A DNA stretch of 64,000 bases from Faecalibacterium prausnitzii (GTDB taxonomy: Bacteria; Bacillota; Clostridia; Oscillospirales; Ruminococcaceae). The DNA lies in NCBI RefSeq assembly GCF_019967995.1, contig NZ_CP065377.1:2790001-2854000 (forward strand), written 5' to 3'. Positions 1 to 64,000 of the stretch are shown in pieces. Under the pieces are notes generated by a model. That model was not told the DNA's origin, did not search any database, and saw nothing but the letters and a program-made list of their open reading frames with translations. The position numbers were made by a program, and so were the translations under genes. Numbering within the stretch: position 1 is the stretch's first letter; each line of letters starts with the position of its first letter.

Positions 1-1
1 C

Positions 2-283
2 CGCCTGAACAAGGATCTGGGCATCACGGTCGTCGCCATCACTCATTATATGGAAGAGGCCGCGCAGGCCGACCGCGTTCTGGTCATGAGCCAGGGCCAT
101 GTGGTGATGGAGGGCACCCCGAAAGAGGTGTTCAGCCAGACCGAGAAGGTCCGCGCCCTGCGGCTGGATGTGCCCCAGGCGGCGGAACTGCGGGACGAGC
201 TGGTCAAGGCCGGCATCCCCATGCCGGAAGGCATCATCGACACCGGCGAATGCGCACAGGCTCTCTATGAGCTGCTGCAGTAA
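2..283 (+). CDS. ecfA1: ECF transporter ATPase EcfA1, C-terminal part
   Basis: The frame is open from the left edge, so only about the last 93 residues are present. They start just before the switch histidine (VVAITHYMEEA) and run through DRVLVMSQGHVVMEGTP, typical of an energy-coupling-factor ATP-binding subunit. A second ATPase and the membrane subunit follow directly, the usual ecfA1-ecfA2-ecfT order. The complex hydrolyses ATP at the inner face of the membrane to drive vitamin or metal uptake through separate S-components. No S-component gene lies nearby, which suggests a shared (group II) module. Walker A and the signature motif are outside the window, so A1 rather than A2 is assigned from gene order. 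Confidence 0.9.
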   Translation, partial: RLNKDLGITVVAITHYMEEAAQADRVLVMSQGHVVMEGTPKEVFSQTEKVRALRLDVPQAAELRDELVKAGIPMPEGIIDTGECAQALYELLQ

Positions 284-298
284 AGGAGGGCGGACGCA

Positions 299-1219
299 AT
301 GGGAAGCATCATCAAAGTCGAACATCTGAGCTATGTGTATAACCCCGGCATGCCCAACGCCGTCACCGCGCTGGACGATGTGAGCTTCGAGGTGGAAGAG
401 GGCGATTTCGTCGGCATCATCGGTGCCACCGGTTCCGGCAAGAGCACCCTCATCACCCACATGAACGGTCTGAACAAGCCCACCAGCGGCAAGATCTTCA
501 TCGATGGCCGCGACCTGTGGGCCGAGCCGGAAAAGATCCGGGACTTCCGGTTCCTGACGGGGCTGGTGTTCCAGTATCCGGAATATCAGCTCTTTGAGGA
601 GACTTGCTACAAGGACATCGCCTTCGGCCCCAAGAACATGGGGCTGGACGAGGCCGAGATCGACCGCCGCGTCCACGAGGCCGCCAGCTTTGTCGGCCTG
701 GACGAGGCCCTGCTGGAGCGCAGCCCCTTTGAACTGTCCGGCGGCCAGAAGCGCCGCGTGGCGGTGGCGGGCGTCATGGCCATGAAGCCCCGCATCCTCG
801 TGCTGGACGAGCCTGCCGCCGGTCTGGACCCCGAAGGCCGGGACGAGATCCTGTCCGAAGTCAAGAACTACCACAAGAAGACCGGCACCACCGTGCTGTT
901 GGTCTCCCACAGCATGGAGGACATCGCCAAGTATGCCGACCGGGTGCTGGTCATGTCCAACAAGAAGATCGCGATGTACGACACCGTGGAGCAGGTCTTC
1001 GCCCGTGCGCCGGAGCTGCTCGCACTGGGGTTGTCGGTGCCACAGGTGACGAAGATCTTCCTGAAGCTGCGGGAGATGGGCGTGGATGTCCCGGCGGACG
1101 TGTACACCGTGCCCTATGCCGTCAAGATGATCCTGGAAGCCAAACAGCGGCGGGATGCGGGCGAGAGCCTCGTCCTGCCCCGTGAGCAGAGCCGGAAAGG
1201 GGGCGTGTCCGAATGCTGA
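299..1219 (+). CDS. ecfA2: ECF transporter ATPase EcfA2
   Basis: This 306-residue ABC ATPase carries a Walker A motif GATGSGKST (residues 42-50), the Q-loop region VFQYPEYQLF, the signature LSGGQKRR, Walker B ILVLDEPAAGLDP and a switch histidine in LLVSHSMED. The Q-loop form and the C-terminal extension of about 60 residues after the switch fit EcfA-type ATPases. A ribosome binding site AAAGGAGGG lies 8-10 bases before the ATG. Its last codons overlap the start of ecfT by 7 bases, so translation of the two is probably coupled. It should form a heterodimer with EcfA1 and dock on EcfT. Confidence 0.95.
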   Translation: MGSIIKVEHLSYVYNPGMPNAVTALDDVSFEVEEGDFVGIIGATGSGKSTLITHMNGLNKPTSGKIFIDGRDLWAEPEKIRDFRFLTGLVFQYPEYQLFEETCYKDIAFGPKNMGLDEAEIDRRVHEAASFVGLDEALLERSPFELSGGQKRRVAVAGVMAMKPRILVLDEPAAGLDPEGRDEILSEVKNYHKKTGTTVLLVSHSMEDIAKYADRVLVMSNKKIAMYDTVEQVFARAPELLALGLSVPQVTKIFLKLREMGVDVPADVYTVPYAVKMILEAKQRRDAGESLVLPREQSRKGGVSEC

Positions 1220-2028
1220 GAGACATCACCATCGGCCAGCATTTTCCGGGCAGCAGCCTTGTGCACAAATTTGACCCCCGGCTCAAGCTGGTGCTGACCA
1301 TCGCTTATATCATCCTGCTGTTCGCAGCGTCCAACCCGCTGGGTCTGACGCTGTCCATCCTCTTCCTCGTGGCGATGTATGCCGTGGCGAAGATCCCCTT
1401 CAAGCTGATCTTGAAGAGCCTGAAGCCCATCCTGCCCATCATCCTTTTTACGGCTGTGCTGAACCTCTTCTTCGTCTCCGGCGAGGGCGACCCGCTGGTG
1501 CAGTTCTGGATCTTCAAGATCTACGCCGAGGGCGTCCGCTACGCCGTGCTGATGGCCGTCCGCGTCATGGCCCTCATCGCAGGCACCAGCCTGCTGACCT
1601 ACACCACCAGCCCCATCGTGCTGACGGATGCCATCGAACAGCTGCTCAAGCCTCTGGGCAGGCTGCACTTCCCGGTGCATGAGCTTGCCATGATGATGAG
1701 CATCGCCCTCCGCTTCATCCCGACCCTCATCGAGGAGACGGATAAGATCATGAACGCCCAGAAGGCCCGTGGTGCCATGCTGGACAGCGGCACCATGACC
1801 GAGCGGATCAAGGCGCTGGTGCCGGTGCTCATCCCGCTGTTCATCTCGGCGTTCCGCCGTGCCGACGAGCTGGCCATGGCCATGGAGTGCCGCTGCTACC
1901 GCGGCGGCGATGGCCGCACCCGCCTGAAGGTGCTGCGCTGCACCCGGCAGGATTACATCGACCTCGCCGTCTGCATCGTCTGCTTTGCGCTCATCCTGTC
2001 CTCGCGGCTGGTGTTCCCGAATTTCTAA
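1213..2028 (+). CDS. ecfT: ECF transporter transmembrane subunit EcfT
   Basis: This 271-residue integral membrane protein has several hydrophobic segments (about residues 22-65, 75-95, 105-135 and 245-265). The cytoplasmic coupling region between them carries the short Arg-Gly motifs that bind the two ATPases: QKARGAML, then MECRCYRGG about 50 residues later. The N-terminus (HFPGSSLVHKFDPRLKL) matches the EcfT family pattern. The start overlaps the end of ecfA2. It closes the transporter module; a dispersed repeat follows directly. Confidence 0.95.
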   Translation: MLRDITIGQHFPGSSLVHKFDPRLKLVLTIAYIILLFAASNPLGLTLSILFLVAMYAVAKIPFKLILKSLKPILPIILFTAVLNLFFVSGEGDPLVQFWIFKIYAEGVRYAVLMAVRVMALIAGTSLLTYTTSPIVLTDAIEQLLKPLGRLHFPVHELAMMMSIALRFIPTLIEETDKIMNAQKARGAMLDSGTMTERIKALVPVLIPLFISAFRRADELAMAMECRCYRGGDGRTRLKVLRCTRQDYIDLAVCIVCFALILSSRLVFPNF

Positions 2029-2039
2029 ACACTTTCTCA

Positions 2040-2164
2040 CCCTCTCAGTCAAAGCCTGACGGCTTTGCCAGCTCCCCCGAAGGGGGAGCTTTGACCGGTT
2101 TCGGAAAAGGCGAAAAACCTCGCCCTTCGGGAGAGGTGGCATTGCAAAGCAATGACGGAGAGGG
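2040..2164 (+). repeat. Dispersed hairpin repeat, copy 1 (two-module form)
   Basis: This 125-base intergenic element starts CCCTCTCAGTC and ends GACGGAGAGGG, so its ends are inverted repeats. The left half holds a hairpin CAGCTCCCCC-GAA-GGGGGAGCT. The right half read on the other strand has the same plan: CCCTCTCCGTC, a small hairpin, TGCCACCTCTCCC-GAA-GGGCGAGG. Related copies are at 26477, 40296 and 54982. It sits between ecfT and truA and carries no reading frame of its own. Confidence 0.8.
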
Positions 2165-2186
2165 AAACGATCTGCAACGAACTTTT

Positions 2187-2951
2187 ATGAATTTTCTGCT
2201 TCTTTTAGCCTACGACGGCACGAATTACTGCGGATTTCAGGTGCAGCCCAATGGGCGGAGCGTGGCCCAGACGTTTCAGGACGGTCTGGAGGCCGTGCTG
2301 GGCACCCGGCCCGACATCAAGGGCTGCAGCCGCACCGACGCGGGGGTCCATGCGCTGGGCTTCGCGCTGAACTTCCACGCCGACACCCGCATCCCGCCGG
2401 AAAAGCTGCCGCTGGCACTCAACCAGCATCTGCCGCCGGATATCCGGGTGTTGTCGGCCCGCATCGTGCCGGAGGATTTCCACGCCCGGTATGCCGCCCA
2501 CACCAAGACCTACCTTTACCGCATCCACAACAGCCCCATCGACTCGCCCTTCGACGCGAAGTACTACACTCGCGTCCCCCGGCGGCTGGATGAGACCAAG
2601 ATGCAGCAGGCGGCGCGGAAGTTTGTGGGAACGCACGATTTTCTCGCCCTCTGTGCGGCGGGCAGCTCGGCAGCGGCCCACGGCGACACCGTCCGCACCA
2701 TTACGGATTGCAGTGTTGTGCGGAACGGCGACGACCTGGAGATCACCGTGACGGCAGACGGCTACCTATATAATATGGTGCGCATCCTGGCGGGGACCCT
2801 GTGCGAGGCCGGTGCCGGGCGGCTGGACCCGGACGCCGTACCGGGCATCCTGGCCAGCCGGGACCGCAGCCTGGCCGGGCCGACCCTGCCCGCGCAGGGC
2901 TTGTTCCTGAAATGCGTAGATTACAAGGGAGAGGGCGAAGCGAATGCGTAA
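2187..2951 (+). CDS. truA: tRNA pseudouridine synthase A (TruA)
   Basis: TruA isomerises uridines 38-40 of the tRNA anticodon arm to pseudouridine. The 254-residue protein begins FLLLLAYDGTNYCGFQVQ and has the family motif GCSRTDAGVHA, in which Asp51 is the expected catalytic residue. The C-terminal LYNMVRILAGTL segment is also typical. The frame is open 300 bases further upstream, through the dispersed repeat, but that part is unlike TruA. The ATG at 2187 is therefore chosen although no strong Shine-Dalgarno sequence precedes it. The gene overlaps the next one by 8 bases. Confidence 0.93.
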   Translation: MNFLLLLAYDGTNYCGFQVQPNGRSVAQTFQDGLEAVLGTRPDIKGCSRTDAGVHALGFALNFHADTRIPPEKLPLALNQHLPPDIRVLSARIVPEDFHARYAAHTKTYLYRIHNSPIDSPFDAKYYTRVPRRLDETKMQQAARKFVGTHDFLALCAAGSSAAAHGDTVRTITDCSVVRNGDDLEITVTADGYLYNMVRILAGTLCEAGAGRLDPDAVPGILASRDRSLAGPTLPAQGLFLKCVDYKGEGEANA

Positions 2952-4149
2952 GATTTCCCGCGGCCGTTCGGAAAACGACGAGCCGCTCTCGGCGGGGCGT
3001 GTCGAATATCTGGAGCAGGCCCGCCAGCGGGTGCGCACCCGGCGCATCCGGCGGACGGCCGTCCTGCTGGTGCTGCTGACGGCGGTGGTGCTGTTTGCCA
3101 CCGGCGTGGTGGGCAGTTCGGTGACGATGGCAAAGGACTTCATCGACACGGCCCGCATCGCGCTGCTGCCCGGTTCCGGCTGGCCGCAGCAGACCGGCGT
3201 TTCCGAGGTGACGCAGGTGGAGCCGCTGACCGGCAGCTTTGTGGAGCTGGGCAAGGAGGGCTGCGTCGTCTACTCCCGCAGCGGCAAAAAGCTGAACAGC
3301 ATCCAGAGCGGCTACGCCCGCCCGGCTCTGGCCGCAGGCCGAAACCGCTTTGTGCTCTACAACCGGTCCGGCAATGAGCTGCGGGTGGAGAGCCGCACCC
3401 AGAATCTCTATACCAAACAGATGGAAAACAGCATCTTCCTCTGCGCGGTGGCCGACAACGGCAATCTGGCCGTGGTCACAGAGGACATCAGCGCCATGGC
3501 GAAGCTGCTGGTCTACAACGCCAACATGGAAGAAGTGCTGCGCTGGAGCATGAGCTCCAACGACGGCACCCCGCTGCGGATGGCCTTCTCGCCCGACAGC
3601 CGGAAGCTGGCGGCAGCCGCCGTCACAGCCAGCGGCGGCCAGATGATGACGAACCTTTACCTCATCAATCTGGCATCGGGGGACCCTGTGAGCATTGCGA
3701 ACCAGAGCGGTGTGCCCCAGTGGCTGGGCTGGACCTCGGCGTCCACCCTCCTGGCCGTGTACGACACCCGCGTCGTGCTCTACAACGCGGGCGGCGGCGA
3801 GCGCGCAGCCTACGAGTTCGCCGGGAACACCCTGAAGGACGTCTCGGTGGATGCAGCGGGCAATATCGCCCTGCTGCTGGGGTCCGGCCAGCTGCATCAG
3901 GCCGTGCTGCTGGACAAGAACCTGAACGTCCAGTTCAGCGGCTCGGTGGCATCGGCCAACGCCATCGTCCGGGCGGGCAGCCTGTTCTATCTGCTGTCCG
4001 ACAGCGGGGTAGAGTGCTGCACTGTCTCCGGGGAGCGGCAGTGGAGCCAGACCCTTGCGGCCAAGCCCCAGGCACTTCTGGCCGACGCCAAGGAGCTGCT
4101 GCTGTTCAGCGGCAATACGGCACAGGTGCTGGAGCCGCCGCAGGAGTAA
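2944..4149 (+). CDS. DUF5711 family membrane-anchored beta-propeller-like protein
   Basis: The 401 residues start with a basic cytoplasmic stretch, then one membrane segment at about residues 38-58 (AVLLVLLTAVVLFATGVVG). A long outside domain follows, with repeated beta-rich blades such as GKEGCVVYSRSGKKL and LAAGRNRFVLYNRSG, and MAFSPDSRKLAAAA, which resembles WD40-type propellers. This plan matches the DUF5711 family of Firmicutes; its function is not known. It overlaps truA by 8 bases and is followed by a CvpA-like gene, so the genes are likely co-transcribed. No catalytic motif is visible. Confidence 0.75.
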   Translation: MRKISRGRSENDEPLSAGRVEYLEQARQRVRTRRIRRTAVLLVLLTAVVLFATGVVGSSVTMAKDFIDTARIALLPGSGWPQQTGVSEVTQVEPLTGSFVELGKEGCVVYSRSGKKLNSIQSGYARPALAAGRNRFVLYNRSGNELRVESRTQNLYTKQMENSIFLCAVADNGNLAVVTEDISAMAKLLVYNANMEEVLRWSMSSNDGTPLRMAFSPDSRKLAAAAVTASGGQMMTNLYLINLASGDPVSIANQSGVPQWLGWTSASTLLAVYDTRVVLYNAGGGERAAYEFAGNTLKDVSVDAAGNIALLLGSGQLHQAVLLDKNLNVQFSGSVASANAIVRAGSLFYLLSDSGVECCTVSGERQWSQTLAAKPQALLADAKELLLFSGNTAQVLEPPQE

Positions 4150-4220
4150 GAGCTTTGGAGCGAGGGGAGAATGCGATTTGATTGGCACTCTGCGGCAGAA
4201 AGTAACAAGGATCATGTTGT

Positions 4221-4916
4221 ATGTTCAAGAATCCGTCATTTATTTTTGATATCCTATGTACGGTGGTCTGGCTCGTTCTGGCCATCCGCTACGCCCGCAA
4301 GGGCTTTCTGGCGGGGGTCGTGCAGCTGACGGGCAATCTCATCAGCCTGTTCGGGGCCCGGCAGTTTTCCGGCTGGGCCGCCGGGCAGGTGTTCGAGCGG
4401 TTCTTTGCCGGCAGCTTCCGGGACCAGATCGCCGCCAGCATCTCGGCAGACGGGGCCGTCAGCCTCTCCGGCATCGCGGCCCGGTACGCGGGATTTCTGC
4501 CGGAGAGCTTCCGGGCTTCCATCGTGGAGGCCTGCGAGCGCTCCATCTCCGCCGTGCTCAACGACAACGCCGTCCTTCTGGCCGACGTCATCGTCCAGAA
4601 GGTGCTGGCCCCGCTGCTGACGCCGGTGATCTCGCTGGTGCTGTTCTTCGTGGCATTCGCCCTGCTGCGGATGCTCGTCAGCCTGCTGGTCACGGTGCTG
4701 GGGCTGGTGAACAAGCTGCCCGTCATCGGCACCGTCAACCGCGGGCTGGGCTATACGGTGGGCGCACTAGCCAGTCTGGTGGACATCTATCTGGTGCTCT
4801 GCGTGGTCTGGGCCATCATCGTCATTACCGGCGGCAATCTCACGGTGCTCAACGACACCGTGATGAGCAGCAGCCTTTACTATAAAGCATTCAATTTGTT
4901 CAACCCGTTCCTGTAA
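4221..4916 (+). CDS. CvpA family membrane protein
   Basis: This 231-residue protein has about four membrane segments. The N-terminal pattern RYARKGFLAGVVQLTGNLISLFGA is characteristic of the CvpA/colicin V production family. A later hydrophobic pair (about residues 130-165 and 180-210, with GTVNRGLGYTVGAL) completes the fold. Family members are linked to cell envelope and division in other bacteria, but the biochemical role is unresolved. The gene is 72 bases after the DUF5711 gene and 25 bases before the Clp ATPase gene. Confidence 0.8.
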   Translation: MFKNPSFIFDILCTVVWLVLAIRYARKGFLAGVVQLTGNLISLFGARQFSGWAAGQVFERFFAGSFRDQIAASISADGAVSLSGIAARYAGFLPESFRASIVEACERSISAVLNDNAVLLADVIVQKVLAPLLTPVISLVLFFVAFALLRMLVSLLVTVLGLVNKLPVIGTVNRGLGYTVGALASLVDIYLVLCVVWAIIVITGGNLTVLNDTVMSSSLYYKAFNLFNPFL

Positions 4917-4941
4917 ACGGGTGGGACCTGAAGGAGGAACT

Positions 4942-7248
4942 ATGGTCTGCATTCGATGCCAAAAGCGTCCGGCCATCATCTTCGTCCAGCGGATGGAGAA
5001 CGGCCAGATGAAAAACGAGGGGTACTGCCTGCATTGTGCCCGCGAGCTGCACATCAAGCCGGTGGAGGATCTGATGAAGCAGTTCGGCATGTCGGACGAG
5101 GACATGGACAACATGGAAGACCGGATGGAAAACATGATGCAGGAGCTGGGCGACGGCTCCGGCAATCCGTTCTCTATGATGATGAACATGGGGCAGCCGC
5201 AGAGCGGTGAGGATGGGGACGAAGACCTCATGCCCGGCTCCAGTGCAACGTTCCCGCTGAGCATGAACGGCGGGGAGCAGGACGCTCCCAAGGGGGACAA
5301 AAAGCCCGGCAAGAGCGGCAAAAAGCCGCCCCGCCGCAAATTTCTGGACACCTACTGCGAGAACCTGACCCGCAAGGCGCGGGAGGGCCGGCTGGACGAC
5401 ATCATCGGCCGCGACCGTGAGATCTACCGCACCATCCAGATTTTGAGCCGCCGCCAGAAGAACAACCCCTGCCTCATCGGCGAAGCCGGTGTCGGCAAGA
5501 CCGCCATCGCGGAGGGCATCGCCGAGCGCATCGCCAGAGGCGAGGTGCCCGCCGGGCTGAAGGATAAGGAGATCTACCTGCTGGACCTGACCAGCCTTGT
5601 GGCAGGCACGCAGTTCCGCGGCCAGTTCGAGCAGCGGGTCAAGGGCCTGCTGAGCGAGGTCAAGGCAGCCGGAAACGTCATCCTGTTCATCGACGAGATC
5701 CACACCATCACCTCGGCCGGTGAGAGCGAGGGTGCCATGAACGCGGGCAACATCCTGAAGCCGGCCCTCTCCCGCGGCGAGATCCAGGTCATCGGTGCCA
5801 CGACCTTCAACGAGTACCGCAAGTATATCGAGAAAGACCAGGCCTTGGAGCGCCGCTTCCAGCCCGTGCGGGTGGAGGAGCCCAGCGTCTCCGATACGCT
5901 GGCCGTGATGAACGGCATCAAGCACTACTACGAGGAGCACCACCATGTGCAGGTGCCCGCCGATGTGCTGAGCGCAACCGTCACCCTGAGCGAACGGTAC
6001 ATCACCGACCGCTACCTGCCCGATAAGGCCATCGACCTGCTGGACGAGGCCTGCGCCTGCTGCAATCTGGCCCACCCGGTCATCTCGGAGTACCTCGAAA
6101 TGCAGAAGGAGCTGGACGCCCTCCGGCAGGAAGAAGCCGAGATGGAGAACGCCGACGTCAACGAGCCCATCGACTATGAGCGGGTGGCCGAGCGGAAGAC
6201 CCGGATGGCCCAGCTGGAGAGCGAGCTGCCCGCAAAGCAGGCCGCTGCCAGCGCGATCCAGGTGACCATGGACGATGTGGCCAAGGTCATCGAGCTGTGG
6301 ACCGGCATCCCCGCCGTGAAGATCCGGGAGACCGAGTACGCCAAGCTCGCCAGCCTGGAAAGCGAACTGAAAAAGAAGATCATCGGGCAGGACGAGGCCG
6401 TCCATCTGGTGGCACAGGCCGTCAAGCGCAGCCGCGCCGACCTGTCCGGCCGCCGCCGCCCCGCCAGCTTCATCTTTGTCGGCCCCACCGGCGTCGGCAA
6501 GACCGAACTGGTCAAGCAGCTGGCCAGCCAGCTCTTCGACGGGCCGGACCCGCTCATCCGCCTCGATATGAGCGAATATATGGAAAAATATGCGGTGTCC
6601 CGCATGATCGGTTCGCCTCCGGGCTATGTCGGCTACGAGGAGGCCGGTCAGCTGACCGAAAAGGTCCGCCGCCGCCCTTACAGCGTCGTGCTGTTCGATG
6701 AGATCGAAAAGGCCCACCCCGACGTCATGAACATCCTGCTCCAGATCCTGGACGAGGGCAAGATCAACGACGCCCAGGGCCGGACGGTCGATTTCTCCAA
6801 CACCGTCATCTGCATGACCTCCAACGCGGGCAGCAGCGACCAGTCCACCGCCGGTCTGGGCTTCAACAAGAGCCAGGACCAGCTCAGCGAGGAAAAGAGC
6901 CGCAAGGCCCTGAGTCAGTTCCTCCGCCCGGAATTTCTGGGCCGCGTGGACGAGGTCATCACCTTCAGACCGCTGGGGCAGGAGACGCTGGAAGGCATCG
7001 CTGCCCTCATGCTGGACGAATACAAGCCCAGCATGGAGGCCAAGGGCATCCGGTACAGCTACACCCCGGCAGCCCTCCATGCGCTGGTCGTCAAAAGCCA
7101 GGGCGGCAAATTCGGTGCGCGCGACCTGCGCCGCGTCATCCGCAAGGCCGTGGAGGACCCCGCCGCCGAGAAGATCATCGACGGCACCCTCGCTTCGGGC
7201 AGCAGCCTGACCGTGGACGCCGAGAACGACGAGATCGTTCTGCGATAA
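4942..7248 (+). CDS. clpE: ClpE-type AAA+ unfoldase (Clp protease ATP-binding subunit)
   Basis: This 768-residue HSP100 protein has two AAA+ modules. The first has Walker A GEAGVGKT near residue 180 and a Walker B region [10 protein letters not shown]; the second has GPTGVGKT near residue 514. The N-terminus is a four-cysteine zinc finger (Cys3, Cys6, Cys29, Cys32) followed by a disordered acidic and basic linker, as in ClpE rather than ClpC, whose N-terminal repeat is absent. It would unfold substrates and pass them to ClpP, which is not in this window. AAGGAGG at 4931 fixes the ATG at 4942 over an upstream GTG at 4921. No CtsR/HrcA-like operator was recognised. Confidence 0.88.
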
Positions 7249-7262
7249 GCGTATAAGATGAA

Positions 7263-7304
7263 ACAGCCGCCGTGCAGTTTTTCACTGCACGGCGGCTGTT
7301 GTTG
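7263..7304. terminator. Bidirectional intrinsic terminator after clpE
   Basis: A perfect 15-base-pair stem (ACAGCCGCCGTGCAG and its complement) with a 7-base loop is followed by a T-rich tract. It lies between the converging clpE and the 42-codon minus-strand gene and could stop both. Confidence 0.9.
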
Positions 7305-7317
7305 TTTGATCGGCGGC

Positions 7318-7446
7318 TCAGTCGTGCTCGCCGGTATAGATCTGGATATAACGGGGAGCATGTTTTTCCTGCACAAAGAGCAATGCGCAGGTCAGCGCGG
7401 CAGCTAAGAACGTGAACACAGCAAGCAGAGCTTTGAGAACTTTCAT
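7318..7446 (-). CDS. Small single-span membrane protein (42 aa)
   Basis: The reading frame runs MKVLKALLAVFTFLAAALTC and ends GEHD: a positively charged start, one hydrophobic helix of about 20 residues and a short polar tail. AAGGAGG lies 8 bases before the ATG, a consensus-like promoter sits 70-100 bases upstream, and the clpE terminator lies just beyond the stop. Together these make it a credible gene despite its size. The protein is not recognised. A lipoprotein-like cysteine is present at residue 20, but no clear lipobox was confirmed. Confidence 0.65.
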   Translation of the reverse strand: MKVLKALLAVFTFLAAALTCALLFVQEKHAPRYIQIYTGEHD

Positions 7447-7515
7447 CGTTTGATCCTCCTTGGCGGGTATGGCATCCGTGGGAGCAAGACCAGCTCCACA
7501 GAAGTTATTATAAGT

Positions 7516-7544
7516 AGTATATCATATTCGGTGCCGAAACGCAA
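7516..7544 (-). promoter_or_regulatory. Promoter of the 42-aa gene
   Basis: On the minus strand, TTGCGT (7544-7539), a 17-base spacer and TATACT (7521-7516). The region 7447-7773 otherwise holds only this promoter and the divergent rnf promoter with its leader. Confidence 0.6.
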
Positions 7545-7654
7545 ACGTCCGTATTTTGGAAGAACGTTACAAAAATGTCAAGGGTTAGTCTTGCCTAATT
7601 AGCAAAATCGGCAAAGAAAATTCAGGAATTTGCATCATTTTGGCTCAGTTGTCG

Positions 7655-7683
7655 TTGAACTTCGGGATGCAACATGATACAAT
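7655..7683 (+). promoter_or_regulatory. Promoter of the rnf operon
   Basis: TTGAAC (7655-7660), a 17-base spacer and TACAAT (7678-7683). Transcription would start near 7690 and give an 80-90 base leader. Confidence 0.75.
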
Positions 7684-7700
7684 AAACGTGTCAAGCAGCT

Positions 7701-7744
7701 GCCGTCCCTGGCCCCCGTGCGCCCGCACGAAAGCCGGGGAAGGC
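7701..7744 (+). promoter_or_regulatory. Structured leader hairpin of the rnf operon
   Basis: The leader folds into a long hairpin. The outer stem is TCCCTGGC (7705-7712) with GCCGGGGA (7733-7740). The inner stem is CGTGC (7716-7720) with GCACG (7725-7729). GCC/GGC extends the base across one mismatch. No T tract follows, so it is not an intrinsic terminator. It lies about 30 bases before the rnfC start. Its role is unknown; RNA stability or translation control is possible. Confidence 0.5.
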
Positions 7745-7773
7745 AATTCAAGCAGAATGGGGGATTTAATTCC

Positions 7774-9096
7774 ATGTTGAACAAGCTGAAACGTGCGGCG
7801 CTTGGCGCGCATACGCCGCATGACAAAGCAACTGCTGCAAGCAAACCAGTCCCGATGCCTCTGCCCGCGCAGGTACGCATCCTGATGAGCCAGCACATCG
7901 GCGCCCCGGCGAAAGCCCTGGTCAAAAAGGGCGACGAAGTGTTTGTCGGCACCAAGATCGGTGAAGCAGGCGGTTTTGTCTCTGCAAATATCCACTCCAG
8001 TGTTTCCGGCACCGTGGCTGCCGTGGAACCGTTCCGTCTGTCCAACGGCCGGATGTGCGACTCCGTCGTCATCAAGACCGATGGCAAGCAGACCGTTGAC
8101 CCCGCCGTCAAGGCCCCGGAAGTGACCGATAAGGCCAGCTTCCTGGCAGCCGTGCGTGCGTGCGGCCTGGTCGGTCTGGGCGGCGCAGGCTTCCCGACCG
8201 ACGTCAAGCTCCAGCCCAAGCCTCCGGTGGATACCCTGCTCATCAACGCTTCCGAGTGCGAAGTGTGGCTGACCAGCGATACGCAGGAGATGCTGAACTG
8301 CAGCGATGATATCATCCGCGGCATCGAGGCCGTGCTGAAGTACGTCGGCATCCCGAAGTGCGTCATCGGCATCGAGAACAACAAGCCGGAGTGCATCGAC
8401 CTGCTGTGCCAGAAGACCAAGGACAAGCCTGCGATCGAGGTCAAGCCGCTGCCCAGCGTCTACGGCACCGGTGCCGAGCTGATCCTGATCGAGAAGTGCC
8501 TGGGCCGCGAGGTCCCGCACGGCGGTCTGCCCGCTGATGCAGGCGCCATCGTCATGAACGTGACCAGCGTCTCCACCCTGGGCAAGTATCTGGCGACCGG
8601 TATGCCGGTGGTCAGCCGCTGCATCACCGTGGACGGCGATGCCTGCGCAAAGCCCCAGAACCTGATCGTCCCCGTGGGCACTGCCTATGAGGATGTGCTG
8701 AACGCTGCCGGTGTCAAGGGGGGCGTCAAGCTGGGCAAGGTGGTCGCCGGCGGTGCCATGATGGGCCCCGCTGTCGAGAACCTGAGCTACCCCACCACCA
8801 AGACCACCTCCGGCCTCATCATGCTGAGCGACACCGCTGCACAGCCTGCACCGGTCTCTCCCTGCATCCGCTGCGGCCGCTGCGTCGAGTATTGCCCAAT
8901 GGGTCTGGAGCCGGTGGAAGTCAATCAGGCTTACGCCGCCCGCGATGTTCAGGAGCTGGGCAAGCTGCATGTGGATTACTGCTTCAACTGCGGCTCCTGC
9001 TCGTTCGTCTGCCCGGCAAAGCGTCCCTGCACCCAGATGATGGGTCTGGCAAAGGCGTTCTACCTTGGTGAAATCAAAAAAGGAGGCAATAAGTAA
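7774..9096 (+). CDS. rnfC: Rnf complex subunit RnfC
   Basis: RnfC is the peripheral NADH-site subunit of the Rnf ferredoxin:NAD oxidoreductase. The 440 residues include the nucleotide/FMN-binding region GLVGLGGAGFPTDVKL and two ferredoxin-type motifs near the C-terminus, CIRCGRCVEYCP and CFNCGSCSFVCP, for two [4Fe-4S] clusters. The ATG at 7774 is preferred because MLNKLKRAALGAHTPH starts like other RnfC proteins; an in-frame ATG at 7717 would read through the leader hairpin. The stop shares a base with the next ATG, so translation is probably coupled. Confidence 0.95.
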   Translation: MLNKLKRAALGAHTPHDKATAASKPVPMPLPAQVRILMSQHIGAPAKALVKKGDEVFVGTKIGEAGGFVSANIHSSVSGTVAAVEPFRLSNGRMCDSVVIKTDGKQTVDPAVKAPEVTDKASFLAAVRACGLVGLGGAGFPTDVKLQPKPPVDTLLINASECEVWLTSDTQEMLNCSDDIIRGIEAVLKYVGIPKCVIGIENNKPECIDLLCQKTKDKPAIEVKPLPSVYGTGAELILIEKCLGREVPHGGLPADAGAIVMNVTSVSTLGKYLATGMPVVSRCITVDGDACAKPQNLIVPVGTAYEDVLNAAGVKGGVKLGKVVAGGAMMGPAVENLSYPTTKTTSGLIMLSDTAAQPAPVSPCIRCGRCVEYCPMGLEPVEVNQAYAARDVQELGKLHVDYCFNCGSCSFVCPAKRPCTQMMGLAKAFYLGEIKKGGNK

Positions 9097-10055
9097 TGGA
9101 TACTCGGCTTATTGTTTCGGCCTCCCCGCACCTGCGCTCGGAGGAGACGACCACCAGCCTGATGGCCAACGTGATCGTCGCCCTGACCCCCTGCGTGGTC
9201 GCCTCTGCAATCATTTTCGGCTGGCGTGCCCTGCTGGTCACGGCGGTGTCCGTCGTGGCCTGTGTGGCCTTTGAGTGGCTGTACTGCAAGCTGCTCAAGA
9301 AGCCCAACCCCATCGGCGACCTGTCCGCAGTCGTCACCGGCATCATCCTGGCGATGAACGTGCCCGTCGGCATGCCTCTGGGCCAACTCATCGTTGGTGA
9401 CCTGGTGGCCATCGTGGTGGTCAAGCAGCTGTTCGGCGGCATCGGCATGAACTTTGCCAACCCCGCACTGGTCGGCCGTATCGTGCTGTTCATCAGCTTT
9501 GCCGGTTCGATGAACAAGTGGGTCTACCCCGACGCAGCGGTGGACCAGCTGTCCAGCGCGACCCCGCTGGCCGTGGCAGATACCTCCAAGCTGAGCCTGC
9601 TGGACCTGTTCATGGGTGTGCACGGCGGTGTTCTGGGTGAGACCTGTGCTCTGGCCATCGTGCTGGGCCTGATCTATCTGGTGGCCACCAAGACCATCAG
9701 CATCGCCATCCCCGCTTCTTACATCGGCAGCATGTTCGTCTTCTACCTCATCTCCACCGGTAGCCTGCACGGCGCTCTGGTCGGCATCCTGTCCGGCGGC
9801 CTGATGTTCGGTGCCGTCTTCATGGCGACCGACTATGTCACCAGCCCCTTCACCCTGAAGGGCAAGCTGATCTACGGCCTGTGCCTGGGCATCGTCACCT
9901 TCGCCATCCGTCAGTGGGGCAGCTACGCCGAGGGCGTTTCCTTCGCTCTGCTGTTCATGAACCTGTGGGTCCCCTTCATCAACGACTGGACCCGTCAGAC
10001 TCCTTATGGCTATGTCAAGCCTGCCAAGAAAGCAAAGGAGGGTGCTGGCAAATGA
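9096..10055 (+). CDS. rnfD: Rnf complex subunit RnfD
   Basis: This 319-residue membrane subunit has about nine hydrophobic segments. The sequence SSATPLAVADTS contains the Ser-x-Thr-type site where RnfD/NqrB proteins attach FMN covalently to threonine. It carries electrons across the membrane part of the complex and contributes to ion translocation. The start overlaps the rnfC stop by one base and the end overlaps rnfG by four bases (ATGA). Confidence 0.95.
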   Translation: MDTRLIVSASPHLRSEETTTSLMANVIVALTPCVVASAIIFGWRALLVTAVSVVACVAFEWLYCKLLKKPNPIGDLSAVVTGIILAMNVPVGMPLGQLIVGDLVAIVVVKQLFGGIGMNFANPALVGRIVLFISFAGSMNKWVYPDAAVDQLSSATPLAVADTSKLSLLDLFMGVHGGVLGETCALAIVLGLIYLVATKTISIAIPASYIGSMFVFYLISTGSLHGALVGILSGGLMFGAVFMATDYVTSPFTLKGKLIYGLCLGIVTFAIRQWGSYAEGVSFALLFMNLWVPFINDWTRQTPYGYVKPAKKAKEGAGK

Positions 10056-10600
10056 GTAAGAATTCTACCTGGGAGAGCACCGTCAAGCCGGTCGTCGTCC
10101 TGAGCGTCATCGCTCTGATCGTCAGCCTGCTGCTTGCACTGGTGAACTCCTTTACGGCTCCTATCATTGAGGAGAACCTGAAGGCTGCGACTCTGGCAGC
10201 CTATGTGGATGTCATGCCCACCGTTTCCAGCGCATCCGACCTGGACGAGGTGACCGACTTCAGCACCGAGAACGTGACGGGCGTGGTCAAGGCCACCGAT
10301 GGCAGCATCGCCATCAAGGCAGAGGAAAAGGGCTTCGACGGCGGTATCCTGTCCGTCATCATGGGCTTTGATACCAATGGCACTGTCACCGGCATCTGGG
10401 TGGACGCTTCGACCCAGACCAAGGGCATCGGCAGCAATGTCGCAACGGACAGCTTCCTGGCGCAGTTCGACGGCATGGACGGCACCCAGAACATCACCCT
10501 GGGCCAGGGCTACGACGCTTACAGCGGCGCTACGATCTCTTCCAAGGCTCTGTTTGCTGCCATCAATGACTGCATCAACTGCTACAATGAGCTGGCATAA
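10052..10600 (+). CDS. rnfG: Rnf complex subunit RnfG
   Basis: The 182 residues hold one N-terminal membrane helix (about residues 13-33) and an outside FMN-binding domain. The motif YSGATISSKA carries the threonine that receives FMN. The ATG at 10052 has an AAAGGAGGG site upstream within rnfD. The frame is open further upstream, but that sequence is a shadow of rnfD. RnfG passes electrons between the cytoplasmic and membrane carriers of the complex. Confidence 0.95.
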   Translation: MSKNSTWESTVKPVVVLSVIALIVSLLLALVNSFTAPIIEENLKAATLAAYVDVMPTVSSASDLDEVTDFSTENVTGVVKATDGSIAIKAEEKGFDGGILSVIMGFDTNGTVTGIWVDASTQTKGIGSNVATDSFLAQFDGMDGTQNITLGQGYDAYSGATISSKALFAAINDCINCYNELA

Positions 10601-10616
10601 AGGAGGTTGGTAAGAA

Positions 10617-11282
10617 ATGGCAAACGAAAACAAGTCCAAGGTAAGCATCCTTACCAACGGCATCATCAAAGAGAACCCCGTTCTGCGTCTGGTCCTGGGC
10701 ACCTGCTCGTGCCTGGCCGTTACCACGGCTGTTTCCAGCGCACTGGGCATGGGCGCGGCCTTCACCTTCGTGCTGGTCTGCTCCAACATTCTGATCTCGC
10801 TGCTGCGCAACGTGATCCCCGCAAAGGTCCATCTGCCCTGCTACATCGTCATCATCGCAGGCTTCGTGACCATCGTTCAGATGGTGATGCACGCCTACAT
10901 GGAGAGCCTGTACACCGCACTGGGCGTCTTCCTGCCCCTGATCGTCGTCAACTGCATCATCCTCGGCCGTGCCGAGATGTTCGCCTGCAAGAACAGCGTG
11001 GTCGATTCCGCTCTGGACGGCATCGGCATGGGCATCGGCTACACCCTGACCGTTACCCTGATGGCCTCCATCCGTGAGATCCTGGGCAGCGGCACCTGGC
11101 TGGGCTTCACCGTCCTGCCGGAGAGCATGGCCAAGATGAGCATCATGACCCAGGCCCCCGGCGCATTCTTCTGCTACGGTGTCCTGATGGCCGGCTGCAT
11201 CTGGCTGGAAGGCAAGCTGGACGCCCGCATTGAGCGCAAGAGCTGCTGTGACCTTGACAATCTGAAGAAGGAGGCGGAATAA
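10617..11282 (+). CDS. rnfE: Rnf complex subunit RnfE
   Basis: This 221-residue integral membrane protein has about six helices. Motifs shared with RnfE/NqrD include ENPVLRLVLGTCSCLAVT, LPLIVVNCIILGRAEMFA and GYTLTVTLMASIREILGSG. The conserved membrane cysteines (in GTCSC and NCIILG) are placed to bind the intramembrane iron-sulfur centre that RnfE shares with RnfA. AAGGAGG precedes the ATG. Confidence 0.95.
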   Translation: MANENKSKVSILTNGIIKENPVLRLVLGTCSCLAVTTAVSSALGMGAAFTFVLVCSNILISLLRNVIPAKVHLPCYIVIIAGFVTIVQMVMHAYMESLYTALGVFLPLIVVNCIILGRAEMFACKNSVVDSALDGIGMGIGYTLTVTLMASIREILGSGTWLGFTVLPESMAKMSIMTQAPGAFFCYGVLMAGCIWLEGKLDARIERKSCCDLDNLKKEAE

Positions 11283-11283
11283 G

Positions 11284-11916
11284 ATGCTCGTTAAACTCGC
11301 TGCGATCTTCTTCAGCATGATCCTGGTCAACAACTACGTGCTGGTGAAGTTCTATGGCATCTGCCCGTTCCTGGGCGTTTCCAAAAAGCTGGACTCCTCG
11401 CTGGGCATGTCCGGTGCTGTTATCTTCGTCATGCTGGTGGCAACGGCTGTCACCTTCCCGCTGCAGATCTTCATTCTGGATCCCGCTGGCCTGAGCTACC
11501 TGCAGACCATCGTCTTCATCCTGGTCATCGCCGTTCTGGTCCAGTTCATCGAGATCTTCCTGAAAAAGTACGTTGTCGCTCTGTACAACTCTCTGGGCGT
11601 TTACCTGCCCCTGATCACCACCAACTGCTGCGTGCTGGCTGTCACCATCCTGGTCGTGGACGACTACGGTGCTGACGTTGCCACCCTGGGCTTTGCAGCC
11701 GCCTACGTTGAGGCTCTGGTCTGCGCTGTGGGCGCAGGCGTCGGCTTCATGCTGGCCATGGTCATGTTCAGCGGTGTGCGCAAGCGCGTGGAAGCCTGCG
11801 ATCCCCCGGCACCCTTCAAGGGCCTGCCCATCACGCTGATCGCAGCGGCCATCACCAGCCTGTCCTTCATGGGCTTTGGCGGTCTGGTCGAGAACCTGTT
11901 CAACGTGACGCTGTAA
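11284..11916 (+). CDS. rnfA: Rnf complex subunit RnfA
   Basis: The 210-residue membrane protein has six predicted helices and the family patterns ILVNNYVLVKFYGICPFLGVS and YLPLITTNCCVLAV, the partner half of the RnfA-RnfE pair. The cysteines in GICPF and TNCCV are the expected ligands of the membrane [2Fe-2S] cluster. The gene starts one base after the rnfE stop and is followed by rnfB at a 16-base gap with an AAGGAGG site. Confidence 0.95.
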   Translation: MLVKLAAIFFSMILVNNYVLVKFYGICPFLGVSKKLDSSLGMSGAVIFVMLVATAVTFPLQIFILDPAGLSYLQTIVFILVIAVLVQFIEIFLKKYVVALYNSLGVYLPLITTNCCVLAVTILVVDDYGADVATLGFAAAYVEALVCAVGAGVGFMLAMVMFSGVRKRVEACDPPAPFKGLPITLIAAAITSLSFMGFGGLVENLFNVTL

Positions 11917-11932
11917 AGGAGGAAACAGAACT

Positions 11933-12796
11933 ATGAATATTGCATCGGCTGTTATCCTCTGCACCATCGTGGGCGCGGTGGGCGCGATCATTCTGGTCGC
12001 TGCCGCCAAGTTCATGGCCGTGGAGGAAGATCCCCGCATTGAAGAAGTTGCCTCCTGTCTGGCTGGCGCAAACTGCGGCGGCTGCGGCTACGCAGGCTGC
12101 GCAGACTATGCCAAGGCCGTCGTCATGGACGGCGTGGCCTGCGACAAGTGTGCACCCGGCGGCCCCAAGGCTGCTGCTGCCATCGCCAAGATCATGGGCG
12201 GTGAGGCCAGTGCGGTCGAAAAGAAGGCTGTGGTCCAGTGCCAGGGCAATTCCGAGCACTGCAAGCCCAGCTACGATTACACCGGCATCCAGAGCTGCGC
12301 TGCAGCTGCTGCGCTGTACGGCGGCCCCAAGACTTGCACCTTCGCCTGTATCGGTCTGGGCGACTGCACCAAGGTCTGTAAGTTCGACGCCATCCACATC
12401 GTGGACGGCGTGGCAAAGGTGGACAAGGACAAGTGCACCGGCTGCGGTGCCTGCGCCAACATCTGCCCCAAGAAGGTCATCATGATCGACGCTGGCGGCC
12501 CCCGCAAGCCGGTGGTCATGTGCTCCAACCAGGACAAGGGTCCTGTTGCCATGAAGGCTTGCACCACTTCCTGCATCGCCTGCGGCATGTGTGAGCGCAC
12601 CTGTAAGTTCGACGCCATCCATGTTGTGGACGGCGTGGCCCGTGTGGACTACGACAAGTGCAAGGGCTGCGGTATGTGCGCCCAGAAGTGCCCGAAGAAG
12701 ATCATCCTCTTCCCGCTGAAGGACTATCCGTATCCCCTCGTGAAGCCCGCAGCACCTGCGGCTGCAAAGCCTGCTGAGGCTCCCAAGGCTGAGTAA
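11933..12796 (+). CDS. rnfB: Rnf complex subunit RnfB (ferredoxin entry)
   Basis: RnfB accepts electrons from reduced ferredoxin. The 287 residues start with one membrane helix, then a four-cysteine domain (CLAGANCGGCGYAGC) and several ferredoxin motifs, including CTGCGACANICP, CIACGMCERTC and CKGCGMCAQKCP. It ends in an Ala/Pro/Lys-rich tail (about residues 265-287). Its place at the end of the cluster gives the clostridial order rnfCDGEAB. A strong terminator follows. Confidence 0.95.
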   Translation: MNIASAVILCTIVGAVGAIILVAAAKFMAVEEDPRIEEVASCLAGANCGGCGYAGCADYAKAVVMDGVACDKCAPGGPKAAAAIAKIMGGEASAVEKKAVVQCQGNSEHCKPSYDYTGIQSCAAAAALYGGPKTCTFACIGLGDCTKVCKFDAIHIVDGVAKVDKDKCTGCGACANICPKKVIMIDAGGPRKPVVMCSNQDKGPVAMKACTTSCIACGMCERTCKFDAIHVVDGVARVDYDKCKGCGMCAQKCPKKIILFPLKDYPYPLVKPAAPAAAKPAEAPKAE

Positions 12797-12810
12797 CGCA
12801 AACGTGATAA

Positions 12811-12856
12811 ACAACAAAAGCTGGACTGCAAACGCAGTCCAGCTTTTGTTGTTTTC
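12811..12856. terminator. Terminator between rnfB and iscU
   Basis: A perfect 19-base-pair stem (ACAACAAAAGCTGGACTGC and its complement) with an AAAC loop, flanked by T-rich sequence on the plus strand and A-rich on the other side. It can serve both the rnf operon and the converging iscS-iscU operon. Confidence 0.9.
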
Positions 12857-12889
12857 TCTCTTCGCAGGCGTTTCAGGATGCAGGGTGTG

Positions 12890-13333
12890 TTACTTCCCGC
12901 AGCTCTCGCAATGCTCGCAGTCCTCTTCCAGCTTGCCGACGATGGGTTCCGGGTCGATGCCCTGACGGCGGTAATAGTCGGACAGAGCAGCCTTGACGGC
13001 CTGCTCGGCCAGGACCGAGCAGTGGACCTTGATGGGAGGCAGACCCTCCAGAGCTTCCACAACGGCCTTGTTGGTCAGCTTGAGGGCCTCTTCGATGGTC
13101 TTGCCCTTGATGAGGTCGGTGGCCATGCTGCTGGTGGCGATGGCGGCACCGCAGCCGAAGGTGAGGAACTTGACATCGACGATGACGTTGTTCTCGATCT
13201 TCAGGTACATGCGCATGATGTCGCCGCACTTGGGGTTGCCGACCTCGCCCACGCCGTTGGCGTCGGGGATCTCACCGACATTGTGCGGATTTGCGAAATG
13301 CTCCATGACCTTTGCACTATACATACTTGCCAT
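12890..13333 (-). CDS. iscU: Fe-S cluster scaffold protein (IscU/NifU N-terminal type)
   Basis: This scaffold assembles [2Fe-2S] and [4Fe-4S] clusters for transfer to apo-proteins. The 147 residues contain the three ligand cysteines Cys36, Cys61 and Cys105 and Asp38 (NPKCGD, FGCGAA, KVHCSV). An unusual cysteine-rich tail, EEDCEHCESCGK, follows the fold. The start MASMYSAK at 13333 lies 2 bases after the iscS stop; the longer frame reads through iscS and is not likely. An ATG at 13324 is an alternative start. It is co-transcribed with iscS. Confidence 0.92.
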   Translation of the reverse strand: MASMYSAKVMEHFANPHNVGEIPDANGVGEVGNPKCGDIMRMYLKIENNVIVDVKFLTFGCGAAIATSSMATDLIKGKTIEEALKLTNKAVVEALEGLPPIKVHCSVLAEQAVKAALSDYYRRQGIDPEPIVGKLEEDCEHCESCGK

Positions 13334-13335
13334 TT

Positions 13336-14553
13336 TTACTGCTCTCCCTTCAGGCTGAACTGACGGGCCTTGTTCTGGCCCTGCAGCCACATACAACTCA
13401 TTGCGCGGCGGCGGGGGATGACCTCCTCCAGCACGTCACACAGATACTCTGCTTCTTCCATGGTATTCTGCGGGCCGAACGTGAACCGCATGGAACCGTG
13501 GCCGATCTCTTCCGGCACACCGATGCTCAGCAGAACATGGCTGGGGTCCAGGCTGTCCGAGTTGCAGGCAGAACCGGTCGAAGCACAGATGTTGTGCATA
13601 TCCAGGTCCAGCAGAATGGTCTCGCCCTCCAGGCCGGGGAAGCTGATGTTCACGTTGCCGGGCAGGCGGTGCTCCAGACCGCCGTTCAGGCGGGCTTCGG
13701 GGATGTTCTTCAGGATGCGGTTGATGACGTAGTCCCGCAGCTGCTGCTCGTGGGCCATCCGCTCTTCCAGATTGGCCGTGGCCATCTCCAGCGCCTTGCC
13801 CATACCGGCGATGCCGGCGACGTTCTCAGTACCGGCGCGGTGGCGGGCCTCCTGGCTGCCGCCGTCGATGAGGTTCTGGGGCCAGACGCCCTTCTTGCAG
13901 TACAGTGCGCCCATGCCCTTGGGGCCGTTGAACTTGTGAGCGCTCATGGACAGCATATCCACGCCCAGCTCCTTGACGTCCACAGGGATGGCACCCACAG
14001 CCTGCACCGCATCGGTGTGCATCCAGACGCCGTGCTTGTGGGCGATCTCCGCGATCTCCTTGATGGGCTGGATGGTGCCGATCTCGTTGTTGGCCATCAT
14101 GATGCTGACCAGAGCGGTATCGGGGCGGATCGCAGCCTCGACATCCTCCGGGCGGATGTAGCCCTCGGCGGTGGGTTTGATATAGGTGACTTCAAATCCC
14201 ATGCGCTCCAGAGAAGCCATGCTGTGCATGATGGCATGGTGCTCGAAGGCGCTGGTGATGAGGTGTTTTTTATTCTGGCGCGCCTTGGTGAAGGCGGTGC
14301 CCTTCACAGCCCAGTTGTCGGCCTCTGAGCCGCAGCCGGTGAAGAAGATCTCGGCCGGGGCAGCGTTGATGGCCTTTGCCACCTGTGCACGGCCGGTATC
14401 CACAAACTCTTTTGCTTCGTAGCCGACGCTGTAATGGCTGCTGGGGTTGCCGCAGGCACCGCTCAGCGCCTTGGTCATCACAGCCAGCACTTCGGGAGCG
14501 CAGGCCGTGGTCGCAGCGTTGTCCAGATAGACAACTTTTTCAGAAATTTCCAT
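13336..14553 (-). CDS. iscS: Cysteine desulfurase (IscS/NifS)
   Basis: The enzyme takes sulfur from cysteine and passes it to the scaffold. The 405 residues include the PLP lysine at Lys207 in SMSAHKFNG and the active-site cysteine Cys330 in ASTGSAC. The short segment around this cysteine and its SSGSAC-like form suggest the IscS-type branch, though the NifS name is equally used in clostridia. It leads a two-gene operon from a near-consensus promoter. Confidence 0.94.
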   Translation of the reverse strand: MEISEKVVYLDNAATTACAPEVLAVMTKALSGACGNPSSHYSVGYEAKEFVDTGRAQVAKAINAAPAEIFFTGCGSEADNWAVKGTAFTKARQNKKHLITSAFEHHAIMHSMASLERMGFEVTYIKPTAEGYIRPEDVEAAIRPDTALVSIMMANNEIGTIQPIKEIAEIAHKHGVWMHTDAVQAVGAIPVDVKELGVDMLSMSAHKFNGPKGMGALYCKKGVWPQNLIDGGSQEARHRAGTENVAGIAGMGKALEMATANLEERMAHEQQLRDYVINRILKNIPEARLNGGLEHRLPGNVNISFPGLEGETILLDLDMHNICASTGSACNSDSLDPSHVLLSIGVPEEIGHGSMRFTFGPQNTMEEAEYLCDVLEEVIPRRRAMSCMWLQGQNKARQFSLKGEQ

Positions 14554-14621
14554 AGGGATCCTGTCCTTTCCTCGGATAACATCGGGCCAGTTTCCGCCCG
14601 AATGAATACTTCCGCTCTCTA

Positions 14622-14650
14622 TTTATACCCTAGTATTCCCACTATGTCAA
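14622..14650 (-). promoter_or_regulatory. Promoter of iscS-iscU
   Basis: On the minus strand, TTGACA (14650-14645), 17 bases, TATAAA (14627-14622). A short inverted repeat, ATAC-4-GTAT, overlaps the -10 side at 14625-14636. It could be part of an operator for the nearby Rrf2 regulator, but the arms are only 4 bases. Confidence 0.75.
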
Positions 14651-14684
14651 TATGAATTGCAGAAATTCCGGATTTTTTTACAAT

Positions 14685-15119
14685 TCAGCCTTTTCCTTTG
14701 CCGGTCAGCCTGCCCAGCAGCACCTTCCAGCGGGGGTAGCCCCAGCGCTTGTCTTCCTCAAAATCATCTGCCAGCTTCCACGGAAATTTCGAGCCATCGA
14801 AGTAGAGGTTTCCGGCTTCGTCCACGCGGTCCAGTTTTTTGGGCAGATACGCCTCGTCGTAGTAGCTCTTCCGGCGGTCAGGCAGCACCCAGTGCAGGGT
14901 GCCGTCTTCGTCCATGCCGGACGCCCAGACGCCGAACACGAAGGTCGCCGCCTCGCCGTAGCAGTGCTGCTCAAAGCGGATGGCACCATCGTAGTAAAAT
15001 TTGATGACCTCCAGCGTACCGGACTCCTTTTTGCCGTCCCGCCCCAGCGTCGGGCGGTAGTCCTGCTGATACCGGCAGCCGCAGTGGCTGCCGGCAAACT
15101 GTTTTGCCTGAAATCCCAT
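14685..15119 (-). CDS. Hypothetical protein (144 aa)
   Basis: Not recognised. The predicted soluble protein is rich in aromatic residues (IKFYYDGAIRFEQHCYGE, TFVFGVWASGMDEDG, LHWVLPDRRKSYYDEAY) and ends basic (LLGRLTGKGKG). The start at MGFQAKQ (15119) is chosen because a GAGGG-like site precedes it. The frame is open up to 15230, but those extra residues would be encoded by the hairpin array at 15150-15330. No signal peptide or catalytic motif is seen. Confidence 0.6.
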   Translation of the reverse strand: MGFQAKQFAGSHCGCRYQQDYRPTLGRDGKKESGTLEVIKFYYDGAIRFEQHCYGEAATFVFGVWASGMDEDGTLHWVLPDRRKSYYDEAYLPKKLDRVDEAGNLYFDGSKFPWKLADDFEEDKRWGYPRWKVLLGRLTGKGKG

Positions 15120-15149
15120 CCTGTTGCCCTCGTTCCTGTTTTGATCGGC

Positions 15150-15330
15150 TTTGTCGAAAAATCGGAAAAGCGTCTGCGCCGACTGGCGCACCGCCCGATT
15201 TTTTGACAGAGCCTTCTTCTTTGGGGTCACTAGGGGCGAGCAGCCCCTAGTTCGTGCCTCCCGCGCTTCGAAAGTAGCGGGCGCTTTTCTGGTACTCTTT
15301 TGGCGCGCAAAAGAGTACGGTTTCCACCGT
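15150..15330. repeat. Array of four hairpins (intergenic structured element)
   Basis: Four inverted repeats follow one another: GTCGAAAAATCGG with CCCGATTTTTTGAC (around 15155-15210), CTAGGGGC-GA-GCAGCCCCTAG (about 15229-15250), CCCGCGCTTCG with GTAGCGGG (about 15259-15281), and GTACTCTTTTG-GCG-CGCAAAAGAGTAC (about 15292-15318). The element fills the gap between the hypothetical gene and the rhodanese gene. Its first hairpin overlaps the upstream in-frame extension of the hypothetical gene. No transposase or target duplication is visible. Confidence 0.7.
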
Positions 15331-15334
15331 TTCC

Positions 15335-15658
15335 TTAGAAGTGTCCCTCAAAATCGCCTTCGATCTCATACGGCCAGCTCAGAATGCCGCCCAGATCGTA
15401 GAGGTTGGTGTAGCCGAGGCTTTCCAGCTTCTGCACGGCATCGGCGCTGCGGCGGCCGGTGCGGCAGTAGATCAGCCAAGGGGCATTCTTGTCGGGCAGG
15501 ACCTCTGCCGCACAGCTCAGCACCTCGCCCAGCGGCAGGAGCTTTGCTCCCGGAATGTGCCCCACCGCAAACTCGTCCGGTTCCCGGACGTCCACCGCAG
15601 TCGCTTTGCCTGCATCCAGCAGGCGGATGGCTGCAGCCGGTTCGATTTTCTCTATCAT
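15335..15658 (-). CDS. Single-domain rhodanese
   Basis: The 107 residues form one rhodanese domain: AVDVREPDEFAVGHIPGAKLL, then the active-site loop YCRTGRRS with the persulfide-forming cysteine, and a C-terminal LGGILSWP. It probably carries sulfur as a protein persulfide in the cytoplasm (there is no signal peptide). The Fe-S genes next to it make a link to sulfur delivery plausible. The start at 15658 is chosen for its AGGAG site 8-9 bases upstream; the frame is open 90 bases further. Confidence 0.88.
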   Translation of the reverse strand: MIEKIEPAAAIRLLDAGKATAVDVREPDEFAVGHIPGAKLLPLGEVLSCAAEVLPDKNAPWLIYCRTGRRSADAVQKLESLGYTNLYDLGGILSWPYEIEGDFEGHF

Positions 15659-15741
15659 AGGTTCATCTCCTGATCTCATACTCTCTCTATTATATGATAC
15701 CAGACCTTTTTTGTTTCGACAAGAGAAAGCCGCGTTTTCAC

Positions 15742-15770
15742 TTTTCAAAATCGGTTTGGCGTGTTATACT
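15742..15770 (+). promoter_or_regulatory. Promoter of the rrf2 gene
   Basis: TTTTCA (15742-15747), 17 bases, TATACT (15765-15770); AAGGAGAG follows 15 bases later, before the ATG at 15797. Confidence 0.65.
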
Positions 15771-15796
15771 AAGAAAACGAACAAGGAGAGATCGCT

Positions 15797-16246
15797 ATGA
15801 AGTTTTCGACAAAAAGCCGCTATGCGCTGCGGCTGATGGCTGAACTGGCCCGCTATGCGCCGGGCACCACCGTCCCGCTGAAGGAGATCAGCGAGCGCCA
15901 GAACCTCAGCCTGAAATATCTGGAACAGATCGTCACGCCGCTGGCACGGGTCGGCCTTGTCAAGAGCGAGCGCGGCAGCCAGGGCGGCTACCGCCTGACC
16001 AAGGCTCCCGCCGACTACACCGCCGGGGAGATCCTCCGCGCCATCGAGGGCAGCGTGGCCCCCATCCCCTGCCTGGGCAGCGAGACCAACGAGTGCCCCA
16101 TGTCCGAGCAGTGCTTCACCCTGCCCTTCTGGAGCGGGCTGGACGATGTCATCAACCAGTATATCGACAGCGTAACGCTGGAACAGCTGGCCCGGAGCCT
16201 GCCCTCTGCCAGCGACGGCTGCTGCGGCTGCAATTCAAAAAATTGA
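15797..16246 (+). CDS. Rrf2 family transcriptional regulator (IscR-like)
   Basis: The 149 residues start with the classic winged-helix N-terminus MKFSTKSRYALRLM and a recognition region LSLKYLEQIVTPL. Three cysteines, Cys92, Cys100 and Cys106, are spaced close to the IscR cluster ligands, so it may sense Fe-S status. An extra CCGC near the C-terminus could bind metal too. The location between Fe-S assembly genes and tRNA genes, transcribed away from the iscS operon, suggests control of that operon. Sulfur (CymR-like) or NO sensing are alternatives. Confidence 0.88.
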   Translation: MKFSTKSRYALRLMAELARYAPGTTVPLKEISERQNLSLKYLEQIVTPLARVGLVKSERGSQGGYRLTKAPADYTAGEILRAIEGSVAPIPCLGSETNECPMSEQCFTLPFWSGLDDVINQYIDSVTLEQLARSLPSASDGCCGCNSKN

Positions 16247-16256
16247 AAAAATGTGC

Positions 16257-16285
16257 TTGACATTTTACGCTGAATCTTATATAAT
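16257..16285 (+). promoter_or_regulatory. Promoter of tRNA-Trp
   Basis: Consensus TTGACA (16257-16262), 17 bases, TATAAT (16280-16285). Confidence 0.85.
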
Positions 16286-16317
16286 AATCAAGCATTCAGA
16301 AAATGCAGCACAGATCT

Positions 16318-16393
16318 AGGGGTATAGCTCAGTTGGTAGAGCAGCGGTCTCCAAAACCGCGTGCCGTGAGTTCGAGACTTACTACCCCTGCCA
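16318..16393 (+). tRNA. tRNA-Trp (CCA)
   Basis: Cloverleaf with acceptor AGGGGTA/TACCCCT, D-loop AGCTCAGTTGGTAGAGC, anticodon stem GCGGT/ACCGC with loop CTCCAAA (anticodon CCA), T-loop GTTCGAGAC and an encoded CCA end. It has its own promoter and terminator. Confidence 0.97.
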
Positions 16394-16394
16394 C

Positions 16395-16430
16395 AAACGT
16401 CCGGAGCAATCGTTCCGGACGTTTTGTTTT
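16395..16430 (+). terminator. Terminator after tRNA-Trp
   Basis: Stem AACGTCCGGA with TCCGGACGTT around a short loop, followed by TTTGTTTT. Confidence 0.85.
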
Positions 16431-16501
16431 GCCCATTTTCGGCCTGCGGGCGGCTTTTCTCTTCTCCCGAAAAGTTTTTTGCGGTTTTTGTAGATTTCTG
16501 C

Positions 16502-16530
16502 TTGACAAGAAGTCATTCTTCGGGTATAAT
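16502..16530 (+). promoter_or_regulatory. Promoter of tRNA-Asp and tRNA-Thr
   Basis: Perfect consensus: TTGACA (16502-16507), 17 bases, TATAAT (16525-16530). Confidence 0.9.
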
Positions 16531-16574
16531 AAAGCACGTTCCGGCGGTGAACAGCCGCGAACTTGAGCGATCAT

Positions 16575-16651
16575 GGCCCGGTAGCTCAGTTGGTTAGAGC
16601 ACCAGCCTGTCACGCTGGGGGTCGTCGGTTCGAGCCCGATCCGGGTCGCCA
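16575..16651 (+). tRNA. tRNA-Asp (GTC)
   Basis: Acceptor GGCCCGG paired with CCGGGTC, anticodon loop CTGTCAC (anticodon GTC), T-loop GTTCGAGCC and encoded CCA. It is 3 bases before tRNA-Thr in the same transcript. Confidence 0.97.
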
Positions 16652-16654
16652 TTT

Positions 16655-16730
<76 letters not shown>

Positions 16731-16737
16731 CAGCGAA

Positions 16738-16773
16738 GCCACTTGAATCCTTGGGATTCAGGTGGTTTTTTGT
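16738..16773 (+). terminator. Terminator of the tRNA-Asp/Thr operon
   Basis: Perfect stem CCACTTGAATCC-TTG-GGATTCAGGTGG followed by TTTTTTG. Confidence 0.92.
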
Positions 16774-16829
16774 TTTCCGCAGTTCATCAAAATGCCCAAA
16801 ACACGGCGCTTCTTTCTCCATTCCGCTCA

Positions 16830-16858
16830 TTGAAATTTTTAACAGGTTGCGGTATAAT
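16830..16858 (+). promoter_or_regulatory. Promoter of the alcohol dehydrogenase gene
   Basis: TTGAAA (16830-16835), 17 bases, TATAAT (16853-16858). The 5' leader is about 60 bases and ends with GGAGG before the ATG. Confidence 0.8.
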
Positions 16859-16923
16859 TTGTTTAAGCAAATTGGTTATTTTCATAACGATTTCAGAGCA
16901 AATTGATTTGGAGGTAGATTCCT

Positions 16924-18141
16924 ATGGCACGTTTTACTCTTCCCCGCGATCTGTACCACGGCAAGGGCGCGCTGGAAGCCCTGAAGTCCTTCACCGGCAA
17001 AAAGGCCATGATCTGTGTGGGCGGCGGCTCCATGAAGCGGTTCGGTTTCCTGGACCGTGCGGTCAGCTACCTGAAGGAAGCCGGCATGGAAGTCGAGCTG
17101 TTTGAAGGCATCGAGCCGGACCCCTCGGTCGAGACCGTCATGCGCGGTGCCGAGGCCATGCTGAAGTTCGAACCGGACTGGATCATCGCCATGGGCGGCG
17201 GTTCCCCCATTGACGCCGCAAAGGCCATGTGGATCAAGTACGAGTACCCGGAGATCACCTTTGAGGAGATGTGCAAGGTCTTCGGCATCCCGCCGCTGCG
17301 CCGCAAGGCACACTTCTGCGCCATCTCTTCCACCTCCGGCACCGCCACCGAGGTGACCGCATTCTCCATCATCACCGATTACCAGAAGGGCATCAAGTAC
17401 CCCATCGCCGACTTCGAGATCACCCCGGACGTCGCCATCGTCGATCCCGACCTGGCTGAGACCATGCCCAAGAAGCTGGTCGCACACACCGGCATGGACG
17501 CCATGACCCACGCTATTGAGGCTTATGTCTCCACCGCACACTGTGATTATACCGACCCGCTGGCCATCTTTGCCATCCGGATGATCCAGGGCGATCTGGT
17601 GGACAGCTACAACGGCGACATGGCCAAGCGTGATTCGATGCACAACGCACAGTGCCTGGCCGGCATGGCCTTCTCCAACGCGCTGCTGGGCATCGTCCAC
17701 TCCATGGCCCACAAGACTGGCGCTGCCTTTGCAGACTACGGCGCACACATCATCCATGGTGCAGCCAACGCCATGTATCTGCCCAAGGTCATCGCGTTCA
17801 ACGCCAAAGACCCCGAAGCCAAAAAGCGCTATGGCATCATTGCCGACGAGATGAAGCTCGGCGGTGCCAATGACGACGAGAAGGTCCAGCTGCTCATCGC
17901 ACACCTGCGCGGCATGAACGACGCGCTGAACATCCCCCACTGCATCCAGCACTACGGCCCGGATTCCTATCCTGCCGAGCAGGGCTTCGTTCCGGAGGAA
18001 GTCTTCCTGGAGCGTCTGCCGGAGATCGCCAAGAATGCCATCGGCGATGCCTGCACCGGTTCCAATCCCCGCCAGCCCAGCCAGGAGGAGATGGAGAAGC
18101 TGCTCAAGTGCTGCTACTACGATACCGACGTTGATTTCTGA
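16924..18141 (+). CDS. Iron-containing alcohol dehydrogenase
   Basis: The 405-residue group III dehydrogenase has the NAD(P)-binding GGGS motifs (VGGGSMKRFG and AMGGGSPIDAAKAM). Its metal site includes GMDAMTHAIEAY, with the Asp and His ligands, and GIVHSMAHKTGA plus AHIIHGAANAMYLP with two more histidines. Sequence features resemble the dehydrogenase half of bifunctional AdhE, but the aldehyde dehydrogenase half is absent. It likely reduces an aldehyde to an alcohol in fermentation; the substrate cannot be read from the sequence. It is a single-gene unit with its own promoter and terminator. Confidence 0.9.
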   Translation: MARFTLPRDLYHGKGALEALKSFTGKKAMICVGGGSMKRFGFLDRAVSYLKEAGMEVELFEGIEPDPSVETVMRGAEAMLKFEPDWIIAMGGGSPIDAAKAMWIKYEYPEITFEEMCKVFGIPPLRRKAHFCAISSTSGTATEVTAFSIITDYQKGIKYPIADFEITPDVAIVDPDLAETMPKKLVAHTGMDAMTHAIEAYVSTAHCDYTDPLAIFAIRMIQGDLVDSYNGDMAKRDSMHNAQCLAGMAFSNALLGIVHSMAHKTGAAFADYGAHIIHGAANAMYLPKVIAFNAKDPEAKKRYGIIADEMKLGGANDDEKVQLLIAHLRGMNDALNIPHCIQHYGPDSYPAEQGFVPEEVFLERLPEIAKNAIGDACTGSNPRQPSQEEMEKLLKCCYYDTDVDF

Positions 18142-18173
18142 TCCCGATCTTTTCTGAGATTCCTCTTTCCCAT

Positions 18174-18220
18174 AAACGCAGAGCCGCAGACCCTCACCGG
18201 GCCTGCGGCTCCGCGTTTAT
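18174..18220 (+). terminator. Terminator after the alcohol dehydrogenase gene
   Basis: Stem AAACGCAGAGCCGCAG with CTGCGGCTCCGCGTTT (one mismatch), loop of 13 bases, then TTTATTG. Confidence 0.75.
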
Positions 18221-18223
18221 TGG

Positions 18224-18252
18224 TTGAAAGTTGTTTTTCTTTCTGTTATACT
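18224..18252 (+). promoter_or_regulatory. Promoter of the small hydrophobic peptide gene
   Basis: TTGAAA (18224-18229), 17 bases, TATACT (18247-18252). The start site near 18259 gives a leader of about 110 bases that begins GAGAACGCTGTCC. Confidence 0.8.
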
Positions 18253-18331
18253 ACCAAGTGAGAACGCTGTCCATATGGTAGGCGGTCAGCCCCTTCCGCT
18301 TTTTGCGGGGGAGGCGATTTTCTTATATGGT

Positions 18332-18361
18332 TTCCCCCGACGCTTTTGCGAAAGGGGGGAA
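18332..18361 (+). promoter_or_regulatory. Hairpin covering the ribosome binding site of the peptide gene
   Basis: TTCCCCC (18332-18338) can pair with GGGGGGA (18354-18360), closing a loop that itself contains CGC-TTTT-GCG. The G run is the only Shine-Dalgarno-like sequence before the ATG at 18368, so the hairpin would hide it. Confidence 0.55.
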
Positions 18362-18367
18362 TGGCCC

Positions 18368-18472
18368 ATGACGCTGTCGGAAGTCTTACAGTTGCTCGCA
18401 CTGCTTGGTGGTGCAGTTTATGTGACCTTTCAAATCAGTTGGACTATTTTTACACACCTGCATAAGAAATGA
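18368..18472 (+). CDS. Small hydrophobic peptide (34 aa), candidate type I toxin
   Basis: The peptide starts MTLSEVLQLLALLGGAVYVT, spans the membrane once (about residues 6-28) and ends with a positively charged THLHKK tail. Size, hydrophobic core and basic tail are like holin-like and type I toxins of Firmicutes, though the family assignment is from memory only. The stop codon lies inside the stem of the following terminator. A divergent, consensus promoter on the other strand points back at the gene from 18586, as expected for an antisense antitoxin RNA. An upstream in-frame start at 18224 would read through the promoter and is rejected. Confidence 0.65.
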   Translation: MTLSEVLQLLALLGGAVYVTFQISWTIFTHLHKK

Positions 18473-18508
18473 CCGCCCGAAGCTCCTACACTCGGCGGTC
18501 ATTCTTAT
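18465..18508. terminator. Shared bidirectional terminator of the peptide cassette
   Basis: AATGACCGCC and GGCGGTCATT form a stem around an 18-base loop. A T-rich tract follows on the plus strand and TTTCTT on the minus strand, so both converging transcripts could end here. The TGACCGCC arm is also complementary to GGCGGTCA at 18281-18288 in the peptide mRNA leader. Confidence 0.7.
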
Positions 18509-18551
18509 GACTTCACGGAGGAGCTGACCGTTGCCGGACAGCGTTCTCTTT
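18466..18551 (-). ncRNA. Candidate antisense RNA of the peptide gene
   Basis: Its existence is inferred from a strong minus-strand promoter and the shared terminator, giving an RNA of about 85 bases with no reading frame. Its 5' region (GAGAACGCTGTCC, then CGGTCAGC) is nearly the same as the 5' region of the peptide mRNA. The two ends of the cassette are thus inverted repeats. It overlaps the 3' end of the peptide mRNA. Confidence 0.5.
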
Positions 18552-18557
18552 AGTTGT

Positions 18558-18586
18558 ATTATATCATTCAACCATAAAAATTTCAA
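18558..18586 (-). promoter_or_regulatory. Promoter of the candidate antisense RNA
   Basis: On the minus strand, TTGAAA (18586-18581), 17 bases, TATAAT (18563-18558). Confidence 0.8.
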
Positions 18587-18596
18587 CCACAAAACA

Positions 18597-18632
18597 AAAA
18601 AGACACCCCAAAGCCAAACGGCTTCGAGGTGT
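18597..18632 (-). terminator. Terminator after tRNA-Thr copy 2
   Basis: Minus-strand stem GACACCTCGAAGCC with GGCTTTGGGGTGTC (two G-T pairs), then TTTTTTG. Confidence 0.85.
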
Positions 18633-18639
18633 CCTGAGC

Positions 18640-18715
<76 letters not shown>

Positions 18716-18792
18716 ACAATCACAGCTCAATTAGTTTATCATAAAACGCACCGCTTGGCAAGAGGTTTTTGCAAAAAAGTTCGATTTTTCTC

Positions 18793-18830
18793 AAAAAGAG
18801 GTCGTCACGCTGCGTGACGACCTCTTTTGG
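18793..18830 (-). terminator. Terminator of rpoD
   Basis: Minus-strand stem AAAAGAGGTCGTCACGC with GCGTGACGACCTCTTTT, then TTGAG; it lies 10 bases after the rpoD stop. Confidence 0.85.
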
Positions 18831-18840
18831 GTTTTCTTTC

Positions 18841-20223
18841 TTACTCGATCAGACCGTTCAGCAGCGCCAGGCACTTGCGGCTGTGCAGCTTGCGGATGGC
18901 CTTGGCTTCGATCTGGCGGACACGTTCACGGGTAACGCCGAAATCGCGGCCGACCTCTTCCAGCGTGCGGGGGCGGCCATCGTCCAGACCGAAGCGCAGC
19001 CGGATGACCTTCTCCTCACGGGGGGTCAGGCTCTTGAGGGCCTGATTGATCTGCTGGGCCACCATGGCGCGGTCGGCTGCCTTGCCGGGAGCCTCCGCGT
19101 TTTCGTCGGCGACGAAATCGCCCAGCGAGGAATCCTCCTCCTCACCGACGGGGCTTTCCAGGCTGGCCGGCTCCTGCGCCATGCGCTGGATCTCGCGGAC
19201 GCGCTCGACGCTCATATCCATGGCCTTTGCCAGCTCTTCCGGGGTGGGCTCGTGGCCGTTCTGGTAGACCAGCTGGTTGGTGGCCTGCCGCATCCGGTTG
19301 ATGGTCTCGACCATGTGCACCGGGATGCGGATGGTACGGGCCTGGTCTGCGATGGCGCGGGTGATGGCCTGACGGATCCACCAGGTGGCGTAGGTGGAGA
19401 AGCGGAAGCCGCGGTCGCAGTCGAACTTTTCAGCGGCCTTGATGAGGCCGATGTTGCCCTCCTGGATCAGGTCGAGGAATGCCAGATTGTGGCCCACGTG
19501 CTTCTTGGCGATGGAAACAACCAGACGCAGGTTAGCTTCGCTCAGGCTGCGGCGGGCGTTCAGGCCGTCGCGGCGGGTCTTCAGCAGCTCCTGACGGCGC
19601 TCCTCGGTCAGAGGGCCGTTCTCGATCTCTTCCTCAGCCTTCTCTTCCGCTGCCTTTTCCTCGGCATCCTCGGTGGACTTCTCGCCGCCCTCGTCGTCCA
19701 GATCCTCGTTGTAGCTGCGGCTGTTCTCATCCTCTTCGAACGAGAAGCGGGCGCTGTTCTTCTTGATGTACTCCGGCGCACCGTACTTGATGCGGTCTGC
19801 CTGAAGGATGTGTGCTGCTTCGGCACCGGCATGGATACGGCGGCTCAGCTCCACTTCCTGCTCTGCGCTCAGCAGCGGGATCTGACCGATCTGCTTGAGG
19901 TAGTTCTTCACGGGGTCGTCCAGCAGCTCATCCATCGCTGCCTTCAGGTCGGCCGGGTTCTCCTCGGCTTCCTCTTCCTCGTCAACGCCCAGGCCCAGCT
20001 CATCGCTGTTGGCCTCGGCGTTCTCCACCTCGGCAAGGATGCTGTCCACGTCCAGGCTGGCATCCTCTTCCGCCTCGTTGTCCAGAACTTTGATGCCGCG
20101 CTCCTCCAACAGGGTGTAGAGGGTCTCCACATCCATCCGGCACTGCGAGGCCAGCGTTTTGGCCTCCTGTGCGCTCAGGGTGCCTTCGCCTTTCGTCAAC
20201 AGTTCCTTCAAAGTCATGCCCAT
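18841..20223 (-). CDS. rpoD: Primary RNA polymerase sigma factor (sigma-70/RpoD)
   Basis: This 460-residue housekeeping sigma factor has an N-terminal region 1.1-like part (1-100) and region 1.2 ([21 protein letters not shown], about 103-123). Region 2 contains [12 protein letters not shown] and [17 protein letters not shown], and region 4 ends [32 protein letters not shown]. Between regions 1.2 and 2 there is an acidic, low-complexity insertion (about residues 160-205, rich in Glu and Asp). The ATG follows AAGGAG. The conserved region 2.4/4.2 fits the TTGACA/TATAAT promoters seen here. Confidence 0.96.
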
Positions 20224-20303
20224 TTCGCTCTCTCCTTTTCACGCCGGACGTGGTTCCGCCCGGAAGTGACGTTGTATCATAGTTTTGTCCGCTGTCGGGC
20301 CGG

Positions 20304-21284
20304 TCAAATCACCAGGCCGCCGTTCACGCCGAACACCTGGCCGGTGATGTACCCGGCATCCTCTCCGGCGAGGAACACCAGCAGCTTCGCCACCTCGTCC
20401 GCACTGCCCAGACGGCCCACCGGGGTCTCCTCGGCCAGTGCCGCCTTGTCCTCGGCGGTAAAGGCAGCCATCATATCGGTGTCGATGACACCCGGAGCCA
20501 CACAGTTGACGGTGATGCCGCTGGGGCCCTCCTCTTTGGCGAGGGCCTTGGTCAGGCCGATGAGGCCCGCTTTGGCAGCGGAATAATGGACCTCGCAGCT
20601 GCCGCCGGTCTGGCCCCACATGCTGCTGACCGTCAGGATGCGGCCCGCCTTGCGGCGGATCATCCCCGGCAGTGCCAGCTGGCACAGGTAGAACGCACCG
20701 GTCAGGTTCACGTCCAGCATATGCTGCCATTCGTCGGGGGTGATGTCGGTGAACAGCTTCTGCTGGGCGATGCCCGCATTGCTCACCAGCACATCCACCC
20801 GGCCCAGCGCCTGCTCCGCCGCATGGAATGCGACCTCGCAGCTGGCGCGGGATGCCACATCGCACTGGATGGCGATGCAGCCGGGCAGCTCCTGTTCCAG
20901 AGCCGCCGCCGCGTCGGCGTTGGTGTGGTAGAACACCGCCACACGGTCGCCCGCCGCGTAAAACGCCCGCGCTGCCGCTGCGCCGATGCCCCGGTCGCCG
21001 CCGGAGATCAGCACACACCGCCCGTTGGCAGGCCGGGGCGGTGCCTCCGGCTGCGGTTCGGGTGCTGCGGGTGCTTCCAGCTGCGGCATGTCCGGCGCTG
21101 CCGCTTCTGCGGCTGGCTCCGGCCTGCGGTCCGGCAGCACGATGGTCGGTTCCTCATCGGCTGCGGGTTCCCGCGTTTCAGCCGGGGCTTCCGGTCCGGC
21201 CTCTTCCGCTGCCTTGGGCAGCTCCACCGGTGCGGCGTCCTCGTCCTGCAGATTGAATGTCAGCTCAAATTCGTCATCGTACAA
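20304..21284 (-). CDS. SDR family oxidoreductase (FabG-like) with long disordered N-terminus
   Basis: Residues 88-326 form a classical short-chain dehydrogenase: the GGDRGIG nucleotide motif, VSNAGIAQ, catalytic Ser in VSSMWGQ and the Tyr-x-x-x-Lys pair in HYSAAKAG. It resembles 3-oxoacyl-ACP reductase. The first 87 residues are an Ala/Pro/Glu-rich tail without predicted fold (MYDDEFELTFNLQDED, then PEAPAETREPAADEEP). The start codon is TTG, with AGGAGGG 8 bases upstream. It lies 80 bases upstream of rpoD, so read-through into rpoD is possible. The true substrate is not known. Confidence 0.85.
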   Translation of the reverse strand: MYDDEFELTFNLQDEDAAPVELPKAAEEAGPEAPAETREPAADEEPTIVLPDRRPEPAAEAAAPDMPQLEAPAAPEPQPEAPPRPANGRCVLISGGDRGIGAAAARAFYAAGDRVAVFYHTNADAAAALEQELPGCIAIQCDVASRASCEVAFHAAEQALGRVDVLVSNAGIAQQKLFTDITPDEWQHMLDVNLTGAFYLCQLALPGMIRRKAGRILTVSSMWGQTGGSCEVHYSAAKAGLIGLTKALAKEEGPSGITVNCVAPGVIDTDMMAAFTAEDKAALAEETPVGRLGSADEVAKLLVFLAGEDAGYITGQVFGVNGGLVI

Positions 21285-21482
21285 GAGTCAGCCCTCCTGT
21301 CGCTTGTTCTCTGCCCGCGCAAAAATCCGCACAGGCAGGAGGAACTGCCGTTCCACGCTCCCCAGAACAGCGCTCTGCTCACTTCTTCCGGTCAAGTCCG
21401 GTCCTGCGGCGTGCCTGGGAACGATTGTGTGTGGTTTCGACAAGTTTCCATTGAATAATATAGCACAATTTCTCGAAAAAAG
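21285..21482 (-). other. Leader region of the SDR gene with several hairpins
   Basis: Minus-strand transcription from a TATATTATT -10-like region (about 21450-21460) would give a leader of about 170 bases. It can form small hairpins such as GGAAC-GGCA-GTTCC and CTGCC...GGGCAG. No known RNA family was recognised, and no reading frame over 60 codons on this strand looks real. Confidence 0.3.
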
Positions 21483-21524
21483 AAAGTGGGAACCGCAGAC
21501 TTTTTCACGCAGTTCCCACTTTTT
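21483..21524. terminator. Terminator after tadA
   Basis: Stem AAGTGGGAACTGCG with CGGTTCCCACTT and T-rich tracts on both sides, ending the tadA transcript on the minus strand. Confidence 0.85.
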
Positions 21525-21531
21525 TCAATTT

Positions 21532-22020
21532 TCACTTTGTCACAGGCGGTCTCCAGCGGGGTTTGCCGGCCCGCTCCTCCCGCAGCCGGAGGAAAAACGC
21601 CTGCAACAGCGCCTGTGCTTCCTCGGCCCGCAGCCCGTTTTCCACCGCCGGGTGGTGATTGAACGGCAGGGCGAACAGGTCGGTCACCGACCCGCAGCAG
21701 CCCGCTTTCGTGTCTGCCGCCCCGTAGACCACCCGCCGGATACGGCTGTTGAGGATGGCCCCGCTGCACATGGGGCAGGGTTCCAGCGTCACGAACAGCT
21801 CACACTGCCACAGCCGCCAGCCGCCCAGCTTTTTGCAGGCCGCATCAATGGCCAGCAGCTCGGCATGGTGGAGGGCATTTTTCTCGGTCTCCCGCGTATT
21901 GTGGGCCGACGCGATGATCTCGCCGTCCTTCGCGATGACGGCCCCCACCGGTACTTCGCCCAGCGCAGCGGCCTGTTCGGCTTCGGCCAGCGCCGCGCCC
22001 ATCAGTTCATAATCGGTCAT
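21532..22020 (-). CDS. tadA: tRNA-specific adenosine deaminase (TadA)
   Basis: TadA converts adenosine 34 of tRNA-Arg to inosine. The 162 residues hold the deaminase zinc site: HAE (in ALHHAELLAID, with the catalytic Glu) and PCPMC (LEPCPMCSGAI). The start MTDYELMG at 22020 is preceded by AAAGGGG and overlaps the upstream protease gene by 4 bases (ATGA). A frame open to 22122 is not used. The C-terminal helix region FFLRLREERAGK is usual for TadA. Confidence 0.93.
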   Translation of the reverse strand: MTDYELMGAALAEAEQAAALGEVPVGAVIAKDGEIIASAHNTRETEKNALHHAELLAIDAACKKLGGWRLWQCELFVTLEPCPMCSGAILNSRIRRVVYGAADTKAGCCGSVTDLFALPFNHHPAVENGLRAEEAQALLQAFFLRLREERAGKPRWRPPVTK

Positions 22021-22436
22021 GGTGTTCCCCTTTCTGCCAGGCAGCGGGCCAGCACGGCCCCATTGTTCAGGATATGCAGCAGGATGCCGGGCAGAAGGCT
22101 TTTCGACCGGTCTGCCGCCCATCCGAAGAGCAGCCCCATCCCCAGCGCGTACGCTTTGGCCCGCAGACTGCCATGCAGCGCTGCAAACAGCACCGCCTGC
22201 CCCAGGATGGCCGCATTCCGCCCCAGCGGACGCAGCAGCCGCAGCGCGGCCCCGCGAAAGACCAGTTCCTCCGCCACCGGCAGCACCAGACAGCTGCGCA
22301 GGAGACCTGCCGCCCCCGCCGGGGCCGCAGCCGACGATGGAAACAGCAGTTCAGACCCCGCTGCCAGCGCAGCCCAGAGCAGTGCCGCCAGACCGAACGT
22401 TTTCCAGAACACGGCCGGTTCCTGTTTTTCTTTCAC
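22017..22436 (-). CDS. CPBP family intramembrane metalloprotease (Abi-like)
   Basis: This membrane protein, about 139 residues from the chosen start, carries the three family motifs: EELVFRG (the EExxxR glutamates), FAALHGSL (FxxxH) and HILNN (HxxxN/B). Such proteases process membrane substrates; the target is unknown. The start is uncertain. The ATG at 22451 would be almost leaderless relative to the promoter at 22460-22489, while the GTG at 22436 has GGAGGG 6 bases upstream and is chosen here. It is translated together with tadA. Confidence 0.75.
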   Translation of the reverse strand: MKEKQEPAVFWKTFGLAALLWAALAAGSELLFPSSAAAPAGAAGLLRSCLVLPVAEELVFRGAALRLLRPLGRNAAILGQAVLFAALHGSLRAKAYALGMGLLFGWAADRSKSLLPGILLHILNNGAVLARCLAERGTP

Positions 22437-22459
22437 GCACAGCCCTCCCATCGGCGGAC

Positions 22460-22489
22460 ATTGTACCACATCCGCCCCCATTTGCGCAA
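22460..22489 (-). promoter_or_regulatory. Promoter of the CPBP-tadA operon
   Basis: Minus strand TTGCGC (22489-22484), 18 bases, TACAAT (22465-22460). Confidence 0.55.
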
Positions 22490-22537
22490 GCCGCGGAGCT
22501 GTTTTGCGAAAATGCGAAGAAATTTTTGCTCAAACAA

Positions 22538-22567
22538 TTGACTTTTTCCCTCTGCATCTGGTATAAT
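22538..22567 (+). promoter_or_regulatory. Promoter of degV
   Basis: TTGACT (22538-22543), 18 bases, TATAAT (22562-22567); divergent from the CPBP promoter. Confidence 0.75.
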
Positions 22568-22629
22568 TCCCACGACTTTTCTGATGAATTGGTCGTTTTA
22601 CGGCCACGACCCTCGGAGGTATTGTATTT

Positions 22630-23490
22630 ATGATCCGTATTCTCACCGATTCTGCGTCCGACATCCTGCCCGCCGAAGCCGAGCAGCTGGGCGTGACCGT
22701 CATCCCCCTGAACGTCACGCTGGAGGACGGCACCGTCCTGCGGGATGGCGTGGACATGACCCCCTCCGCCTACTATGAGATCCTGGCCGGGTGCCGCAAG
22801 CTGCCCACCACCAGCCAGCCCAGCCCGGAACTGTTCGAGAACTTCTTCCTCGAAGCCGCTGCCGCTGGGGACGAGGTCATCGGCATCTTCCTGTCCCACG
22901 CACTGTCCGGCACCTATCAGTGCGCCAAGTTGGCCGCCGACATGGCCAATGTGGACAACGTCCTCTTTGTGGACAGCGGACACGTCTGCCTGAGCGAAGC
23001 CCTGCTCGTTCGCCTGGCCGTCCAGCTGCGGGATTCCGGCAAAACGGCCGGTCAGATCGCCGCCATTCTGGAGCACGCCAAGGAGCACCTGCACCTTGTG
23101 GCCGCCATCGACGACCTGAAGTACCTGCGCAAGGGCGGCCGCCTGCCCGCTGCCGTAGCCGTCGCAGGCGGGATGCTGGGCATCAAGCCCCTTATCACCA
23201 TCCAGGACGGCAAGGTCGCTATGGCAGGCAAGGCCCGCGGCCTGCCCGGCGCCTACGTGGCCCTGTTCAAGAAGGTCGAGGAGATGGGCGGCATCACCCC
23301 CGCCTTCCCGGCGCTGGCCGGTTACACCGTCTCCCCCCGTGAGGTGACGCCCATCCAGGCCTACCTGCGCGACAACCTGCAGCAGGAAGACCTGCTGGTC
23401 CGCCAGATCGGCTGTGTCATCGGCACCCACGCCGGCCCAGGCGCTTTCGGCATCGCCTTCTTCGACAAGGCCCTGACGCTGGATCTGTAA
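22630..23490 (+). CDS. DegV family fatty-acid-binding protein
   Basis: The 286 residues begin MIRILTDSASDILP, the family start, and include FLSHALSGTYQ, where serine and threonine bind the carboxylate of a fatty acid, and DLKYLRKGGR. In other Firmicutes such proteins (FakB) present fatty acids to the kinase FakA; no fakA is in the window. The gene stands alone between its promoter and a strong terminator. Confidence 0.92.
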   Translation: MIRILTDSASDILPAEAEQLGVTVIPLNVTLEDGTVLRDGVDMTPSAYYEILAGCRKLPTTSQPSPELFENFFLEAAAAGDEVIGIFLSHALSGTYQCAKLAADMANVDNVLFVDSGHVCLSEALLVRLAVQLRDSGKTAGQIAAILEHAKEHLHLVAAIDDLKYLRKGGRLPAAVAVAGGMLGIKPLITIQDGKVAMAGKARGLPGAYVALFKKVEEMGGITPAFPALAGYTVSPREVTPIQAYLRDNLQQEDLLVRQIGCVIGTHAGPGAFGIAFFDKALTLDL

Positions 23491-23501
23491 CCCTCAGACG
23501 C

Positions 23502-23541
23502 AAAAACGAGGAACTGTTTTGTGCAGTTCCTCGTTTTTTTG
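23502..23541. terminator. Terminator after degV
   Basis: Stem AAAACGAGGAACTG with CAGTTCCTCGTTTT and seven Ts; it also lies just past the 49-codon minus-strand gene. Confidence 0.93.
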
Positions 23542-23542
23542 T

Positions 23543-23692
23543 TTATGCGCCTATCTGGGACCAGTCGATGTCTTCCGCGTCCACAAATTCGTCGTTTTCC
23601 GCCTCATTCAGGAGCTTTGCTTCTTCCGGCGTCAGTTTTGTGAAATCCGGGTCCCACGCCAGAACCAGTTTTTTGATTAATTTATGTATCAT
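23543..23692 (-). CDS. Small acidic protein (49 aa)
   Basis: The frame starts MIHKLIKKLVLAWDPDFTKL and continues TPEEAKLLNEAENDEFVDAE to DIDWSQIGA. A basic start is followed by a strongly acidic helix-like body. Its ATG lies one base after the stop of the TauE/SafE gene (TAAAATG), so it may be translated by coupling; no good ribosome site of its own is seen. Similar short acidic proteins recur in clostridia as conserved hypotheticals. The function is unknown. Confidence 0.55.
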   Translation of the reverse strand: MIHKLIKKLVLAWDPDFTKLTPEEAKLLNEAENDEFVDAEDIDWSQIGA

Positions 23693-23693
23693 T

Positions 23694-24473
23694 TTACAAC
23701 ACCGCGTCCGAAACGAGCTTGCCCAGCAGGAGCACCAGCACCACGAGCATCATGGGGCGGATGAACTTGGCGCCGTTCTTCAGGGCAAAATGCGACCCCA
23801 GCAGGTTGCCCACGATGCCGCTGACGGCGCAGGGGATGCCCACCGAAAAGACCACCAGCCCGTTCATCAGGTAGGTGACCAGACTGGCGTAGTTGCTGGC
23901 AAGGTTGAGCACCTTGGCGTTGCCGCCTGCCGTGCGCAGGTCAAAGCCCATCAGAGTGGTAAAGGCGATGATGGCAAAGGTCCCGGTGCCGGGGCCGAAG
24001 ATGCCATCGTACAGGCCGATGCCCAGACCGATGGCCAGAGCCAGCACGGCTTTTTTGGCCGTCAGGGTGCCGTCGTCGCGGTTCTCGTCCGGCAGATTCC
24101 GCCGCCACAGGATGAGCACGGCCGCGATGGGCAGGATGACGAGCATCATGGCCCGCAGCGCCTCATCGCTGAGCAGCAGCACGATGTGGGAGCCAAGGGC
24201 ACTGCCCACAAAGCTGCCCGCTGCTGCCAGCAGGCCCACTTTGATGTTCATGGCACCCTTTTGGAAAAACTGCGCCGTGGCAAAGGTGGTGCCGCAGGCG
24301 GCGCTGAATTTGTTGGTGCCGTAGGTGTAGTGGGCCGGGAGCCCCGCAAACAGGTAGGCCGGCAGGCTGATGAGTCCGCCGCCGCCCGCTGCCGAGTCCA
24401 CAAAGCCCGCAAAGCCGGTCATGCACATCAGGAAGACCAGCATCAGCGGGGAGATCGTTATACTTTCTGTCAT
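23694..24473 (-). CDS. TauE/SafE (TSUP) family transporter
   Basis: The 259-residue protein has about eight membrane segments and the two repeated family motifs: GFVDSAAGGGGLISLPAYL near the start, and GIGLYDGIFGPGTGTFAIIAF with GGNAKVLNLASNYASL in the second half. Members move sulfite, sulfonates or related anions. The substrate cannot be assigned here; no sulfur-metabolism gene is next to it. Confidence 0.9.
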   Translation of the reverse strand: MTESITISPLMLVFLMCMTGFAGFVDSAAGGGGLISLPAYLFAGLPAHYTYGTNKFSAACGTTFATAQFFQKGAMNIKVGLLAAAGSFVGSALGSHIVLLLSDEALRAMMLVILPIAAVLILWRRNLPDENRDDGTLTAKKAVLALAIGLGIGLYDGIFGPGTGTFAIIAFTTLMGFDLRTAGGNAKVLNLASNYASLVTYLMNGLVVFSVGIPCAVSGIVGNLLGSHFALKNGAKFIRPMMLVVLVLLLGKLVSDAVL

Positions 24474-24563
24474 GTTTCCCTCTATTTTTCACGTCATTGT
24501 ATATTTTTTCGGTTTTTCACGGCCGGTTCCTCCGGGAGGAGCCGACGGGGCACCGCGAACGGG

Positions 24564-25415
24564 TCAGTCCAGATACAGTCTGCCCTCGCAGGCCAGGATC
24601 TGGTCCAGGATCATCCGGGAGACGCGGGCACCGTAGACCATGGAGGGGTGGTCGTTGTACTCGATGATATCATGGAAGTCTTTGTTCATCAGCACGATGA
24701 CATACTCGCCGTAAGGGGTGTGGACGATACCGCCGTCGTTGCGGCAGGCGTTCATGCTGCCGCTCTTGCTGGCCACCCAGATGCGTTCCGGTTCGCCGGT
24801 CTCCTCGCAGTCCAGATAGAACTGCGGGAAATCGTGGGTCAGCATGGTATTGTAGTGCTGCTGGCGGAAGATGGTCAGCATCTCCGCGCTGGCCTCTCTG
24901 CTGACGAGGGTGCCCTTTGCCACCTGCGCAAACAGCGCCGCGTAATCGCGGGGGGTAGTGGTGCCAAGGTCGCGGTAGCGGTCAAAGTGGAGCGGATTGT
25001 GCAGCACCGTGTGGGCAAAGCCCAGCTCCCGGATGCAGGCGTTGATCGTATCCAGCCCCAGATAGTCGATGATCATATTGGTGGCGATGTTGTCCGAGCA
25101 GATGATCATCATGGTGGCGGTGTCCTTCACCTTGAGCGCTGCGCCCACACCCAGCGCCCGCAGCATACCGGAGCCGTCCACGAACTGGCTTTCCTCGTAG
25201 GTGATGCGCTCGTCCAGGCTGGCCTTGCCCCGGCTGACCTGCAGATACAGCGCCGCCAGGATGAATGCCTTGATGGTCGAGGCCGTCTCGAACGCTTCAT
25301 CGGCCCCGATCTCGACCGTGCGGCCCTGCAGGTCGTCCACAAAAACGCTCATCTTGCCCTGATAGGAGTACAGCTCGGCCGCGATCCGCTTTTCCAGCGT
25401 CATATTTTTATCCAT
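24564..25415 (-). CDS. Serine hydrolase of the class A beta-lactamase fold
   Basis: The 283 residues hold the three active-site motifs of this fold: Ser46-x-x-Lys49 (STIK), SDN at 107-109 (CSDNIATN) and KSG (VASKSGSMN, near 217-220). There is no signal peptide or membrane anchor at the N-terminus (MDKNMTLEKRIAAELYSYQG), so it is probably cytoplasmic, unlike true beta-lactamases. The Glu166-type ExxxN loop is not evident. It may be an amidase, esterase or peptidase; neighbouring peptidase genes fit a role in peptide turnover. Confidence 0.82.
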   Translation of the reverse strand: MDKNMTLEKRIAAELYSYQGKMSVFVDDLQGRTVEIGADEAFETASTIKAFILAALYLQVSRGKASLDERITYEESQFVDGSGMLRALGVGAALKVKDTATMMIICSDNIATNMIIDYLGLDTINACIRELGFAHTVLHNPLHFDRYRDLGTTTPRDYAALFAQVAKGTLVSREASAEMLTIFRQQHYNTMLTHDFPQFYLDCEETGEPERIWVASKSGSMNACRNDGGIVHTPYGEYVIVLMNKDFHDIIEYNDHPSMVYGARVSRMILDQILACEGRLYLD

Positions 25416-25437
25416 TTCGGAATCTTTCCCTTTCTAT

Positions 25438-26439
25438 TTACAGATTTTTCTCGAAGAAGCGCTGGGCGTTGCGGAAGAAGATCTGCTCCACCTCGTCCTC
25501 GGTGAAGCCTTCCTTCCGCAGCGCGTCGGCCAGCAGCGGAAGTTTGGAGCAGTCGCCCATTTCCAGCTTGCCGCCGATGCCGTCAAAGTCGCTGCCCAGG
25601 CCGATGATCTCAATGCCGCCCACCTGCTTGAAATGGGCTGCGTGCCGGGCCATCAGAGCCGTGGTGCTGCGGCAGAGTTCCGGGCGCGGCTGGTCATCCA
25701 GGAAGCCGGAGCAGTAGTTCAGGCCCACGAGACCGCCCTTTTCGGCCATGACGCGGATCATCTCGTCGGTCAGGTTGCGGCAGTGGGGTGCCAGAGCGCG
25801 GCAGTTGGAGTGGCTGGCCGCAAAGGGGCGGGTGCTGTGCTCCGCGATATCCCAGAACCCCCGGTCGGACAGGTGGCTCACGTCCACGATCATGTGCAGG
25901 CGCTCCATCTCGGCCAGAAATTCAAACCCGCGCTCCTTCAGGCCGGTCTCGGTGTTGGGCTTGCAGGGCCAGATGTCCCCGCCCCCGCCGGGCACCACAT
26001 TGGGGCTGGCCAGCTCGTTTTCGTGGTTCCAGGTCAAGGTCATCATGCGGGCACCCAGCTCATACATCTGCCGCAGCACACCCAGGCTGCCCTTGCAGCA
26101 GCCGCCCTCCTCGATGGTCAGCATTCCGCTGATCTTTCCGGCCTGCGCGTTGCGGCGGATGTCCTCCGGGCGGTAGACCGGCGCGATCTGGTCGGAATAC
26201 TTCGCCATGATCCGCTTGAACACATCCACCTCTTCCAGCGCCGTCACCAGCGGGTCTGCGCCGGGGGTCGGGTCGCTCAGGTTCACAAAGGCGGCAAAGC
26301 ATTGCAGCATGTAGTCGCCCTTATGCAGCTTTTCCAGATCAATGTGCAGATCATTGGTTGCAAAGCTCTTGGCTTCGCCCCGCCGCTCGGCATAGCGCAG
26401 TTCGCTCAGGGTATCACAATGGAGATCAAAGACTTTCAT
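25438..26439 (-). CDS. Membrane dipeptidase family protein (peptidase M19)
   Basis: The 333 residues start with VFDLHCDTLSELR, the His-x-Asp zinc site of M19. Further ligands are in TIEEGG, VDVSHLSDRGFWD and ASHSNCRAL; GLGSDFDGIGG completes the barrel. These enzymes cut dipeptides, including those with D-residues. There is no signal peptide. It is 22 bases upstream of the serine hydrolase gene, so they are likely co-transcribed. Confidence 0.9.
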   Translation of the reverse strand: MKVFDLHCDTLSELRYAERRGEAKSFATNDLHIDLEKLHKGDYMLQCFAAFVNLSDPTPGADPLVTALEEVDVFKRIMAKYSDQIAPVYRPEDIRRNAQAGKISGMLTIEEGGCCKGSLGVLRQMYELGARMMTLTWNHENELASPNVVPGGGGDIWPCKPNTETGLKERGFEFLAEMERLHMIVDVSHLSDRGFWDIAEHSTRPFAASHSNCRALAPHCRNLTDEMIRVMAEKGGLVGLNYCSGFLDDQPRPELCRSTTALMARHAAHFKQVGGIEIIGLGSDFDGIGGKLEMGDCSKLPLLADALRKEGFTEDEVEQIFFRNAQRFFEKNL

Positions 26440-26476
26440 AACGTATCGTCCTTTCTGCTATCGTTCCTTCGTACAA

Positions 26477-26605
26477 CCTCTCCGTCATGGCTTCGCAATG
26501 CCGCCTCTCCTTGTAGGAGAGGCCTTGGCAGTCCGTGCAGCGTTCCCGGCTTTGCCCAAAGCGCCCCCTTCGGGGGAGCTGACAGGTGGAGCGAGACGGA
26601 GCGGG
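26477..26605. repeat. Dispersed hairpin repeat, copy 2 (two-module form)
   Basis: It begins CCTCTCCGTC and ends GACGGAGCGGG. One half contains GCCTCTCCTTGTAGGAGAGGC; the other holds GCGCCCCCTTCGGGGGAGCT. It lies between the dipeptidase gene and the NlpC gene, ending one base before the NlpC stop codon. It is more diverged than copy 1. Confidence 0.75.
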
Positions 26606-26606
26606 T

Positions 26607-27590
26607 TCAAAACAAACTTCCCACCGCATACAGGCTCTTCACCAGATCTTCCCGGTAGAGCGGGTCGTCCGGGTCCAGGCTGTTGAGCACCACGCCGCCG
26701 CTCCCCGCGGCACCGGTGGAGTGGATGTACCGCCCCTCGCCCAGATAGAGCGCGATGTGGCCGGGGAAGTAGAGCGCATCGCCGCGCCGGACCTGTTCCT
26801 TCGGGATCTCGTGCATGGGCCAGCCCTCCACGAGACGGGCGTCCCGGTAGATGAGGACGCCGCACTGCATGTAGGCGCTGCTCACGAGGCCGGAGCAGTC
26901 GATGCCCCGGCCCGACTTGCCGCCCCAGCGGTACTCTGTGCCCAGATACCGTTTGGCCTGCTCGGCCAGCGCATTCCGGAACGCTTCCTCGCTGCCGCCG
27001 TACCAGCGGTCAAGGGCACGGGGCACAAGCTCTTCGGGCCTGCACCCCTCGGCCAGTGCCAGTGCCTCGTCGAAGCGGCGGCCTGCCTGCTGGGTGAGCA
27101 CCGCCGTCATCGGCCAGCGCACCGGCTCCAGCGCCACAGCCCGGACATAGCCGGTCCGGCCATCCACGAGCCGGACCAGCGCCCAGCCGTCATGAGGGGT
27201 CTCTTCGGGCAGGCGGCGCAGCAGCGCCCCGCGCTCCAGCTCCAGCAGCCGGACGCCCTGCACCTTGGGCAGGGTCAGCACATCGGTCGCGCGGCCCGCC
27301 ATCACCCATTCGGCGGCAAGGTAGCTCCGCAGTTCCGCTTCCCCGCAGAACCGCAGCTCCGATGCGAACACATAGCCGTGATAGCCGTAAAAGCTGACCA
27401 CCTCAGCCATCTCCTCCGGCAGCGTTACGCCCTCTGCCGTCACGCCGCCGGGGGCTGTGCGCACCTGGCAGACCTGCCCATACAGGCCCTCGTCCCCGAT
27501 GGTGGAGACGACCCCCGCGTCGCTTTCCTTCGTCGTTTCGGTCAGGTCGTAAATGGTCACGACCGGCCGTGCAAAAATCGCAAAGTTCAT
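26607..27590 (-). CDS. NlpC/P60 family peptidase with SH3-like domains
   Basis: The 327 residues have an N-terminal part with beta-rich SH3-like regions (about 1-165, for example WALVRLVDGRTGYVRAVAL). The C-terminal NlpC/P60 domain has the catalytic Cys in RGIDCSGLVSSAY, the His in FPGHIALYLG and a following YIHSTG. No signal peptide is seen, which suggests a YkfC-like enzyme that cuts gamma-D-Glu-diamino-acid bonds of recycled murein peptides rather than a secreted hydrolase. Its start overlaps the end of the SNF2 gene by 4 bases. Confidence 0.85.
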   Translation of the reverse strand: MNFAIFARPVVTIYDLTETTKESDAGVVSTIGDEGLYGQVCQVRTAPGGVTAEGVTLPEEMAEVVSFYGYHGYVFASELRFCGEAELRSYLAAEWVMAGRATDVLTLPKVQGVRLLELERGALLRRLPEETPHDGWALVRLVDGRTGYVRAVALEPVRWPMTAVLTQQAGRRFDEALALAEGCRPEELVPRALDRWYGGSEEAFRNALAEQAKRYLGTEYRWGGKSGRGIDCSGLVSSAYMQCGVLIYRDARLVEGWPMHEIPKEQVRRGDALYFPGHIALYLGEGRYIHSTGAAGSGGVVLNSLDPDDPLYREDLVKSLYAVGSLF

Positions 27591-30500
27591 GGTTCCGGCA
27601 CCTCCAACAATTCCAGCAGCTCTTCCGGCTTCATCGACAGGATCGCGCCGTCGGCGCTGCCCGTCACCGTCTCGGCCAGCGACTGCTTGGCCTGCTGCAA
27701 TGCAACGATCTTTTCTTCAATGGTATCCTGTGCAATGAGCTTGTACACCTGCACCGGGTTCTGCTGGCCGATGCGGTAGGCACGGTCGGTGGCCTGGTTC
27801 TGCGCTGCCACGTTCCACCACGGGTCGTAGTGGATGACGATGTCAGCGGCGGTCAGATTCAGGCCGGTGCCGCCCGCCCGCAGCGAGATGAGGAAAACGC
27901 TCACCTCGCCCCCGTTGAACCGCCGCACCAGTTCGGCGCGGACCGGCTTCGGGGTCGAGCCCTGCAGCGTGAAGTGGCTGATGCCTGCTTCATCCAGACG
28001 TTTGGCCAGCAGGTCCAGCATGGAGGTGAACTGGCTAAACAGCAGGATGCGGTGCCCGCCCTCCACGGCGGAGGTCACCAGCTCGGTGCAGGCGTCCAGC
28101 TTGGCGCTGCCGCCCTCCCAGTTGTCAGCGATGAGGTGCGGGTCGCAGCAGATCTCCCGCAGCCGCATCAGCACGGCAAACACGGCCATCTTGTCTTCGG
28201 GTTTGGCCGCCTTGAGCTTTTCGCGGGCATCCAGCACCGCCGCCAGATAGAGCTTGCGCTGTTCTTCTTCCAGCTCGATGCGGTAGATGTTCTCGGTCTT
28301 GGGCGGCAGCTCTTTCAGCACCTCCGCCTTCATGCGGCGGAGGATGAACGGCCCGGTCAGCTGGTTCAGCCGCCGCACCGCCGTCGGGTCGTTCTCCTGC
28401 ACGATGGGCTTTTCGAACCGGGTGCAGAAGCTCTTGTAGGGCGGCAGATAACCCGGCATCAGGAAGGAGAAGATGCTCCACAGCTCACCCAGCCGGTTTT
28501 CCACCGGCGTACCGGTCAGCGCAAAGCGCACCCGGCTGTTCACCCGGCACACGGCCTTGTATTTCTGGGTGGTATGGTTCTTGATGGCCTGCGCCTCATC
28601 CAGGATGCAGGCATAGAATTTCCGGTCTGCATACAGCGCCTCGTCGCGGCGGAGCAGGTCGTAGCTCGTCACCACAAGGTCTGCTCCCTCCCACTGTTCG
28701 GCCAGAGCCGCGCGGTGGGCTGCGCCGCCGTCCACAACGATACAGCGCAGCTCCGGCGTGAACTTCTGGCACTCTTCGGCCCAGTTCAGCACCAGCGACG
28801 CTGGGCAGACGATGAGACTGGGCAGGGCCTCCTCCCCCAGCTCCTTGATGGAGAGCAGGTAGCTCAGCACCTGCACCGTTTTGCCCAGGCCCATATCATC
28901 GGCCAGAATGCCGCCCATGCCGTAGCCGTCCAGCGTCCGCAGCCAGCGGTAGCCATCGCGCTGGTACTTTCGCAATACTTTTTGTAGGGAAGCAGGTGGA
29001 GTATACTCGCTGTCCTTTACCGCATGGAAGCTGCGGCTGATCCGCCGGAACGCATCGTCGCGGTTGAAGTGGATCCCGCTCTGCCCCGACAGCGCCCGGT
29101 CCAGACTCGGTGCCCGGTAAAGAGGCAGTTCCGCGTGGTTCTTGCTCAGCTTGACCCCGGAGAGTTCCAGCGTCTCGTTCAGCTCGTCCAGCCCTTCGAA
29201 CTCCTCGTCCAGCTTGAGCAGGCGGCCATCCCGCAGGCGGTGGTAGCGTTTTTTCTGGTGGAGCGACTTCAGCAGGGCCTTCAGCTCCCCCACCGGAAAC
29301 GCACCGGTGTCCACTTCCAGGTCGAGGACGCTTCCATGCACCGACACCCCCACCGAGATCTTCGGCGGCGGGGCCTGCAGATTGCGGAACGCATCGGTCA
29401 GGTAGACTTCGCCCTCATTGATCAGCACCGGGACGCCCTCGTCCAGAAAGCGGTAGACCGATTCCTCCTCGGATGCGTTGTACTGCATCGGCCCCACGCC
29501 CGGCTGCAAATACCGGCCAAGCAGGCGGGCAGCGCGGTTCTCAGTGCGGGCATCCCGCAGCAGGCCCTGCGGCGGCGGAGCAAAGGGCGTCACGCGATCC
29601 TCGCCGTACAAAAATTCCAGATGGGCGCTCACGGTCCCCATCTGCGGCGCATCCAGATAGAACTGCGTCACCGGCGCCAGCGGGATCTGGTTCAGCAGCA
29701 GCCGTTCCGGGTCTTCGATGGTCACATAGCGGCCCAGTTCCGGCAGCACATAGCTGCAAAAAGCCGTGGCGTCCCCGCTCGTAAAGAACAGATTTCTTCC
29801 GCTCAGCCCCCGGAACGCAGGCAGCATCCGGGCGGTGGCCGCACGATCCAGCCGCCAGATGGTATCCTCGCTGTAAAGGTAATCAAAATCCAGCCCTTTG
29901 ATCGAACCCAGCGACGGCCGCACGTTGATCTGCACACCGCCGCGCCGCCGTTCCACCTGGATCGTCAGGGAGGGGATGCCTTCCTTTAAGGCATAGCCGC
30001 CCAGCTCGTGCCGGTCGGCATACAGGTTCACAAGGGCGTCAAAAGCCTCTCCCGTCAGCGTGATGCCGCCGGCCGGGCCGGTCTCCGCGTAGCGGCTTGT
30101 GGTATAGCCCCGCGTTTCCAGCTGCTGCCGGTTGATGATCTCCCGCCGCAGCAGGTTCAGCAGCTGCCGGGCCTCCGGCGTAAAGGCATCCCACCGGTGC
30201 TGGAACGCCAGCGATTTTCCGTAGCTGACAACCTGGTTGTTTTCAATATGCGACAGCAGTTCCTCCAGGCTCTTGACCACATAGGGCCGTCCGCCGTCCG
30301 AGATGCGGAGCCGCAGCCAGGGTGTGCCGCCCTGCAGCACGGTCAGTTCCGGTTCCAGCTCCACAAAGCCGGTGCGCTGGGGCAGGATGCTGTCCTCCAC
30401 TTCGGAGAGCTCTCCTTCCCGATAAGTGCGCAGCAGGGCGCGGGCCTCCGGGTCCGATTCTGGCTCATCGCCCCGCCATTTCCGCCCGAACAGCATTTGC

Positions 30501-30913
30501 AACCCGGAGGCATAGCTGTCCTTCCGGGCTGGTTCCGGCTCTTCGGGCAGGTTGGCCGTGCCCCGCACGACGCCTGGGATCGCGGTGAGGCCGATCTTGG
30601 AGGGACACGATTTCTGCGTCTGCGCCGTTTCTTTTTGGTCATACAGCAGAAGCGCCCCGATATGTTTGCAGAACAGGCCGTTGCCATTGTCATTATAGGG
30701 GCAGGTACAGCTCGCGCTGACAAAGCTGCCGTTCTGGCGCAGCCATGCCTCAGTCTCATACAGATCGTCTCCGCTGCCCTCCACCTCTGCGCTCAGATGC
30801 CGGACCCCATTCTCTTCGGTCTTGCATTCATACGATTCGATGCGTTTCACATATTTTTTTGCCCGTGCAAAGATCGCACTGCCCAGCAGATACTGGATCT
30901 CTTCCATATCCAT
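27587..30913 (-). CDS. SNF2-family helicase with SWIM zinc finger
   Basis: The 1108-residue protein begins with a SWIM zinc motif (Cys69, Cys71, Cys82, His84; SCTCPYN then FCKH). A long middle part follows, then a two-lobed SNF2 motor: GGILADDMGLGKTVQ (motif I), ILDEAQAIKN (motif II), LLFSQFTSMLDLL, SLRAGGTGLNLTAAD and ATDRAYRIGQ (motif VI). It should move along double-stranded DNA. No methylase or other defence partner is adjacent, so a defence role is not supported. The ATG at 30913 has GGGGGAGGG upstream; the open frame to 31063 is not used. Confidence 0.92.
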   Translation of the reverse strand: MDMEEIQYLLGSAIFARAKKYVKRIESYECKTEENGVRHLSAEVEGSGDDLYETEAWLRQNGSFVSASCTCPYNDNGNGLFCKHIGALLLYDQKETAQTQKSCPSKIGLTAIPGVVRGTANLPEEPEPARKDSYASGLQMLFGRKWRGDEPESDPEARALLRTYREGELSEVEDSILPQRTGFVELEPELTVLQGGTPWLRLRISDGGRPYVVKSLEELLSHIENNQVVSYGKSLAFQHRWDAFTPEARQLLNLLRREIINRQQLETRGYTTSRYAETGPAGGITLTGEAFDALVNLYADRHELGGYALKEGIPSLTIQVERRRGGVQINVRPSLGSIKGLDFDYLYSEDTIWRLDRAATARMLPAFRGLSGRNLFFTSGDATAFCSYVLPELGRYVTIEDPERLLLNQIPLAPVTQFYLDAPQMGTVSAHLEFLYGEDRVTPFAPPPQGLLRDARTENRAARLLGRYLQPGVGPMQYNASEEESVYRFLDEGVPVLINEGEVYLTDAFRNLQAPPPKISVGVSVHGSVLDLEVDTGAFPVGELKALLKSLHQKKRYHRLRDGRLLKLDEEFEGLDELNETLELSGVKLSKNHAELPLYRAPSLDRALSGQSGIHFNRDDAFRRISRSFHAVKDSEYTPPASLQKVLRKYQRDGYRWLRTLDGYGMGGILADDMGLGKTVQVLSYLLSIKELGEEALPSLIVCPASLVLNWAEECQKFTPELRCIVVDGGAAHRAALAEQWEGADLVVTSYDLLRRDEALYADRKFYACILDEAQAIKNHTTQKYKAVCRVNSRVRFALTGTPVENRLGELWSIFSFLMPGYLPPYKSFCTRFEKPIVQENDPTAVRRLNQLTGPFILRRMKAEVLKELPPKTENIYRIELEEEQRKLYLAAVLDAREKLKAAKPEDKMAVFAVLMRLREICCDPHLIADNWEGGSAKLDACTELVTSAVEGGHRILLFSQFTSMLDLLAKRLDEAGISHFTLQGSTPKPVRAELVRRFNGGEVSVFLISLRAGGTGLNLTAADIVIHYDPWWNVAAQNQATDRAYRIGQQNPVQVYKLIAQDTIEEKIVALQQAKQSLAETVTGSADGAILSMKPEELLELLEVPEP

Positions 30914-30987
30914 CCCGGTTTCCCTCCCCCTGCGAGCTCTATTGGTTAAGCATACCGCACCGGTGGGCCAGATGCAAGGCTTTTGCA

Positions 30988-31028
30988 TAAAAAAATCCGC
31001 CGCCTCTTGAAGAAGAGACAGCGGAAAT
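30988..31028 (-). terminator. Terminator after the GNAT gene
   Basis: Minus-strand stem of about 14 pairs (ATTTCCGCTGTCTCTT with AAGAGGCGGCGGAT, two mismatches) followed by TTTTTTAT. Confidence 0.75.
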
Positions 31029-31038
31029 CGCGCGGCAT

Positions 31039-31560
31039 TCATTCTTTTTCCAGGAAATAGCACACCAGGTCAGTCGGGCCGCGTTCGGCATGGCACATCG
31101 CTTTGTGCTCCACACCCTCATAGACGAACCCCAGCTGTTTCAGCAGCGCACCGGACGCCGTATTATAAGCATAGTGTCCTCCAGTGAACAGCACGGTATC
31201 CGTCTGTTCAAAATAGGTCCGCACCACCGCGGCCAATGCTTCACGTGCGTATCCCTTCCGGCGGGCATCCGGTGCAACTTCAATGCCCAGGTCCCAGCCC
31301 GGAACAGCCCGTCCGGCGTCCATCATCGAAATCACTGCAACGACCCGCCCGGTCTTCTTTTCCACCACACTGTATCGGGTCTGCCCCGCAAATTTCTGCA
31401 TCAAGCGGCCATATTCCTCATCCATCGCATCAAAGGCATGGTAGCCTCCGCAGTCCAGCGTGGTCTGCTCGTCCGAAAAAATTGCAAATACATCTTCGGC
31501 ATCCTCTACCGCAAACTGCCGGAGCAGCAAGCGAGGTGTTTCAATAGGTAAAATGTCCAT
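31039..31560 (-). CDS. GNAT family N-acetyltransferase (RimJ/RimL-like)
   Basis: The 173 residues start ETPRLLLRQFAVEDAEDVF, the usual start of RimJ/RimL-type acetyltransferases, and have the acetyl-CoA loop in VAPDARRKGYAREAL, then NTASGALLKQLGFVYEG. The ATG directly follows the stop of the next gene (TAAATG), so the two are probably coupled. The acceptor substrate is unknown; protein N-termini or small molecules are both possible. Confidence 0.88.
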   Translation of the reverse strand: MDILPIETPRLLLRQFAVEDAEDVFAIFSDEQTTLDCGGYHAFDAMDEEYGRLMQKFAGQTRYSVVEKKTGRVVAVISMMDAGRAVPGWDLGIEVAPDARRKGYAREALAAVVRTYFEQTDTVLFTGGHYAYNTASGALLKQLGFVYEGVEHKAMCHAERGPTDLVCYFLEKE

Positions 31561-32322
31561 TTATTTCTCCCAATAGATCTTATAAATATGCGCAAACTGA
31601 CTGGGGGCGCTCAGAAGAGCCGCGCCATCCGAAAGAACGGTCAGCGTATCGCCTGCCGAAAGCGCCTTGACGTCCACCTGCTCTTCGTCCCGCGTCCGCA
31701 GCTTTCCTGAGATGCCGTGGATTACATACTCTTTTCCCTCTGCATCCGAAGCCATCAGGTGGTCGTTTGCCGCATCCAGTGCCGTGATGGTCACAGTGGT
31801 CTGTACGCTGTTCGAGGCCAGGATCGCTTCGATCTTCTGGTAAGCGGCCGTTCCACCTGGAAAAACATAGGCCTTTTTCCCGTTCACGAGGCAGATCCGG
31901 CGGTCGGGATAGAACGCCAGCCAGAGTTTTACCTCTTCCTCCGTTCCGAATTGCAGGATCACATCCTGAGTACCCGCATCAAATGTGTCCTGGTTGATGC
32001 AGGGCAGATAGACCAGGCTGTTCAGATAGTGTCCCAGTGCACCATACAGCTCGGTCAGACGGTCGGTCTGGAAATCGTTCAGCTCTGCATCCCCCAGGAA
32101 CGCGTCCAAACGCAGTTCTGCCACTGCGAGCAGCTCGCTGTCCCGGATGGGCTTCGTGATCTTTTGATTCCGGTAAACGGCCAGCGAGCCGAATGCAGCT
32201 GCCAGAAACAGCACGACTCCGGCCGCAGCCAGAATCCGCTTTTTCTTTTTCGTCACCTTCGCGGCAGCAAGAAAGCCCACAAAACACACGGCAAAGGGCA
32301 GCAGACACATGACCCCATCCAT
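31561..32322 (-). CDS. Hypothetical membrane-anchored protein (253 aa)
   Basis: Not recognised. Two hydrophobic segments open the protein (about residues 4-20 and 29-46, separated by KVTKKKKR), then a mostly soluble domain with FGTEEEVKLWLAFYPDRRIC and a C-terminal beta-rich part. The start at 32322 is chosen because AAGGGAGGTG lies 6-8 bases upstream; ATGs at 32385 and 32355 lack a site. It is translated just before the GNAT gene. There is no catalytic motif. Confidence 0.65.
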   Translation of the reverse strand: MDGVMCLLPFAVCFVGFLAAAKVTKKKKRILAAAGVVLFLAAAFGSLAVYRNQKITKPIRDSELLAVAELRLDAFLGDAELNDFQTDRLTELYGALGHYLNSLVYLPCINQDTFDAGTQDVILQFGTEEEVKLWLAFYPDRRICLVNGKKAYVFPGGTAAYQKIEAILASNSVQTTVTITALDAANDHLMASDAEGKEYVIHGISGKLRTRDEEQVDVKALSAGDTLTVLSDGAALLSAPSQFAHIYKIYWEK

Positions 32323-32384
32323 TTCCGGCACCTCCCTTACGGTCGTTTCTTTCATTCTACCAGAGCGGGTCCCAAAGTGCAACA

Positions 32385-32416
32385 AAAACGCCCTAAGATT
32401 TCTCTTAGAGCGTTTC
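32385..32416 (-). terminator. Terminator of the rRNA operon
   Basis: Minus-strand stem AACGCTCTAAGA with TCTTAGGGCGTT, loop GAAA, then TTTTTG; it lies just past the 5S gene. Confidence 0.85.
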
Positions 32417-32421
32417 GATCA

Positions 32422-32539
32422 AGTCGGCGACTACCTATTTTCACAAGCCGTTTCCAGCTAACTATCTTGGGCACGAGTGAGCTTAACTACTGTGTTCGGA
32501 ATGGGAACAGGTGGGACCTCACCGTCATCGTCACCGACC
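32422..32539 (-). rRNA. 5S ribosomal RNA
   Basis: The ends pair as helix I (GTCGGTGAC with GTCGCCGAC), and the conserved loop CCCATTCCGAACACAG is present. About 118 bases; exact ends are approximate. Last gene of the operon. Confidence 0.93.
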
Positions 32540-32666
32540 ATATGACTGGTTCAGTATACCATACGGCCTACTGTTTGTCCAGTGTTTTTTAGAAGGACGT
32601 GCCTTCAAAACTGAATAATCACTGCTAACATTTTTTCGTTGACTCTTTGAGTCTCAAGCGAATTGT

Positions 32667-37275
<4,609 letters not shown>

Positions 37276-37471
37276 AAATGATATTTATCACTTAAAAAGT
37301 GTTAAATCTTTTTCGCTCAGTACGCAATCGCTTGCGTCCTGTGTGAATTACTTTGTTTGGAATTGTTTACCGTGTTTTTCCAACACGAAAATAGGTTCCG
37401 TTACAAGTTTTTCGATATTGTTCAATTTTCAAGGTCCTGTGCGCCTCAGCCAACCGGCTGACAGCTTGATT
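37276..37471 (-). other. Leader of the rRNA operon
   Basis: A+T-rich leader between promoter P1 and 16S. It contains an ACCTTGAAAATTGAACAAT segment similar to the one in the spacer; the two likely pair to form the 16S processing stem. No gene. Confidence 0.55.
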
Positions 37472-37500
37472 ATTTTATCACAGAAGTGATTTTTTGTCAA
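37472..37500 (-). promoter_or_regulatory. rRNA operon promoter P1
   Basis: Minus strand TTGACA (37500-37495), 17 bases, TAAAAT (37477-37472). Confidence 0.85.
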
Positions 37501-37656
37501 GCACTTTTTTCGAAGCGTTTCGAACGTTCTGAACTTGGATCGCTTCAGATTTCTCAGAACTGACTGGAATCTTTCAGCGTCTATTGGTTCTTTTCTTTCG
37601 CTTCTCAGCTGGGACTTCGGAAGTCATTCTTTTGTCTCAGCGCTTGGCGCTCAAGT

Positions 37657-37685
37657 ATAATACCATACACCCGCCCGTTTGGCAA
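37657..37685 (-). promoter_or_regulatory. rRNA operon promoter P2
   Basis: Minus strand TTGCCA (37685-37680), 17 bases, TATTAT (37662-37657). The T-rich stretch at 37688-37745 just upstream (A-rich on the minus strand) could act as an UP element. Confidence 0.6.
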
Positions 37686-37979
37686 CCCCTTTTTTCAACT
37701 TTTTTGCCCTTTTTTCTCGGTTCGGCCTTTTTACCAGTTTTTTGCGTGAAACTTGCCTCTCCTTTGACGCGATGGATACAACAGTTTATTTTCTGCTTTC
37801 TCTCCCTATATAATGTAATAATATAAGGCCTGCGTATAGATACAGACGGATATTACGGGCCGGAATGCAGATACTTTTCTTGTGCGATTTGTCAAGCCCT
37901 CCGGTCTCAAATTTTGCTCCGAAAATCTTCCCGGATTTTTGGCGAAAGCGACGAAGCACAAAATGTAGTGGTTTTCCCA
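37686..37979. other. Gene-free A+T-rich stretch between rRNA and nrdD promoters
   Basis: No credible reading frame or RNA gene was seen. A minus-strand TTGACA at about 37875-37880 lacks a good -10 and is not called. Confidence 0.5.
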
Positions 37980-38007
37980 TTGACATATCACTAAATAGTG
38001 ATATCAT
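37980..38007 (+). promoter_or_regulatory. nrdD promoter with internal palindromic operator
   Basis: TTGACA (37980-37985), 16 bases, TATCAT (38002-38007). The spacer is a perfect palindrome, ATATCACTA-AA-TAGTGATAT (37985-38004), so a dimeric repressor bound here would block polymerase. NrdR is the obvious candidate, as the CACTA..TAGTG core is close to NrdR boxes, but only one box is seen where NrdR usually binds two. Confidence 0.65.
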
Positions 38008-38123
38008 AGAATCACATTCCGATGAACGCATTTCAGAAGATCTGCGGGCGGCTCCTGTTCCGGGAGACGCCCGTTTGAACTGCGGCAGAAAACCACAACG
38101 CGACAGAAAGATGGAGGAACGCC

Positions 38124-40295
38124 ATGAAGATCATCAAGCGCAACGGGTCCGAGGTCCCGTTCGATATCACCAAGATCATCACCGCTGTTACCAAGGCCAG
38201 TGATTCCGTGGGCGGCAAGAGCCGCCTGACCCGCGAGCAGATCAACCAGATCGCCGACGACGTCACGGAGCAGTGCCAGGCGCTCAACCGCGCCGTCAGC
38301 GTGGAAGAGATCCAGGATATGGTCGAGAACAAGCTGATGGACATGAAGGCGCACGACATCGCCCGCCATTATATCACCTACCGCTATATCCAGAGCCTGA
38401 AGCGCCAGACCAACACCACCGATGAGCGCATCCTGAGCCTGATCGAGTGCCAGAACGAGGAAGTCAAGCAGGAGAACGCCAACAAGAACCCCACCGTCAA
38501 CAGTGTGCAGCGCGACTACATGGCCGGTGAGATCTCCAAAGACCTGACCGCCCGCCTGCTGCTGGACCCGGAGATCGTCAAGGCGCATCAGGAGGGCCTG
38601 ATCCACTTCCACGATTCCGACTACTTCGCACAGCACATGCACAACTGCGACCTGGTCAACCTGGAAGATATGCTCCAGAACGGCACTGTCATCTCCGGTA
38701 CCTATATCGAGAAGCCCCACAGCTTCTCCACCGCCTGCAACATCGCGACCCAGATCATCGCGCAGGTCGCCTCCAACCAGTACGGCGGCCAGAGCATCAG
38801 TCTGACCCATCTGGCTCCCTTTGTGGACGTCTCCCGCCGGAAGATCGCCAACGAGGTCGAGGTCGAGATGGAGGGTCTGGATGTTTCCGCTGAGCGGAAG
38901 AAGGAGATCGTCGAGCGCCGCCTGCGCAATGAGATCAACCGCGGCGTCCAGACCATCCAGTATCAGGTCGTCACCCTGATGACCACCAATGGTCAGGCCC
39001 CCTTCATCACCGTCTTCATGTATCTGGGCGAAGCCCGCAACGCACAGGAGAAGGCCGACCTGGCCATCATCATCGAGGAGACCATCCGCCAGCGCTATCA
39101 GGGCGTCAAGAACGAAGCCGGTGTCTGGATCACCCCCGCCTTCCCCAAGCTCATCTATGTGCTGGAAGAGGACAACATCCGCCCCGGCACCCCCTATTAC
39201 TACCTGACGGAGCTGGCCGCCAAGTGCACCGCCAAGCGGATGGTGCCCGACTATATCTCCGAGAAGAAGATGCTGGAGCTGAAGGTGGACAAAAACGGCG
39301 AAGGCCACTGCTACACCTGCATGGGCTGCCGCAGCTTCCTGACCCCCTATGTGGACCCGGAGACCGGAAAACCCAAGTACTATGGCCGCTTCAATCAGGG
39401 CGTCGTCACCATCAACCTGGTGGACGTGGCCCTGTCCTCCGGCGGCAACTTTGACAAGTTCTGGAAGATCTTCGATGAGCGTCTCGACCTGTGCCACCGC
39501 GCCCTGCAGGCACGGCATAAGCGTCTGCTGGGCACCCCCAGCGACGCCGCCCCCATCCTGTGGCAGTACGGCGCACTGGCCCGCCTGAAGAAGGGCGAGA
39601 AGATCGACAAACTGCTCTTCGGCGGCTACTCGACCATCAGCCTGGGGTATGCCGGCCTGTATGAGTGCGTCAAGTATATGACCGGCCGCAGCCACACCGA
39701 TGCCGGTGCAAAGCCCTTTGCCCTGAGTGTGATGCAGCACATGAACGACAAGTGCAATGAGTGGAAGAAGGCCGAGAACATGGACTACTCCCTCTACGGC
39801 ACCCCGCTGGAATCCACCACTTACAAGTTCGCCAAGTGCCTGCAAAAGCGGTTCGGCATCGTGCCCGGCATCACGGACAAGAACTATATCACCAACAGCT
39901 ACCACGTCCACGTCTCCGAGCCGATCGACGCCTTCACCAAGCTGAAGTTCGAGAGCGAGTTCCAGAAGCTTTCGCCGGGCGGTGCCATCAGCTATGTGGA
40001 AGTGCCCAATATGCAGGACAATCTGGAAGCCGTCATGAGCGTACTCCAGTTCATCTACGACAACATCATGTATGCGGAGCTGAACACCAAGTCCGACTAC
40101 TGCCAGTGCTGCGGCTACGACGGCGAGATCCGGATCGTGGAGGACGACGGCAAGCTGGTCTGGGAGTGCCCCAAGTGCGGCAACCGCGACCAGAACAAAC
40201 TGAACGTCGCCCGCCGCACCTGCGGCTACATCGGCACCCAGTTCTGGAACCAGGGCCGCACCCAGGAGATCAAGGATCGGGTCCTGCACCTGTAA
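38124..40295 (+). CDS. nrdD: Anaerobic ribonucleoside-triphosphate reductase (class III)
   Basis: NrdD makes deoxyribonucleotides without oxygen using a glycyl radical. The 723 residues start with an ATP-cone (MKIIKRNGSEVPFDITKI) for allosteric control. They end with a zinc site of four cysteines (YCQCCGYDG and WECPKCGNR) and the radical loop RTCGYIG, with Gly701 as the expected radical residue. A GGAGG site lies 6 bases before the ATG. The activating enzyme NrdG is encoded next, after a dispersed repeat. Confidence 0.97.
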   Translation: MKIIKRNGSEVPFDITKIITAVTKASDSVGGKSRLTREQINQIADDVTEQCQALNRAVSVEEIQDMVENKLMDMKAHDIARHYITYRYIQSLKRQTNTTDERILSLIECQNEEVKQENANKNPTVNSVQRDYMAGEISKDLTARLLLDPEIVKAHQEGLIHFHDSDYFAQHMHNCDLVNLEDMLQNGTVISGTYIEKPHSFSTACNIATQIIAQVASNQYGGQSISLTHLAPFVDVSRRKIANEVEVEMEGLDVSAERKKEIVERRLRNEINRGVQTIQYQVVTLMTTNGQAPFITVFMYLGEARNAQEKADLAIIIEETIRQRYQGVKNEAGVWITPAFPKLIYVLEEDNIRPGTPYYYLTELAAKCTAKRMVPDYISEKKMLELKVDKNGEGHCYTCMGCRSFLTPYVDPETGKPKYYGRFNQGVVTINLVDVALSSGGNFDKFWKIFDERLDLCHRALQARHKRLLGTPSDAAPILWQYGALARLKKGEKIDKLLFGGYSTISLGYAGLYECVKYMTGRSHTDAGAKPFALSVMQHMNDKCNEWKKAENMDYSLYGTPLESTTYKFAKCLQKRFGIVPGITDKNYITNSYHVHVSEPIDAFTKLKFESEFQKLSPGGAISYVEVPNMQDNLEAVMSVLQFIYDNIMYAELNTKSDYCQCCGYDGEIRIVEDDGKLVWECPKCGNRDQNKLNVARRTCGYIGTQFWNQGRTQEIKDRVLHL

Positions 40296-40346
40296 CCCTC
40301 TCAGGCGCTTTGCGCCAGCTCCCCCCAAAAAGGGGAGCCATTGGCA
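40296..40346 (+). repeat. Dispersed hairpin repeat, single-module copy
   Basis: CCCTCTCAGGCGC, a small GGCGC-TTT-GCGCC hairpin, then CAGCTCCCCCCAAAAAGGGGAGC and TTGGCA: one half of the two-module element at 2040 and 54982. It begins directly at the nrdD stop codon and separates nrdD from nrdG. Confidence 0.75.
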
Positions 40347-40412
40347 ACCGACAAAAAGCATCATCAAATGGAAAAGCAAAGCAGCGCGCTCTGCTTTCAG
40401 GTTTCATCCGTC

Positions 40413-40964
40413 ATGAATTACGCTACCATCAAATATTACGATATCGCCAACGGCCCCGGTGTGCGCACCAGCGTCTTCGTTTCCGGGTGCCGCCATCACT
40501 GCCCCGGCTGCTTCAATGCGGTGGCCTGGGATTTCGGCTACGGCAAGCCCTTCGACAAGGCCGTCCGCAACGAGATCTTCGCCTCCTGCCAGCCGGACTA
40601 TATCGCCGGGCTGAGCCTGCTGGGCGGCGAACCCATGGAGCCGGAGAACCAGCGGGAGCTTCTGCCCTTTGTGCGGAACTTCAAGGCCCTCTACCCCCAT
40701 AAAACGGTCTGGTGCTACTCCGGCTACACCTGGGAGCAGCTGACCGGCACGGAGCCCTGCGCCGCCCGGTGCGAAGTCACCGATGAACTGCTGGCCCTGC
40801 TGGACGTCCTCGTGGACGGCCGGTTCGTGGAGGCTCAGCATGACATCACTCTGCGCTTCCGCGGCAGCTCCAACCAGCGGCTGCTGGATGTGCCCCGGTC
40901 TCTTGCCGCCGGGCAGCCCATGTGGTGGGAGGACGAACAGGTCTTTGCGACTCACACGATGTGA
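40413..40964 (+). CDS. nrdG: Anaerobic ribonucleotide reductase activating enzyme
   Basis: This 183-residue radical SAM protein has the CxxxCxxC cluster motif (CRHHCPGC, about residues 26-33) that installs the glycyl radical in NrdD. The N-terminus NYATIKYYDIANGPGVRTSVF is typical, which supports the ATG at 40413 over upstream ATGs at 40341 and 40368 that lie in or next to the repeat. No clear Shine-Dalgarno precedes it; a 7-bp hairpin (AAAGCAG/CTGCTTT) lies 20-35 bases upstream. Confidence 0.93.
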   Translation: MNYATIKYYDIANGPGVRTSVFVSGCRHHCPGCFNAVAWDFGYGKPFDKAVRNEIFASCQPDYIAGLSLLGGEPMEPENQRELLPFVRNFKALYPHKTVWCYSGYTWEQLTGTEPCAARCEVTDELLALLDVLVDGRFVEAQHDITLRFRGSSNQRLLDVPRSLAAGQPMWWEDEQVFATHTM

Positions 40965-40970
40965 TCTTAC

Positions 40971-41018
40971 AAAAAAGCAGACATGCCGCCGTTTCCGGTG
41001 CTGCATGTCTGCTTTTTC
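40971..41018. terminator. Bidirectional terminator between nrdG and the GH2 gene
   Basis: Stem AAAAAGCAGACATGC with GCATGTCTGCTTTTT around a 16-base loop; T tracts in both directions for converging genes. Confidence 0.9.
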
Positions 41019-42802
41019 TATGCCTGTTTCAGGACCTTTTCAAACTCTGCTTCCAATGCTTCGTTCACCGCGCGGACGGCGGCCGGGTCGGGCTTGACCG
41101 CCTGCCGGTCGTAGGTGAACAGGCCGTTCACCTCGTCCTCCACATCGCTGACCTGGGTGTACACCAGAGCCGACAGCCCGTTCCGGAGCTGCGGGAGCAC
41201 CGTTTCCAATTGCAGTTTCCGGTAGCGCCCGGTCAGCTCGGCGCGGCTCTTTGCCGTGCCGTAGCCGTAGGTCCTGCGGGGCGGCTCGTGGCCGGGCATC
41301 GGCCAGGCGATGCCGCCATATTCGCTGAGCGCAACGGTGCGGCGGCCGGGCCGGAGATGGAGCGGATAGAAATAGTTGTGGCGGGAGTCCACATCGCCGC
41401 CGCCCTGGTCATACCACCCGCTGGCCTCGTCCACCAGACGGTCGGAGTCGAGGGTGCGGAGCGTCTCGACTGCCTGCGCGGCATCGAACTGCCCCCACCC
41501 CTCGTTGAAGGGCACCCAGCAGCCGATGCAGGGATGCCCCCGCAGGGCCTCCACCGTTGCTTCCAGCTCCCGGCCGTATTCTTCCCGGCTGGCCTCGCTG
41601 CGGCGGCTCAGCAGACCCCGGAGGGCCGCTGTGTCGGGCAGTTTCCGCAGCAGCGGCTGCAGCACGTTGGTCAGGTAGGTCACGAACCACAGCCGGTACG
41701 GCTCGCCGCCGTTCACCATGTCCTGCCAGACGATGAGGCCCAGCTTATCGCAGTGGTAATACCACCGCTGCGGCTCAATCTTCGCGTGTTTGCGCAGCAG
41801 GTTGAAGCCCAGTTCCTTGATGGTCTGCAATTCGTGCACTACCGCCGCGTCGGACGGCGGGGTATACAGGCCCTCCGGCCAGTAGCCCTGGTCGAGCAGA
41901 CCGTTCAGCAGGAGGGGCCGGTCGTTCAGGCAGAAGCGCAGCACGCCCTTTGCATCGGGCGCACAGCTCCACTTCCGCAGGGCGAAATAGCTGTGCACCG
42001 TGTCGAAGCTCTCTTCCTCCCCCTGGGTCGTACCGACGGTCAGGTCGTAGAGGAAGGGGCTGTCCGGGCTCCACGGGAAGAAATGCTCCTCCGGGATGTT
42101 CAGCGTCACCGCGCCGTCCCGGTCGGCCTCGTCGCTGCCCCAGTCCTCTGCGATGGTCACGCCGCCGGCCCGCACCACCGCCCAAAGGTTCACCGCCCCG
42201 CCGGGCTTTGCCGTGCGGGCCTGAACGGTCACGGTCCGGGCGTCGTAGTCCGGGGTGACGGTCAGCGTCTCGATGTAGTTGTCCGGCACCCGCTCCAGCC
42301 AGACGGTCTGCCAGATGCCGCTCTGGGCCGGGTAGAACATCCCGCCGGGCCGGAGCGTCTGTTTGCCCCGCGCCTGCACCCCGGCCCCGGTGGGGTCCTG
42401 CACAGCCACCCACAGGCGGTTGTGGTCGGCGTTCAGGGCCTCGGTGATGTCGAACGTAAAGGGCCAGTAGCCGCCCCGGTGGCCGCCCACCAGATGCCCG
42501 TTGACCTGCACGGCGCAGGCGTAGTCCACGGCACCGAAGTGGAGCAGCACCCGGCCCCCGGAACCGGCAGGCGGGGCAAAGCTGCGGTGGTAGTGGAGCC
42601 ACTCGCCGGGCTGAAGGGTCCGCCCCACGCCGGAAGCCCGCGTCTCCGGGGAATAGGGCACGAGGATGTCGCCCTCCCACTGCCTGGGCAGCTGCGCCGA
42701 CTTCGTGATGGCGAACTGCCACAGACCGTTCAGGGATTCGAAACTGTCCCGCCGCAGGGCAGGGCGCGGGTATTCCGGCAGAGGATGCTGCGTTTTGGTC
42801 AT
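41018..42802 (-). CDS. Glycoside hydrolase family 2 protein
   Basis: The 594 residues show the GH2 layout: an N-terminal jelly-roll sugar-binding domain (LNGLWQFAITKS; VLLHFGAVDYACAVQVNGH), an immunoglobulin-like middle and a TIM barrel. The acid/base Glu is in VPFNEGWGQFD, and ALSEYGGIAWP is the nucleophile region. It lacks a signal peptide. It could be a beta-galactosidase, beta-glucuronidase or beta-mannosidase; glucuronidase hallmark residues were not confirmed, so no symbol is given. The frame is open to 43726, but only the part from the ATG at 42802 matches the family. Confidence 0.88.
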   Translation of the reverse strand: MTKTQHPLPEYPRPALRRDSFESLNGLWQFAITKSAQLPRQWEGDILVPYSPETRASGVGRTLQPGEWLHYHRSFAPPAGSGGRVLLHFGAVDYACAVQVNGHLVGGHRGGYWPFTFDITEALNADHNRLWVAVQDPTGAGVQARGKQTLRPGGMFYPAQSGIWQTVWLERVPDNYIETLTVTPDYDARTVTVQARTAKPGGAVNLWAVVRAGGVTIAEDWGSDEADRDGAVTLNIPEEHFFPWSPDSPFLYDLTVGTTQGEEESFDTVHSYFALRKWSCAPDAKGVLRFCLNDRPLLLNGLLDQGYWPEGLYTPPSDAAVVHELQTIKELGFNLLRKHAKIEPQRWYYHCDKLGLIVWQDMVNGGEPYRLWFVTYLTNVLQPLLRKLPDTAALRGLLSRRSEASREEYGRELEATVEALRGHPCIGCWVPFNEGWGQFDAAQAVETLRTLDSDRLVDEASGWYDQGGGDVDSRHNYFYPLHLRPGRRTVALSEYGGIAWPMPGHEPPRRTYGYGTAKSRAELTGRYRKLQLETVLPQLRNGLSALVYTQVSDVEDEVNGLFTYDRQAVKPDPAAVRAVNEALEAEFEKVLKQA

Positions 42803-42946
42803 CGTGGTCACCGCTTTCTGGCGTTTTGGCCTGTTCTGCCCCCATTCTAGCACAGAAAAACAGACTTGTATAGCGGCTTGCCGTATATCCCGCCGCCGCA
42901 GCGCATACAATGCTTCCAGAACCAAACAAGGGTGGGAGGCATGGGC

Positions 42947-43669
42947 ATGTTTGTGGTAACGCTGAACAAGGCAAGTCTGAAGAAGGTCGGCATCGGGGCC
43001 ATGTGCTGTGCGCTGGTGGCGTTCAGTGCGCTGCTGGGGCGGTACATCAGCACCCGCACGGTGGCGGTCTCGGCCAGCGGAAACAAGATCGAGAGCGCAC
43101 AGGACATCCAGACCTGGTTCACCGGCTACGGCCTGGATGTGGACGGCGCATCCATCACGGCGGATAAGGTCAAGATCCCCCGCAAATGGGACGACAGCTT
43201 CTCCGCCTTCAATGGGGTGGTGCAGCAGAGCGGGCTGGACCTGACCCGCTACAAGGGGAAGACTGTCGAAAAATGGACGGCGCTCATCCCCGCCGCCAGC
43301 AAGGGCGACCTGAGCCAGTACGGTGTACTGCTGGTCTACCGGAAAAAGGCCATCGGAGCCTATCTGCTCGAAAAGCCCTCCGGCACCGTGACCGGCCTCA
43401 AGGACGCCCAGAGCGCCGCCCTGGCCGAAGAGCAGCAGGCCGAGCAGGTCTCCGGTGAGGATTACAGCGGCGACTGGGGCGAACGACACGACGAAGAGCT
43501 GGGAGCTTCCGACCAGGCCCAGCAGACCTCCGGCGAGGACTTCAGCGGCGACTGGGGCGAGCGCCACGACGAGGAGCTGGGGGCTTCCGGGCAGGCACAG
43601 CAGACTTCCGGCGAGGACTACACCTACACCGACCTTCCGCTGGATGCTGAGGGGTATCCCGTCGAATAA
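42947..43669 (+). CDS. DUF4830 domain protein with C-terminal tandem repeats
   Basis: The 240 residues open with a basic start and one membrane helix (about 13-32, GIGAMCCALVAFSALLGRYI). A DUF4830-like domain follows (ESAQDIQTWFTGYGLDVDG to YGVLLVYRKKAIGAYLL), probably outside the cell. The C-terminus holds two near-identical 26-residue repeats plus a partial third. The function is unknown. The ATG at 42947 is 7 bases after GGGAGG; an ATG at 42941 is too close to it. Confidence 0.75.
   Translation: MFVVTLNKASLKKVGIGAMCCALVAFSALLGRYISTRTVAVSASGNKIESAQDIQTWFTGYGLDVDGASITADKVKIPRKWDDSFSAFNGVVQQSGLDLTRYKGKTVEKWTALIPAASKGDLSQYGVLLVYRKKAIGAYLLEKPSGTVTGLKDAQSAALAEEQQAEQVSGEDYSGDWGERHDEELGASDQAQQTSGEDFSGDWGERHDEELGASGQAQQTSGEDYTYTDLPLDAEGYPVE
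43451..43621 (+). repeat. 78-base in-frame tandem repeat
   Basis: Unit 1 at 43451-43528, unit 2 at 43529-43606, then a 15-base start of a third. Each unit encodes SGEDYSGDWGERHDEELGAS plus six more residues (DQAQQT or GQAQQT). Differences between units are mostly silent, and the length is a multiple of three, so copy number can vary without breaking the frame. Confidence 0.9.
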
Positions 43670-43720
43670 CCTGCGTTGAAAATTTTCCACCAAAAATTCT
43701 GTGGAACTATACCAAAAAAG

Positions 43721-43749
43721 TTGCATGAAAATCAGCGAAATGGGATAAT
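43721..43749 (+). promoter_or_regulatory. Promoter of ptsH
   Basis: TTGCAT (43721-43726), 17 bases, GATAAT (43744-43749). A second -10-like TATAAT at 43771-43776 has no clear -35. Confidence 0.55.
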
Positions 43750-43872
43750 GAAAAAACCACGAATGAGGTTTATAATATAGGTAGTGTATCCCGCAGCAGG
43801 ATTGGGCTGCCTCCGGCGCGGCCGATGGCCCCGGAGCATGATGAAGGGGATACCCAGTAAGGAGAAATGATC

Positions 43873-44130
43873 ATGAAGGAATTTCAGTACACTGTCAAGG
43901 ATGCCTGCGGCATCCACGCACGTCCCGCCGGCCTGCTGGTCAAGGTCGTCAAGGGCTTTTCCAGCACCGCTACCCTCGAAAAGAACGGCAAGACCTGCGA
44001 CCTGCGCAAGCTGATGGCTCTGATGGGCATGGGCGTCAAGCAGGGCGAGACCGTCACCGTCAAGGTCGAGGGCGAGGATGAGGAGGCTGCAGCTGCAGCC
44101 ATCCAGCAGTTCCTGACCGAGAACGTCTGA
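43873..44130 (+). CDS. ptsH: Phosphocarrier protein HPr
   Basis: HPr carries phosphate from enzyme I to sugar-specific PTS transporters. In the 85-residue protein the active His15 is in GIHARPAG. The site of regulatory Ser46 in Firmicutes is lysine here (DLRKLMALMGMG instead of the usual LKSIMGVMSLG), so HprK control by phosphorylation would be lost. The ATG at 43873 has AAGGAG at the right distance; another ATG at 43867 is too close. A terminator separates it from ptsI. Confidence 0.93.
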   Translation: MKEFQYTVKDACGIHARPAGLLVKVVKGFSSTATLEKNGKTCDLRKLMALMGMGVKQGETVTVKVEGEDEEAAAAAIQQFLTENV

Positions 44131-44142
44131 GGACAAGCGAGC

Positions 44143-44179
44143 CAAAGCCCTTGCGGGACCTTCCTGCGGGGGCTTTTTC
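44143..44179 (+). terminator. Terminator between ptsH and ptsI
   Basis: Imperfect 14-pair stem (AAAGCCCTTGCGGG with CCTGCGGGGGCTTT), then TTTTTCG. Partial read-through into ptsI is likely, as no separate ptsI promoter is clear. Confidence 0.75.
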
Positions 44180-44210
44180 GCACATCTGAAATGAGAAGGA
44201 GATATGAACG

Positions 44211-45857
44211 ATGCAGGTAGGCACCGGTAAAAGCATCCTGAATGGGATCGCCATTGGCAAACTGAAGCTTTACAAGAAAAAGAACGCCGTCATCTCGGCC
44301 GCCGACGTCACCGACACCGCCGCTGAGGAAGCCCGCTTCGAAGACGCCCGCGCCAAGGCCATCGACCAGCAGACCGCCCTTTACGAAAAGGCGCTGGACG
44401 AGGCTGGTGAGGACATCGCCGAGGTGTTCAACATCCACGCCATGATGCTGGACGACGACGACTTCGTGGACGCCATCAAGGAGATCATCAACGGCCAGCA
44501 CAAGTGTGCCGAGTACGCCGTCAAGACCGCCGGGGACAACCAGGCCGCCGTCTTCGCCGCCATGGACGACCCGTATCTGCAGGCCCGCAGCGCCGACGTC
44601 ATCGACATCGCGCAGGCCATGCTGGATATCTTGCAGGGCGTGGACAACGCCACGCTGCAGGGCACAGAGCCCAGCATCCTCGTGGCCGAGGATCTGGCCC
44701 CCTCCGAGACGGTCCGGATGGACAAGAGCCTGCTGCTGGGCTTCATCACCCGCGAGGGCAGCTCCAACAGCCACACCGCCATTCTGGCCCGCAGCATGAA
44801 CATCCCCGCCCTGATCCAGTGCAAGGAGATCCAGGACGACTGGGACGGCAAGATGGCCGTGGTGGACGGCTACAACGCCTGCGTGTATGTAGACCCCACC
44901 CCCGATCTGCTGGAGAGCCTGACCAAGCGTCAGCAGGAAGACCAGAAGAAGCTCGCCCTCCTCTCCGAGCTCAAGGGCAAGCCCAACACCACGCTGGACG
45001 GCAAGACCATCAACGTCTTCGCCAACATCGGCGGCATAAGCGATGTGGGTGCCGTGCAGCAGAACGACGCCGGCGGCGTGGGCCTGTTCCGCACCGAATT
45101 CGTCTACCTGAACTGCAAGGACTTCCCCACCGAGGACTACCAGTTCGAAGCCTACAAGCAAGTGATGGAGAGCCTGGCCCCCAAGAAGGTCGTCGTCCGC
45201 ACCTGTGACATCGGTGCCGACAAGACCGTCGATTACATGAAGCTCGACCATGAGGACAACCCCGCCCTGGGCTACCGCGCCATCCGCATCTGCCTGACCC
45301 GCCGGGACTTCTTCAAGACCCAGCTGCGGGCTCTGCTCCGCGCTTCGGCCTACGGCAACATGAGCATCATGTTCCCCATGATCTCCAGCCTGCGGGAGCT
45401 GCAGGATGCCAAGGCCGTCCTCGAAGAGTGCAAGCAGGAGCTGACCGCTGAGGGCAAAAAGTTCAGCAGCAGCATCGAGGTCGGCACCATGATCGAGACC
45501 CCCGCCGCCGTCCTCATCGCCGACGACCTGGCCGCCGAGTGTGACTTCTTCTCCATCGGCACCAACGACCTGACCCAGTACACCTGTGCGCTGGACCGCC
45601 AGAACGCCAAGCTGGAACCCTTCTTCGACCCGCACCACCCGGCTGTGCTCAAGGCCATCCAGATGACCATTGAGGCAGGCCACCGCCACGGCATCTGGGT
45701 CGGCATCTGCGGCGAGCTGGGCGCGGACACCGCCCTCACCGAGACCTTCCTCCGGATGGGTGTGGACGAGCTTTCCATGAACGCCAAGAGCATCCTGCCC
45801 GTGCGCAAGATCATCCGCAGCGTCAACCTGAGCAAGCCCTCCGCCAAGAACATCTGA
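44211..45857 (+). CDS. ptsI: PTS enzyme I (phosphoenolpyruvate-protein phosphotransferase)
   Basis: Enzyme I takes phosphate from PEP to HPr. In this 548-residue protein the phosphorylated His188 is in EGSSNSHTAILARS, and the C-terminal PEP-binding barrel has FRTEFVYL, NDLTQYT and the catalytic Cys500 in GICGELGAD. The family form GGxTSHTAI is altered to SSNSHTAI but the histidine stays. It follows ptsH by 80 bases. No sugar-specific EII gene is in the window. Confidence 0.95.
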   Translation: MQVGTGKSILNGIAIGKLKLYKKKNAVISAADVTDTAAEEARFEDARAKAIDQQTALYEKALDEAGEDIAEVFNIHAMMLDDDDFVDAIKEIINGQHKCAEYAVKTAGDNQAAVFAAMDDPYLQARSADVIDIAQAMLDILQGVDNATLQGTEPSILVAEDLAPSETVRMDKSLLLGFITREGSSNSHTAILARSMNIPALIQCKEIQDDWDGKMAVVDGYNACVYVDPTPDLLESLTKRQQEDQKKLALLSELKGKPNTTLDGKTINVFANIGGISDVGAVQQNDAGGVGLFRTEFVYLNCKDFPTEDYQFEAYKQVMESLAPKKVVVRTCDIGADKTVDYMKLDHEDNPALGYRAIRICLTRRDFFKTQLRALLRASAYGNMSIMFPMISSLRELQDAKAVLEECKQELTAEGKKFSSSIEVGTMIETPAAVLIADDLAAECDFFSIGTNDLTQYTCALDRQNAKLEPFFDPHHPAVLKAIQMTIEAGHRHGIWVGICGELGADTALTETFLRMGVDELSMNAKSILPVRKIIRSVNLSKPSAKNI

Positions 45858-45878
45858 GTCCCGCGTTTTCCTGCATTC

Positions 45879-45925
45879 ACAGCCCCCTCTGCGGCCCCTT
45901 TCCGCCGCCCTGGGGGCTGTTTTCT
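45879..45925 (+). terminator. Terminator after ptsI
   Basis: Stem ACAGCCCCC with GGGGGCTGT around a 24-base loop that can form a small stem itself, then TTTTCT. Confidence 0.8.
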
Positions 45926-46081
45926 ATCCCATCGTTTCCGGGCAGACACGACCGAATTTCATGTTTTGCCGCCGCAACAAGCCGCGCTTTCATCCCGAAA
46001 CGCTTCCCAACACGAAAGCAACATGCTATACTAGGTGCAAATCATTCTGCCGCCAAATTTATCGTATCAGGAGAGATTGGC

Positions 46082-47272
46082 ATGACCCAATTATTGATCC
46101 GTTTGTTTATCCGGGACCCGGACGACACCCGCGACCCCGCCGTCCGCACCGCCTACGGCAACCTGGCCAGCCTGGTCGGCATGGCCTGCAATCTGCTGCT
46201 CTGCATCGGCAAACTGGTTGCCGGCACCCTGTTCGGCTCCATCGCCATCATGGCAGATGCTCTGAACAACCTGTCGGACGCTTCGTCCAACATCGTCAGC
46301 CTCATCGGCTTCCGGCTGGCCGCCAAGGCCCCGGACGCCGAGCACCCCTACGGCCACGCCCGGTACGAATACCTTGCCGGGCTGGTGGTCAGCGTCACCA
46401 TCCTGGCCATCGGCCTTTCGCTGGGCAAGGAATCGGTGGTGAAAGTCCTCCATCCCACGCCCGTCATCTTCAGCTGGCTCAGCATCGGTGTGCTGGCTGC
46501 TTCCATCGCCGTCAAGCTCTGGATGAGCCGCTTCAACCGCACCGTAGGGCAGCGCATCGCCTCCGAGACGCTGCTCGCCACCGCTGCCGACAGCCGCAAC
46601 GACGTGCTGACCACGAGCGCCGTCCTGCTCTCCACCATCCTGTGCAGTGCCACGGGCTGGAACATCCTCGACGGCCTCATGGGCGTGGCGGTGGCCGCGT
46701 TCATCCTCTGGTCCGGCTGGGGCCTCGTGATGGACACCCTCAGCCCGCTGCTGGGCGAAACGCCCTCGCCGGAGCTGGTGGCGCACATCGAGCGGACCGT
46801 CATGTCCTACCCTGGTGTGCTGGGCGTACACGACCTTATGGTCCACGATTACGGCCCCGGCCACCAGTTCGCTTCGCTCCACGTCGAGTTCCCGGCCGAA
46901 AGCGACCCGCTGGCGGCCCATGACGTCATCGACAACATCGAGCGGGATTTCCTGAAAAAAGACAACCTGCAGGTCACCATCCACTACGACCCCATCGTGA
47001 CCTCGGACGCCAAGGTCGGTGTGCTGCGCACCCGCCTGACGGAGCACCTCCGCCAGCTGGACCCGCAGCTCTCCATCCACGACCTGCGCATCGTCCCCGG
47101 TGACACCCACACCAACGTCCTGTTCGATCTGGCCTTCCCCGCCGGGTACACCGGCGATACGGACGCCGTCATGGCCGAGATGTGCCGTTTCGTCACCGGG
47201 CAGGACCCGAACTACAGCTGCATCATCAAGCTGGAGCAGAGCTATGCCGCTGTGCCCCAAAGCCCGAAATAA
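46082..47272 (+). CDS. Cation diffusion facilitator family transporter
   Basis: The 396 residues contain six membrane helices with the CDF metal motifs ADALNNLSD (helix II), HPYGHARYEY and ADSRNDVLTTS (helix V). A C-terminal cytoplasmic part is longer than the usual dimerisation domain and may hold two such modules (about 285-390). It exports divalent metals by proton exchange; zinc, manganese or iron cannot be told apart. A TATACT -10 with a poor -35 (TTCCCA) lies at about 46030. Confidence 0.92.
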   Translation: MTQLLIRLFIRDPDDTRDPAVRTAYGNLASLVGMACNLLLCIGKLVAGTLFGSIAIMADALNNLSDASSNIVSLIGFRLAAKAPDAEHPYGHARYEYLAGLVVSVTILAIGLSLGKESVVKVLHPTPVIFSWLSIGVLAASIAVKLWMSRFNRTVGQRIASETLLATAADSRNDVLTTSAVLLSTILCSATGWNILDGLMGVAVAAFILWSGWGLVMDTLSPLLGETPSPELVAHIERTVMSYPGVLGVHDLMVHDYGPGHQFASLHVEFPAESDPLAAHDVIDNIERDFLKKDNLQVTIHYDPIVTSDAKVGVLRTRLTEHLRQLDPQLSIHDLRIVPGDTHTNVLFDLAFPAGYTGDTDAVMAEMCRFVTGQDPNYSCIIKLEQSYAAVPQSPK

Positions 47273-47293
47273 CATCATCAGGGGGAAGTATTT

Positions 47294-48481
47294 ATGTTGA
47301 ACGAGACCTACCGCGGGATGCTGGCGCACAAGAGCGTCATCCGCGAGACCTTCATGTACGGCAAGCAGCGCGCCGCCGAGATCGGCTATGAGAACGTCTT
47401 CGATTACTCGCTGGGCAACCCCAGTGTGCCCTGCCCGCCGCAGTTCACCCAGGCGATGCAGAACCTGCTGGAGACCGAAGGGCCGGTAGACCTCCACGGC
47501 TACTGCCCCAGCCAGGGCGACCCCGGTTTCCGCACCGCCGTGGCCGACCACCTGGCCAAGACCTTCGGCCTGCCCTATGCGCAGAAGGACATCTTCCCCA
47601 CGACCGGTGCCGCCGGTGCCATCGCCCATGCCATCCGCGCCGTGACCCAGCCCGGCGACGAGGTGCTGACCTTCGCCCCCTACTTCCCGGAATACGGCCC
47701 CTACGTCGCGGGCACCGGGGCCTGCCTCAAGGTCGTGCCGCCGCAGGCCCCGGCCTTTCAGCCGAACCTCGACGCTTTTGCGGAGATGCTGACCGAGCAG
47801 GTCGCCTGCGTCCTCATCAACACCCCCAACAACCCCACCGGCGTGGTCTACTCCGCCGAAACGCTGACCCGCATGGCCGAGCTGCTGACCGAAAAGAGCC
47901 GGGCCTACGGCCACACCATCTATCTCGTCAGCGACGAGCCCTACCGCGACATCGCCTTCGACGGCAGACCGGTGCCCTACCCCGCCGCCTTCTACCCCCA
48001 CACCCTCACCTGCTTCTCGTTCTCCAAGAGCCTGAGCCTGCCGGGCGAGCGCCTGGGGTATGTGGCGGTCCGCCCCGGCTGCGAGGGCGAAGACCTTCTC
48101 GTGGACATGATGGCCCAGATCTCCCGCTTCACCGGCCACAACTGCCCGCCCAGCATCATCCAACGGGCCGTCAGCCGCTGCCTGAACGTCACCAGCGATC
48201 TGTCCGTCTACGAGACCAACATGAACCTGCTGTACGACAAGCTCAAGGCCCTTGGTTTCGAGGTCGAGCGCCCCGGCGGCACGTTCTATATCTTCCCGAA
48301 GGCGTTGGAAGAGGACGCCAACGCCTTCTGTCTGCGGGCCCGCGCCTACGATCTGCTGCTCGTCCCCAGTGACAGCTTCGGCGTCAAAGGCTATGTGCGC
48401 CTGGCCTACTGCATCGACACCGAAAAGGTCGAGCGCAGCCTGCCCGCACTGGAAAAGCTGGCGGCATCCTACCGCAAATGA
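47294..48481 (+). CDS. PLP-dependent aminotransferase (class I/II)
   Basis: The 395 residues have the fold-type I pattern: LGNPSVPCPPQ near the start, PNNPTGVVYS, DEPYRDIAF and the PLP lysine in SFSKSLSLPGERLGY. The C-terminal FYIFPKALEEDANAF is also common. The amino-acid substrate is not clear. It follows the CDF gene by 21 bases with an AGGGGGA site, so the two probably share a transcript, without an obvious functional link. Confidence 0.9.
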   Translation: MLNETYRGMLAHKSVIRETFMYGKQRAAEIGYENVFDYSLGNPSVPCPPQFTQAMQNLLETEGPVDLHGYCPSQGDPGFRTAVADHLAKTFGLPYAQKDIFPTTGAAGAIAHAIRAVTQPGDEVLTFAPYFPEYGPYVAGTGACLKVVPPQAPAFQPNLDAFAEMLTEQVACVLINTPNNPTGVVYSAETLTRMAELLTEKSRAYGHTIYLVSDEPYRDIAFDGRPVPYPAAFYPHTLTCFSFSKSLSLPGERLGYVAVRPGCEGEDLLVDMMAQISRFTGHNCPPSIIQRAVSRCLNVTSDLSVYETNMNLLYDKLKALGFEVERPGGTFYIFPKALEEDANAFCLRARAYDLLLVPSDSFGVKGYVRLAYCIDTEKVERSLPALEKLAASYRK

Positions 48482-48566
48482 ACCGACTTCCCCCGGCGTA
48501 CAGCTGGCAATGCCGCCGGGGTCGAAGATATCCGTCTGTTATGATCGAGAGGAAAGGGAAAGAACT

Positions 48567-49775
48567 ATGGAAAAGATCAAGATGACCACCCCGCTGGTGG
48601 AGATGGACGGCGACGAGATGACCCGTGTGCTCTGGCAGGTCATCAAGGACGAGCTCATCCTGCCGTTCGTGGACCTCAAGACCGAGTATTATGACCTCGG
48701 CCTGCCCAACCGTGACGCCACCCGCGACCAGGTGACCCTCGACGCCGCCGAGGCCAACAAGAAATACGGCGTGGCCGTCAAGTGCGCCACCATCACCCCC
48801 AACGCCCAGCGGATGGAGGAGTACCAGCTCCATGAGATGTGGAAAAGTCCCAACGGCACCATCCGCGCTGCGCTGGACGGCACGGTCTTCCGCGCGCCCA
48901 TTATGATCGACGGCATCAAGCCCGCCGTCAAGTACTGGAAGAAGCCCATCACCATCGCCCGCCACGCCTACGGTGACGTCTACAAGGCCACCGAGTTCCG
49001 CATCCCCGGCCCCGGCAAAGCGGAGCTGCGTTTCACCGGCGCGGACGGCACCCAGCAGTCCGCCACCATCTACGACTTCGAGTGCGGCGGTGTCCTGCAG
49101 GGCCAGTACAACAAGGACAGCTCCATCCGCAGCTTCGCCCGCAGCTGCTTCAACTACGCGCTGGACCAGAAGCAGGACCTCTGGTTCGGTGCCAAGGATA
49201 CCATCTCCAAGAAATACGACCACACCTTCAAGGACATCTTCCAGGAGGTCTACGACACCGAATACAAGGCCCGGTTCGAGGCCGCCGGTCTGGAATACTT
49301 CTACAGCCTCATCGACGACATCGTGGCCCGCGTCATCCGCAGCGAAGGCGGCTTCGTCTGGGCCTGCAAGAACTACGACGGCGACGTCATGAGCGACATG
49401 GTCTCCACCGCCTTCGGCTCCCTGGCCATGATGACCAGCGTTCTTGTCAGCCCGGACGGCAAGTTCGAGTTCGAAGCCGCCCACGGCACCGTCACCCGCC
49501 ACTACTACAAGTACCTCAAGGGCGAGGCCACTTCCACCAACCCCATGGCCACCATCTTCGCCTGGAGCGGTGCTCTGAAAAAGCGCGGCGAACTCGACAG
49601 CCTGCCCGACCTCGTCCACTTCGGCGAGGCCCTGGAAGCCGCCAGCCTCCAGACCCTCAACGACGGCATCATGACCAAAGACCTGTGCGGCCTTGCCGAG
49701 GGCATCACCCCCACCCCCGTGGACAGCCTCGGCTTCATCCGCGCCATCCGCGAGCGGCTGGAGAAGAAGTTCTGA
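48567..49775 (+). CDS. icd: NADP-dependent isocitrate dehydrogenase
   Basis: It oxidises isocitrate to 2-oxoglutarate with NADP. The 402-residue protein is of the eukaryotic-like homodimeric branch: MTTPLVEMDGDEMTRVLWQ, KSPNGTIR (isocitrate-binding Ser), YDGDVMSD with the metal aspartates and AAHGTVTRHYYKY. The upstream in-frame region to 48252 is a shadow of the aminotransferase. GGAAAGGGA precedes the ATG. 2-oxoglutarate from this step would feed glutamate synthesis and PII signalling. Confidence 0.95.
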   Translation: MEKIKMTTPLVEMDGDEMTRVLWQVIKDELILPFVDLKTEYYDLGLPNRDATRDQVTLDAAEANKKYGVAVKCATITPNAQRMEEYQLHEMWKSPNGTIRAALDGTVFRAPIMIDGIKPAVKYWKKPITIARHAYGDVYKATEFRIPGPGKAELRFTGADGTQQSATIYDFECGGVLQGQYNKDSSIRSFARSCFNYALDQKQDLWFGAKDTISKKYDHTFKDIFQEVYDTEYKARFEAAGLEYFYSLIDDIVARVIRSEGGFVWACKNYDGDVMSDMVSTAFGSLAMMTSVLVSPDGKFEFEAAHGTVTRHYYKYLKGEATSTNPMATIFAWSGALKKRGELDSLPDLVHFGEALEAASLQTLNDGIMTKDLCGLAEGITPTPVDSLGFIRAIRERLEKKF

Positions 49776-49796
49776 GCCGCAGGAAGACTTGCATAA

Positions 49797-49848
49797 ACAG
49801 AGCTTACATGCTACAATTAGAGTCAGCCATGTAAGCTCTGTTTTTTTG
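49797..49848 (+). terminator. Terminator after icd, with a promoter-like sequence across it
   Basis: Stem ACAGAGCTTACATG with CATGTAAGCTCTGT around a 17-base loop, then TTTTTTTG. TTGCAT (49790-49795), 17 bases and TACAAT run across the first arm and the loop, so this could also be the ychF promoter. Confidence 0.85.
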
Positions 49849-49949
49849 TGAATGGAGCCTGGTCTGCGAAAAAGAGACCTGCAAAAACAACGGATATCCG
49901 TTCAATCGAGCTGTTTATCATCTACATCATAAAAGGAGAAATCACAAAA

Positions 49950-51083
49950 ATGAAATTAGGTATCGTTGGCCTGCCCAACGTCGGCAAGTCCACTCTGTTC
50001 AACGCCATCACCTCCACCAAGAATGCGGAGGCGGCGAACTATCCGTTCTGCACCATCGAGCCCAACAGCGGCATCGTGGCCGTGCCCGATAAGCGGCTGG
50101 ACAAGCTGGCTGAGATCTGGCAGACCAACAAGAAGACCCCCGCCATCGTCGAGTTCGTGGACATCGCCGGTCTGGTCAAGGGTGCCAGCCAGGGTGCCGG
50201 TCTGGGCAACAAGTTCCTGGGCCACATCCGCGAGTGCGACGCCATCGTGCATGTCGTCCGCTGCTTTGACGACGACAACATCATCCATGTCGTCGAGGAT
50301 GTGACCAAGGCCGAGGCCGTGGACCCCATCGCCGACATCGACGCCATCGACTACGAGCTGATCCTGTCCGACCTGGAAGTCGTTCAGAACCGTGCCGGCC
50401 GAATGGCCAAGGCCGCCAAGAGCGGCAACAACAAGGGCGCTGCCGCCGAGGCCGCATGGCTGCAGCAGCTGGCCGACCACCTGAGCGCCGGCAAGCCGGC
50501 CCGCAGCTTCGACTTTGACGAGGGGGATGCCGAGCAGCAGACTGTCCTGCACGAGATGGGCCTGCTGAGCGCAAAGCCTGTCCTGTACGCCTGCAACGTG
50601 GGCGAGGACGACCTGATGGAGGGCATCGAGAACAACCGGTATGTCCCGCTGGTGGCCGCCCGCGCCAAGGAAGAGGGCGCCCGCTACATTCCCATCTGCG
50701 CCAAGACCGAAGAGGACATCGCCGATTACTCGCCCGAAGAGAAGAAGGCCTTCCTGGCCGAGATGGGCATCGAGGCCAGCGGCCTGGACAACCTCATCAC
50801 GGCCAGCTACGACCTGCTGGGCCTCATCTCCTTCCTGACCGACGGCAAGAAGGAGTGCCGCGCCTGGACCATCCGCAAAGGCACCAAGGCCCCGCAGGCA
50901 GCCGGTAAGATCCACAGCGACTTCGAGCGCGGCTTCATCCGCGCCAGCGTCATCGGCTACGGCGACCTCGAAGCCAACAACTTCGACTATGCCGCCGTCA
51001 AGGCCAAGGGCCTGCAGCGCACCGAGGGCAAGGAATACGTCGTCAAGGACGGCGATGTCATCGAGTTCCTGTTCAACGTCTGA
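49950..51083 (+). CDS. ychF: Redox-regulated ATPase/GTPase YchF (Obg family)
   Basis: The 377 residues start with the G1 loop [38 protein letters not shown] is G3, and the G4 region is altered (ACNVGEDD) as in YchF, which prefers ATP. The C-terminal TGS domain ([19 protein letters not shown]) ends [15 protein letters not shown], the family signature. AAAAGGAG lies 8 bases upstream of the ATG. The frame open to 49848 starts in the terminator and is not used. Confidence 0.96.
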
Positions 51084-51136
51084 TCGCAGACGTTTTTCCC
51101 GACTCCACCGAATTGAAAAGAGAACGAGGTTTCCAA

Positions 51137-51820
51137 ATGATTATTGGCATAATGGGCGCAATGCCCGATGAAGTCGAGCAGCTCTGTGCAAAGCTGGAAA
51201 ACGTCACCGTAGAGCCTTACGGCGGCGTCGAATACCACAAGGGCACCCTGGCGGGCAAGGAGGTCGTGGTCTGCTGCGCCGGGATGGGCAAGGCCAACGC
51301 TGCCGCCACCACCCAGGTGCTCATCACCAAATTCGGTGCCGAAAAGATCATCTTCTCCGGCATCGCCGGCAACATGACCAGCAAGATCGGCATCGGCGAT
51401 GTCGTCATCGGCAAGACCGTGCTCTACCACGACGCCCAGCTGGACATGATCTGCCAGAACCCACCGTTCCTCAAGGAGTATACCGGCGACCCAGCCCTCA
51501 TCGCCGCCGCCGAGGCCGCCTGCAAGGCCGCAGGCGTCAAGGCGCTGACCGGCAGGATCGCCACCGGCGACCTCTTCGTCGGCGACAGCGAGACCAAGGC
51601 CGCCATCGAGGCCAAGTGCGCCCCCGACTGCGTGGAGATGGAAGGTGCCGCCGTCAGCCAGATCGCTGCCAAGAACGGTGTGCCCTGCGTCATCCTGCGG
51701 GCCATGAGCGACAACGCCGACGAGGACGGCCACGAAGTTCTGGTCGTCAAAAAGTTCAGCATTGCCGCGTATGTTGCCACCGCGACCCAGATCGTGGCCG
51801 CGATGGTGGAAGCGCTCTGA
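51137..51820 (+). CDS. mtnN: 5'-methylthioadenosine/S-adenosylhomocysteine nucleosidase
   Basis: The enzyme splits MTA and SAH to adenine and a thio-sugar. The 227 residues begin MIIGIMGAMPDEVEQL with the conserved catalytic Glu. The middle SGIAGNMTSKIGIGDVVIG and VEMEGAAVSQIA bind the ribose, and SDNADEDGHE holds the catalytic Asp. The ATG at 51137 matches the family start; a frame open to 51113 is rejected. It follows ychF by 53 bases. Confidence 0.95.
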   Translation: MIIGIMGAMPDEVEQLCAKLENVTVEPYGGVEYHKGTLAGKEVVVCCAGMGKANAAATTQVLITKFGAEKIIFSGIAGNMTSKIGIGDVVIGKTVLYHDAQLDMICQNPPFLKEYTGDPALIAAAEAACKAAGVKALTGRIATGDLFVGDSETKAAIEAKCAPDCVEMEGAAVSQIAAKNGVPCVILRAMSDNADEDGHEVLVVKKFSIAAYVATATQIVAAMVEAL

Positions 51821-51836
51821 GCAGAGCGCCTTCCCT

Positions 51837-52277
51837 TTACAGAAAGCGTTCCAGCCGGATGCGGTTGTCCTCTTCAAAATCCTGCACTTTCTGCATCAGG
51901 CGCTTGGAGCCGGGCGCAGCATCGGGATAGTCCTTCTGGGACTTGATGCAGTCCATCACGCCCTGGCTGCTGCCCTCGGAGAGCATCTCGGCCAGATTCC
52001 GGGTGGACTTGTCGGTCAGGGTCTTCATTCCGATGCCCATTCTGGTGTTGAGCTTTGCCATGGCGCTCTGGCCCTGGGCGGTTCCGCCGCAGGCCTCGAT
52101 GGCGGTGTGGGCCTCCTGGTTCAGTTCGCGGTAGATGTTCCGTTCCCGCAGCAGTTCTGCCTTGAACTGCACGTCGTCCGTCATCGGCACGATCTGTTCC
52201 AGCGTGTTTTTGCCCATTTCCGTGTTCTGCACCACGGCTTCCAGCAGGCTGAGGTTGTCGTTTTTCAGATGTTCCAT
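51837..52277 (-). CDS. Conserved hypothetical helical protein (146 aa)
   Basis: The protein seems all-helical: LSLLEAVVQNTEMGKNTLEQ, QFKAELLRERNIYRELNQEA, MAKLNTRMGIGMKTLTDKS and GSKRLMQKVQDFEEDNRI. The four-helix, ferritin-like plan resembles short conserved proteins of clostridia, but no metal-binding Glu/His set is evident, so the role stays open. It is alone between a terminator on its upstream side and mtnN, which it converges on. Confidence 0.65.
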   Translation of the reverse strand: MEHLKNDNLSLLEAVVQNTEMGKNTLEQIVPMTDDVQFKAELLRERNIYRELNQEAHTAIEACGGTAQGQSAMAKLNTRMGIGMKTLTDKSTRNLAEMLSEGSSQGVMDCIKSQKDYPDAAPGSKRLMQKVQDFEEDNRIRLERFL

Positions 52278-52283
52278 AACAAA

Positions 52284-52328
52284 AAAATCCCCCTTCTGGC
52301 TCTTAGGATGTCCAGAAGGGGGATCTTT
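52284..52328 (-). terminator. Terminator after the GGDEF-like gene
   Basis: Stem TCCCCCTTCTGG with CCAGAAGGGGGA around a 12-base loop, then TTTTTTTG on the minus strand. Confidence 0.9.
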
Positions 52329-52340
52329 TATCCAGTGATC

Positions 52341-53135
52341 TTATCCGGCGCAGACCTGGCTGCCGCCAGCTTCCTGCGCGGCCTTGAGCCGTGCTGCACA
52401 AAGCTCGTACAGTGCGTCCCAGTTTTTGCCCCGCACCTCGCAGGTGCAGGCGCAGCCGATGGACTGGGTGAACGGCACCCGGCGCATCAGGCCCACCGAA
52501 GCCACATAGGCACGAGGCATCTCCGCGTAGATGCTCCGCAGCTCCTCGGCCAGTTCGTCGCAGGTCTTGTCCGCACAGCCGATGGCGAACAGCGTATCGG
52601 TCAGGCGGCAGACCACCCGCTCGTCCGGGCGGTCGTAATGCTTCTTCCACTGGTTCGCCACAAAGCAGACCAGCTGATCCATGACGGCATCGCCCTGCTC
52701 CGCCTGCATCTGCTCGACGCGGTCCAGCTCCACCAGTGCCAGCGAGGCGCAGCGGTGGGCGTCGGTCCAGTCATCCAGGCGGGTGCAGAACTCGGTCTCA
52801 AAATAGCGGCGGTTGAACACACCCGACAAAAAGTCGTGGTTCATGTCATCGCGGCACAGCTCCCGCTCGCGCGGGGACATCCGGTCCTCCGGCAGGTCGT
52901 TGCCCGCCAGCGGCGCGGTCATCTGCAGTTTCCATATCTTGCCGTCCGCAACGATCTGGCGGCGCAGTACGCAGTCTACCTGCCCATTGCGCAGCTCATA
53001 GTCCACCATCAGGCCGTCATCCTGCCAGCTGCGGGCTGCTTCTTCGTCCGCTTCGGTCAGGGTCACGTCCTCAAAGGCGGCCTGTGCGCTGCGCACAAAT
53101 TCGCGCAGGTCCTGCTCGGTCCATTCTTTCTTCAT
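52341..53135 (-). CDS. Protein with degenerate GGDEF domain
   Basis: The 264 residues show a GGDEF-fold start, HDFLSGVFNRRYFETEF, similar to the usual DxLTGLxNRR. At the active site, where GGDEF should be, the sequence is RLTDTLFAIG, so cyclic-di-GMP synthesis is not expected. The N-terminal 100 residues are a non-membrane domain of unknown type. It may bind nucleotide or act as a protein-protein switch. The ATG at 53135 is preceded by GGGGAAAG; the frame is open to 53180. A -10-like TATAAT lies near 53230 on this strand. Confidence 0.7.
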   Translation of the reverse strand: MKKEWTEQDLREFVRSAQAAFEDVTLTEADEEAARSWQDDGLMVDYELRNGQVDCVLRRQIVADGKIWKLQMTAPLAGNDLPEDRMSPRERELCRDDMNHDFLSGVFNRRYFETEFCTRLDDWTDAHRCASLALVELDRVEQMQAEQGDAVMDQLVCFVANQWKKHYDRPDERVVCRLTDTLFAIGCADKTCDELAEELRSIYAEMPRAYVASVGLMRRVPFTQSIGCACTCEVRGKNWDALYELCAARLKAAQEAGGSQVCAG

Positions 53136-53329
53136 GCGTCTTTCCCCATCATTGTGGTGCCGGATTCTCCCTCCCGGCACACCTTGCCACGAAAAACACT
53201 TTGAAAATGTTTCTCAGATTACAAAGATTATACCACTTCTGCGAAAGACTTGCCAGCAAAACGCACAAATTTCAGCCAATTTTTTTGCAAATCCGTCAAT
53301 CTGCTAACGTTCTCCCGGTTTTTCCGGTT

Positions 53330-54871
53330 TTATGCACGGCAGACCGCCTCGCACTCGCCCAGGATCTTTTCGGCCAGCTTCTTTGTGCCGAAGCCCTCGG
53401 CGGCGCGCCAGGTCCAGTTGCCGCCCAGACGGCCGGGCGTGTTCAGGTGGCCTTCCTCGCCCAGGCCCAGCCAGTCGGCCATGGGGATGATGGCGCGTTC
53501 GGAGGCCGAACCCAGCGCTGCGCGCAGCAGGGCCACGCGGGCCGCATCGGTCTTGACGGCGGCGACCTCTTTGGCCGTGGGGTGGCAGGGGGTCAGATGC
53601 AGGTAGGCACAGGCCATGGCCTTTTCTTTCTCAGCCGCACCGATCTCCCACCAGGCGGTCAGGGTCGTGTTGTCGTGGGTGCCGGGGTAGACCACGCTGT
53701 TCCGGACGTGGTTGTGGGGCAGATACTCATTGTCCCCGCCGCCGAAGGCAAACTGCAGCACCTTCATGCCGGGGAAGCCGCTCTCCGCCAGCAGCTCGCG
53801 GACGCTGTCCACGATGTCGCCCAGGTCCTCGGCGATGATGGGCAGTTTGCCCAGCGCGTTTTCCAGCGCGTGGAACAGCTCCATCCGGGGGCCGATCTCC
53901 CACTTGCCGCCCTTGGCGGTCGTGCTGCCCGCCGGGATGGCCCAGTAGGTATCGAAGCCGCGGAAGTGGTCGATGCGGAGCAGGTCGTAGATGCCCAGTG
54001 CATGGCGGACCCGCTCGATCCACCAGGCATAGCCGGTCTCGCGATGATACGGCCAGTTGTACAGCGGGTTGCCCCAGAGCTGGCCGTCGGCGGAGAAATA
54101 ATCCGGCGGGCAGCCGGCCACACGGGCAAAGCTGCCGTCCGCCGCCAGTTCGAACAGCTGGCCGCCCACCCAGGCGTCCACCGAGTCGGCCGAGACATAG
54201 ATGGGGATGTCGCCCAGGATCTGGATGCCCTTGGCGTTGGCATAGGCTTTCAGCTTCTTCCACTGGATAGCGAACTCATACTGCAAAAACTTCCAGAAGC
54301 CGATCTCTTCCTCGTGCTCCGCGCGGAACGCGGCCAGTGCATGGCCATCCCGCATCCGGTACGCGCGGGGCCACTCGGTCCAGCTCTTCATCTGGTTGGC
54401 GGTCTTCAGGGCCATGTACAGTGCATAGTCCTCCAGCCAGCTCTCGTTTTCCAGCGTGAAGGCATAGTAGGCATCCGGGTAGTAGTGGGCGCAGCCGTGC
54501 AGCCCTTCGCACTGCCTGCGCCAGGCCGCGTATGCCGCGCGCAGGATCTTGTAGCGGCTGGTGTACAGGGTGCCGTAGTCCACCTGAAGCGGGTCTTCGC
54601 CCCAGGATTCCGCCTTGAGCTGGGCGGCGGTCAGCAGGCCCTCCGCCTTGAGGGCGTCGAGGTCGATGAAGTACGGGTTGCCCGCAAAGGCCGAGCAGCT
54701 CTGGTAGGGGCTGTCCCCATAACCGGTGGGGCTCAGCGGCAGGATCTGCCAGATCTTCTGGCCCGCTGCGGCCAGAAAATCCACGAACGTTTCCGCTTCC
54801 GTTCCGAAGCAGCCAATTCCATAGGGGCCGGGCAGGCTGGACACCGGCATTAAAATTCCACTTTCACGCAT
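53330..54871 (-). CDS. malQ: 4-alpha-glucanotransferase (amylomaltase)
   Basis: MalQ transfers alpha-1,4-glucan units in maltodextrin and glycogen use. The 513-residue GH77 protein has the catalytic set: LLRIDHFRGFDTYW (nucleophile Asp), PIIAEDLGDI (acid/base Glu) and YPGTHDNTTLTAWW (third Asp). The start MRESGILMPVSSLPGPYGIG is typical. It stands alone on its strand. Maltodextrin transporters or phosphorylases are not nearby. Confidence 0.95.
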   Translation of the reverse strand: MRESGILMPVSSLPGPYGIGCFGTEAETFVDFLAAAGQKIWQILPLSPTGYGDSPYQSCSAFAGNPYFIDLDALKAEGLLTAAQLKAESWGEDPLQVDYGTLYTSRYKILRAAYAAWRRQCEGLHGCAHYYPDAYYAFTLENESWLEDYALYMALKTANQMKSWTEWPRAYRMRDGHALAAFRAEHEEEIGFWKFLQYEFAIQWKKLKAYANAKGIQILGDIPIYVSADSVDAWVGGQLFELAADGSFARVAGCPPDYFSADGQLWGNPLYNWPYHRETGYAWWIERVRHALGIYDLLRIDHFRGFDTYWAIPAGSTTAKGGKWEIGPRMELFHALENALGKLPIIAEDLGDIVDSVRELLAESGFPGMKVLQFAFGGGDNEYLPHNHVRNSVVYPGTHDNTTLTAWWEIGAAEKEKAMACAYLHLTPCHPTAKEVAAVKTDAARVALLRAALGSASERAIIPMADWLGLGEEGHLNTPGRLGGNWTWRAAEGFGTKKLAEKILGECEAVCRA

Positions 54872-54934
54872 GATGTACCTTCCTCATTTCGTTCGGATTT
54901 CGGTTATTTCCTATCATAACATAACCGCAGACTA

Positions 54935-54963
54935 TTTTCCACAGGCAAAAATCGTGGTATACT
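54935..54963 (+). promoter_or_regulatory. Promoter of the alaX-trmB operon
   Basis: TTTTCC (54935-54940), 17 bases, TATACT (54958-54963). The dispersed repeat that follows would form most of the 5' leader. Confidence 0.6.
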
Positions 54964-54981
54964 TGTTTCTATCAAATAAAA

Positions 54982-55103
54982 CCCTCTCCGTCAGCGCTCA
55001 CGCGCTGCCACCTCTCCCGAAGGGCGAGGTCTTGGCATAATCTCAAAAACGGCCAAAAGCTCCCCCTTTGGGGGAGCTGGCGAGCGAAGCGAGACTGAGA
55101 GGG
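54982..55103 (+). repeat. Dispersed hairpin repeat, copy 3 (two-module form)
   Basis: It starts CCCTCTCCGTC and ends GACTGAGAGGG. It contains CCTCTCCCGAAGGGCGAGG in one half and AGCTCCCCCTTTGGGGGAGCT in the other. Compared with copy 1 the two halves are in swapped order, so the whole element is inverted. It lies 20 bases after a promoter and 13 bases before the alaX start. Confidence 0.8.
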
Positions 55104-55116
55104 TCAGGAGGACACC

Positions 55117-56304
55117 ATGCAATCCACTCAAAAATATTACGAGGCCGATGCCTACCGCACCGAGGCGGCAGGGCGCATCCTCGCGGCCGAGCCGGACGGC
55201 AACGGCGGCGGAAAGATCGCGCTGGACGGCACGGTCTTTTACCCCGAAGGCGGCGGTCAGCCTGCCGACCGGGGCACCCTGACCCTTCCGGACGGCACGG
55301 TGCTGCACGTCACCGACGTCCACGAGCAGAGCGGCGTCATCTGGCACACCACAGATGCCCTGCCTGAAACCGCCGCCCCCGGCACCGCAGTGCAGGAGGC
55401 CCTTGACTGGGCCTGGCGGTTCGACAAGATGCAGCAGCACACCGGTGAGCACATCCTCTCCGGCATCCTGCACCAGATGTTCGGAGCCGAGAACGTCGGG
55501 TTCCACATCGGCACCGACGCGGTGCGGATGGACACCAGCGTCCCCATCTCCGCCGAGGGCCTGCGGGAGGCCGAACTTGCCGCCAACCGCATCGTCTGGC
55601 AGAATGTGCCGGTGTGCATCACCTACCCCACCCGCGAGGAGCTGGCCGCGCTGACCTACCGCAGCAAGAAAGAGATCGAAGGCCAGGTGCGCATCGTGAG
55701 CATCCCCGGTGCCGATGTCTGCGCCTGCTGCGGCACCCACACCGCCGCCACCGGCGCGGTGGGCCAGATCAAGATCCTGGCCGCCGAGAACTACAAGGGC
55801 GGCGTCCGGCTGAGCATCGTCTGCGGCGAGCGGGCCCTGCTGGCCGCACAGGCCATGCGCCAGCGTCAGGCCGAGATCGGTGCCCTGCTCAGCGCCAAGC
55901 CCAGCGAGACGGCCCACGCCGTCCACCGCGTCTTCGACGAGTACACGGCCCTGAAATTTGCCCATTTCGGGCTTTGCAGCCAGCTCTTTGAGGCGCTGGC
56001 CGCACAGACCGCCCCCGGCGAAGACGCCATCCGCATCGTGCCGGGGCTTGACCCGGACGGCCTGCACCGGCTGGCCGTCAAGCTCAGCGAGGCCACCACC
56101 GGCCTGTGCGCGGCCCTGACGGCCAACGAAAAGGGCACTGGCTACTGTCTGGCCAGAGCCGACGGCGACGTCCGCGCCCTGACCAAGGCCCTCAATGCCG
56201 CCCTGAACGGCCGCGGCGGCGGCAAGCCCGGCATCTGCCAGGGCAGCTGCGCCGCAGCACCCGAACAAGTTGAACGATTTTTGAAGGAGAACCACAGATT
56301 ATGA
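55117..56304 (+). CDS. Alanyl-tRNA editing protein (AlaX type)
   Basis: The protein removes serine or glycine wrongly joined to tRNA-Ala. The 395 residues hold a glycine-rich beta-barrel start (GTVFYPEGGGQPADRG) and the editing site zinc ligands HTGEH (His108, His112) and CCGTH (about 206-210). A C-terminal DHHA1-like region (about 290-395) binds tRNA, so this is the longer AlaX form. AGGAGGAC precedes the ATG. The last four bases overlap trmB. Confidence 0.92.
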   Translation: MQSTQKYYEADAYRTEAAGRILAAEPDGNGGGKIALDGTVFYPEGGGQPADRGTLTLPDGTVLHVTDVHEQSGVIWHTTDALPETAAPGTAVQEALDWAWRFDKMQQHTGEHILSGILHQMFGAENVGFHIGTDAVRMDTSVPISAEGLREAELAANRIVWQNVPVCITYPTREELAALTYRSKKEIEGQVRIVSIPGADVCACCGTHTAATGAVGQIKILAAENYKGGVRLSIVCGERALLAAQAMRQRQAEIGALLSAKPSETAHAVHRVFDEYTALKFAHFGLCSQLFEALAAQTAPGEDAIRIVPGLDPDGLHRLAVKLSEATTGLCAALTANEKGTGYCLARADGDVRALTKALNAALNGRGGGKPGICQGSCAAAPEQVERFLKENHRL

Positions 56305-57071
56305 GAATGCGCTTCAAACCCTACGCCCACGATGAGCTGATGGCCGCCGATTTCCACGTCCACGAGCCCCTGATCTGGGGCGGCCGGTGGCACGCACAGT
56401 ATGCCCGCCCGGAGCAGCCTTTTGTGCTGGAACTGGGCTGCGGCAAGGGCGGCTTTATCTCCCAGCTGGCCAGCGCCCACCCGGAGAACAACTACCTCGG
56501 CATCGACATCACCGACAAAGTCCTCATTCTGGCCAAGCGCAAGATCGAGGCCGCCTATCAGGAGGCGGGCCGCCCCATCGACAACGTCAAGATCATGAGC
56601 ACCGACATCGAGCGCATCAAGGGCGTCCTCACGCCGGAGGATACCGTGAGCCGCATCTACATCAACTTCTGCAACCCGTGGAGCAAGAATGCCTCCTCCA
56701 ACAAGCACCGCCTCACCTATCCCCGCCAGCTCATCCAGTACCGCGCCTTCCTCGAAGACGGCGGCGAGATCTATTTCAAGACCGACGACGACGATCTGTT
56801 CCGCGACAGCCTGGAATACTTCCCCGCTTCCGGCTACGAGATCACCTGGAAGACCTTCGACCTGCACGAGAACGAGCCGGCGTGGAACATCCGCACCGAG
56901 CACGAGGGGATGTTCACCGAGATGGGCATCAAGATCAAGGCCCTCATCGCCCGGAAGCTGCCCGGCGACGAGACCGTGACCTGGATCGAGCCGAAGGTGC
57001 TCAAAAAGATGGCGGCTGCCGAAGCCGCTGCCGCCGAGGCCGCTGCCCACGGGGAGACCGCCGATGCGTGA
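56301..57071 (+). CDS. trmB: tRNA (guanine-N7-)-methyltransferase
   Basis: TrmB methylates G46 of tRNA. The 256 residues contain the SAM-binding motif LELGCGKGGFI, NYLGIDITDKVL and the family pair INFCNPWSK (usually NFPDPWPK) with YFKTDDDDLF. An Ala/Glu-rich tail ends the protein (KMAAAEAAAAEAAAHGE). It overlaps alaX by 4 bases and the next gene by 8, so the three form a tight translational unit linked by tRNA quality. Confidence 0.94.
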   Translation: MRMRFKPYAHDELMAADFHVHEPLIWGGRWHAQYARPEQPFVLELGCGKGGFISQLASAHPENNYLGIDITDKVLILAKRKIEAAYQEAGRPIDNVKIMSTDIERIKGVLTPEDTVSRIYINFCNPWSKNASSNKHRLTYPRQLIQYRAFLEDGGEIYFKTDDDDLFRDSLEYFPASGYEITWKTFDLHENEPAWNIRTEHEGMFTEMGIKIKALIARKLPGDETVTWIEPKVLKKMAAAEAAAAEAAAHGETADA

Positions 57072-57243
57072 CCCCTGTGAGCTGTGCGTGAACAATGTCC
57101 CGGACGAATACGGCACCTGTTATTGTGCACAGGGCGCCGCACTCGACGAGGACGAGATGGCACGGTATCTCTCCCGCAGCACCCGCGCCTGCCCCTTCTT
57201 TGAAGCGGGCGATGAATACAGCATCGTCCGGAAACAGAATTAA
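57064..57243 (+). CDS. DUF6472 family small cysteine-rich protein (59 aa)
   Basis: The frame reads MRDPCELCVNNVPDEYGTCY, then CAQGAALDEDEMARYLSRST and RACPFFEAGDEY. Four cysteines in two pairs (Cys5, Cys8, Cys19, Cys21) and Cys43 near CPFF are typical of DUF6472 and suggest a metal site. It overlaps trmB by 8 bases and lies 13 bases before the permease gene. The function is unknown. Confidence 0.8.
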   Translation: MRDPCELCVNNVPDEYGTCYCAQGAALDEDEMARYLSRSTRACPFFEAGDEYSIVRKQN

Positions 57244-57256
57244 CGGAGGTGTTCCC

Positions 57257-58303
57257 TTGCTTTCTTTTTTCGTTGATACCACTGTCTGCGGCTTTTCGCT
57301 GTATCAAGTCTTCGCTTACTTTCTCATCTACTCCTGCCTCGGCTGGTGTCTGGAGGTCATCTATGCCGCCGTCACGACTGGCAAGCTGATCAACCGCGGC
57401 TTTCTGAACGGCCCAGTCTGCCCCATCTACGGCTTCGGCATGGTCATCGTCCTCTTCGCCCTGACGCCCCTGTCGCGCAGCCTGCTCCTGCTCTACCTCG
57501 GCGGCGTCATCCTGCCCAGTGCGCTGGAACTGGTGGGCGGCTGGGCTCTGTACAAGCTCTACCACACCCGCTGGTGGGATTATAGCGACTACCCCTTCAA
57601 CATCGGCGGCTACATCTGCCTGGAGTTTTCCCTGCTGTGGGGCGTGGGCACCCTCATCGTGATGAAGCTCGTCCACCCCATCATCGCCGATGCAGTGGCC
57701 TTCATCCCGCCGCTGGTAGGCATCATCCTGATGTTCCTGCTCTACGTCCTCTATGCCGCCGACACCATCGCCACCGCCTTTGCTGCGTCCGACCTGGCCC
57801 GCGACCTGGATGCGCTGGAAAAGGTGGCCGACAGTATGCACGCGGTCAGCGACGCCATGACTGAGCTGCTGGGCACCAACGCCATGGCCATGGACCAGAA
57901 GATGGACGAGAGCCGTTTGCAGTTCAAGCTGGCGGCCGCCGAGGCTCGCGACAATGCGGCCAAGCTGAACGCCCGCGAGGCAGCCGCTGCCATGCGCGCC
58001 AAGGCCGACGAGGCCATGGAGGCCGCGAAGCGGGCCTCGCAGGATGCGAAGCTCAACGCCAGCGAAGCTGCCAATGCCGTCAAGCTGGCGGCCAAAGGCA
58101 GAGCCGAGCGCACGGCCGAACTGTTCCGGCTGGAACAGCTGGCCGAGGAGCTGCAGGCCCGCAGCGAGGAGCTTCGCTCCCGCACCCAGCGCACCACCCC
58201 GCACTTCGGCAAGCGCCGTATGCTCCGCGCCTTCCCCAAGCTGAAGCACGGCGAGCAGAACCGCTCGCTGGACACGCTGCGGGAACAGCTGAAGCGAAAA
58301 TGA
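57257..58303 (+). CDS. Putative ABC transporter permease (CmpB/DUF1113-like) with coiled-coil tail
   Basis: The 348 residues hold five or six membrane helices (1-185) with the family pattern YSCLGWCLEVIYAAVTTGKLINRGFLNGP and PIYGFGM. A long Ala/Arg/Glu-rich helical tail (about 190-320) probably forms a coiled coil. The start codon is TTG with GGAGGT 7 bases upstream; no ATG comes before the first helices. No ATPase partner is encoded here, so the transporter label comes from the family name only. Confidence 0.82.
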   Translation: MLSFFVDTTVCGFSLYQVFAYFLIYSCLGWCLEVIYAAVTTGKLINRGFLNGPVCPIYGFGMVIVLFALTPLSRSLLLLYLGGVILPSALELVGGWALYKLYHTRWWDYSDYPFNIGGYICLEFSLLWGVGTLIVMKLVHPIIADAVAFIPPLVGIILMFLLYVLYAADTIATAFAASDLARDLDALEKVADSMHAVSDAMTELLGTNAMAMDQKMDESRLQFKLAAAEARDNAAKLNAREAAAAMRAKADEAMEAAKRASQDAKLNASEAANAVKLAAKGRAERTAELFRLEQLAEELQARSEELRSRTQRTTPHFGKRRMLRAFPKLKHGEQNRSLDTLREQLKRK

Positions 58304-58306
58304 ACC

Positions 58307-58349
58307 AAAAAATGGAGCGCTCCCCGCAAAAGGGAGCGCTCCATTTTTT
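58307..58349. terminator. Terminator between the permease and nucleotidyltransferase genes
   Basis: Stem AAAAATGGAGCGCTCCC with GGGAGCGCTCCATTTTT; T tracts in both directions for converging genes. Confidence 0.93.
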
Positions 58350-58360
58350 CATGGTCCGAT

Positions 58361-59281
58361 TCAGTTCCAGAGGTCTTCCGGGTACAGGCCGTCCTGCGTC
58401 TTCTGCGCGATGGCGGCCACGACGGTGGGCTTGTCCTCGCGGTAGGTCACGCCAAACCACTTGTCGCGGCTGTGCAGGATCTTCACGGTCGCCTTGCCCT
58501 CGTCGATGAGTTCGCTGATGACCAGCGGCAGGAAATACTCGCACTTGAGCGGGTTCTGTTCCAGATTCTCAGTCAGCCAGCCCGCAAAACGGCGCTCGGC
58601 CTCATCGAGGAAGCTCCGGCCGAAGCCCCACAGGTTCATGCTGACGGGGGCGTCCAGCGGCAGGTCGTGCCAGCTCGCGCCGCCGTCCTCGGTGTAGTGG
58701 ATGCCGCCCTCGTATGTCTCGATGCGGGTGCGCTCGGTGACGCTGTGCAGGGTACCGTCTGCGTTCGCGACGCAGACGCCGCGGGCAACGCTGCCGTTCT
58801 CGGAGACGGTGTTCTTCAGCAGGTAGCTGACCATGCAGTAGTCGTAGACCGTGCCGTCCGCGTGGGTGGACAGGTAATCGTAGATGACCTGGAACGCCTC
58901 CGGGCCGTAGTAGTCATCTGCATTGATGACCGCGAACGGGCCGTCGATGAGGTCTTTTGCCGCCAGGACCGCGTGGCAGGTGCCCCAGGGCTTGACGCGG
59001 CCCTCCGGGATGGAGAAGCCTGCGGGCAGCTCATCCAGCTGCTGGAATGCGTATTTCACGTTCATCACTTTGGCCACGCGGTCGCCGATGGCCTTTTTGA
59101 AGGTCTCCTCGATCTCGTGCTTGATGACGAAGATCACGGTCTCAAAGCCTGCACGGCGGGCATCGTAGAGGGAATAATCCACGATGACCTGCCCATTGGG
59201 GCCTACCGGGTCGATCTGCTTCATGCCGCCGTAACGGCTGCCCATGCCAGCTGCCATGACCACCAATACCGGTTTGTTCAT
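58361..59281 (-). CDS. Sugar-phosphate nucleotidyltransferase
   Basis: The 306 residues begin with the nucleotide-binding motif VVMAAGMGSRYGGMKQIDPVG and include FAVINADDYYG, with the metal-binding Asp of this fold. The layout (VSYLLKNTVSENGSVARGV, NLWGFGRSFL) matches proteins annotated as glucose-1-phosphate or N-acetylhexosamine uridylyl- or thymidylyltransferases; the sugar is not settled. The ATG at 59281 follows AGGAGGT; the frame is open to 59638 but not used. Confidence 0.85.
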   Translation of the reverse strand: MNKPVLVVMAAGMGSRYGGMKQIDPVGPNGQVIVDYSLYDARRAGFETVIFVIKHEIEETFKKAIGDRVAKVMNVKYAFQQLDELPAGFSIPEGRVKPWGTCHAVLAAKDLIDGPFAVINADDYYGPEAFQVIYDYLSTHADGTVYDYCMVSYLLKNTVSENGSVARGVCVANADGTLHSVTERTRIETYEGGIHYTEDGGASWHDLPLDAPVSMNLWGFGRSFLDEAERRFAGWLTENLEQNPLKCEYFLPLVISELIDEGKATVKILHSRDKWFGVTYREDKPTVVAAIAQKTQDGLYPEDLWN

Positions 59282-59320
59282 ATTCTGATACCTCCTGCGC
59301 AGTGCGCGTTTTCTGCCTTT

Positions 59321-59349
59321 ATTATACTCCAAACGGCAGGCGTCAACAA
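59321..59349 (-). promoter_or_regulatory. Promoter of the nucleotidyltransferase gene
   Basis: Minus strand TTGTTG (59349-59344), 17 bases, TATAAT (59326-59321). Confidence 0.6.
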
Positions 59350-59426
59350 GTGCCGTTCTGCATCGTGCGGGAACCCATGGATTCTGCCGCTCCAATGTGT
59401 TAAAATAGGGGCAGATCAGATCACGA

Positions 59427-59531
59427 GGCGCATCCCGCCCGGAGCAGATCTTAGACGACCTCAAGGCGCTGGACAACACCGCCTTCACCCCCGACGAGCT
59501 GCGCGCCATCGACGCAGCTTCGGGCTTCTGA
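59427..59531 (+). pseudogene. Relic of an aldo/keto reductase C-terminus
   Basis: The frame reads GASRPEQILDDLKALDNTAF then TPDELRAIDAASGF and a stop. It is close to the C-terminal helix of aldo/keto reductases (GASRPEQL, NVxALNNLxFSxEELxxID). A TAG stop lies 15 bases upstream in frame and there is no start codon, so only about 34 codons of the original gene remain. Confidence 0.7.
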
Positions 59532-59546
59532 GAAAGGACAAGTCCT

Positions 59547-60326
59547 ATGAACAAGAAAACAGTCTGGATCACCGGTGCTTCTTCCGGCATCGGGCAGGAG
59601 TTCGCCCGCCAGTACGCGCGGCTGGGTTTCCGGCTCATCCTGACGGCCCGCCGGAAAGACCGGCTGGACGCCTTGGCCGAGGAGCTGCAAAACCGCTATC
59701 ATGTGCCCTGCCGCGTCCTCCCCGCCGACCTGGAACGCGACGTTGACTGCAAGGCCCTGTGCACCGTACTGGCCGCTGAGCGCATCGACCTCTTCATCAA
59801 CAACGCAGGCTTCGGCACCTGCGGCTGCTTCCTCGACACCGACCCGGAAAAGGAGCTTTCCATGCTGCGGGTCAACGTTCTCGCCATGCACCGGCTGTTC
59901 AAGTTCGTGCTCAAGAAGATGGACCGGCAGGGTTCCGGCACCATCCTGAACGTGGCCTCCTCGGCGGGCCTGCTCCCGGCCGGGCCGTTCATGGCGGGTT
60001 ACTACGCCTCCAAGGCCTATGTGGTCAGCCTGACGCGGGGCGTGGCCGAGGAGCTGCGGGAGCAGCACAGCCCGGTCTACGTCTGCGCGCTCTGCCCCGG
60101 CCCGGTGAACACCGAGTTCAACGACCGCGCCGACGTCGTCTTCGCGCTCAAGGGCATCTCGCCGGAGCTCTGCGTGGAAGAAGCCATGCGCGGGATGCTC
60201 CGCCGCAAGACCATCATCGTGCCCTCGGCCCTGATGCGGGCCGCCACCACAGCCCAGAAACTCGTGCCCGCCCCGCTGCTCATGCCCATCCTCGCCCGGC
60301 AGCAGAAGCGAAAGCTGGGCCGGTGA
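59547..60326 (+). CDS. SDR family oxidoreductase (DltE/YqjQ-like)
   Basis: The 259-residue classical SDR has the nucleotide motif ITGASSGIGQEFARQY, NNAGFG, a catalytic Ser in NVASSAGLL and YYASKAYV with the Tyr-Lys pair. GPVNTEF follows, as in many SDRs. The C-terminal RQQKRKLGR is basic. A GAAAGGA site precedes the ATG, 15 bases after the aldo/keto reductase relic. The substrate is unknown. Confidence 0.88.
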   Translation: MNKKTVWITGASSGIGQEFARQYARLGFRLILTARRKDRLDALAEELQNRYHVPCRVLPADLERDVDCKALCTVLAAERIDLFINNAGFGTCGCFLDTDPEKELSMLRVNVLAMHRLFKFVLKKMDRQGSGTILNVASSAGLLPAGPFMAGYYASKAYVVSLTRGVAEELREQHSPVYVCALCPGPVNTEFNDRADVVFALKGISPELCVEEAMRGMLRRKTIIVPSALMRAATTAQKLVPAPLLMPILARQQKRKLGR

Positions 60327-60355
60327 TTGACTTTTGCCCGCCGACACGATACACT
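60327..60355 (+). promoter_or_regulatory. Promoter of the RpiB-like gene
   Basis: TTGACT (60327-60332), 17 bases, TACACT (60350-60355), starting directly at the end of the SDR gene. Confidence 0.65.
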
Positions 60356-60432
60356 AACGTCAGACACGCACCGCCTTCCGCATATTTTTGGACGGCGGTG
60401 GAACATTATGCTATTGCAGGAGGAATTTTTCC

Positions 60433-61068
60433 ATGAAGATCGCACTCATCAACGAAAACAGCCAGGCCGCCAAGAACGGCCTCATCGAAGCAGCGCTGAA
60501 GAAGGTCGTGGAACCCATGGGCCACGAGGTGGTCAACTACGGCATGTATGCCGCCGACGACAAGGCACAGCTGACCTATGTGCAGTGCGGCATCCTGGCC
60601 GCCATCCTGCTGAACAGCGGCGCAGCCGACTATGTCATCACCGGCTGCGGCACCGGCGAGGGTGCCATGCTAGCGCTGAACAGCTTCCCCGGCGTCATCT
60701 GCGGCCATGTGGAAGACCCCGTGGATGCCTACACCTTTGCCCATGTCAACGATGGCAACGCCGTGGCCATGCCGTTCGCCAAGGGCTTCGGCTGGGGCGG
60801 TGAGCTCAACCTCGAATACTGCTTCGAGAAGCTGTTCGGCTTCGGCCACGGCCAGGGCTACCCCAAGGAGCGCGTGGAGCCGGAACAGCGCAACAAGAAG
60901 ATCCTGGACGGCGTCCGCGCCGCCACCTTCAAGCCTCTCATCGAGTGCCTGCAGAGCATCGACCAGGACCTGCTGAAGGGTGCCGTGGCCGGTGAGAAGT
61001 TCAGCGAGCTCTTCTTTGCTTCCTGCAAGGACGACGCGCTGGCTGCCTACATCAAGACCCTGCTGTAA
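60433..61068 (+). CDS. RpiB/LacA/LacB family sugar-phosphate isomerase
   Basis: The 211 residues have MKIALINENSQAAKNG and the family catalytic loop ITGCGTGEGAMLALNSFPGVICG (the Cys in GCGTG acts as base). It is longer than ribose-5-phosphate isomerase B (about 150 residues), with an extra C-terminal helical part, so it may act on another sugar phosphate. AGGAGGAA precedes the ATG. It probably shares a transcript with the DUF1622 gene. Confidence 0.85.
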   Translation: MKIALINENSQAAKNGLIEAALKKVVEPMGHEVVNYGMYAADDKAQLTYVQCGILAAILLNSGAADYVITGCGTGEGAMLALNSFPGVICGHVEDPVDAYTFAHVNDGNAVAMPFAKGFGWGGELNLEYCFEKLFGFGHGQGYPKERVEPEQRNKKILDGVRAATFKPLIECLQSIDQDLLKGAVAGEKFSELFFASCKDDALAAYIKTLL

Positions 61069-61089
61069 TTTTTGCCAAGGAGACGCACG

Positions 61090-61458
61090 ATGAGCGCTTT
61101 GTATCACTTCAACGCAGCCGCTTCGGAGGTCCTGGAGCTGTTTCTGGAATCCGCCGTGCCCATGATCGCCGGGCTGGCAGAGGTCATCGGCCTGTTCATC
61201 ATCGTCACGAGTCTGGTGCGGGCGACCTACCATTACATCCGCGCCTTCTTCTTCCACGACCGGTACGATTTTCACCACGAGATGAGCAGCGGCCTGACCA
61301 CCGCGCTGGAATTTCTGATGTCGGCCGAGATCGCCAAGACCTTTCTGCTGCAAAACCTCGAATCCGTGGTGCCGCTGGCGGCCACGTTCGCGCTGCGGGC
61401 TTTGATGAGCCTGCTGCTGCACGTCGAGATGCGGGCCCAGCATAAGACGGAGGAATGA
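61090..61458 (+). CDS. DUF1622 family membrane protein
   Basis: The 122 residues hold three hydrophobic segments (about 23-45, 70-85 and 92-108). AEVIGLFIIVTSLVRATYHY and GLTTALEFLMSAEIAKTFL are characteristic of DUF1622. The function is unknown. AAGGAGA precedes the ATG at 61090; an upstream in-frame start is not used. Confidence 0.8.
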   Translation: MSALYHFNAAASEVLELFLESAVPMIAGLAEVIGLFIIVTSLVRATYHYIRAFFFHDRYDFHHEMSSGLTTALEFLMSAEIAKTFLLQNLESVVPLAATFALRALMSLLLHVEMRAQHKTEE

Positions 61459-61549
61459 CCCACCCGCCGCCGGGCCGCAGCTTCGTCCAAACTTTTCCGG
61501 CCCACTTCCCACCCGGATTGTGAAAAACGTAAAAAATACGGTCTGGCAC

Positions 61550-61578
61550 TTGACACTTTGACCAAAACGCTCTATACT
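61550..61578 (+). promoter_or_regulatory. Promoter of the amt-PII gene
   Basis: TTGACA (61550-61555), 17 bases, TATACT (61573-61578); the start near 61585 gives a leader of about 208 bases. Confidence 0.85.
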
Positions 61579-61593
61579 CGTGCCATCGAAAGC

Positions 61594-61632
61594 AAAGGCG
61601 CTGACGGAAGCAATTCCGCCAGCGCTTTTTGT
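61594..61632 (+). terminator. Terminator-like hairpin in the amt-PII leader (candidate attenuator)
   Basis: AAAGGCGCTGACGGAA can pair with TTCCGCCAGCGCTTT (one bulge, one mismatch), then TTTTTGTGTTTT. It lies 10 bases after the predicted start of transcription and 160 bases before the gene. Confidence 0.6.
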
Positions 61633-61776
61633 GTTTTCGGCAGAAGTTCGGACTTCTGTGCTTCCGGGGGAAGATCGAGGGCCTCCGGAGGGGAAGATCC
61701 GCGCTGCCGCGCAGATAGAGGGGCGCAGCAGCCGGAGTACGCAAGGCCGGTTCTGGTGGCCGGCCGCACAACAAAT
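61633..61776 (+). other. Rest of the amt-PII leader
   Basis: It contains a hairpin CAGAAGT-TCGG-ACTTCTG (61641-61658) and two copies of GGGGAAGATC (61667-61676 and 61690-61699) 23 bases apart. No known riboswitch was recognised. Confidence 0.4.
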
Positions 61777-61792
61777 GGGGAGGTATCCAGTT

Positions 61793-63535
61793 ATGTTCCG
61801 TTCCGTAGACACCTGCTGGGTGTTGGTGGCCGCGTTCCTGGTCTACTTCATGCAGGCGGGCTTTGCGCTGTGTGAGGCAGGTTTTACCCGCGCCAAAAAC
61901 ACCGGCAACATCCTCATGAAAAACATGATGGATTTCTGCATCGGCACCCCGTGCTACTGGCTCATCGGCTTCGGCCTGATGTTCGGCGGCACCAGCGCGC
62001 TCATCGGCGGGTTCGACCCGTTCATCCAGGGCGATTATTCCCATCTGGGGCTTGACATCCCGCTGTGGGTGTACATCGTGTTCCAGACCGTGTTCTGCGC
62101 CACGGCAGCCACCATCGTGTCCGGCTCCATGGCCGAGCGCACCAACTTCAAAGCCTACTGCGTCTACTCCGCCGCCATTTCGCTGGTGGTATACCCCATC
62201 TGCGGCCACTGGATGTGGGGCGGCGGCTGGCTGCAGAGCATGGGCTTCCATGACTTTGCCGGTTCCGCAGCTGTTCATAACGTGGGCGGCGTCATCGCTC
62301 TGCTGGGCGCTGCGATGCTTGGCCCCCGCATCGGCAAGTACGACAAGAACGGCAACCCCCACGCCATCCCCGGCCACAACCTGACTGCCGGTGCGCTGGG
62401 CGTCTTCATCCTGTGGTTCTGCTGGTTCGGTTTCAACGGCGGCTCTTCCCTGAGCCTGGCCACCGATGAGGCCATGACCCTGACCGGTCTGGTCTGCTTC
62501 AACACCAACCTGGCCGCTGCTGTGGCCACCTGCGTGACCATGATCTTCACCTGGCTGCGGTACGGCAAGCCCGATGTTTCCATGACCCTGAACGGTTCGC
62601 TGGCCGGTCTGGTAGCCATCACGGCAGGCTGCGACGCCGTTTCTCCGTTCGGTGCCTTCATCATCGGCTTTGTGGCCGGTCTCCTGGTGGTCCTGAGCGT
62701 TGAGTTCTTTGATAAGATTGCCAGGATCGACGACCCCGTCGGCGCAGTCTCCGTCCACTTTGCAAACGGCGTGTGGGGCACCATCGCAGTCGGCCTGTTC
62801 TCCAACGGCGGCGACGGCGTGGGCAAGGGCCTGTTCTACGGCGGCGGCCTGAGCCAGCTGGGCATCCAGCTGCTGGGCCTCATCACGGTCGATGTCTATG
62901 TCGTCGTCGTGATGTTCCTCATCTTCAAGATCATCGACAAGACCATCGGCCTGCGCGTCCCCGCTGAGGTGGAGATCGACGGCCTGGACATCCACGAGCA
63001 CGGTCTGGCTTCTGCCTACGCTGGCTTCTCCATCTCCGACGCCAACGCAGCCGCCATGACCCCCAACGAAAACACCGACCTCGGCGAGGACGACCCCGTC
63101 AAGGCTTCCGCAACGCAGATGTCTGCTGCGGTGCCGGTGGTGCGTGAGCCCGCCGTCATCCACGACGGCATCTACGACACCGGGATGCACAAGGTCTCCA
63201 TCATTGCAAAGCTGTCCAAGTTCGACCAGCTGAAGACCGCTCTGAACGATCTGGGCGTGACCGGCATGACCGTGACTCAGGTGATGGGCTGCGGCATCCA
63301 GAAGGGCACCAGCGAGAAATACCGCGGCGTCCCTGTGGATTCCACCCTGCTGCCCAAGATCAAGGTCGAGGTCATCGTGTCCAAAATCCCGGTCGATTTC
63401 GTGGTCGAAGCCGCCAAGAAGGCCCTTTACACCGGCCACATCGGCGACGGCAAGATCTTTGTTTACAACGTGACCCGCGTGGTCAAGATCCGCACCGGCG
63501 AGGAAGACTTCGCCGCCCTGCAGGATGTGGAGTAA
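61793..63535 (+). CDS. amt: Ammonium transporter fused to a PII signalling domain
   Basis: Residues 1 to about 400 form an Amt channel with 11 helices and both pore histidines (AAVHNVGGVIALLG and SVHFANGVWGT). Residues 465-580 are a complete PII domain (HKVSIIAKLSKFDQLKTALN to VVKIRTGEEDFAAL) joined by an acidic linker. In the PII T-loop the Gln39 equivalent is kept (GIQKGTSEKYRG), but Tyr51, the usual uridylylation site, is replaced by Val; the ATP-binding GDGKIFV is kept. It should sense 2-oxoglutarate and ATP/ADP without covalent modification. The ATG at 61793 follows GGGGAGG; the frame is open to 61580. Confidence 0.95.
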   Translation: MFRSVDTCWVLVAAFLVYFMQAGFALCEAGFTRAKNTGNILMKNMMDFCIGTPCYWLIGFGLMFGGTSALIGGFDPFIQGDYSHLGLDIPLWVYIVFQTVFCATAATIVSGSMAERTNFKAYCVYSAAISLVVYPICGHWMWGGGWLQSMGFHDFAGSAAVHNVGGVIALLGAAMLGPRIGKYDKNGNPHAIPGHNLTAGALGVFILWFCWFGFNGGSSLSLATDEAMTLTGLVCFNTNLAAAVATCVTMIFTWLRYGKPDVSMTLNGSLAGLVAITAGCDAVSPFGAFIIGFVAGLLVVLSVEFFDKIARIDDPVGAVSVHFANGVWGTIAVGLFSNGGDGVGKGLFYGGGLSQLGIQLLGLITVDVYVVVVMFLIFKIIDKTIGLRVPAEVEIDGLDIHEHGLASAYAGFSISDANAAAMTPNENTDLGEDDPVKASATQMSAAVPVVREPAVIHDGIYDTGMHKVSIIAKLSKFDQLKTALNDLGVTGMTVTQVMGCGIQKGTSEKYRGVPVDSTLLPKIKVEVIVSKIPVDFVVEAAKKALYTGHIGDGKIFVYNVTRVVKIRTGEEDFAALQDVE

Positions 63536-63626
63536 GTTCCACGATCTCTTTTCTCCGCTGTCCCCGCTTTTTGAAAGCGTGTGATAGATCATTTTTCTCC
63601 TTTTCCTTTTTTCTGATCCAAACAGC

Positions 63627-63676
63627 AAAAACGATCCCCGGTTCCTTCCGCACAAGGGAGCCGGGGACCGTTTTCG
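63627..63676 (+). terminator. Terminator after amt-PII
   Basis: Stem AAAACGATCCCCGG with CCGGGGACCGTTTT (one mismatch) around a loop with a small inner stem, then TCG. Confidence 0.8.
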
Positions 63677-63694
63677 TCTGCGCCGCTTTTTGGG

Positions 63695-63723
63695 TTGACA
63701 ACCCCGCCCCGCTGTGTTATGTT
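63695..63723 (+). promoter_or_regulatory. Promoter of the ClC gene
   Basis: TTGACA (63695-63700), 17 bases, TATGTT (63718-63723). Confidence 0.7.
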
Positions 63724-63780
63724 GGAGCGGTCTCGAAACACATCATGGACCGGACGTCAACGATACAGGAGTTTTCTTCT

Positions 63781-64000
63781 ATGAACAATTTTGATACGTT
63801 CCAACGCGAAGCCAAAGCCGCCCTCCGGGTGACGCTGCAATGGTTTTGTCTGGCGATCCCCACGGGCCTGGTCTGCGGACTGGTGGGCACCCTGTTCCAC
63901 CTTTCCGTCGAGTGCGTCACCGAGCTGCGGGCTGCACAGCCCTGGCTGCTCTTCCTGCTGCCCGCGGCGGGCCTGCTCATCACCGCACTGTACAAGATAA
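63781..64000 (+). CDS. Chloride channel family (ClC) protein, N-terminal part
   Basis: Only the first 73 residues are present; the gene runs off the right edge. They hold a short soluble start and two hydrophobic helices, CLAIPTGLVCGLVGTLFHLSV and WLLFLLPAAGLLITALYKI, in the order and spacing of the first helices of ClC channels and antiporters. AGGAG lies 10 bases before the ATG. The selectivity and gating motifs are outside the window, so the assignment is provisional. Confidence 0.65.
   Translation, partial: MNNFDTFQREAKAALRVTLQWFCLAIPTGLVCGLVGTLFHLSVECVTELRAAQPWLLFLLPAAGLLITALYKI

Follow-up and report, generated by a model that had tools for sequence, protein, structure and literature searches.

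A cassette of about 330 bases in the genome of Faecalibacterium prausnitzii (2.94 Mb, one contig) is, with a probability that we put at roughly two in three, a chromosomal type I toxin-antitoxin system, in which the encoded peptide would probably be a membrane toxin silenced by a constitutive antisense RNA. The system would be of a known kind in an apparently undescribed and widespread form, and its RNA arrangement differs from that of par in a testable way. No description of it was found among the open-licence PMC papers that were listed, one of the listings covering 20 of 8,349. Within the 64,000-nucleotide stretch that was analyzed (the window), the cassette lies between an open reading frame at 16924-18141, which we take to be an alcohol dehydrogenase gene, and a minus-strand tRNA gene at 18643-18715. 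It consists of two convergent promoters, a 34-codon open reading frame, a central hairpin and ends that are inverted repeats. The repeats are identical at 13 of 13 positions in one pair of segments (18260-18272 and 18536-18548) and match at 92% in the other (18283-18294 and 18519-18530), and the arms of the central hairpin were found at 18468-18477 and 18494-18503. Because the repeats are inverted, the two RNAs start alike and are not complementary there.

Table 1. Predicted features of the cassette, in window coordinates.
Feature	Position	Strand	Evidence or remark
Toxin mRNA promoter, TTGAAA-17-TATACT	18224..18252	+	10/12 consensus matches
Left arm, toxin mRNA 5' end (GAGAACGCTGTCC ... CGGTCAGCCCCT)	18258..18294	+	same-letter coupling with right arm
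Leader, four mutually complementary segments A-D	18290..18359	+	predicted fold, 25-leader consensus
Leader segment A, CU-rich	18290-18299	+	pairs with D in window fold
Leader segment B	18305-18316	+	pairs with C in window fold
Leader segment C	18331-18343	+	pairs with D in consensus of 25 leaders
Leader segment D, Shine-Dalgarno GGGGGG	18348-18359	+	can pair with A or C
Putative toxin, 34 residues, single hydrophobic stretch	18368..18472	+	ORF, pS 0.27 / pN 0.05
Peptide stop codon, base of hairpin stem	18470-18472	+
Central hairpin terminator	18468..18503	.	family T-tract stronger in antisense direction
Antitoxin RNA, ~85 nt (ends inferred), 5' hairpin and 3' terminator hairpin	18466..18551	-	fold, RNA model
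Right arm, 3' arm of predicted read-through toxin mRNA, pairs with left arm	18519..18548	+
Candidate second sense terminator, hairpin and TTCTCTTTAG, overlaps antitoxin start	18529..18553	+	T content
Antitoxin promoter, TTGAAA-17-TATAAT	18558..18586	-	11/12 consensus matches

Most of these elements had been proposed in a sequence-only reading of the same DNA, which described a type I-like locus with a gene for a 34-residue membrane peptide, two convergent promoters with 17-base spacers and ends that are inverted repeats, so that both RNAs carry the same first sequence. The open reading frame does translate to 34 residues, both promoters are present with the spacing given, and the repeats match as described above; together with a Shine-Dalgarno sequence that is predicted to be sequestered, the same set of features appears to be kept in relatives.

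The layout recurs well beyond the window. Searching with the peptide matched 15 of the 31 genomes of the genus at 48 places, 30 of which were fetched, and these loci run in the order promoter, left arm, leader with complementary segments, Shine-Dalgarno sequence and peptide with C-terminal lysines, followed by a stop codon at the hairpin base, the right arm and the antisense promoter. The exceptions are one false hit (L040) and two loci that seem to be without a proper start (L029, L037). The comparison of relatives that the sequence-only reading had asked for, by peptide and flanking inverted repeats, came out in its favor. An antisense arm was present at 29 of the 30 fetched loci, a count that depends on an RNA model of that arm which was itself built from them. 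At E up to 0.01 this model had matches in 100 of the 297 family genomes, spread over 58 of 126 genera; in the order, with E limited to 0.001, 74 of 295 genomes and 47 of 148 genera had a match. In the source genome a DNA search gave three clear extra copies (L002, L003, L004), and the RNA model added a further cassette with a peptide (L135), an antisense arm standing alone (L136) and a seventh, candidate match. Further cassettes were found in F. longum and F. prausnitzii records, and the peptide of L014 occurs letter for letter in an F. hattorii contig (L162). A DNA pattern scan of named genomes found at least 120 stretches, of which 80 were listed; the matches listed add Pseudoflavonifractor, Anaerotruncus, Oscillibacter and Lachnospiraceae MAGs as well as the Negativicutes MAGs Schwartzia and Selenomonadaceae, and the RNA model matched 78 of the 80, the exceptions being L195 and a Pseudomonas locus (L209).

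For the comparative analysis two sets of cassettes were compiled. The first used 138 of 199 model matches, after removal of duplicate loci, of lower-scoring matches and of those that mirrored the palindromic terminator on the opposite strand; 112 of the 138 had an open reading frame by a strict rule and 26 had none, and after five doubtful frames were dropped 107 remained, 90 of them nonredundant. The second, with the same exclusions, used 103 of 166 matches, of which 82 had a frame and 21 had none, and dropping four left 78, or 65 nonredundant. The two sets overlap through identical or nearly identical cassettes (e.g., L182/L131, L214/L096, L162/L014). In the second set the stop codon stands at the same offset in 78 of the 82 frames.

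Some loci have an antisense arm without a peptide (L136 at 495-600, L138 at 470-600, L085 at approximately 1501-1602); these antitoxin-like RNAs have promoter and terminator, and one of them is in the window's own genome. In genome G008 the copy before a gene that we take to be dus-like (L056, 1395-2320, minus strand) has both the Shine-Dalgarno sequence and the peptide deleted and still has both arms, the hairpin and the antisense promoter. Several genomes carry tandem copies approximately 350 bases apart (e.g., G244, G253). We also observed arrays of at least three cassettes, mostly approximately 310-380 bases apart and some with different peptides (L115-L119). At two loci an extra arm-like RNA with a promoter, GGCACTGCGACAAGCGGTCAGCCC and a different hairpin end lies beside a cassette (L155 at 2510-2645, L018 at 1851-1949), and is possibly an orphan trans-acting RNA.

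The peptide is a single hydrophobic stretch with C-terminal lysines. Summed over 12 related pairs, three of them identical, pS is 0.27 and pN is 0.05, which indicates that the peptide is under purifying selection and very probably a real gene. A small hydrophobic peptide with conserved coding and an overlapping antisense RNA gene with a promoter and terminator of its own, the latter judged by sequence only, are both what a type I system would have. The window peptide has no match in Pfam or NCBIfam, none to Hol_Tox (PF16935) at E up to 10 and none in the PDB at E up to 1; seven other peptides of the genus gave nothing useful in Pfam and NCBIfam, with one weak, unrelated CDF hit. We count 149 distinct peptides on this RNA frame, 22-48 residues long and very different from one another. 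Among 46 representatives, eight match Hol_Tox at E up to 0.1 (best 1.4e-8), three PepG1, to which the likeness is weak, and two ComI at the same threshold. The RNA arm was matched at all six Hol_Tox places found in the genus, with E below 1e-7 for five of them and 9e-4 for the sixth. Since very different peptides, Hol_Tox places included, stand on the same RNA arm, the frame is, by these sequence comparisons, more conserved than the peptide. Weak matches to the PADLOC 2TM effector (4 and 1 of the 46) and to SLATT_6 (4 and 5 of the 46) were taken as generic transmembrane similarity.

Promoter-like sites are frequent around the cassette, with four in 17800-19000 compared with a mean of 0.4 in shuffled sequence. 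Over 163 of 168 cassettes the antisense promoter has on average 11.3 of 12 consensus bases, and at least nine in 161 of the 163, compared with 8.4 for the sense promoter and 6.7 for random windows; the sense promoter of the window copy, at 10 of 12, is unusually good for the family. The T-tracts at the central hairpin, scored in 82 of the 90 cassettes, are also stronger in the antisense direction (7.2 of 9) than in the sense direction (5.5 of 9), and judged by them the hairpin looks mainly like the antitoxin's terminator. Of the shared bidirectional terminator of the sequence-only reading, the hairpin is present and the sense T-tract is the weaker one, and the covariation described below implies that sense transcripts would read through it. 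Past the right arm the sense strand is T-rich, at 7.1 of 12 positions in 164 of 168 cassettes, compared with 3.3 of 12 past the left arm on the other strand. This tract may be a second sense terminator, but a strong antitoxin promoter that begins with an A-rich stretch could look alike.

Evidence on how the RNAs might work comes from the arms. In a covariation scan of 90 cassettes, same-letter couplings between the two arms are among the strongest signals, next to the pairs of the terminator stem; at one position, for example, 51 C/C and 26 T/T were found among 87 cassettes (12.3 sd). Same-letter couplings between inverted arms amount to Watson-Crick pairs on one strand. The left arms were located by their likeness to the right arm, which favors identity, and more weight is given to permutation tests in which noncognate arms were granted the same best local match. 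Arm likeness is 23.5 within a cassette and 16.6 between cassettes, a difference reached in 0 of 20000 permutations. The preference holds among paralogues of one genome (22.1 versus 20.1, 0 of 20000; 54 cassettes, 14 genomes) and in the second, partly overlapping set, found by terminator and right arm (26.6 versus 20.3, 0 of 20000; n = 65).

Folding of the predicted read-through transcript gives the same picture. For the 79 of 90 cassettes in which a left arm could be aligned, as this set required, 27.7 pairs between the 5' and 3' arms are expected, compared with 8.7 when the 3' arm is shuffled, and the value is higher in 78 of the 79. Without selection for the left arm, 26.9 pairs are expected as against 17.5 with the arms of other cassettes, with the cassette's own arm ahead in 61 of 65. 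Exceptions, in which a cassette's own arm has no advantage over the control, number 4 of the 65 and 1 of the 79.

The isolated differences between the arms also tell the two strands apart. In 141 of the 144 cassettes used for this test, G·U pairing survives the difference in the sense RNA in 188 cases and in the antisense RNA alone in 51, a sense fraction of 0.79 (0.73-0.84 by bootstrap over cassettes, which removes shared ancestry incompletely), compared with 0.61 for noncognate arms (464 versus 295). On fixed alignment columns the asymmetry is weaker and limited to C/T (147 versus 74); the pairwise version with its noncognate baseline is the stronger test. A constraint at the level of DNA is expected to treat both strands alike. 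Because the asymmetry favors one strand, selection seems to act on a sense transcript that extends across the central hairpin. The arms thus appear to co-vary as a 5'-3' stem, apparently that of a toxin transcript reading through its internal terminator.

All three predicted RNAs fold better than each of 200 dinucleotide shuffles (antisense RNA, z = -3.2; short mRNA, z = -4.7; read-through mRNA of the window, z = -8.1), which answers the call for folding of both transcripts in the affirmative. The predicted short mRNA also bears out the suggestion that the ribosome site lies in a hairpin: the Shine-Dalgarno bases 18352-18357 pair with CCCCUU at 18290-18295 of the leader, so that segment A is with D and B with C, and in the consensus of 25 aligned leaders D pairs instead with the later C-run of segment C. 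The predicted unpaired probability of the Shine-Dalgarno sequence is 0.17, compared with 0.29 when the upstream leader is shuffled, and is lower in 80 of 90 cassettes. In these models, therefore, the Shine-Dalgarno sequence is trapped by its own leader. The closing stem adds no trapping, with the Shine-Dalgarno sequence unpaired at 0.18 in the long form and 0.11 in the short form.

The long-range pairing that the sequence-only reading had put between leader and 3' terminator is not supported. The matching sequences GGCGGTCA and TGACCGCC are indeed present, but their pairing is absent from the predicted fold of the short form, fewer than one 5'-3' pair is expected in the short form of 65 of the 79 cassettes, and no coupling between their positions is among the top 60 of the covariation scan. 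The long-range pairing preserved in evolution is apparently that of outer arm with outer arm, and not of leader with terminator. At the window cassette Rfam gave only chance-level matches below the gathering scores, and in eight relatives two sub-threshold matches, both away from the cassette.

Tentatively, and at somewhat less than even odds, we read the cassette as an undescribed, widespread type I toxin-antitoxin chassis of Clostridia, in which many unrelated-looking peptides share one frame and a strand-exchange antitoxin takes the 3' arm from a closed message. The full-length toxin mRNA would probably be closed end to end and inert, like hok and aapA mRNAs, and loss or displacement of the 3' arm would let it refold and be translated. 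The predicted antitoxin complements the mRNA over its 3' part, i.e., the hairpin and right arm, and its own 5' end is a near copy, or mimic, of the 5' arm of the mRNA; it could thereby rival that arm in binding the 3' arm and expose the message to decay. As a weaker second possibility, the CU-rich segment of the antitoxin may also cover the Shine-Dalgarno sequence. The leader is complementary to the antitoxin arm as well (23.0 versus 14.5 shuffled), and several pairings are therefore possible.

A rival reading is a par/fst-like mechanism, in which both RNAs would end at the shared terminator, their loops would pair first and the antitoxin 5' arm would then block the Shine-Dalgarno sequence. 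The convergent promoters and single central hairpin suit such a mechanism, and the antitoxin CU segment does prefer the Shine-Dalgarno sequence of its own cassette, with 3 of 20000 permutations as good overall, 129 of 20000 within the genus and 730 of 20000 outside it. However, the preference is absent among paralogues of one genome, where 18016 of 20000 permutations are as good, and, the repeats being inverted, one arm is not the complement of the other. The same-letter coupling and the wobble asymmetry would be left unexplained, and the window peptide, which contains no proline, has no PXXXG motif; it is not Fst-like, as the sequence-only reading had already stated. A duplex search over the whole mRNA found the cognate antitoxin only slightly better (128 of 20000), with the best duplex over the Shine-Dalgarno sequence in 37 of 90 cassettes, some rows being spoilt by neighboring array copies. 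We consider a par/fst-like mechanism unlikely.

That the arms are kept alike for a transposase, as the terminal inverted repeats of a MITE-like element whose RNAs are incidental, is very hard to credit. The cassettes are multi-copy and intergenic with inverted ends, and the site of the window copy is empty in G008, but no clear target-site duplication was seen there by eye, the repeats begin where transcription is predicted to start, internal to the promoters, and the genome's three other clear copies have diverged (70-78% over matched parts). The peptide, moreover, is under purifying selection, and we rejected the idea on the strand asymmetry of the arm differences (188 versus 51). It is also quite improbable that the peptide is a small membrane regulator, non-toxic and controlled by the antisense RNA. 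Its toxicity is putative, it matches no toxin family in the case of the window copy, and it is kept at the same site in some relatives, all of which would fit a regulator. Against this reading, however, peptides are lost while the antitoxin is retained, the antisense arm accompanies nearly every fetched peptide, and relatives that resemble Hol_Tox, and weakly PepG1, are found on the same chassis.

The genomic neighborhood bears on how the cassettes move. The 3' end of the alcohol dehydrogenase gene was found in 12 genomes of the genus, and a cassette follows within approximately 500 bases only in the window's own. In G008 a close relative, its peptide 88% identical, sits on the gene's opposite side, next to a tRNA gene that by eye has the same sequence. 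We also note that the window's tRNA genes at 16655-16727 (plus strand) and 18643-18715 (minus strand) have the same model score and flank the alcohol dehydrogenase gene in opposite orientation; the cassette lies beside one of these tRNA copies in the window genome and beside the other in G008 (L014), oriented the same way relative to the tRNA. At the dus-like site a cassette is present in at least four genomes. A plasmid search gave no match. Eleven viral contigs of IMG/VR (L276-L286) have the terminator-plus-arm pattern, and the RNA model matches all 11; a DNA search of phages gave one candidate fragment and the phage peptide searches only weak matches. Some cassettes may therefore ride on phages or prophages, and the whole looks like slow turnover with occasional phage carriage, not like an active transposon.

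With both components so small, type I systems easily escape detection. The conserved RNA frame allows candidates to be discovered in bulk in Clostridia, Faecalibacterium included, and one type of locus thereby brings together many peptides, 22-48 residues in length. Should the arm-mimic model be true, the cassette would be a simple RNA switch that can be tested by compensatory mutations.

Among known systems, par of pAD1 shares with the cassette its convergent promoters, a small transmembrane peptide, a central bidirectional hairpin and intramolecular sequestration of the Shine-Dalgarno sequence, as far as the passages of PMC7472228 drawn on here describe it. In that account direct repeats, DRa and DRb, are crossed by both RNAs and make RNA I and RNA II complementary, and the hydrophobic domain has a PXXXG(C) motif. 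In the cassette the peptide lacks the motif, and inverted repeats give both RNAs a common 5' sequence, so the likeness to fst/par drawn in the sequence-only reading does not extend to the RNA logic. With hok/sok and aapA/IsoA the cassette shares local Shine-Dalgarno hairpins and an end-to-end closure of the full-length toxin mRNA, here seen by folding and covariation only and for the predicted read-through transcript. In the sections of PMC6733600 used, the long-distance interaction of those mRNAs traps the Shine-Dalgarno sequence and IsoA3 interacts only with truncated mRNA; the predicted closure of the cassette adds no such trapping, and its antitoxin lies opposite the 3' arm and copies the 5' arm of the mRNA. 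Convergent transcripts that overlap at their 3' ends, by approximately 75 nt in txpA/ratA, are also described for txpA/ratA and sprG1/sprF1, whose toxins are of the Hol_Tox/PepG1 type, in the portion of PMC4147584 consulted, and some chassis relatives match Hol_Tox (PF16935) and, weakly, PepG1, but the window peptide matches neither. The clostridial pairs CD2517.1-RCd8, CD2907.1-RCd9 and CD0956.2-RCd10 of Clostridioides difficile likewise have convergent, overlapping toxin and antitoxin genes; compared by description, in the part of PMC6563280 used, they differ from the cassette in toxins of 50-53 residues and a long complementary region.
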